The translations under genes were made by a program, and so were the position numbers. From an uncultured Planctomycetaceae bacterium (GTDB lineage: Bacteria; Planctomycetota; Planctomycetia; Pirellulales; UBA1268), in assembly GCA_903917235.1 (NCBI GenBank), contig CAIWZS010000148.1, forward strand, positions 1-33,973: a DNA stretch of 33,973 bases, written 5' to 3'. This document shows, piece by piece, positions 1-33,973 of this stretch (its first letter is position 1; every line of letters begins with the position of its first letter). The notes below the pieces were generated by a model. The model was not told the DNA's origin. It made no database searches and saw only the letters and a list, made by a program, of their open reading frames with translations.

Positions 1-2
1 GG

Positions 3-824
3 ACGCCACGGCTCGGCCTCGTGGTCAACGCGAGCAACAAACCGCGGGTCATGCGGTGGCTCGAGCGCCGACTGCCGCCGGCGGGTGTCACGCTCCGGGA
101 CCGGACCGCGTCCACGGCGATGATCGCGGTGCAGGGACCGCTCGCGGTGGAGATCGTCGCCGGGCTCTGCCCCGCGTCCGCCGCCGCGACCGTCGCAAGG
201 CTCGGCACCTATCGCTGCACGACGGCCACGGTGGCGGGCCGACCTGCCACGGTGAGTCGCACGGGCTACACCGGCGAGGACGGCGTGGAGCTCGTGGTGG
301 CCGCCGACGACGCGGTCGCGACGTGGGATGCGATCCAGTCTGCGGGCACGAGCCGGGGACTGGTTCCCTGCGGCCTCGGTGCCCGAGACACGCTGCGTCT
401 CGAGGCGGGCATGCCGCTCTACGGGCATGAGCTCGTGGAAACGAGCGACCCCTTCGCCCTCGGCCTCGGCTTCGCGGTCACGCTCGACACCCCGGCGCAT
501 GGCTCGCGAGCGTTCCCGGGTGCCACGGCGCTGCGCACGCGGCGCGATGGATCGACGGGACGCGTCCGCGTCGGTCTCGCGGTGGCCGGCCGTCGGGCGG
601 CACGGGAGGGCGCGGCCGTCGCCAGGCCGGGCGATCCGTCGGCGGCCGTCGGCGTCGTGACGAGCGGAAGCTTCTGTCCCTCGCTCGGCTCCGCGGCGTC
701 GCAGGCGCTCGTCGATCGGGACGTCGCCTCAGCCGGGACGCCGCTCGAGGTGCTCGTCCGCGATGCCGCACTCCCGGCCGTCGTCACCCCCCTGCCCTTC
801 GTGCGCCGCGGCTCCCGCCTCTGA
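3..824 (+). CDS. gcvT: Aminomethyltransferase (glycine cleavage T protein), 5'-truncated by window edge
   Basis: Open reading frame continues upstream of the first in-frame start (TPRLGLVVNASNK...); GcvT-like motifs (VNASN, GYTGEDGVEL, CGLGARDTLRLEAGMPLYGHEL); gcvH directly downstream. Confidence 0.93.
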   Translation, partial: TPRLGLVVNASNKPRVMRWLERRLPPAGVTLRDRTASTAMIAVQGPLAVEIVAGLCPASAAATVARLGTYRCTTATVAGRPATVSRTGYTGEDGVELVVAADDAVATWDAIQSAGTSRGLVPCGLGARDTLRLEAGMPLYGHELVETSDPFALGLGFAVTLDTPAHGSRAFPGATALRTRRDGSTGRVRVGLAVAGRRAAREGAAVARPGDPSAAVGVVTSGSFCPSLGSAASQALVDRDVASAGTPLEVLVRDAALPAVVTPLPFVRRGSRL

Positions 825-916
825 CCCGATCGTGTATCCTCCCGCCGAAGGACGCGCTCCGCGGCAACCGGATCGCCCTCCCACCCGCCTTTCCCTGACC
901 CCCGCTGGAGCGAGTC

Positions 917-1303
917 ATGGCCACAGAGCTGCGTTTCGCGAAGACGCACGAATGGATCCGGCCGGACGCCGATGGCCTGGCGACCGTCGGCATCTCCGCC
1001 TACGCCGTCGAGGCGCTCACCGACCTCGTCTTCATGCAGCTGCCCGAGGTGGGCCGCCGGGTCAAGGCGGGTGAATCGATCGGTGAGATCGAGAGCGTCA
1101 AGGCGGTGAGCGACTTCTACGCGCCCGTCTCGGGGGAGGTCGTCGCCGTGAACGCCGCCCTGCCCGACGCCCTGGAAACGCTGGGCCACGATCCGTACGG
1201 CGCGGGCTGGATCGTGAAGCTGCGGCCCGATGATCCCGCCGACATGGCCGGCCTGCTCACGCAGCCCGCGTACGACGCGCTCGTGAAGAGCGGGCAGCAC
1301 TGA
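917..1303 (+). CDS. gcvH: Glycine cleavage system H protein
   Basis: 128 aa; lipoyl attachment region GEIESVKAVSDFYAPVSGEV with Lys present; typical C-terminus; follows gcvT. Confidence 0.96.
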   Translation: MATELRFAKTHEWIRPDADGLATVGISAYAVEALTDLVFMQLPEVGRRVKAGESIGEIESVKAVSDFYAPVSGEVVAVNAALPDALETLGHDPYGAGWIVKLRPDDPADMAGLLTQPAYDALVKSGQH

Positions 1304-1307
1304 CGCC

Positions 1308-2102
1308 GTGGGCAGGATCTCGATCTGGTGGGACCAGGCGGCCGACGGCCCGACGAACATGGCCGCGGACGAGGTGCTCGCCGCCGAGGCGCGGAGGCGG
1401 GTCCAGCCGCTCGTGCGGCTGTATCGCTGGGACTCGCCGACCGTCTCGCTCGGCGCCTTTCAGCCGATCGCCGAGGCGCGGTCGCTCGGGATCGTGCCGG
1501 GGCATGGCATGGTCCGCCGCCCGAGCGGCGGCGGTGCGATCGTTCACGGGACCGACATCACCTACGCGGTCGCCGTCCCGGCCGGACACGCGTGGTCGCG
1601 ATCACCCGAGGTCCTCTACCGCGCCGTCCACCGTCCCCTGGTCGCGGAGCTCGTGTCGCGCGGCATGGACGCGCGGCTCCACGAGGACGGGGACGCACCC
1701 TCGCGGGGCATCGCCGATGCGTTCTTCTGCTTTTCACGTCGCTCCCCCGGAGACGTGGTCGTGTCGACCGGCTCGGCCGGTGATCCGCCGGCGGATGCGA
1801 AAGTGCTCGGCGGGGCCCAACGCCGCCAGAGCGGGGTCGTCATCCAGCACGGCAGTCTGCTCCTGCGCTCCAACGTCACCGCCCCGCCCGCGTGGCGTCA
1901 CCCGGGGATCGGAGACGTCGGCCTCGCCATCACCGACGACGGCGTCGACCTCGCCTCGGCGTGGATGACCCGCCTCGCAACCGCACTCGCCAGCGACCTC
2001 GACTGGGAAGCGGGGCCGTTCCTCGCCGACCATGGCCGGCGGACGGAGGCCGACGCCGCCCTCGTGCGGTACCGCGAGGCGCGCTGGTGCGAGAGGCGTT
2101 GA
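1308..2102 (+). CDS. lipM: Lipoate-protein ligase A / LipM-type octanoyltransferase family protein
   Basis: RRPSGGGAIVHGTDITYAV and KVLGGAQRRQSGVVIQHGSLLL motifs of the LplA/LipM family; CF before the GGAQRR segment resembles the LipM catalytic Cys region; GTG start 4 nt after the gcvH stop. Confidence 0.8.
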   Translation: MGRISIWWDQAADGPTNMAADEVLAAEARRRVQPLVRLYRWDSPTVSLGAFQPIAEARSLGIVPGHGMVRRPSGGGAIVHGTDITYAVAVPAGHAWSRSPEVLYRAVHRPLVAELVSRGMDARLHEDGDAPSRGIADAFFCFSRRSPGDVVVSTGSAGDPPADAKVLGGAQRRQSGVVIQHGSLLLRSNVTAPPAWRHPGIGDVGLAITDDGVDLASAWMTRLATALASDLDWEAGPFLADHGRRTEADAALVRYREARWCERR

Positions 2103-2242
2103 CCCCGTGTCACGTCCCCACCACCGTTCGTCACGGCGGGGTGTTGCGGGTGCCCCACGTGGCAGTATGCTCTGATCGGAGAGCCCTCGTGCACGGCACG
2201 CATGGCGCTCGTTGAGTCCGAACCTGCGGCGAAGGTGCGGCG

Positions 2243-2917
2243 ATGATCGTCAAGCTGATCGTCGTGTCGGGCAAGAGCGCGGGCCGATCGATCGCCGTCA
2301 AGCGATCCAAGTTTCTCATCGGCCGTGCGGACGAATGCGACATCCGCCCCCTCAGCGAGGAGGTGAGCCGGCGGCACTGCGCGATCATCGTCGGCCCCGA
2401 GTCGGTCTTCGTCGAGGATCTCGGGAGCCGCAACGGCACGTTCGTCAACGGCGAGCGCATCGCGGAACGGACGCAGGTGACGGATGGCGACGCCGTCCGG
2501 GTCGGGAGCCTCGAACTCCGCGTCTCGTGCACGCGGCAGGCTGCGGCGGGCAGCGACGACGACGTGTCGAAGTGGCTGATGAACGAAGCCGACGCCGGGG
2601 ACACGACCACGACCACCCGCACGCTCGCCGCGCACGATCCCCGGCCCGGCGACGCCGCGGCGGGCGGTAGTGACGACGACACCATGGCCGGGTCTGGCAC
2701 CGGATCCGTCGCCGGGGCCACGCACGGCGAGCGGGCCGCGGCCCCTGGCACGCCGGCCACTCGGGGCGATTCGACGACGGTTCGGACCGCGGCTGCCGAG
2801 GCGGCGAAGGCGAGTCGCGCCGCGCCGGCTGGATTGCCACAGCAGCCGTCGAAGTCCGATTCCTCGAAGGACGCAGCTGCCGAGGCGCTCAAGAAGTTCT
2901 TCGACAGTCGCTCGTAG
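2243..2917 (+). CDS. FHA-domain protein with long low-complexity C-terminal tail
   Basis: N-terminal FHA pattern ([25 protein letters not shown]...[17 protein letters not shown]); tail rich in A/T/G/D. Confidence 0.92.
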
Positions 2918-3101
2918 ACGGCGGATGTGACGGGCCCGCTGCCGGTCGGTGCGTGGGCTGGTGCACGCCGGGCGTCAGGTGCGTCCTTCCACGCGGTACA
3001 TCCGTCACCGTCTGCAAGGCCGGTACCGGACAACCCGGCGGGTTTTCGAAAAACGCGCAGCTTCCGCAGCCGGCATCGTGCATCGTTCCAGCAGAGTCTT
3101 C

Positions 3102-3128
3102 CCGGTCGGCGGAGTCAGCCGCGACCGG
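3102..3128. other. Bulged hairpin in the long FHA gene / small ORF intergenic region
   Basis: CCGGTC-(G)-GCGG / loop AGTCAG / CCGC-GACCGG, 10 bp stem with one bulged nucleotide. Confidence 0.4.
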
Positions 3129-3186
3129 AAAAGGCCGGCCGGCCCCACGCCTCCACCACCCCACGCCCCCCGAGAGGATCCGCAGC

Positions 3187-3435
3187 ATGTCCGCCACGTT
3201 GCCCCAAGCGCCCCGCTTCGCCCGCCGCGCCGTCGGAACCTGCCACCCTCCCAAAGCGGGCCGGCGTCGCAAGATCGACCCGACCACCTGCGAACGGGAT
3301 TACGGGCCCGAGGAGCTCGACTTCATGCGGGCCATCGAGGCCTACAAGCGATCGAGCGGCAGGCAGTTTCCGACCTGCAGCGAGATCCTCGAGGTCGTCC
3401 ATTCCCTCGGATACCGTCGCGCCGATCTGGCGTGA
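3187..3435 (+). CDS. Small conserved protein of unknown function (82 aa; ...[50 protein letters not shown])
   Basis: ATG at 3187 in the 2953-3435 ORF; resembles from memory a short family seen in Planctomycetes; upstream part of the ORF looks non-coding. Confidence 0.75.
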
Positions 3436-3619
3436 TCCGGGGCGGAGCATGCGGGCCGGTCTTGTCTCGGTGATCGGGAGGCCGATAGGGTCCGCCCGCC
3501 ATGCCAGGAGACCCGCCTTGACCGCATGCGGGCGCGCCGTGACCGCCAGCCGATGGAACCCAGGTTCCGCACCGACTCGTTCCACAGCGGCGGTCTCACC
3601 CGCCGCGCGGAGCCGCCCG

Positions 3620-4381
3620 TTGATCGGTCCGTGCCCCGTCGGGTCGGCCTCGTGCCCCGGCGTCATCCTGACCCTCGGACTGCTCGCGGCCCCGCTCATG
3701 GCCGCCGGGGGCTGCAGCCGGATGAGACACAACGACAACTCCGAAGGGGTCCGGCTCTACCAGCAGGGCAACTATCTGGGCGCGGTGAATCACTTCCAGC
3801 AGGCGCTCGCCAAGCAGCCCGGGGACCCCGACTGCTTCTACAACCTCGGCGCGACCTACCACCAGCAGGCGAAGGTCTTCGGGCAGCCGGCCGACCTCGC
3901 CACCGCGGAACAGTACTACCACCTCTGCCTCGCCCGGTCCCCGGGTCACGAGGCATGCCGTCGGGCGATGTCGGTGCTTCTCGTCGAGGAGGGACGCGAG
4001 CCCGAGGCGATCGCGGGCCTCCAGGAGTGGTCCCGGCTCCAGCCGGGCAACCCGAACCCGCACATCGAGATGGCACGGCTCTGGGAGGAGCGCGGAGACC
4101 TGCGCGAAGCGGAGAACCAGCTCGTCGACGCGCTGGCCGTCGCCCCGAGCGATCCCCGCGCCCTCGTCGCCCTCGCGCACCTCCGCGAGCGTTCGGGAGA
4201 CACGGCGCAGGCCCTGGCCAACTACCAGCGTGCGCTCCAGGCCGATCCCGTGCAGCCCGTCGTGGCGACACGCGTCGCGACGCTCTCGGGTGCCCCGGCG
4301 GTCAGGTCCGCGGCGCTGCCCCCACCCGGCGCGGCGACTCCCGTGGGTGGTCAGTGGACGGCCGCCGCGCCCGCCCGTTGA
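3620..4381 (+). CDS. TPR-repeat lipoprotein
   Basis: Hydrophobic signal VILTLGLLAAPLMAAGGC with lipobox-like Cys, then TPR repeats (LYQQGNYLGAVNHFQQALAKQPGDPDCFYNLGATYHQQ). Start uncertain: TTG 3620 or GTG 3539. Confidence 0.75.
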   Translation: MIGPCPVGSASCPGVILTLGLLAAPLMAAGGCSRMRHNDNSEGVRLYQQGNYLGAVNHFQQALAKQPGDPDCFYNLGATYHQQAKVFGQPADLATAEQYYHLCLARSPGHEACRRAMSVLLVEEGREPEAIAGLQEWSRLQPGNPNPHIEMARLWEERGDLREAENQLVDALAVAPSDPRALVALAHLRERSGDTAQALANYQRALQADPVQPVVATRVATLSGAPAVRSAALPPPGAATPVGGQWTAAAPAR

Positions 4382-4460
4382 CCCTCCCCGGACGGCCTCC
4401 TATGTTGCGGCCTCGTCGGCAGGCCCACGGAGTCCGCGCCGACGGGAGGAGAGGAACACC

Positions 4461-5576
4461 ATGGAGCGTGACCCGGCCCCCGTCGTCGACCGCGTGTTCA
4501 ACTTCTCCGCCGGGCCGGCCGTCATGCCCGTCGAGGTGCTCGAAGAGGCGCGGGACGACCTGCTCTGCCTGCCCGGGGTGGGCAGTTCGATCCTCGAGAT
4601 CAGCCATCGCAGTCCCGCCTTCGATCGCATCCTCGGCGACACGCTGGGGATCCTGAGCGAACTCCTCGGCGGTTCCGCCGACCACGAGATCCTGCTCCTG
4701 CAGGGGGGCGCGAGCCTCCAATTCTCGATGGTGCCGATGAACCTGCTGCGCGCCGAGTCCACCGCCGACTACATCCTCACCGGCACGTGGGGCACGACCG
4801 CAGCCCGCGACGCGAGGCGCGAGGGACGGGTGCACGTCGCCTGGGACGGGGCGAGCACGAAGCACGACCGCCTCCCCGCCGCCGACGAGATCTCCCTCTC
4901 CGACGACCCGGCCTACGTGCACATCACCAGCAACGAGACGATCCAGGGCGTGCAGTGGAAGCGCGAGCCGCACGTCGGCACCGCGCCCCTCGTGTGCGAT
5001 GCGTCGAGCGATTTCCTGTCGCGGCCGATCGACCTCGCGCGATACGGACTCATCTACGCCTGCGCGCAGAAAAATGCCGGGATCGCCGGCGTGACCGTCG
5101 TCATCATCCGCAAGGATCTCCTCGAACGCGTGGGTGACGGCCTGCCCCGCATGCTCGACTACCGCACGTTCGCGAAGGAGGGCTCGCGCCCCAACACACC
5201 GCCGACGTTCGCGATCTACGTGCTCGGGCTCGTGTGCCGCTGGATCCGCGACGTGAAGGGGGGCCTCGGGGGCATGGCACGCCACAACGCGGCGAAGGCG
5301 CGGCTCCTGTACGACGTGCTCGACGGATCGGCCGGCTTCTATGCCGGGCACGCGCGGCCCGAGTGCCGGTCCGACATGAACGTCACCTTCCGCCTGCCGG
5401 ACGAAACGCTCGAACGCGAGTTCCTCGCGGGAGCGACGGCACGTGGCCTGGTCGACCTCAAGGGGCACCGGTCGGTGGGCGGGATCCGCGCCAGTGTGTA
5501 CAACGCGATGCCCGTCGAGGGGGTCGAGATGCTGCGGGACTGGATGCTCGAGTTCCAACGGGGCCGCCAGGCCTGA
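4461..5576 (+). CDS. serC: Phosphoserine aminotransferase
   Basis: FNFSAGPAVMPVEVLEEA start, PLP lysine region YACAQKNAGIAGVTVVI, C-terminal GHRSVGGIRASVYNAMPVEGV; followed by serA. Confidence 0.97.
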   Translation: MERDPAPVVDRVFNFSAGPAVMPVEVLEEARDDLLCLPGVGSSILEISHRSPAFDRILGDTLGILSELLGGSADHEILLLQGGASLQFSMVPMNLLRAESTADYILTGTWGTTAARDARREGRVHVAWDGASTKHDRLPAADEISLSDDPAYVHITSNETIQGVQWKREPHVGTAPLVCDASSDFLSRPIDLARYGLIYACAQKNAGIAGVTVVIIRKDLLERVGDGLPRMLDYRTFAKEGSRPNTPPTFAIYVLGLVCRWIRDVKGGLGGMARHNAAKARLLYDVLDGSAGFYAGHARPECRSDMNVTFRLPDETLEREFLAGATARGLVDLKGHRSVGGIRASVYNAMPVEGVEMLRDWMLEFQRGRQA

Positions 5577-5696
5577 CGCGCGGTCGCGTCCGGGACCGAG
5601 CCCATCCCTCCCCGGCCTTTGCCACCGGCCCCCGCCGATCCGCCCGCCTGCGAGACGATCGCCCGTCACACCCGCTGTTTTCACGGACCGCGACCC

Positions 5697-7346
5697 ATGC
5701 CCTCGATCCTCGTGCTCGACACCCTCAGCCCCGACGGCCTCGCGCTGCTCGACGTGGCCGCAGCCTCCGGCATCTCCTACGAGGTCCGCACCGGGCTCTC
5801 CGGTCACGCCCTGCGGGAGGCGCTCGCCGGTCACGACGGAGCCATCTGTCGCAGCGGCGTGAAGATCACGGCGGCTTCCCTCGAGGGCAATCAGCGGCTC
5901 CGGGCGATCGTGCGGGCCGGCGTCGGCACCGACAATATCGACAAGGAGGCGGCGACGCGGCGGGGCATCGTGGTGATGAACACGCCCGCCGGCAACACGC
6001 TCAGCACGGCGGAGCATGCCTTCGCGCTGATCCTCGCCCTGTCGCGGAACGTCGCCGCGGCGGATGCCAGCCTGCGGTCCCACGTCTGGGACCGGCAGAA
6101 GTTCACCGGCGTCCAGCTCGCCGGCAAGACCCTCGGCATCGTCGGCCTCGGCCGCATCGGCCAGGCCGTGGCCCGCCGGGCGCGGGCGTTCGAGATGCGC
6201 GTGCTCGGATTCGATCCGTTCATCGCGGCCGATCGGGCCGCCGAGCTGGGCGTGGAACTGGTGGCCGGGGTGCGGGATCTGCTCCCCCTCGTCGACTACC
6301 TCACGGTCCACACGCCGCTCACCGACGAGACGCGGCACCTGGTCGGCATGGACGAGCTCGCCCTGCTGAAGCCCGGCATCCGTCTGGTCAACTGTGCGAG
6401 GGGCGGCATCTACGAGGAGCGCGCCCTCGTTGAGGGGCTCGAGCGCGGCATCATCGGCGGCGTGGCCCTCGACGTCTTCGAGCGGGAGCCCTGCACCGAC
6501 AGCCCGCTCTTCGGGATGCCGGGCGTCCTGGTGACGCCGCACCTCGGTGCGAGCACCGAGGAGGCGCAGTCGCAGGTGGCCGTCGAGGGCGTGAACCTCC
6601 TGGTCGACTTTCTGACGCACGGCACGATCCGGCATGCCGTGAATTCCGCGGCCGTCGATCCGGTGGAGCTCGACGGTGTGCGGGGCTTCCTCGATCTGGC
6701 ATGGCGCCTCGGCCAGCTCGTCGCGAAGCTCGACGACGCAGCCCCCCGGTCCTGTTCCATCGCCTACCGTGGTGAGATCGCCTCCCGCAGCACGCGGCTG
6801 GTGACGGCGGCCTTCGTGGCCGGACTGCTCGACGGCGTCGTCGAGGACGTCAACATCGTCAATGCCGAGGTGCTGCTGCGGGAGCGCGGCGTGGAACTCC
6901 TCGAGCAGAGCCGCACCGACCGCGGTTCGTTCAACTCGGTGGTCGCCGTCGAGCTGACGACCAGCGAGACCGTGCACCGGGCCGCCGGCACGCTCTTCGG
7001 CCATGCCATGCCCCGACTGGTGCAGCTCGAGGGCCACCGGCTGGAGGCCTACCTCGACGGCACGCTCCTCGTCTTCACGCATCGCGATGTGCCGGGGATC
7101 ATCGGCCGCGTGGGCACCGTGTTCGGCGAGCTCGGCATCAACATCGCACAGATGACCGTCGGCCGGGCCACCCCCGGTGGCGACGCGATCGGCGTGCTCA
7201 GCCTCGACACGACGCCATCCGCCGACGCCGTCGCGGCCCTCCTCGCATGCCCCGGCATCCGTTCGGCACGGGTGGTGGAGCTGCCCGCGGCCGGCGCGCT
7301 GCCCTGGTGGCTCGCCTCGCCGACTCGCGGCCGACGTCTCCCGTGA
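5697..7346 (+). CDS. serA: D-3-phosphoglycerate dehydrogenase
   Basis: NAD-binding GLGRIGQAVARRARAF, VNCARGGIYEERAL, HLGASTEEAQ; long form with C-terminal ACT-like domain (DVPGIIGRVGTVFGELGINIAQM). Confidence 0.97.
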   Translation: MPSILVLDTLSPDGLALLDVAAASGISYEVRTGLSGHALREALAGHDGAICRSGVKITAASLEGNQRLRAIVRAGVGTDNIDKEAATRRGIVVMNTPAGNTLSTAEHAFALILALSRNVAAADASLRSHVWDRQKFTGVQLAGKTLGIVGLGRIGQAVARRARAFEMRVLGFDPFIAADRAAELGVELVAGVRDLLPLVDYLTVHTPLTDETRHLVGMDELALLKPGIRLVNCARGGIYEERALVEGLERGIIGGVALDVFEREPCTDSPLFGMPGVLVTPHLGASTEEAQSQVAVEGVNLLVDFLTHGTIRHAVNSAAVDPVELDGVRGFLDLAWRLGQLVAKLDDAAPRSCSIAYRGEIASRSTRLVTAAFVAGLLDGVVEDVNIVNAEVLLRERGVELLEQSRTDRGSFNSVVAVELTTSETVHRAAGTLFGHAMPRLVQLEGHRLEAYLDGTLLVFTHRDVPGIIGRVGTVFGELGINIAQMTVGRATPGGDAIGVLSLDTTPSADAVAALLACPGIRSARVVELPAAGALPWWLASPTRGRRLP

Positions 7347-7414
7347 CGACGTCTGGATGCGGCTGCCGTCGCGGCCGCACGCCGCCCATCCACCGCCGCA
7401 GGTCGGCGGTCGCG

Positions 7415-7437
7415 GTCAAACCACCTCCCGGTTTGAC
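7415..7437. repeat. Perfect 8-bp inverted repeat GTCAAACC-N7-GGTTTGAC
   Basis: Read directly in sequence: gtcaaacc acctccc ggtttgac. Confidence 0.85.
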
Positions 7438-7461
7438 GACGATCGACTTCGGCCGCAGAAT
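7433..7461 (+). promoter_or_regulatory. Candidate sigma70-like promoter TTGACG-N17-CAGAAT
   Basis: -35-like hexamer 7433-7438 and -10-like hexamer 7456-7461 with 17-nt spacer, 36 nt before the ATG at 7498; the inverted repeat overlaps the -35. Confidence 0.45.
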
Positions 7462-7497
7462 CCACGGCGGCGGGTGCATTCCCCAAGGGGTCGAGTC

Positions 7498-10400
7498 ATG
7501 GACATGAATCGGGCCTGCAGAATGAGTGATGCCGTCGTCCCCGGTCGGCAGGGGACCCACGCGATCGTCCGCTCCCGCGGGGCACTGGCTGGGGGCGGGC
7601 TCGCGGTGCTCGCGCTCGCATGGGCAGCGGGCGTCTCGTCGGACGCCCGTGCGCAGGACGAAGCACGGTCGGCCAAGGGCGACGCGACGCGCCAGCTTCT
7701 CGACCGTCTCGACGAGCGGCGGATGCCTGACGTCGCCCTGTGGGTGCTCGACCGCCTCGAGAAGGATCCCGACGTGCCGGCCTCGCTCAAGGCGGAGGCG
7801 CCCTACCGGCGGGCTGTCGCCCTGGTCGGTGTGAGTCGTCGCGAGACCGATGCGGCGAAACGCACGGCGATGCTCGACGACGCCCAGAAGCAGCTCGACG
7901 CCTTCCTCGGCGGCTCGGTCGTCGGCATCCAGGTGATCGACGCATTCACACAGAAGGGCAACCTGCTCATCGAGCGCGCCCGTGCGAAGATCGAGGAGGC
8001 GAAAAAGCCGGGCGTCGATGCGAAGGCGGTGCGGGCGCAGGCCGTCCCCTTCTTCGATGCCGCCATCAAGACCCTCGAGGGCACCGTCAAAAAGCCGGAG
8101 GATCCACTACCGGAGAAGATCACCAATGCCGAGGATGCCGTGCTGCGCGAGCTGCGGGGCGTGACGGCGGAGATCGAGGCCCTCAAGAGCGGGAAGGACG
8201 GGGACGAGAAGCCGGCGGGAGGCAAGAAGGGCGGTCGGCGCACCGTCTCGTCGGCGCGTCGCGCCGACGAGCTCGAGGAGCAGCGAGAGACGTGGCAGGC
8301 GAAGCTCGTGCAGACGCGGCTCATGGTGGCGAGCGCCTGGTTCGAGAAGGCGAAGGCGCTCGAGCCGAACTCGGACGAATGGAAGAAGGTGCTCGAGGAA
8401 TCGACCGCTCGCTTCAAGACGATCGCCGAAAAGTACGCGACGCTCGCGGGAGGGGCATTCGCCCGGTTCTACGAGGGCCGCAACCAGGCCCTCCTCGGGA
8501 AGCACGACGACGCCCTCTCCACGCTCCTTCCGCTCGTGTCGCTCCAGGGCAATGCTCCGCTCGAGTCGCTCCTGCGACGCAAGGCTCTGGCCACGTCGGC
8601 CGAATGCTGGCTGGCGAAGAAGAAGTTCGGCGAGCTGACCCCGGACCTGCGGAAGGTCGCGCTGGCGAACGTCCCGACGGCGCAGCTGGACGAGGACTGG
8701 CTCGCCCTCAAGCTGCGGATCGCCCAGCTGCTCGAGGCGCAGGCCGGCGCGATGGGTGACAAGGAGAAGACCAAGGCGCGTCCCATGCTCCAGGATGCGA
8801 AGAAGCTGGCGCTCGAGGTGACGCGGGCGAACCGGGAATTCGCCTCGGAGGCCCGCGAACTCCTCGGCCGCATCGGTGCCGCGGTGCCCGAGGCGGAGAG
8901 CGACCGCACGTTCACCGCCGCCATGGAGGATGCCCGGCTGGCGCTGGCCTCGATGCAGAAGGCTGCGGCCGAGGCGAAGGCCGCGACCGACGAGGCCGTG
9001 AAGAAGACGGCCCTCGAGCAGGCCGCCACGGCGCGGTCCGAGGCGATGGCCGCCGCCCGCGACGCCCTGCGCAGGACGGCCGACGCCGAGATCGACACGG
9101 TCAATCAGGCGCGGCACCTCCTGACCTACCTGCTGTACGACGCCGGCCGCTACCACGATGCGGCCACGCTCGGCCAATTCCTCGTCGAGCGCTACCCCAA
9201 CGCGAAGGGGAGCAAGCAGGCGGCGACGATCGCGATGGCCAGCTGGCCGCAGCTGCAGAAGCAGGCCGATCCGGCCTGGAAGGAGGACGCCAAGGCCAAG
9301 GGGGCCGCGATGGCCGCGCGCATCATGCGCACGTGGTCCGACGGCAACGAGGCGGGCGATGCGGCCCTCGTCGCGCTGCAGAGTGCCATCAGCGCCCGCA
9401 ACCCGGCGGCCCTCGTCGATCTCGTCAACAAGACGCCGGCCTCGTCGCCCAAGCGCACCGACGTCCTGCTCGGCGCGGGGTCGGCCCTCTGGCGCGAGGC
9501 GCTCGAGGCGCGGAAGGCGGACGGCGGCGAGGAGGCTTCCGCCGCGATCAAGAAGCAGGCCGTGGCATTTCTCGATGAGGGCCTCGCGGCTCTCGGCGAG
9601 GCGGCGCCGGTCACGGCGACGAGCGTCGGCGGAGCCCTCGCGCGGTGCCAGATCGCCATGGACGATGGCGACACCATGCTCGCGCTCCGGTGGCTCGAGG
9701 ATCCGCGGCATGGCCCGTGGACGCAGGCGAAGGACGAGAAGGCCGCGCCGGCGCTCCGCACCGGTTCACTCGGTGAGGCGTCGCTCACCGTGGCACTGCG
9801 CTGCTTCGTGGAGGCGGAAGCCCTCGACAAGGCCCAGGAGGCGATGAACCTGCTGGAGCGGCTTGCGGGCGAGGGGCAGGAAAGTGCGGCCAGGCTGACG
9901 GCGATGTACTTCGCGATGGGGCAGGAACTGCAGGCCGAGCTCGAGAGCCTCGCCAAGGATCCCGGCGGCGACAAGGGCAAGGGGCGGGCGCGGGCCCGGG
10001 CGATCCTCGCGGGCTTCGAGAAGTTCCTCGACGGCGTCGCGAAGCGGGATCCCCGTGTGCCGTCGCAGATCTGGGTGGCCTCGACCTACCTCACGCTCGG
10101 CTCGGGAGGCGGCACCGGATCGATCGTGCCGACGGCCGAGGCGACGAAGTATCTCGACCGTGCGAGCACCGTCTTCGAGTCGCTCCTCTCCCGCAAGGAC
10201 GATCCCGAGGTGGTGAAGTTCGAGACGGCCCTGCGTCTCAAGATGGCCGAGATTCACGGCGCCCGCGGCCGCGCGAAGGAACTCGACGAGCAGCTCGACT
10301 GGCTGCTCTCCGACAAGCGGCGACAGAACACACCCGACCTGCAGATGCAGGTCGCGCGCATGCTGCAGTCCACCGGCGAGCGGCTCGCCGCCACCGACGC

Positions 10401-10755
10401 GGTGGCGGCCGAGGAGAAGCTCCGTGCGGCGAGCGGCGGCCGCACCGCCGGCGCGAGCGTCGCCTGGGGCTGGGGCGGAATCGCCAACCGCCTCTCGAAG
10501 CAGGCCTTCGGCGGGGAGGACGCCCGCGCCATGAAGGCCCGCGAACAGTTCTTCGAGGCCCGCCTGAACGTCGCCACATGCCTGCTCAAGCGGGCGCTCC
10601 TCTCGAGCAAGAGCCCGAGCGAGAAGCAGGAACTGCTCACGAAGGCCGCGGAGTCGATCGAGGTCACGCGGAAGCTCTATCCGGAACTCGGCGGGGCTGC
10701 GTTCCAACAGCGGTTCGACCGGCTCCAGAAGGACATCCAGAAGGAGCAGGGATGA
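7498..10755 (+). CDS. Large secreted/periplasmic alpha-helical repeat protein (about 1085 aa), function unknown
   Basis: ATG 7498; signal-peptide-like GGGLAVLALAWAAGVSSDARAQ; long helical K/E/A-rich body with TPR-like character. Confidence 0.85.
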   Translation: MDMNRACRMSDAVVPGRQGTHAIVRSRGALAGGGLAVLALAWAAGVSSDARAQDEARSAKGDATRQLLDRLDERRMPDVALWVLDRLEKDPDVPASLKAEAPYRRAVALVGVSRRETDAAKRTAMLDDAQKQLDAFLGGSVVGIQVIDAFTQKGNLLIERARAKIEEAKKPGVDAKAVRAQAVPFFDAAIKTLEGTVKKPEDPLPEKITNAEDAVLRELRGVTAEIEALKSGKDGDEKPAGGKKGGRRTVSSARRADELEEQRETWQAKLVQTRLMVASAWFEKAKALEPNSDEWKKVLEESTARFKTIAEKYATLAGGAFARFYEGRNQALLGKHDDALSTLLPLVSLQGNAPLESLLRRKALATSAECWLAKKKFGELTPDLRKVALANVPTAQLDEDWLALKLRIAQLLEAQAGAMGDKEKTKARPMLQDAKKLALEVTRANREFASEARELLGRIGAAVPEAESDRTFTAAMEDARLALASMQKAAAEAKAATDEAVKKTALEQAATARSEAMAAARDALRRTADAEIDTVNQARHLLTYLLYDAGRYHDAATLGQFLVERYPNAKGSKQAATIAMASWPQLQKQADPAWKEDAKAKGAAMAARIMRTWSDGNEAGDAALVALQSAISARNPAALVDLVNKTPASSPKRTDVLLGAGSALWREALEARKADGGEEASAAIKKQAVAFLDEGLAALGEAAPVTATSVGGALARCQIAMDDGDTMLALRWLEDPRHGPWTQAKDEKAAPALRTGSLGEASLTVALRCFVEAEALDKAQEAMNLLERLAGEGQESAARLTAMYFAMGQELQAELESLAKDPGGDKGKGRARARAILAGFEKFLDGVAKRDPRVPSQIWVASTYLTLGSGGGTGSIVPTAEATKYLDRASTVFESLLSRKDDPEVVKFETALRLKMAEIHGARGRAKELDEQLDWLLSDKRRQNTPDLQMQVARMLQSTGERLAATDAVAAEEKLRAASGGRTAGASVAWGWGGIANRLSKQAFGGEDARAMKAREQFFEARLNVATCLLKRALLSSKSPSEKQELLTKAAESIEVTRKLYPELGGAAFQQRFDRLQKDIQKEQG

Positions 10756-10892
10756 GGCGGTCGAGCGATTCTCGCCCTCGCGGCGGGGTCGCCCGAGTCC
10801 GCTGACGGCGGCGACGCGTCCGCCGTCGCGAGGCTGGTCGGATGGTTCGGGTGACGGGTGGGCAGAGACACGCACAGGTGAGGAGCATTTCG

Positions 10893-11996
10893 ATGGCTGG
10901 AGCGAGGAATCGTAGGATGCGGTCGGCCGTTCGGACCTGCGTCGCGCTGGCTGCGGTCGTGCTGGGCGGATGGGCCATCGATGCGGCCGCCCAGGCGGTC
11001 GATCGCGTGCGCCTGCTCGATCGTGGCGAGGTGACCGGGAAGATCACGGGCACGACGCCCGACGCGGTCGAAATCGAGGATGCGCGGTCGGGTGAGGCGA
11101 AGAAGGTGCCGATCGAGACGATCCGCGACGTTCTCATCGGTGACGAGCCCGATGTGCTGCGGAATGCCCGCGGCATGCTCCAGCGCAGGGACGGCGCCCG
11201 GGCCACCGCCGAACTCGCGAATCTCACGGCTCAGGACACGGACGGGGCGTCGCCCTTGGTGCTCGCGGAACTCGACTTCGTCCGTGCCGGTGCCGCCGCC
11301 TTGGGCGCGATGGCCGCCGGTACCGGACAGGACGCGGCGGCCCAGGGACTCAAGACGTTCGTCTCCAAGCACGCGAAGAGTCATCACACCTACGAGGCGT
11401 GGGAACTGCTCGGCGACCTGCTCGGACAGACCGGCAAGTATGCGGACGCCGCGACCGCGTATACCGCGCTCGAGAAGGGACCGCCCGCTCTTCGGGTGCG
11501 CGCGGCGAGGGCGAAGGCCGGACTTCTGTTCGAGCAGGGGAAATTCGCGGAGGCCGCCGGCGAGTTCGAAAATGCGACGAAGATCGCGACGAATCCGGAT
11601 GATCAGGCGAGCGCCAGGCAGAAGCGGGCGGCCGATCTCGGTCGAGCCCGCTGTGTGGCGCGGCAGGGCCAGGCGCCCGAGGCGGTCAAACTGATCGATG
11701 CCGTCGTCAAGGCGGCAGACCCGGAGGATTCCGACACGCTCGCCCTCGCCTACAACGCGCTGGGAGACGCCCACCGTGCCGGTGGTCAGGACCAGGACGC
11801 CCTGATCGCGTTCCTGACCGTGGATCTCGTCTACAACAGCCGACCGGAAAGCCACGCGGAGGCGCTCTACAACCTCGCGGAACTTTGGGAAAAAGCGGGC
11901 AATCCGGAGCGATCGCGTGAGGCTCGGCAGTCCCTCGAGGGCTCCTACCCCGACAGCCCGTGGCTGAAGAAACTCAAGCCCGCCCAGGGTTCATGA
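10893..11996 (+). CDS. Secreted TPR-repeat protein
   Basis: Signal-like RTCVALAAVVLGGWAIDAAAQA; TPR-like repeats (YEAWELLGDLLGQTGKYADAATAYTAL; ALAYNALGDAHRAGGQDQDALIAFLTVDL). Confidence 0.88.
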   Translation: MAGARNRRMRSAVRTCVALAAVVLGGWAIDAAAQAVDRVRLLDRGEVTGKITGTTPDAVEIEDARSGEAKKVPIETIRDVLIGDEPDVLRNARGMLQRRDGARATAELANLTAQDTDGASPLVLAELDFVRAGAAALGAMAAGTGQDAAAQGLKTFVSKHAKSHHTYEAWELLGDLLGQTGKYADAATAYTALEKGPPALRVRAARAKAGLLFEQGKFAEAAGEFENATKIATNPDDQASARQKRAADLGRARCVARQGQAPEAVKLIDAVVKAADPEDSDTLALAYNALGDAHRAGGQDQDALIAFLTVDLVYNSRPESHAEALYNLAELWEKAGNPERSREARQSLEGSYPDSPWLKKLKPAQGS

Positions 11997-12099
11997 CGGG
12001 TGTGCCGACGACTTTCCGACCCTTTCCGCCCTCCCTTCCGCGAGAGTACCATCTGCCGGAAGCGGGCAGCCTGACTGGTTCCATCCCGAGGAGAAAAAC

Positions 12100-12942
12100 A
12101 TGCTGGTGAACTCGTGCGATCCTGGGCGCGGAGAGCTCCTGCCGAGGCCGGCCGCCGGTCTGGCCCGGACCCTGACTCGAAGCATCGGTCGGCTGCTCGT
12201 CGCCTCCTGCCTCGCGATCGTCTGCGTGCCGACGGTCGTCTGCCTCCTCCCCGAGGTCGCCGTGGCCCAGGATGAGGACGTCGCCGCCGAGGAGGGCGCC
12301 CCCGAGGGCAAGAACTACCTGCAGTTCCTCCTCGAGGCGCTGGGCGTCAAGTACGTGATCGTGTTCCTGGCGCTGTCGTTCGGTCTCGTCGCCCTGCTCG
12401 TCATGTGCTTCATGCAGTTCCGAAAGTCCGTGCTCATCCCACCGGCATTGAGCGCGCAGTTCGAGCAGCACCTCGAGGCCAAGGAATTCCAGCAGGCCTA
12501 CGAACTCGCGAAGGCCGACGAGTCCTATCTCGGGAAGGTACTCTCGGCCGGCATGGCCAACCTGCAGACCGGCTACCCGGCTGCCGTCGAGGCGATGCAG
12601 GCGGCCGAGAGCGAGGAGGCGATGAACCTGGAGCACAAGATCAGCTACGTCTCGCTCGTCGGCGGTCTGGCCCCGATGTTCGGCCTGCTCGGCACGGTGG
12701 ACGGGATGGTCGCGGCGTTCATGCTGATCGCCTCGCGCGACACGGCCCCGAAGCCGTCGGAGCTCGCGGTCGGCATCTCGCAGGCCCTCGTGACGACGCT
12801 CATCGGCCTCTGGCTGGCCATCCCCGCGATCGCCTGCTACGCGCTCTTCAAGAATTGGCTCCAGCGATTCAACGCCGAGGTGGACGAGGAGTCGATGCGG
12901 CTCATGTCGCGTTTCCAGAACGTCGGCAAGAAGGCGGGTTGA
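12100..12942 (+). CDS. exbB: MotA/TolQ/ExbB proton channel family protein
   Basis: TolQ/ExbB motif LVGGLAPMFGLLGTVDGMVAAFMLIA...SELAVGISQALVTTLIGLWLAIPAIACYALF; SD-like gaggag upstream. Confidence 0.93.
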   Translation: MLVNSCDPGRGELLPRPAAGLARTLTRSIGRLLVASCLAIVCVPTVVCLLPEVAVAQDEDVAAEEGAPEGKNYLQFLLEALGVKYVIVFLALSFGLVALLVMCFMQFRKSVLIPPALSAQFEQHLEAKEFQQAYELAKADESYLGKVLSAGMANLQTGYPAAVEAMQAAESEEAMNLEHKISYVSLVGGLAPMFGLLGTVDGMVAAFMLIASRDTAPKPSELAVGISQALVTTLIGLWLAIPAIACYALFKNWLQRFNAEVDEESMRLMSRFQNVGKKAG

Positions 12943-12957
12943 CCCCACGGAGGCGAC

Positions 12958-13401
12958 ATGGCCCGCAGGCAGAGCGACGGACCGTCGAAGACCGACGTCG
13001 ACATGACGCCGATGATCGACATGACGTTTCAGTTGATCACGTTCTTCGTGTTCACCCTGAACTTCTCGACGGCCGTCCAGGACGAGCGGCTCCAACTGCC
13101 GATGAGCCAGCTGGCCAAGCCGGCAGAGGGCCCTTCCGTGGATCCGATCACGCTCCAGCTCATGAGCGACGGCAACGTCATCTACATGGGCGAACCGCTG
13201 CCGGTCGAGGAGATCGGCGGCTACCTCGAGAACGAGAAGCGCGTCATGCTCGGGGCGGGCAAGAACCTGGCCGAGGCGACCGTGATCGTGCGGGCGGACG
13301 GGCGGTCGAAGACCGGCGACGTCCAGGAGCTGATCAAGTTCTGCCAGGAGAAGGGGTTCGAGAAGATCGTCCAGCGTGCCGAGTACGACGAAGGCAAGTG
13401 A
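12958..13401 (+). CDS. exbD: ExbD/TolR family biopolymer transport protein (copy 1)
   Basis: DMTPMIDMTFQLITFFVFTLNF transmembrane/Asp motif; follows exbB. Confidence 0.93.
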   Translation: MARRQSDGPSKTDVDMTPMIDMTFQLITFFVFTLNFSTAVQDERLQLPMSQLAKPAEGPSVDPITLQLMSDGNVIYMGEPLPVEEIGGYLENEKRVMLGAGKNLAEATVIVRADGRSKTGDVQELIKFCQEKGFEKIVQRAEYDEGK

Positions 13402-13414
13402 CCGGAGCCAACAC

Positions 13415-13897
13415 GTGGCGAACAAGCGGGAACCGCTCTCCGACAAGATCAACATCGACATGACGCCGATGATCGACGTCGTGTTCCAGTTGATCACGTT
13501 CTTCATGCTCACCCTCAAGACGGTGATCACGGAGGGTGACTTCGACATCCGCATGCCCCTCGGGCCGAGCCAGGGCGCGGTGTCGGACGACCCGATCCCG
13601 CCCGTGCGGGTGCGGTTGATCGCCGGTCCGGCCGGCGAACGGGCCGGCATCTCGATGAACGGCTCGCCGGTGCGCGACTTCGACGAACTCCAGAAGAAGC
13701 TGGTCGACCTCGTCGGTACCGGGCCGGGATCGAGGGCCGAAGCGACCGAGGTCGAACTCGACTGCGACTACGCGCTCAAGTACGACAACGTGGTCAGGGC
13801 CATCACCGCCGTGTCGGGGGTGGTGCAGCCTGACGGGACGGTGGTGGAACTGATCAAGAAGATCAAGTTCTCGCCTCCCAAGCGACCCGCGGGCTGA
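13415..13897 (+). CDS. exbD: ExbD/TolR family biopolymer transport protein (copy 2)
   Basis: GTG start; DMTPMIDVVFQLITFFMLTLK motif; directly follows copy 1. Confidence 0.93.
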   Translation: MANKREPLSDKINIDMTPMIDVVFQLITFFMLTLKTVITEGDFDIRMPLGPSQGAVSDDPIPPVRVRLIAGPAGERAGISMNGSPVRDFDELQKKLVDLVGTGPGSRAEATEVELDCDYALKYDNVVRAITAVSGVVQPDGTVVELIKKIKFSPPKRPAG

Positions 13898-13914
13898 TCG
13901 CCCGGGCGGTCAGC
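13893..13914. terminator. Candidate bidirectional terminator hairpin at a convergent junction
   Basis: GCTGATCGCC-CG-GGCGGTCAGC, 10-bp stem with one T-G wobble; arms contain the stop codons of exbD copy 2 (+) and xer (-). No T tract. Confidence 0.5.
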
Positions 13915-14851
13915 GACGCGGATGGAATCGCGCGTGGATCGACTGGAGCCTCGCGTGATCCACGTGGGTGTAGCGCTGGGTGGTCGCGATGCTCGCGTGC
14001 CCCAGCATCTCCTGCACGTGTCGCAGGTCCACTCCGCCGGCGACCATGTGGGTCGCGAAGCTGTGCCGCAGCGTGTGCGGCCCGATGTCCGACGGGACAC
14101 CCGCCCGCTCGGCATGCACGCGCACGATCTCCCAGATGCGCATCCTCGAGAGACGGTTGCCCCGTGACGACAGGAGCACCCACGGCGCGTCGCCGGCGAG
14201 CGCCCGCCGCGGGCCGTCGAGCCAGGCGGAGAGCGCCTCGACGGCGCGTCGTCCCAGGGGCACCATCCGCTCCTTGTCCCCCTTGCCGCGGCACGTGCAG
14301 AACAGCTCCACCAGCTGCACGTCGGTCACCCGGAGGTGCGACACCTCCGACGCACGACATCCGGTGGCGTAGAGCAGTTCGAGCAGGGCGCGGTCGCGGA
14401 TGCCGTTGATCGAGCGCGGGTCGGGACTGCCGAGCAGCCGATCGACCTGCCCGGGCGAGAGCGTGCCGGGAATGGTGTCGTCACGCCGGCCCGCCGCGAT
14501 CAGCGTCGCCGGACTCTCGGCGATCAGCCCCTCGAGCTGCAGGAACGCGTAGAACGTCCGGAGCGTCGCCGCCTGGCGGGCGATGCTGGCCCGGGCGAGC
14601 CCCTTGCGGTCGAGCGTCGCCAGGTAGTCGCCGAGATCGCCGATCCCGAGACCCACGGCCGCCCGCTCCCCCAGCCACGCGGTGAAGTCCGTGAGGTCGC
14701 GGCGATAGGCCGCGCGGGTGTTGACCGCGAGCCCCCGCTCGTGCTCGATGTAGGTCAGGAACCGCTCGACGAGCCGTGGCGTCGGGGCCGAACCGGCGAG
14801 CACCTCGCCGTCGTCGAGCACGATCCGCCGAGTGCGTGGTTTGCCCGCCAT
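13910..14851 (-). CDS. xerC/D: Tyrosine recombinase XerC/XerD family
   Basis: 313 aa; catalytic pattern ATGCRASEVSHLR...GKGDKERMVPL...HTLRHSFATH...LGHASIATTQRYTHV. Confidence 0.95.
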   Translation of the reverse strand: MAGKPRTRRIVLDDGEVLAGSAPTPRLVERFLTYIEHERGLAVNTRAAYRRDLTDFTAWLGERAAVGLGIGDLGDYLATLDRKGLARASIARQAATLRTFYAFLQLEGLIAESPATLIAAGRRDDTIPGTLSPGQVDRLLGSPDPRSINGIRDRALLELLYATGCRASEVSHLRVTDVQLVELFCTCRGKGDKERMVPLGRRAVEALSAWLDGPRRALAGDAPWVLLSSRGNRLSRMRIWEIVRVHAERAGVPSDIGPHTLRHSFATHMVAGGVDLRHVQEMLGHASIATTQRYTHVDHARLQSIHARFHPRR

Positions 14852-14956
14852 CGCCTGTCCCGTCCGATGACCTGCCGGGGAGTGCGCCTGCTCCCACCGG
14901 GGTGTATCGGCCGGATCATGGTGGCGGGAGCGGCTTTTCCGGCCGCCCGCGCGCCG

Positions 14957-18679
<3,723 letters not shown>

Positions 18680-18846
18680 GGCCCGGATGCGTCAACCTGC
18701 GATCATAGGCAGCCCGTCAGGCGGGGCATACTGGGCGGTCTGGCGTCGGGGAGATGGGTCGACCGGCGCCCCTTCCGCAGTCCCCACCGGCTGGGTTCAA
18801 GGCTCCGCCGAGGACACGACGATGGTCACTGCGGACCCCCGGGGTG

Positions 18847-19152
18847 ATGCGGATGAAGGTGCTCGCGAGGATTCCGGAGTTGCCGTGCTCCCCGTCGCAT
18901 GACGGCGGGACGCTGCGGGACTCCGCCTCCGTCCTGGTCACGACGCCCGCCCCGCCATCACCCCCCCACGCCGCACGGTCGACGCAGACCCGCTCGTCCA
19001 CCACCTCCATCCTCGCACTGGCGATGATCGCTGCCGCGATCTGGTCCGTCGTGGCCTGGCGCGAGCGACGGCCGCAGGGTGACGGGCGCGCTGCCGTGCA
19101 GGTGGCAACCCAGGTCGAGACGGTCGCCCCGGCCGGGGAGCACGTCCGCTGA
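18847..19152 (+). CDS. Small single-pass membrane protein, first gene of a three-gene overlapping cassette
   Basis: TM segment SILALAMIAAAIWSVVAW followed by a basic stretch; stop overlaps the start of the next ORF by 1 nt (TGATG). Alternative start 18853. Confidence 0.6.
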   Translation: MRMKVLARIPELPCSPSHDGGTLRDSASVLVTTPAPPSPPHAARSTQTRSSTTSILALAMIAAAIWSVVAWRERRPQGDGRAAVQVATQVETVAPAGEHVR

Positions 19153-19937
19153 TGCTCGACGCAATCGACTCCGCGTTTCTCTCCCGCTGGCAGGACCACG
19201 CCGGCGGCGGTCTGGTCCCGAACGGCGCCGCCGCTCGACTCGCAGAGCCGGACGTGGCGGTGCGTGGAGTGCCGGCGTCGACGCCGGACGACGCCACGCC
19301 TCCGGCGATGCGCGCCGCGACCGACGACATCGACGCCGCGGACATCGTCCCGCTCCCTCCGCCGGCCGCCGCCGGCCCCGGGCGGGAGCGCAGCGCACGC
19401 ATGATGCCTCCGACTCCGCTCGCTGATGCTTCGCTCGCCGACGCTCCGCTGGTCGACCGCCTGCTCAGGGCGGCCTGGGATGATTGGCACGCACTCGCCG
19501 CGTGCGTGGAGGACGCGCGGCTCGCAGGGCGGCGCGTGATCGCCGTCGCCGGCAGTCGGCCCGGCGAGGGGCGGACCACGCTGGTGGCGTGTCTGGCCGC
19601 GGCGCTGCGGGCCCGCGGACGGGACGTGGTGTGTGCGCAGCCCCACGACTGCGCCGAGGCCGCCGGCGCGGGAAGCCGCCTCCACGACCGCAGAATCGTG
19701 CTCCTCGACGCGGGCGTGTGGTTTCCACCCGGTCCGCTCCATCGGCAGCGGCTGATGGTCTCGAGCCTCGGCGTCGACGCGGCCATCCTCGTGCGCCGGG
19801 CCGACGCCCCCGGCGGCACGGCGAGGCGTGCCGCGCTCGAGTCGCTCGGCATCGAGGTGCTGGGCGAGGTGCTGACGTTCACTCCGACGGGCGAAGCGGC
19901 CGTCGGGACCGCCGGCCCCGGAGACGACGCGCGATGA
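19152..19937 (+). CDS. CpsD/BY-kinase-like P-loop protein with degenerate nucleotide-binding motifs
   Basis: VIAVAGSRPGEGRTTLVACLAAALRARGRDVV (Walker A-like, Lys replaced by Arg); DAAILVRRADAPGGTARRAALESLGIEVLGEVLTF resembles the C-terminal part of BY-kinases. Confidence 0.72.
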   Translation: MLDAIDSAFLSRWQDHAGGGLVPNGAAARLAEPDVAVRGVPASTPDDATPPAMRAATDDIDAADIVPLPPPAAAGPGRERSARMMPPTPLADASLADAPLVDRLLRAAWDDWHALAACVEDARLAGRRVIAVAGSRPGEGRTTLVACLAAALRARGRDVVCAQPHDCAEAAGAGSRLHDRRIVLLDAGVWFPPGPLHRQRLMVSSLGVDAAILVRRADAPGGTARRAALESLGIEVLGEVLTFTPTGEAAVGTAGPGDDAR

Positions 19938-20632
19938 ACGAGGGCACCGGCGGGACCGGCATGCAGGAACACACCCGAGCGGCCGCGGCGCCGCGTGGCC
20001 CGGTGACGCTCACCGCCGGCCAGGAGGCGGCCCTCGCCCGCCTCGGATTCGCCCTCGAGAGGCCCGGCAGCGTGGCCGTGCTCTGCGGGCCCGCCGGCAC
20101 GGGGACGACCGGCGTGCTCGACCGTCTGGAGGCCTGCGCATCGCGTTCGTGCCGGGTCACGCGCACCTCCCTCCGCGACTGGCACGACGGCGCCCCGGTG
20201 CATCCGGCCGATCTGCTCATCGCCGACGACGCCCACGCCGCCACGGCGGACACGCTCGGCCGGTTCGTGCGCCTCGTCCAAACCCGCGATCCGGCGACGA
20301 GGCTCGTGCTCGCCGGTCGCGGCAGGCTGTTCACCCTGCTCTCCCGTGACGTCGGACTGGAGTCGCTCGTGACCCTGCGCGCCATCCTCCACCCGTTCTC
20401 ACCGGAGCAGACCGCAGCCGTGCTCTCCACCACCTGCGCGGCGGCCGGCGTTCCTCCTGACGCACTCGCGGAGTGCGCCGACACGATCCACGAGATCGCA
20501 GGCGGCATACCCGCCACGATCGTCGCCCTCGCACGGGTCGCGCTCGTCATCCGATCGTCGGACCCCGCGCGGCGTCTCGTCGGGGAGGACATCGAGCTGC
20601 TGCATCGTCGCGTGTCGCTCGACGCCGCGTGA
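19934..20632 (+). CDS. ExeA/GspA-like AAA ATPase-fold protein lacking the Walker A lysine
   Basis: SVAVLCGPAGTGTTGVLDRLEA (Walker A-like with Thr instead of Lys), Walker B-like DLLIADDAHAATADTLGRFVRLVQ; ATGA overlap with the preceding gene. Confidence 0.72.
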   Translation: MNEGTGGTGMQEHTRAAAAPRGPVTLTAGQEAALARLGFALERPGSVAVLCGPAGTGTTGVLDRLEACASRSCRVTRTSLRDWHDGAPVHPADLLIADDAHAATADTLGRFVRLVQTRDPATRLVLAGRGRLFTLLSRDVGLESLVTLRAILHPFSPEQTAAVLSTTCAAAGVPPDALAECADTIHEIAGGIPATIVALARVALVIRSSDPARRLVGEDIELLHRRVSLDAA

Positions 20633-20653
20633 GCGGCCTGATCACGGCCGCTC
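20631..20653. terminator. Candidate bidirectional terminator hairpin at a convergent junction
   Basis: Perfect GAGCGGCC-TGATCAC-GGCCGCTC (8-bp stem, 7-nt loop); overlaps the + strand stop, and the - strand stop lies in the loop. No T tract. Confidence 0.55.
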
Positions 20654-21898
20654 CGACGCCGCACGCGCGAGCATCGCGGCGACCGAGTCGGGACCGGGTG
20701 GCGTGACGCATCGGTCGGCGGCGAACGGCGTCGCATCCAGCTCGGGCCGGCGCCCCTCCACGAGGTCCGCGATCATCACCGCGGTGCCCGTCGATTGGTG
20801 CAGCCCGGCGCGGAAATGCCCCGCGGCGACGAAGACGTTGTCGAGGCCGGGCACCGGACCGATCGTCGGCAGACCGTCGAGCGACCCCGGACGCAGTCCT
20901 GCCCAGACCCGCTCGACCCGTGCCCCCGACAGCGTGCCGAGCATCTCTTCGGCGAAGCCGCGGAGATGGCCGACCACGTCGGCCGTGGCGGTCGCGGTGA
21001 AGCCCGCGTCCTCCAGCGTGGAGCCGACGAGCAGGCGACCGTCGGGACGAGGCACGAGATACTCGAGGCCGCGGTTCACCACGCGTCCGAGCATCTGCCT
21101 GGCGAGCGCGAGGAGCACGATCTGTCCGCGAATCGGCCGCGTTTCGACCCGCAGGCCGAGCGCCCGCCCGAGCGGCCCGCTCCAGGCACCCGCGGCGAGC
21201 ACGTAGCATCCGGCCCGCACCGTCCCTCCGCCACCCGACCCGTCGAGCCGCACGCCGCGCGCGCGGCCGCCGCTCGTCTCGATGGCATCCACCGCGCCCC
21301 CACGGATGATCTCCACGCCCCGCGCCCGACAGGAGCGCTCGAGCGCGGCGAGGTGCCGCGGCGGCCTGATCCGCCGTTCCTCCGGCAGCAGAAACCCGGC
21401 GACGACCTCCCCTCGTGTCACGGCATCCGCGAGCGCCGGCTCGAGGCTGGACACACCTGCTCCGTCGAGCCACTCGCACCGTGCACCGCGGCTGAGCCAG
21501 TCGGCACGCACCCCGCGGAGCCGCTCGATCGCCTCCGTCGAGCGCGCAAGGTGGAGTCCGCCGCATTCCTGCAGCTCGTTGTCGATGCCCGTCTCGTCGC
21601 GCAGATCGACCGACCACTGCCGGTGCAGTCGGTCGCTCCACGCGGTCAGGCGCGCGTTGGCGGGCGCCGTCGCCCATGCCGGTGCCGGCGGAAAGATCCC
21701 CGCCGCCGCCCAGGACGACGTCGCCCGGGGTTCGTCGCGCGCAAGCACCCGGACCGACCGGCCCCGGCCGGCGAGTTCGCGGGCGATCGACAGGCCGATG
21801 ACGCCCCCGCCGATGATGCAGCAGTCGGTCGGCCCGGCTCCTCCGGTCACGTGCTCGGAGGCCGGACGGCGTCCATGCGGCTCCGCGTCGTCAGGCAT
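20642..21898 (-). CDS. thiO: FAD-dependent oxidoreductase, glycine oxidase (ThiO)-like
   Basis: CCIIGGGVIGLSIARELAGRGRSVRVL dinucleotide-binding motif; C-terminal WAGLRPGSLDGLPTIGPVPGLDNVFVAAGHFRAGLHQSTGTAVMIADLV typical of DadA/ThiO. Confidence 0.88.
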   Translation of the reverse strand: MPDDAEPHGRRPASEHVTGGAGPTDCCIIGGGVIGLSIARELAGRGRSVRVLARDEPRATSSWAAAGIFPPAPAWATAPANARLTAWSDRLHRQWSVDLRDETGIDNELQECGGLHLARSTEAIERLRGVRADWLSRGARCEWLDGAGVSSLEPALADAVTRGEVVAGFLLPEERRIRPPRHLAALERSCRARGVEIIRGGAVDAIETSGGRARGVRLDGSGGGGTVRAGCYVLAAGAWSGPLGRALGLRVETRPIRGQIVLLALARQMLGRVVNRGLEYLVPRPDGRLLVGSTLEDAGFTATATADVVGHLRGFAEEMLGTLSGARVERVWAGLRPGSLDGLPTIGPVPGLDNVFVAAGHFRAGLHQSTGTAVMIADLVEGRRPELDATPFAADRCVTPPGPDSVAAMLARAASERP

Positions 21899-22910
21899 TG
21901 ACCGGGATGTCCGCACGATCCGCGATGTTCACCCAGACGTGGACGTGCGGCGAGCCACGGAAGTACCACACGAACGACGGCCCCTCGAGCCGCCAGTTGT
22001 CCCACACGCCGTCGTCGCCGATGTCGCCCTGGCGGTAGAACGCGAGCCGGCACCGGTCGAGTCCGCCCTGTCGCTCGAGGCAGCCGCGGACCTCCTCGCG
22101 ATCCGCCGTGCGGAACGGTTCGAGGAGCACCGCGAGCACCCGCTCCACCTCCCCGCGCTGATCGGGCGAGAGGTCGCTCAACGGGATGCCGGGCAGCCCT
22201 TCCCCCGGTCCGCGGAATCCGACGGCGGCCTCCTTCGGCGCCTGCTCGACGAGTGCCTTCGTCCGCTGCGCCCCGTCGAGCATCCCGAAGACACGGTTGG
22301 CCGCGACGGCCTGCGGCCAAAACACGTTGCCTGCGTGGTCCCGCTCCTCGTTGAAGGCACCGGTGTCGTGCCCGTAGAAGATCGGGCCGCCGAAGGCGAC
22401 GCTCTCGGCCGAGTCTCCGTCGCAGCGCAGCGTCATGTGGCGTCCCGTCAGCAGGAACTGGAACGTCCCGCTGCCAGGCTCACCGAGCAGCGCGATCGAC
22501 TGGTGGTGCCCGAAGCCGCCGCAGTCGTCCTCCATCTGCTTGTCGAACCGCCCGTGCCAGTCGGGCTCGATGAGCGACTCGAAGATCTCCCGCACGAGCC
22601 GCTGCTGGTCCTTGGTGAAGAAGTCGCCCGCCACGGTCGGCTTCGTGGCGTTCCAGTTGTTGCCGATCCTGGTGCGGAGCAGCCCGAACTTCGGGTGCCG
22701 GTAGTCCCAGGGAAAGCAGACCTCGGCACGCTGCGTCGGCGAGAGCGAGGCATGCAGTGTCGCGGCGAGCGACTCCGCGGTGCGGCCCGCGGCGGGCGCG
22801 TCTGCGGGCGAGGCGGCCAGGGCGCCCGAGCCGCAGGCGGTGACGATGCCGGCGCAGCCGGCGGCGCCCGTGAGAAGGTGACGGCGGGAAACGGGTTTCA
22901 TCGTGGCCAT
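21891..22910 (-). CDS. DUF3500-family secreted protein with Tat-like signal
   Basis: N-terminal SRRHLLTGAAGCAG; body and C-terminal WRLEGPSFVWYFRGSPHVHVWVNIAD match DUF3500 from memory; SD-like aggag 7 nt before the ATG; overlaps thiO by 8 nt. Confidence 0.8.
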   Translation of the reverse strand: MATMKPVSRRHLLTGAAGCAGIVTACGSGALAASPADAPAAGRTAESLAATLHASLSPTQRAEVCFPWDYRHPKFGLLRTRIGNNWNATKPTVAGDFFTKDQQRLVREIFESLIEPDWHGRFDKQMEDDCGGFGHHQSIALLGEPGSGTFQFLLTGRHMTLRCDGDSAESVAFGGPIFYGHDTGAFNEERDHAGNVFWPQAVAANRVFGMLDGAQRTKALVEQAPKEAAVGFRGPGEGLPGIPLSDLSPDQRGEVERVLAVLLEPFRTADREEVRGCLERQGGLDRCRLAFYRQGDIGDDGVWDNWRLEGPSFVWYFRGSPHVHVWVNIADRADIPVNA

Positions 22911-22990
22911 GGCACTGCTCCTGTGCGCGGGTGTCGGGACGACGGTCTTCCGAGGTGGCGGAAGGCATGCCCGCCGCACCACACCGACCG

Positions 22991-23923
22991 TCAGCGTATG
23001 CCAGCGGTGCGCGTCCCGCCACTTCGACCCGGCCGACGGCCGCCGGCCCCGCGACGCCCGCGAGGCTGGCAGCCGGGGCAGAAGAACGTCGATCGCTGCG
23101 CCTGCACGATCCGCGTCACCGAGCCGCCGCAGGTCGCGCACGCCCGGCCCTCGCGGCCGTAGACGCGATGCCGGTGCTGAAAGCGCCCGGGTCGGCCGTC
23201 CACCGCGCGATAGGTGCGATCCCCGATCGACGACCCGGCGAATCGGACGGCCTCCGCCAGGACGAGGCGGGTGGCGTCCGCGATCGCCTGCCAGCCCGTG
23301 ACCGGGATGCTGCGGCAGGCCGTGCGCGGGTCGATTCCGACGCGGTGCAGGATCTCGGCCGCATAGATGTTGCCGACGCCGGCCACGGCACGCTGATCCA
23401 GGAGCGCGACCTTGATCGCACGGCGGGAGCTGCCGAGCCTCGCGGCGAGCTCCTCGCCGGTGACGAGCAGCCCATCCGGACCCAGCCGCGCGGCGCCGCA
23501 GACGGATTCCAGGCCACGGGCGTCGAACAGCCTGATCGTCCCGAGTCCGCGTCGGTCCCAGAAAAGCATGCGGAGCGGCCGGCGCGAGGGCCCCGCGGCC
23601 GGCGAGTCGAAATCCACGACCAGCCGCACGTGCTCGAGCGTCGGTGGATCGGCCAGCAGCATGAGGCCGGTCATCCGCGGCTCGATCACGAGCCAGGTGT
23701 GCGGTTCGGCAGGCGGGGCCGCGATGCCCAGCACCACGCGCTTGCCGCGACGGCCGACCGTCGCGATGGAGCGTCCCACCAGCCGGGCGGAGAAGACGTG
23801 GGGACGCGGCCGCACGCTCAGGGGCCGCACGAGACCGCGCGGGAACCGCACCGCGGCGATCCGGAGGCCGACGACGGGCGCAAGGCCCCGGCGCATCGTC
23901 TCGACCTCGGGAAGTTCCGGCAT
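22991..23923 (-). CDS. mutM: Formamidopyrimidine-DNA glycosylase
   Basis: MPELPEVETMRRGL N-terminus; C-terminal zinc finger CATCGGSVTRIVQAQRSTFFCPGCQ; GVGNIYAAEILHRVGI. Confidence 0.97.
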   Translation of the reverse strand: MPELPEVETMRRGLAPVVGLRIAAVRFPRGLVRPLSVRPRPHVFSARLVGRSIATVGRRGKRVVLGIAAPPAEPHTWLVIEPRMTGLMLLADPPTLEHVRLVVDFDSPAAGPSRRPLRMLFWDRRGLGTIRLFDARGLESVCGAARLGPDGLLVTGEELAARLGSSRRAIKVALLDQRAVAGVGNIYAAEILHRVGIDPRTACRSIPVTGWQAIADATRLVLAEAVRFAGSSIGDRTYRAVDGRPGRFQHRHRVYGREGRACATCGGSVTRIVQAQRSTFFCPGCQPRGRRGAGGRRPGRSGGTRTAGIR

Positions 23924-23936
23924 GACGGCTCGCGCG

Positions 23937-23965
23937 CTGATCGAATGATCCCGGCAGGCTACAAT
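23937..23965 (+). promoter_or_regulatory. Candidate promoter for trpBA (CTGATC-N17-TACAAT)
   Basis: TACAAT is 5/6 to the -10 consensus with a 3/6 -35 at 17-nt spacing in the mutM/trpB divergent intergenic region. Confidence 0.4.
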
Positions 23966-24105
23966 CGGTTTCGGCGGCAGGCCACCACGCGGTCGGATCG
24001 TCGTTCCGCGGGACCAGCCGGCAGCCGTTCGCGGCCGCAGCGCTCCTCATCACGTTCCTCGCCGTTCCTCACGCCCCCTCGCCTCCTCCCCCACCATCCG
24101 CCCGG

Positions 24106-25389
24106 ATGACCGACGTGTCGATCGCACCACGCACCTTCGATGCTCCGCGGATGCACGGACCCGACGGGGATCGACCGACGGTGTCGATGGTGCCCGATTC
24201 GCTCGGACGATTCGGGCGGTTCGGCGGGCGGTACGTTCCCGAGACGCTCTCGGCCGCGTTGGACCAGCTCGAGCAGGCCTACGCCGAGGCGAGCGCCGAT
24301 CCGGCCTTCGCCGCCGAGGTGGACCGGCTGCTCGCGACGTTCGTGGGACGGGCGACCCCGCTCCACTTCGCCGAACGTCTCACGCGGCGCTCCGGCGGCG
24401 CCCAGATCTGGCTCAAGCGGGAGGATCTCAGCCACACCGGCGCCCACAAGATCAACAACACGATCGGCCAGGCGCTGCTCGCGATCCGCATGGGCAAGCG
24501 GCGGATCATCGCCGAGACGGGAGCGGGGCAGCATGGCGTCGCCACGGCGACCGCCTGCTCGTTGTTCGGCCTCGAGTGCGTGGTCTACATGGGAGCCGAG
24601 GACGTGCGCCGGCAGGCGCCCAACGTGCGTGCCATGCGGCTGATGGGTGCGGAGGTGCGGCCGGTCGAGAGCGGCTCGCGGACGCTCCGCGACGCGATCA
24701 ACGAGGCGATGCGGGACTGGATGGGATCGGTGGAGACCACCCACTACATCATCGGGTCGGTCGTCGGACCGCATCCCTTCCCGCGAATCGTTCGTGACTT
24801 CCAGTCGGTGATCGGCCGCGAGACGATCGACCAGTGCCGCGCGCGGTTCGGGCGGCTGCCGGACACCGTCGTCGCCTGCGTCGGCGGCGGCAGCAACGCG
24901 GCGGGGATGTTCTTCCCCTTCGTCGATCACGTGGCCGTGCGGCTCGTCGGCGTCGAGGCGGGCGGTCGATCGGCCGCGGCCGGACAGCACGCGGCCAGCC
25001 TCAGTCACGGCAGCCCCGGCGTCCTGCACGGCAGCCTCAGCTACGTGCTCCAGGACCGCGACGGGCAGACCTCCGACGTGCACTCCGTGTCGGCCGGACT
25101 CGATTATCCCGGTGTCGGTCCCGAGCACGCCTACTGGCGCGATCTGGGCCGCGTGGAATACACGAGCGTCACCGATGCCGAGGCCCTCGACGCCTTCGAT
25201 CTGGTCGCCCGCAACGAGGGAATCCTGCCGGCACTCGAGACGTCGCACGCGCTTTCCTGGGCGGTGGCGGAGGCCTCCCGTCGCCCCGCTGCGGAGATCA
25301 TGGTCGTCTGCCTCTCGGGGCGCGGCGACAAGGATGCCGCCGAGATCGCCCGACTCCGCGGCCTTCCGCCCGATGCCGCCACCACCTGA
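24106..25389 (+). CDS. trpB: Tryptophan synthase beta chain
   Basis: [15 protein letters not shown] site [41 protein letters not shown]. Confidence 0.98.
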
Positions 25390-25402
25390 CCTCGCATCGC
25401 CC

Positions 25403-26245
25403 ATGCATCCTGCCGCGTCGACCGTCACCGCATCGGGCAGCGGACTCGACCGGATCGCAGCCGTCTTCGCGGCGGCCCGCGCATCCGGCCACCGTGTGCT
25501 CGCCCCGTTCGTCACCGCGGGGGATCCGGACGTCGAGACGAGCGTGGCGGTGATCGAGGCCGCCGACCGCGCCGGAGCGTCGCTCTGCGAGCTGGGAGTG
25601 CCGTACAGCGACCCGATCGCCGACGGCCCGGTGATTCAGGCCTCCTACACGCGGGCCCTCGGCGCGGGCCTCACGCTCGAGGACGTGTTCGTCGTCGCCA
25701 GCGAGGCGGCGTCCCGGGTGCGCATGCCGCTCCTCGCGATGGCCAGCTACGCCATCATCTTCCGTCGTGGAGTGGTCCGGTTCGTCGCGGACGCCCGGGC
25801 GGCCGGACTGGCGGGGCTCGTCGTGCCGGACCTTCCGCTCGAGGAGGCCGACGAACTCGATGCGGCGTGTCGCGAGGCTGGGCTCGCGCTCGTGCGACTC
25901 GTCACGCCGACCACTCCACCGGCGCGGGCCGAGGCGATCGCCCGCGCCTCCACCGGTTTTCTCTACTGTGTCTCGGTCGCAGGGGTGACCGGGGCCCGGT
26001 CGGAACTCCCCGACGGGCTCGCCGAGCGGGTGCGGTGGCTGGCGACGAAGACGACCGTGCCGATCCTCGTCGGCTTCGGGATCGCGGCTCCCGACCAGGT
26101 GCGGGCCGTGGGTGCGGTGGCCGATGGCGCGATCGTCGGATCCGCGCTCGTGCGGAGGGTGGCCGATGCGATCGGCCAGCCGCGCGAGGCACTGCTCGAC
26201 TCCGTCGGCCGGTTCGTCGGCGACCTGGCGGCAGCGACGCGCTGA
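25403..26245 (+). CDS. trpA: Tryptophan synthase alpha chain
   Basis: FVTAGDPDVE, ELGVPYSDPIADGPVIQASYTRAL, GFLYCVSVAGVTGAR, PILVGFGIAAPDQVRAV. Confidence 0.97.
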   Translation: MHPAASTVTASGSGLDRIAAVFAAARASGHRVLAPFVTAGDPDVETSVAVIEAADRAGASLCELGVPYSDPIADGPVIQASYTRALGAGLTLEDVFVVASEAASRVRMPLLAMASYAIIFRRGVVRFVADARAAGLAGLVVPDLPLEEADELDAACREAGLALVRLVTPTTPPARAEAIARASTGFLYCVSVAGVTGARSELPDGLAERVRWLATKTTVPILVGFGIAAPDQVRAVGAVADGAIVGSALVRRVADAIGQPREALLDSVGRFVGDLAAATR

Positions 26246-26444
26246 CCCGGTGGCCCGCGCGGCTCGCGGCAAAGATCGAGGGCGCATGTCTCGGACGTGA
26301 CGCGCGAACCTACGCCGCCCCGGATTGGCATGGCCCGGCGGCCGGCCGCGCCGATAAAATTCCGAGCCGACCGGGAATCCGGACGGATCACAGACATGGT
26401 TTCGGCGGGCCTCCCGAGCGCCGGCCCGCACGGAGGTGCGTCCC

Positions 26445-26954
26445 ATGTTTGCCGCCAGCGAGCCTGACGACATCGATCGCTTCTTCCGCGGTCTGACGGA
26501 GTATGCGTTCCACGCGCGGCTGGGGATCGTCGACCCGCCGCTCGTGGACTACGTGTCGCTGCTCCTCGTGCGGTTTCTCCGTGTCGACGCCGCGGACCTG
26601 GCGACGGTGTCGGCACCCGCGCCTGCCGACGTCGTCCAGCGCATGGTCGTCGCCCGGCAGCACGCAGCGGCGGAGGCGCGGGAGGAGTTCCGTCAGATCG
26701 GCGACACGACGCTGTTTTGGAGCGGCCTCTACCCCGAGGCGATCGCGCGACGGCCGTCCACCGGTGATGACACCCTCATCGGGTATCGCGAAGCCGGGCG
26801 GCGGGCGTACTGGCTCGCGGCCACGCTTGACGTCCGCGACGACGACACCTCCGGCTCCACGGAGCGCGTCCTGCTCGAGCGGCTGGCGAGGGAGTACGAC
26901 GTCTGCGTCGAGGGGCTCTCAGAGGTCCGTCGGGCGTGGGGCGACGCGGCCTGA
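26445..26954 (+). CDS. Conserved hypothetical protein (169 aa)
   Basis: SD-like GGAGGT about 8 nt before ATG 26445; ordinary amino-acid composition; located between trpA and the convergent ABC-type gene. Confidence 0.75.
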   Translation: MFAASEPDDIDRFFRGLTEYAFHARLGIVDPPLVDYVSLLLVRFLRVDAADLATVSAPAPADVVQRMVVARQHAAAEAREEFRQIGDTTLFWSGLYPEAIARRPSTGDDTLIGYREAGRRAYWLAATLDVRDDDTSGSTERVLLERLAREYDVCVEGLSEVRRAWGDAA

Positions 26955-26970
26955 GTCGCGGTGACGCGGA

Positions 26971-26992
26971 GTCGCCGGTGGGTCCGGCCGAC
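26971..26992. terminator. Candidate bidirectional hairpin at a convergent junction
   Basis: GTCGCCGG-TGGGT-CCGG(C)CGAC, 8 bp with one bulge, between the 26954 stop and the 26997 stop. Confidence 0.4.
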
Positions 26993-26996
26993 GCGG

Positions 26997-27905
26997 TCAG
27001 TCGCGGAGCAGCTGGGCCGGCCACGGCGGACGGAAGTCGGCCGACTCGACCGGGATGCCCGCCTCGACGAGCGCCGCGACGATCGCGGCGAACGGCCCGT
27101 CCGCCGGGTCGTGACGGCAGTCCACGACGTGCGCGTCCGCGGCGAGCACGACGCAGCCCGCGTCCTCGAGCACCCGCGCGGCCTCCCCTCCCCTGCCGGG
27201 ACAGACGACCCGATGTATCCACGCGCGGCCGGTGGAGAAGGCCGCGCTGTCGAGCGGTCCCATCGCGACGATCCGTCCCTCGGCCATCCACGCCAGATGG
27301 GTGAAGCAGGTCGGCACGTCGGCGTCGATGATCGTGGCGAGCACCGTGCGGCCCACGAGATGCGTGTCCTCGACGAGCCGCTCGATGCCGTCGCGTTCGG
27401 TCGGATCGAGTCCGGCGAACGGGTCGTCGAGGAGGAGCACCTCCGGGTCGTGGAGCAAGGCCCGCGCGATGAGCAGCAGACGGCGGCGTCCCCGCGAGAG
27501 GGCGTCGAGCCGTTCCCTCCCCTGAGTCGACAGGCCCGCGCGCCGCAGCCCGCGCTCGACCGCCGCCACGAGCGCGGTGCCGCGCAGCCCCGCCGCCGCG
27601 GCGAAGACCTCGAGGAACTCACCGGCCCGCACGCCCGGCCATTCCGGTGCCTCGGCCGGCACGTAGCCGATGCGTCTGCGGACCTCTTCCGGCTTCCGGC
27701 GGATCGAGATGCCCGCCACCTCGATGTCGCCCGCATGCAACCGGACGGCCGTGGCCGCCGCCTCGAGCAGGTCGGTCGTGCCCGATCCGTCGCGGCCGAT
27801 GAGCGCGAGCGCCTGCCCGGCCTCGACCTCCAGCGACACCCGTTCCACGACCACCTGTCCCGCCTGCTCGACCGTGGCGCGGGCGAAGCGGAGCATCGTG
27901 GTCAC
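26997..27905 (-). CDS. ABC transporter ATP-binding-like protein with non-canonical catalytic motifs (probable pseudo-ATPase)
   Basis: ABC ATPase order of motifs retained (ALIGRDGSGTTDLLEA, IGYVPAEAPEWPGVRAGEFL, LSRGRRRLLLIARALLHDPEVLLLDDPFAGLDP) with key residues substituted; GTG start overlaps the trpE stop (GTGA). Confidence 0.85.
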   Translation of the reverse strand: MTTMLRFARATVEQAGQVVVERVSLEVEAGQALALIGRDGSGTTDLLEAAATAVRLHAGDIEVAGISIRRKPEEVRRRIGYVPAEAPEWPGVRAGEFLEVFAAAAGLRGTALVAAVERGLRRAGLSTQGRERLDALSRGRRRLLLIARALLHDPEVLLLDDPFAGLDPTERDGIERLVEDTHLVGRTVLATIIDADVPTCFTHLAWMAEGRIVAMGPLDSAAFSTGRAWIHRVVCPGRGGEAARVLEDAGCVVLAADAHVVDCRHDPADGPFAAIVAALVEAGIPVESADFRPPWPAQLLRD

Positions 27906-29482
27906 CGCCGTGCGACCGGCGGCGTGCCCGCCTCGGCGGCGAGCCTGGCCCGGGTCATCTCGAGGGCCACGAGCATGCCGCGGGCCTTGTTGACCGTCTC
28001 CTCGAATTCCTGGGTGGGAACGCTGTCGGCCACGACTCCCGCACCCGACTGCACGAACGCCCGTCCACCCGTCACGACCACGGTCCGGAGCGCGATGCAG
28101 GTGTCCATGGAGCCACCGAAGTCGATGTAGCCCACGGCGCCCGCGTACGGACCGCGGCGGACCGGCTCCAGCTCGTCGATGATCTCCATCGCGCGGATCT
28201 TCGGTGCGCCCGAGACCGTCCCCGCAGGCAGGCACGACCGCAGCGCGTCGAACGCGGTGAGCCCGGGGGCGAGCCGGCCGGTGACGTGGCTCGTGATGTG
28301 CATGACGTGGCTGTAGCGCTCGATCGACATCACGTCGGCGAGCGCGACCGACCCGATCGTGGAGACGCGGCCGACGTCGTTGCGCCCGAGGTCGATGAGC
28401 ATCACGTGCTCGGCCCGCTCCTTCGGATCGGCCAGGAGCTCCTCGGCGAGCGCGCGATCCTCCTCCGGCGTGGCGCCGCGCCGCCGCGTGCCGGCGAGGG
28501 GCCGCACCGTCACCGTCCCGTCGACGACCCGCACCATGATCTCGGGAGAGCTGCCGACGAGCGTGCAGCCCGGCGTCCGCAGGTAGAACATGAAGGGGCT
28601 CGGGTTGACCACACGCAGCGTGCGGTAGAGCTCGAGCGGCGGCGCGTCGAACGGGCACTCCAGACGGCGGCTGAGCACCACCTGGAAGATGTCGCCCGCG
28701 CGGATGTACTCGATCGCCCGCTCCACGGCGGCCTCGAACGCGGCCCGGTCGAACCCGGATCGCACCGCACCGTCCCCCTCGAGCACGGCGGAATCGATCA
28801 CCGGCCGCGGCCCGATGTCCGCCAGCGGAGGCCAGGAGGGCGTCGCACACCGTCGATCGGCCGCGCCGCCCGCACCGGCCAGGCGTTCGATCGTCTCGTC
28901 CACCCGGCGACACGCCATGTCGTAGGCCGCGTCCACCGCCGAGGCCGACTCCCCCTCGATCCGCGCGAGGACCACGACGTCCACGCCCTTGGTCACGTGA
29001 TCGAAGACGACCATGCGGTCGTAGAACGCGAACGACAGGTCCGGCAGGCCGAGGTCGTCGGGGGGCGCGTGCGGCAGCCGTTCGACGTACCGCACCGCAT
29101 CGTAGGCGACGCATCCGACGGCGCCGCTCGTGAAGGGGGGCAGCTCGGCCAGGCGGGCCGGGCGGTAGGCGGCCATCCGGCGCTCGAGCTCTGCCAGCGG
29201 GTCGTCGCACTCGAGCGTCTCGACGCCCGCCGGTCCGGTGATCCGCACCTCCCGCCCACGGGCCTCGAGCCGCAGGAAGGGGTCGGCGGCGAGAAAGCTG
29301 TGCCGGCCCACGTTCTCGCCGCCGACGACGCTCTCGAACAGACACCCGGCGGCACCGTCGTCGAGGCGGGCGTAGGCCGTCAGGGGCGTGAGGCTGTCGG
29401 CGAAGAGCCGCCGGTACACGGGCACGAGCCGGCTCGTCCGTGCCAGGTCGGCGAAGCGGGCCCTGTCCGGGAGGTGCGGCAT
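27902..29482 (-). CDS. trpE: Anthranilate synthase component I
   Basis: ESVVGGENVGRHSFLA; EYIRAGDIFQVVLSRR; PSPFMFYLRTPGCTLVGSSPEIMVRV; LPAGTVSGAPKIRAMEIIDELEPVRRGPYAGAVGY. Confidence 0.97.
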   Translation of the reverse strand: MPHLPDRARFADLARTSRLVPVYRRLFADSLTPLTAYARLDDGAAGCLFESVVGGENVGRHSFLAADPFLRLEARGREVRITGPAGVETLECDDPLAELERRMAAYRPARLAELPPFTSGAVGCVAYDAVRYVERLPHAPPDDLGLPDLSFAFYDRMVVFDHVTKGVDVVVLARIEGESASAVDAAYDMACRRVDETIERLAGAGGAADRRCATPSWPPLADIGPRPVIDSAVLEGDGAVRSGFDRAAFEAAVERAIEYIRAGDIFQVVLSRRLECPFDAPPLELYRTLRVVNPSPFMFYLRTPGCTLVGSSPEIMVRVVDGTVTVRPLAGTRRRGATPEEDRALAEELLADPKERAEHVMLIDLGRNDVGRVSTIGSVALADVMSIERYSHVMHITSHVTGRLAPGLTAFDALRSCLPAGTVSGAPKIRAMEIIDELEPVRRGPYAGAVGYIDFGGSMDTCIALRTVVVTGGRAFVQSGAGVVADSVPTQEFEETVNKARGMLVALEMTRARLAAEAGTPPVARR

Positions 29483-29630
29483 GGACGCGGAGTGGGGGAC
29501 GGGGAGCTGCCGATCTGCGGAGAGACTACCGCCGGCGTCCCCGAGCAACAACACGCCGACGCCCGCGGACGACCATCCCGCGTTCGACCGCTATGATTGC
29601 CCGAGGACGTCCCGTGGAGCGCTGGTCGAG

Positions 29631-30170
29631 ATGAAGTGTCAGCAGTGCGACAAGCAGGCCGTGTTCCACATCACCGAACTCGAGACGGGCGAGGTCCGCG
29701 AGCTGCATCTCTGCGAGGACCATGCCCGGGCCTACCTGAACCAGTCGGAGGCGGGAGGCGGCGAGGAGCCCGAGACGGGTGGAGGGCTCACGGGACCGCT
29801 CGGCGTCGGACAGACCGCGGACGAGCTCGCCGTGCTCGATCAGAAGTCGTGCCCCATGTGCGGAATCTCCTTCTTCGAGTTTCGCAACCAGGGCCGGCTG
29901 GGCTGCCCGCACGACTACGTGCACTTCGAGAAGGAACTCGAGCCGCTGATCGCGAACATCCACGGAGCGGTGCGGCACACCGGCCGGCGACCGTCGCGCG
30001 AGGGGAGCCTCGCCGGTCTCCCTGAGGGCACCGAGGAGCTGACCTCGATCATCGGGCTGCGGCGGGCCATGAAGGAGGCGATCGCGTGCGAGGCGTACGA
30101 GACGGCGCGCGAGCACCGCGACGCCATCCGTGCACTCGAGCAGCGGTGGCTCGGTGCGGCAGGGACGTGA
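29631..30170 (+). CDS. mcsA: McsA-like protein (UvrB/UvrC motif, CxxC zinc motifs), activator of protein arginine kinase
   Basis: CQQCDKQAVFHITELETGEVRELHLCEDHA; CPMCGISFFEFRNQGRLGCPHDY; C-terminal UVR motif (LRRAMKEAIACEAYETAREHRDAIRALE); followed by mcsB. Confidence 0.93.
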   Translation: MKCQQCDKQAVFHITELETGEVRELHLCEDHARAYLNQSEAGGGEEPETGGGLTGPLGVGQTADELAVLDQKSCPMCGISFFEFRNQGRLGCPHDYVHFEKELEPLIANIHGAVRHTGRRPSREGSLAGLPEGTEELTSIIGLRRAMKEAIACEAYETAREHRDAIRALEQRWLGAAGT

Positions 30171-30195
30171 TCGGTCGGAGGACGTGGACCGCGGC

Positions 30196-31275
30196 ATGAA
30201 ACTCGACAATCTCACCCAGTCCGTCGGCGAGTGGCTGCGCGGCACCGGCCCCGAGTCCGACATCGTGATGAGCAGCCGCGTCCGGCTCGCCCGCAACGTC
30301 GCCCAGTTCCCGTTCGTGAGCCGTGCGACGGAGCAGGATCGCGCGGAGATCGAGCGGTTCCTCCGCGACCGCATCACGTCGGCTCCCGTCGGCCACGGGC
30401 TCGAGTACATCGACGTCGGCGGCCTCGAGGAGGTCGATCGGCAGTTTCTCGTGGAGCGGCAGCTCATCAGCCGCGAACTGGCCGACGCCCAGGGCGCCCG
30501 CGGCGTCGGGATCGACGGCCGCGAACAGGTGAGCCTCATGATCAACGAGGAGGACCATCTCCGCATCCAGTGCGTGCACAGCGGGCTGGACCTCGCCGGG
30601 GTCTGGCAGCAGATCCGTGACGTGGACGACGGCATCGAGCGGGTGGTCCCCTACGCCTTCCATCCCCGCTGGGGCTACCTCACGGCCTGCCCGACCAACG
30701 TCGGCACGGGCATCCGCGTGAGCGTCATGCTGCACCTGCCCGCGCTCGTGATGACGCGGCAGATCGACAAGGTGTTCCGGAGCCTGCACAAGATTTCGCT
30801 GGCGGTGCGCGGCCTCTACGGCGAAGGCTCGCAGGCGATGGGCGACTTCTACCAGATCTCCAACCAGACGACGCTCGGGAAGACCGAGGAGGAGCTCGTC
30901 GAGCAGGTCGGTGACGTGGTGCCGGTGCTCATCGAGTACGAGCGCCGGGCCCGCGAGTTCCTCGTCCGCGAGACGCAGCAGAACGTCCACGACCAGGTCA
31001 GTCGTGCCTACGGCATCCTGCGCACGGCGCAGACGATCACCGCCGAAGAGACGATGCAGCTGCTCTCGCGGGTGCGCATGGGCGTGCTCCTCGGGCTCAT
31101 CGGCGACGTCGACATCTCCGCCATCAACGTGCTGCTCGTGCGCACGCAGCCGGCGCACCTTCAGAAGATCCGTGGACTCGAGCTCGACACGAAGGATCGC
31201 AACATCGAGCGGGCCCGCTACCTGCGGCAGCATTTCGAGGGAGGCGGCGGGGGGTCGGCGGCAGGCAACAATTGA
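30196..31275 (+). CDS. mcsB: Protein arginine kinase McsB
   Basis: VMSSRVRLARNVAQFPF; catalytic LTACPTNVGTGIRVSVMLHLP; ATP:guanido phosphotransferase family. Confidence 0.96.
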   Translation: MKLDNLTQSVGEWLRGTGPESDIVMSSRVRLARNVAQFPFVSRATEQDRAEIERFLRDRITSAPVGHGLEYIDVGGLEEVDRQFLVERQLISRELADAQGARGVGIDGREQVSLMINEEDHLRIQCVHSGLDLAGVWQQIRDVDDGIERVVPYAFHPRWGYLTACPTNVGTGIRVSVMLHLPALVMTRQIDKVFRSLHKISLAVRGLYGEGSQAMGDFYQISNQTTLGKTEEELVEQVGDVVPVLIEYERRAREFLVRETQQNVHDQVSRAYGILRTAQTITAEETMQLLSRVRMGVLLGLIGDVDISAINVLLVRTQPAHLQKIRGLELDTKDRNIERARYLRQHFEGGGGGSAAGNN

Positions 31276-31318
31276 CCGCGGCGGCGCCGGGGTGGCAGCC
31301 GTGCGAACTGCATGCCGC

Positions 31319-31831
31319 TCACGCGTGCGGCTTCACCTTCTCCCGCAGGGCGGCCACGACCGGCGGGGGGACGAAGCGCAGCAGCGCCGCGTCGTCCGCC
31401 AGCGGCGTGATCTGCTTGAGCAGCGACGACGAGATGTGCGAATAGGCCGCGTCGGCCATGAGGAAGACCGTTTCGACGTGCGGGTCGAGCTTGCGATTGG
31501 CGAGGGTCATCGTGAACTCCGCATCGATGTCGGTGAGGGACCGCACGCCGCGGAGCAGGACGTGCGCCCCCTGGTCGCGGACGAAGGCGACCGACAGCCC
31601 GTCGTAGGGCACGACGTGCACGTTGGGAAGCGCGGCCACGCTCGCCTGCACCAGCCGCGCCCGCTCATCGAGCGTGAAGAGCGGATGCTTGTCGGGGTTG
31701 ACGCCCACCCCCACCACGAGCCTGTCGAAGATCCGGCTGGCCCGCTGGATGACGTCGAGATGGCCCAGCGTGATCGGGTCGAACGACCCGGTGTAGACGG
31801 CGACGCGGGCGGGCGTGGGGCGGTCGGACAC
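31319..31831 (-). CDS. coaD: Phosphopantetheine adenylyltransferase
   Basis: AVYTGSFDPITLGHLDVIQRAS; LLRGVRSLTDIDAEFTMTLANRKL; YSHISSSLLKQI. GTG start at 31831. Confidence 0.96.
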   Translation of the reverse strand: MSDRPTPARVAVYTGSFDPITLGHLDVIQRASRIFDRLVVGVGVNPDKHPLFTLDERARLVQASVAALPNVHVVPYDGLSVAFVRDQGAHVLLRGVRSLTDIDAEFTMTLANRKLDPHVETVFLMADAAYSHISSSLLKQITPLADDAALLRFVPPPVVAALREKVKPHA

Positions 31832-31940
31832 GGTGGTTCCTGCGATGAGCGGGGCACCGGCATGGATCGCCGGGGGGCTGATATGGTAAGGAAACGGGCC
31901 GGAAAGCGGAATTCGATCGACTGGCGGAGGTGACGCACGC

Positions 31941-32132
31941 GTGTCCAAAGTCGTCGGACTGATCGGGATGATCATCGCGGGCCTCGTGGCCGTGCTCTTC
32001 GTGGCCGACCTCGCCGCGGGATTCCCGTTCGGACGCCTGAGCATCGCGATCGACATCGGCTTCATCGTCGCCAGCGTGATCCTCGCCTATCTCGGCTGGT
32101 CGATCACCAACCGGCCCGGCACCGCCGGCTGA
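31941..32132 (+). CDS. Small two-TM membrane protein (63 aa)
   Basis: GTG start; two hydrophobic segments (VVGLIGMIIAGLVAVLFVADLAAGF and SIAIDIGFIVASVILAYLGWSI). Confidence 0.65.
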   Translation: MSKVVGLIGMIIAGLVAVLFVADLAAGFPFGRLSIAIDIGFIVASVILAYLGWSITNRPGTAG

Positions 32133-32154
32133 TCTGATCGCCGGCTGATCCGAT
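32123..32154. repeat. Two 16-bp tandem repeats CGCCGGCTGATC(T/C)GAT
   Basis: Copies 32123-32138 and 32139-32154, one mismatch, spanning the stop of the small membrane protein. Confidence 0.8.
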
Positions 32155-32177
32155 TCGGTCCGGGGCTCCACGGCGGC

Positions 32178-32195
32178 GCCGGCCCGCAGGCCGGC
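32178..32195. terminator. Candidate bidirectional terminator hairpin
   Basis: Perfect GCCGGCC-CGCA-GGCCGGC (7-bp stem, 4-nt loop) between convergent ORFs ending at 32132 (+) and 32198 (-). No T tract. Confidence 0.5.
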
Positions 32196-32197
32196 AC

Positions 32198-32863
32198 TCA
32201 CGCGGCGCGCAGGATCGATCCGCTGCGGGCATCGGGATCGCACGAGACTCCACCCTGCTCGATGAGCGTGGGCAGGTCGTTCACCGACACGGTCGTGGCG
32301 CTGCCACGGGCGCGGGCTCTGGCCGCCCATGCCAGGCAGTCCTCGAGCCGATGGCCCCCGTCGTCCGCATGCGCGACCACGAGGCCGCCGGCTCGCGTGA
32401 TCGGGAGGGTCGTGCCTCGCATGATCCTGCGCCAGCCCCGCACGACGGGTGCGGCCTGCACCTCCCAGAGGCCCCAGACCAGGCTGCGACACGGCCAGCC
32501 TCGGGGAGCGGGACGCCGCGTGCCTCGGGTCTCGCCGGACACTGCATCGACGATCGCAACCCGGATGCCCGCCTCCGCGAGGACGTCGCGCTGCCGCAGC
32601 GGTTCGCCGCGCACGCGCACCGCGCACAGCGACGGCCTCAGGCGCCGGGCCTCCCCGACGAGGTCGCGGATCGCCTGCCGTGAGCCGAGGGAGGAAGCCG
32701 GCAGTTCGAGCACGTCCACGGTGGTGATCGGTGCGACACCCGCCACGACCGGCGCGGAGATCCACGACACCGGAACGCCGCCGACGACGCCCGCATCATG
32801 GCCCCGCCCCGATGGACGGGACGCCACGATGACGACCGTCGTGGGGATCGTCGCCCTGCTCAT
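32198..32863 (-). CDS. Hypothetical protein; weak resemblance to the C-terminal part of polysaccharide-deacetylase-like proteins
   Basis: SLVWGLWEVQAAPVVRGWRRIMRG... and C-terminal LEDCLAWAARARARGSATTVSVNDLPTLI; ATG at 32863. Confidence 0.5.
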   Translation of the reverse strand: MSRATIPTTVVIVASRPSGRGHDAGVVGGVPVSWISAPVVAGVAPITTVDVLELPASSLGSRQAIRDLVGEARRLRPSLCAVRVRGEPLRQRDVLAEAGIRVAIVDAVSGETRGTRRPAPRGWPCRSLVWGLWEVQAAPVVRGWRRIMRGTTLPITRAGGLVVAHADDGGHRLEDCLAWAARARARGSATTVSVNDLPTLIEQGGVSCDPDARSGSILRAA

Positions 32864-32976
32864 CCACACGCCTCCGACGACCGTGGCCGACCATTCCGCC
32901 CCGCCATCCACTATCGACCCCGGGCTCCACGCCACTGGAGTCGATGGAGGCGGACGGCTCCGCGTCCGCCGCACGG

Positions 32977-33973
32977 TCAGCGTCCCGGCGAGTGCCGGGG
33001 GGGTGGGACCATGCGGGCTGGCGCGATCGTGCGGGATTCATGGGCCACGATCGCCTCCACCAGCGCGGCGGCGGTCGCCTCGGCGGCCTCGACCGTCGGC
33101 TCGATGCCGACATCCCGCAGGGCGGCCGTCGTCACCGGACTGAGGCTCGCGATCCTCCAGCCGGAAAGGCGGTCGCCGAAGACCTGACGGGCCGCCCGGG
33201 CGATCGACGGACTCGTGACGGTCACCCAGTCGACGCCCCGGTCGAGGTCGGCCCACGTCGCCGCATCCAGGCTGGTGACGGGGCGGCTGCGGTAGGCGAC
33301 GACCTCGTCGACGTGGTGGCCACGATCCCGCAGGTCCCGCTGCAGGACACCCCGGCTCTGGTCGGCCCGCACGACGAGGAACCGGGTGCCGGGGGCCACG
33401 GCGGCGAACGCCTCCACCAGTCCCTCGGAGCGGAAGGCCGTCGGTGCGAGATCGACCACGAACCCCGCCGCCTCGAGCGCGAGCCGCGTCGTCGGGCCGA
33501 TGGCCGCGATCCGTGCGGTGCCCAGCGCCCGGGCGTCGAGACGCCGGGACCGCAGCCGCTCGACGAAGGCCTGCACGCCATTGACGCTCGAGAACACGAT
33601 CCAGTCGTACGTCGCGGCGTGTCGCATCCCCTCGTCGAGCGCGGCGCACGACTCCGGCGGCGCGATCTCGACGAGCGGCACCGCGATGCACCCGCCGCCC
33701 GCGGCGCGCACGCGGCTCGCGACATCCTCCCCCTGGCCCGCCGGGCGGGTCACGAGCACGCGCCGCCCCGCCAGCGGTCCACATGCAGCCTGCACGGTCC
33801 CGGCTTCGACGATGAGCACAGCGGGCGACTGCCAGCCGTTTCCGGCGATGTCGTCGGCGCAGCGGCCGAGCGTGGTGGATCCGATGCGCTGGTCGGGCCA
33901 GGAGGCGCGGCTCACCATGGTCACGGGCGTGTCACCGGCGAGGCCGGCCTCCATGAGCCGGCGTGACCACTCC
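32977..33973 (-). CDS. cobA-hemD: Uroporphyrinogen-III C-methyltransferase/synthase fusion (CobA-HemD), 5'-truncated by window edge
   Basis: N-terminal visible part AGLAGDTPVTMVSRASWPDQRIGSTTLG is the C-terminal signature of SumT/CobA methyltransferases; then HemD-like VLVTRPAGQGEDVASRVRAAGG...YDWIVFSSVNGVQAF...VDWVTVTSPSIARA. Frame stays open to the window end. Confidence 0.88.
   Translation of the reverse strand, partial: EWSRRLMEAGLAGDTPVTMVSRASWPDQRIGSTTLGRCADDIAGNGWQSPAVLIVEAGTVQAACGPLAGRRVLVTRPAGQGEDVASRVRAAGGGCIAVPLVEIAPPESCAALDEGMRHAATYDWIVFSSVNGVQAFVERLRSRRLDARALGTARIAAIGPTTRLALEAAGFVVDLAPTAFRSEGLVEAFAAVAPGTRFLVVRADQSRGVLQRDLRDRGHHVDEVVAYRSRPVTSLDAATWADLDRGVDWVTVTSPSIARAARQVFGDRLSGWRIASLSPVTTAALRDVGIEPTVEAAEATAAALVEAIVAHESRTIAPARMVPPPRHSPGR

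Follow-up and report, generated by a model that had tools for sequence, protein, structure and literature searches.

A stand-alone trio of genes for a small membrane protein, a BY-kinase-fold pseudokinase and an ExeA-type AAA+ protein in planctomycetes

Organization of the locus

The window, i.e., the whole stretch of 33,973 bp analysed here (an uncultured Planctomycetaceae bacterium; GenBank contig CAIWZS010000148.1), contains three consecutive reading frames, in the following termed A, B and C (ORF1 to ORF3). ORF1 and ORF2 share 1 nt (TGATG), ORF2 and ORF3 share 4 nt (ATGA). The coordinates (Table 1), reading frames and both overlaps had been given in an earlier note on this DNA, and all of them were borne out. 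The same is true for its description of the locus as a stand-alone one: the trio is flanked by metH and thiO, and no polysaccharide genes adjoin it in the window. Within the family to which the window belongs, A was delimited in 31 loci; it overlaps B by 4 nt in 19 of these and by 1 nt in 5, and B and C overlap by 4 nt in 24 of 36 loci. Because homologues of all three ORFs occur in synteny, and most of them overlap in the same way, the trio constitutes more than a chance arrangement. In a few loci (L043, L055, L063, L072, and L074) A was left undelimited by the script used; a TM-bearing ORF is nonetheless seen in the position of A in L055, L063, and L074. Beside thiO, and syntenic there through most of the family, a DUF3500 protein with a twin-arginine-like N-terminus (SRRHLL) is encoded (positions 21891-22910 of the window).

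Table 1. Positions of the genes and sequence features of the trio locus in the window
Feature	Position	Strand	Remarks
ATCATAGGC-N14/15-GGCATACTG	18702..18733		near-invariant in 12 family genomes
TCAAG-N15-CGACGATG	18797..18824	+	just upstream of ORF1; in 12 of 12 aligned family genomes, with constant spacing
ORF1 (A)	18847..19152	+	101 aa; small single-pass membrane protein (predicted)
Motif VLARIPEL of A	18859..18882	+	conserved in family; order form [VI][LIVM]x[RHK..][LIVFM]P
Predicted TM helix of A (SILALAMIAAAIWSVVAW)	19006..19059	+	from hydropathy
ORF2 (B)	19152..19937	+	261 aa; BY-kinase-fold protein
Degenerate P-loop of B, GSRPGEGRTT (R for K)	19551..19580	+	no K in any homologue
ORF3 (C)	19934..20632	+	232 aa; ExeA/TIGR03015-clade AAA+ protein
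Walker A of C, GPAGTGTT (K to T)	20087..20110	+	Walker B region and conserved arginines kept

Two conserved elements are situated between metH and ORF1, a region for which Rfam yielded no RNA element of note. The first of them, ATCATAGGC-N14/15-GGCATACTG, reads TATGCC-N17-TATGAT on the minus strand and is, judging from this arrangement, a plausible promoter of metH; as such, it would mark the divergent start region and not the trio itself. The second, TCAAG-N15-CGACGATG, is unlike a sigma-70 promoter. It has a single exact match (0 mismatches) in the window, exact copies in the family genomes are found almost only at the trio locus, and the copy in L062 is one letter off. It is likely a promoter or operator of the trio. 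A shared regulon connected by this element was considered as well and rejected, since the family genomes carry the element almost only at the trio.

Distribution and inheritance

B and C were searched for in 60 genomes, i.e., the window's own and 59 relatives. The named matches are planctomycete MAGs, several of which are evidently lake-derived, going by their isolate names. Among the 37 genomes of the window's family (f1), 35 (with 36 loci) contain B immediately followed by C; the other two have a completeness of 51%, and all genomes of the family above this value have the pair. One genome (G016) contains two trio loci (L056 and L057), each with metH and thiO, due to either a duplication or the presence of two strains in one MAG.

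A search with the B alignment (A1) resulted in a match in 106 of the 109 genomes of the order, which presumably corresponds to Pirellulales. Most of the order genomes possess a stand-alone B of around 270-560 aa, and many contain Wzc-type proteins of 700-830 aa in addition. The three genomes without a match all belong to family f9, and in G044 and G081 of this family a stand-alone B is not clearly present. Concerning the neighbours of B, C adjoins it in 37 of the 42 order-level B loci read, and a TM-bearing A precedes it in most of these 42. The same trio occurs in f68, a second lineage of the class, with the motif of A in part of f68, whereas matches to B in the wider phylum are nearly all marginal and many of them are of Wzc length. 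Conserved co-occurrence of the three genes, the lack of which would have refuted the reading in the earlier note, is thus found across the family, the order, and the second lineage of the class. Single absences from these draft genomes may be gaps. In nearly every sampled genome of the order, the trio is retained as a free-standing unit that is apart from capsule and secretion genes. Family f9 (G061, G072, G090, G044, and G081) is the single family of the order where the trio seems to be missing, and a comparison of its cell biology with that of the rest of the order could reveal the function of the trio.

In 35 of 36 family loci, the gene metH is the divergent upstream neighbour of the trio (the remaining locus stops at a contig end), and in 20 of 42 order loci it lies beside the trio; thiO is situated downstream in some order members, as it is in the window. 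The recurrence of the metH-linked position indicates that the trio is inherited vertically in place and is not a mobile cassette. The same adjacency might be taken to mean that the trio regulates methionine or C1 metabolism. However, about half of the order, and likewise the second lineage of the class, have the trio without metH beside it. Conserved gene order suffices to explain the link, and we regard a regulator of this kind as highly improbable. A functional tie between the trio and metH was accordingly rejected as plain gene order, half of the order being devoid of the link.

The membrane protein A

Compared to Pfam, NCBIfam and PDB sequences, the matches of the window proteins were too weak on their own, and relatives were therefore collected for all further comparisons. 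For A, the profile searches yielded no confident family match. Homologues of ORF1, the existence of which the earlier note had left in question, were found, and they carry a conserved motif. In the family, A is a short ORF that ends at or overlaps the start of B. It typically starts with M[KR]V[LI]ARIPxL, which is followed by a linker rich in Pro and Arg, a single TM helix, and a short tail; the only hydrophobic stretch in ORF1 comprises residues 54-71, and the topology is probably N-in. Translation of A may start at the ATG at 18853 (MKVLARIPEL), which is the position used in most relatives. The pattern [VI][LIVM]x[RHKTSQGV][LIVFM]P is situated ahead of the TM segment in 24 of 36 order-level A proteins (0.93 expected; maximum of 5 in 500 shuffles), a figure that is descriptive, because the regular expression was written after the family motif had been seen. 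ORF1 is under weak purifying selection in the family (dN/dS 0.71). The conserved motif and the single TM helix argue for A being a genuine partner in the trio.

The pseudokinase B

B begins with an N-terminal helix (MLDAIDSAFL), followed by a disordered linker and a degenerate kinase-like domain, which has a pLDDT mostly above 90 in the AlphaFold model of the window protein. Its fold is that of BY-kinases: all 10 PDB matches at E<=0.001 belong to this group (BceF, CapAB, Etk, and Wzc), with TM-scores of 0.30-0.37 on the query, so that the structural match is a distant one. At the level of the order, B matches the profiles TIGR01007 and TIGR03018; for the class homologue L177, the match to TIGR01007 reaches an E-value of 3e-24, under the curated cut-off. 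The labels by which B had been called CpsD-like and C ExeA-like thus hold both by profile and by fold.

The lysine of the P-loop (Walker A, GxxGxGK[ST]) is present in none of the 86 B homologues (0 of 33 in the family, 0 of 42 in the order, and 0 of 11 in f68) and is mostly replaced by R or C. By contrast, it has been kept in 8 of 10 Wzc-type proteins that served as control and are from the same phylum, for the most part even from the same genomes. Two Wzc-type proteins of the order, L210 (MEGRTT) and L216 (MEGCTT), are also without the P-loop lysine; its replacement is therefore not wholly private to the trio. A C-terminal tyrosine cluster (at least 3 Tyr in the last 25 residues) is likewise found in none of the 86 homologues, but it is not universal in the control Wzc proteins either (4 of 10). 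The Walker A' motif (hhhDxD) occurs in 26 of 42 order-level and 11 of 11 second-lineage B proteins and in 0 of 33 of the family, where B has lost a segment preceding Walker B as well as the DxD motif. Order-level B proteins have a conserved motif, MSxLDxAFIxAY, at the N-terminus, which is present in a looser form elsewhere. A dN/dS of 0.41 indicates purifying selection on B. With the kinase lysine constantly absent, B would be a rare example from nature in which a BY-kinase fold is retained solely as an adaptor.

Since B also matches profiles of the MinD, ParA, BcsQ, and CpaE type, and a set of three proteins that includes a single membrane anchor would be in keeping with this, the trio might be a positioning system, with A as membrane receptor, B in the role of MinD, and C as AAA+ partner, that places the bud site, a pole, or an envelope machine. 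MinD/ParA dynamics require both binding and hydrolysis of ATP, however, and none of the 86 B homologues retains the P-loop lysine; furthermore, the best folds for B are BY-kinases and not MinD. We consider a positioning role to be quite unlikely. The MinD/ParA/BcsQ deviant-Walker ATPases in general (including the KGGVGR-variant AAA proteins, NF047398) are related to B distantly, at the level of the superfamily, and an arginine variant of the P-loop is described there, whereas the signature KGG motif is missing from B: a deviant Walker A with signature lysine (KGGxGK[ST]) was found in none of the B homologues.

The AAA+ protein C

C consists of an AAA domain only (232 aa in the window, 273 aa in the order), is cytosolic, and contains neither a TM segment nor a peptidoglycan-binding domain. 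Order-level C proteins match TIGR03015 over the full length (E around 1e-50, under the cut-off), and the combination of AAA_22 and TIGR03015 in the order members assigns the domain to the ExeA clade. The predicted structure of the window protein (pLDDT 90.9) exhibits an AAA+ fold, with Hda, ORC, RuvB, RFC, and MuB as PDB matches.

The Walker A motif GxxGxGK[ST] is intact in every order-level C read. In the family, its lysine is kept in 25 of 36 C proteins and replaced by T or V in 11, which corresponds to 6 changes on the family tree, at least 4 of them by well-supported branches. The lysine was thus lost repeatedly and independently (about 4-6 times), with these losses limited to the window's family and including the window. 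The earlier claim that both ATPase-like proteins are devoid of the Walker A lysine is therefore correct for the window genome (GSRPGEGRTT in B, GPAGTGTT in C), but does not describe a property of the system: the loss in C is local to the family, whereas the absence in B extends to every homologue. For the pair of the window and G006, neither of which has the lysine, dN/dS of C is 0.24, compared to 0.25 for ThiO, and another pair of lysine-less C proteins yielded 0.23; according to these low values, C is still selected as a protein after the loss of its lysine. Repeated loss within one family constitutes a natural experiment on the need for the ATPase.

Relation to described systems

The trio shows INDEPENDENCE from the known machines, in that it does without exosortase, Wza, a kinase of the Wzc type, or a strong secretin. 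The window genome (93% complete) contains no match to exosortase, Wza, or Wzc-type proteins. Exosortase (PF09721) is without a match in five f1 genomes in which the trio is present (G000, G022, G026, G033, and G035), and G026 and G035 are without a match to Wza as well. Several f15 genomes possess B without exosortase, and two f9 genomes (G044 and G081) have exosortase but no clear stand-alone B. Strong secretins are found in f9, which has no trio, whereas in f1, which has the trio, secretin matches are weak, partial, or, as in G023, none. As these are draft genomes, any one absence is uncertain, yet the pattern is repeated from genome to genome. Exosortase, Wza, and secretin as obligate partners were rejected on the basis of this presence and absence across genomes.

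The arrangement is similar to that of the XrtA/PEP-CTERM pair (TIGR03018 and TIGR03015), in which a BY-kinase-type and an ExeA-type protein are also adjacent and whose profiles are matched by order-level B and C, respectively. Scores, however, are below the curated cut-offs (25-83 bits compared to 230.65 for B; 172-177 bits compared to 324.5 for order-level C). The trio furthermore lacks exosortase, Wza, and a polysaccharide locus and occurs also in exosortase-less genomes; it possesses A in place of a Wzz-type chain-length protein, and its B is without the P-loop lysine. The shared pair of families might mean that the trio is the relic of an exopolysaccharide or PEP-CTERM chain-length module (Wzz-like anchor, tyrosine kinase, and TIGR03015 ATPase) that was stripped of its polysaccharide genes and is undergoing decay in the window's family, and the lost P-loop lysines and DxD motif, the dN/dS of 0.71 for ORF1, and the missing exosortase and Wza matches in the window genome would be in accordance with this. 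Yet purifying selection acts on B and C, in the case of C with the same strength as on ThiO, no family genome above 51% completeness is without the trio, and Walker A of C is intact outside the family. The stand-alone state is common to the whole order, which argues against recent decay, and we regard a relic as unlikely.

With the BY-kinases (CapA/CapB, Wzc, Etk, and BceF), the trio shares the fold of B and a gene for a small membrane protein directly upstream, as is CapA for CapB. B differs from them by lacking GxGK[ST], the tyrosine cluster, and a canonical ExxRxxR, and A by having one TM segment, no Wzz domain, and a different motif.

ExeA and ExeB, according to one publication (PMC4098917), form a complex that is needed for secretin assembly. 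The trio resembles ExeA/ExeB (GspA/GspB) in combining an AAA+ protein of the ExeA clade with a single-pass membrane partner, and a role as GspA/GspB analogue, i.e., as assembly factor for a secretin machine (type II secretion system or type IV pilus), could be derived from this. C, however, has neither the TM nor the peptidoglycan-binding part of GspA, a pseudokinase is present as third partner, and there is no dependence on secretin, given the contrast between f9 and f1 mentioned above; such a role appears very unlikely to us.

Among open-licence papers, none was found that describes the trio. Its parts are known folds; no described system was found that would accommodate their combination, the order-wide stand-alone occurrence, and a kinase lysine that is missing throughout.

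Proposed mechanism

The reading that we favour, with about an even chance of being correct, is that the trio is a membrane-tethered assembly of pseudokinase and AAA+ scaffold at the envelope, with A as anchor, B as adaptor, and C as a switch that is passive in some lineages. A would anchor the putative complex in the inner membrane, and its N-terminal motif might serve as docking site for B and/or C. B would be an oligomeric adaptor and not a tyrosine kinase, and its conserved N-terminal helix (MSxLDxAFIxAY) might dock on C. C would use ATP in most of the order to switch or assemble the platform, by analogy to ExeA/GspA with ExeB, and the target of the platform would be a process of the envelope or the cell surface. 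The module seems to be streamlined in the window's family, and in lineages that have lost the Walker lysine of C, the window's included, C probably represents a passive scaffold.

An envelope role is thinly indicated, by the relatives of B and C and by a PMT-like neighbour: in some order members a PMT-like membrane glycosyltransferase adjoins the trio, and it constitutes a lead for the client of the latter. In a wider sense, and somewhat more tentatively, the trio might represent a class-level, undescribed planctomycete envelope module. In this membrane-anchored assembly, an ExeA-type AAA+ ATPase would depend on a catalytically dead BY-kinase-fold protein as its obligate adaptor, and neither polysaccharide export nor PEP-CTERM sorting nor secretins would be needed; in some lake lineages, the module would be devoid of any intact nucleotide-binding site. 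The trio is a near-universal gene set of one order, in a group with unusual cell biology.

Further ExeA-type genes

In two families of the order, a second ExeA-type AAA+ gene (L191:2479-3399 in G000:C290, and L080:9791-10618 in G048:C8), possibly another conserved stand-alone one, has as its neighbour a gene identified by eye as that of an RsmE-like methyltransferase. The window's own genome furthermore contains an open frame of 621 residues (L190:331-2193, G000:C498) with an ExeA-type AAA+ domain (TIGR03015, E 7e-35), in which GPAGTGKS is intact.
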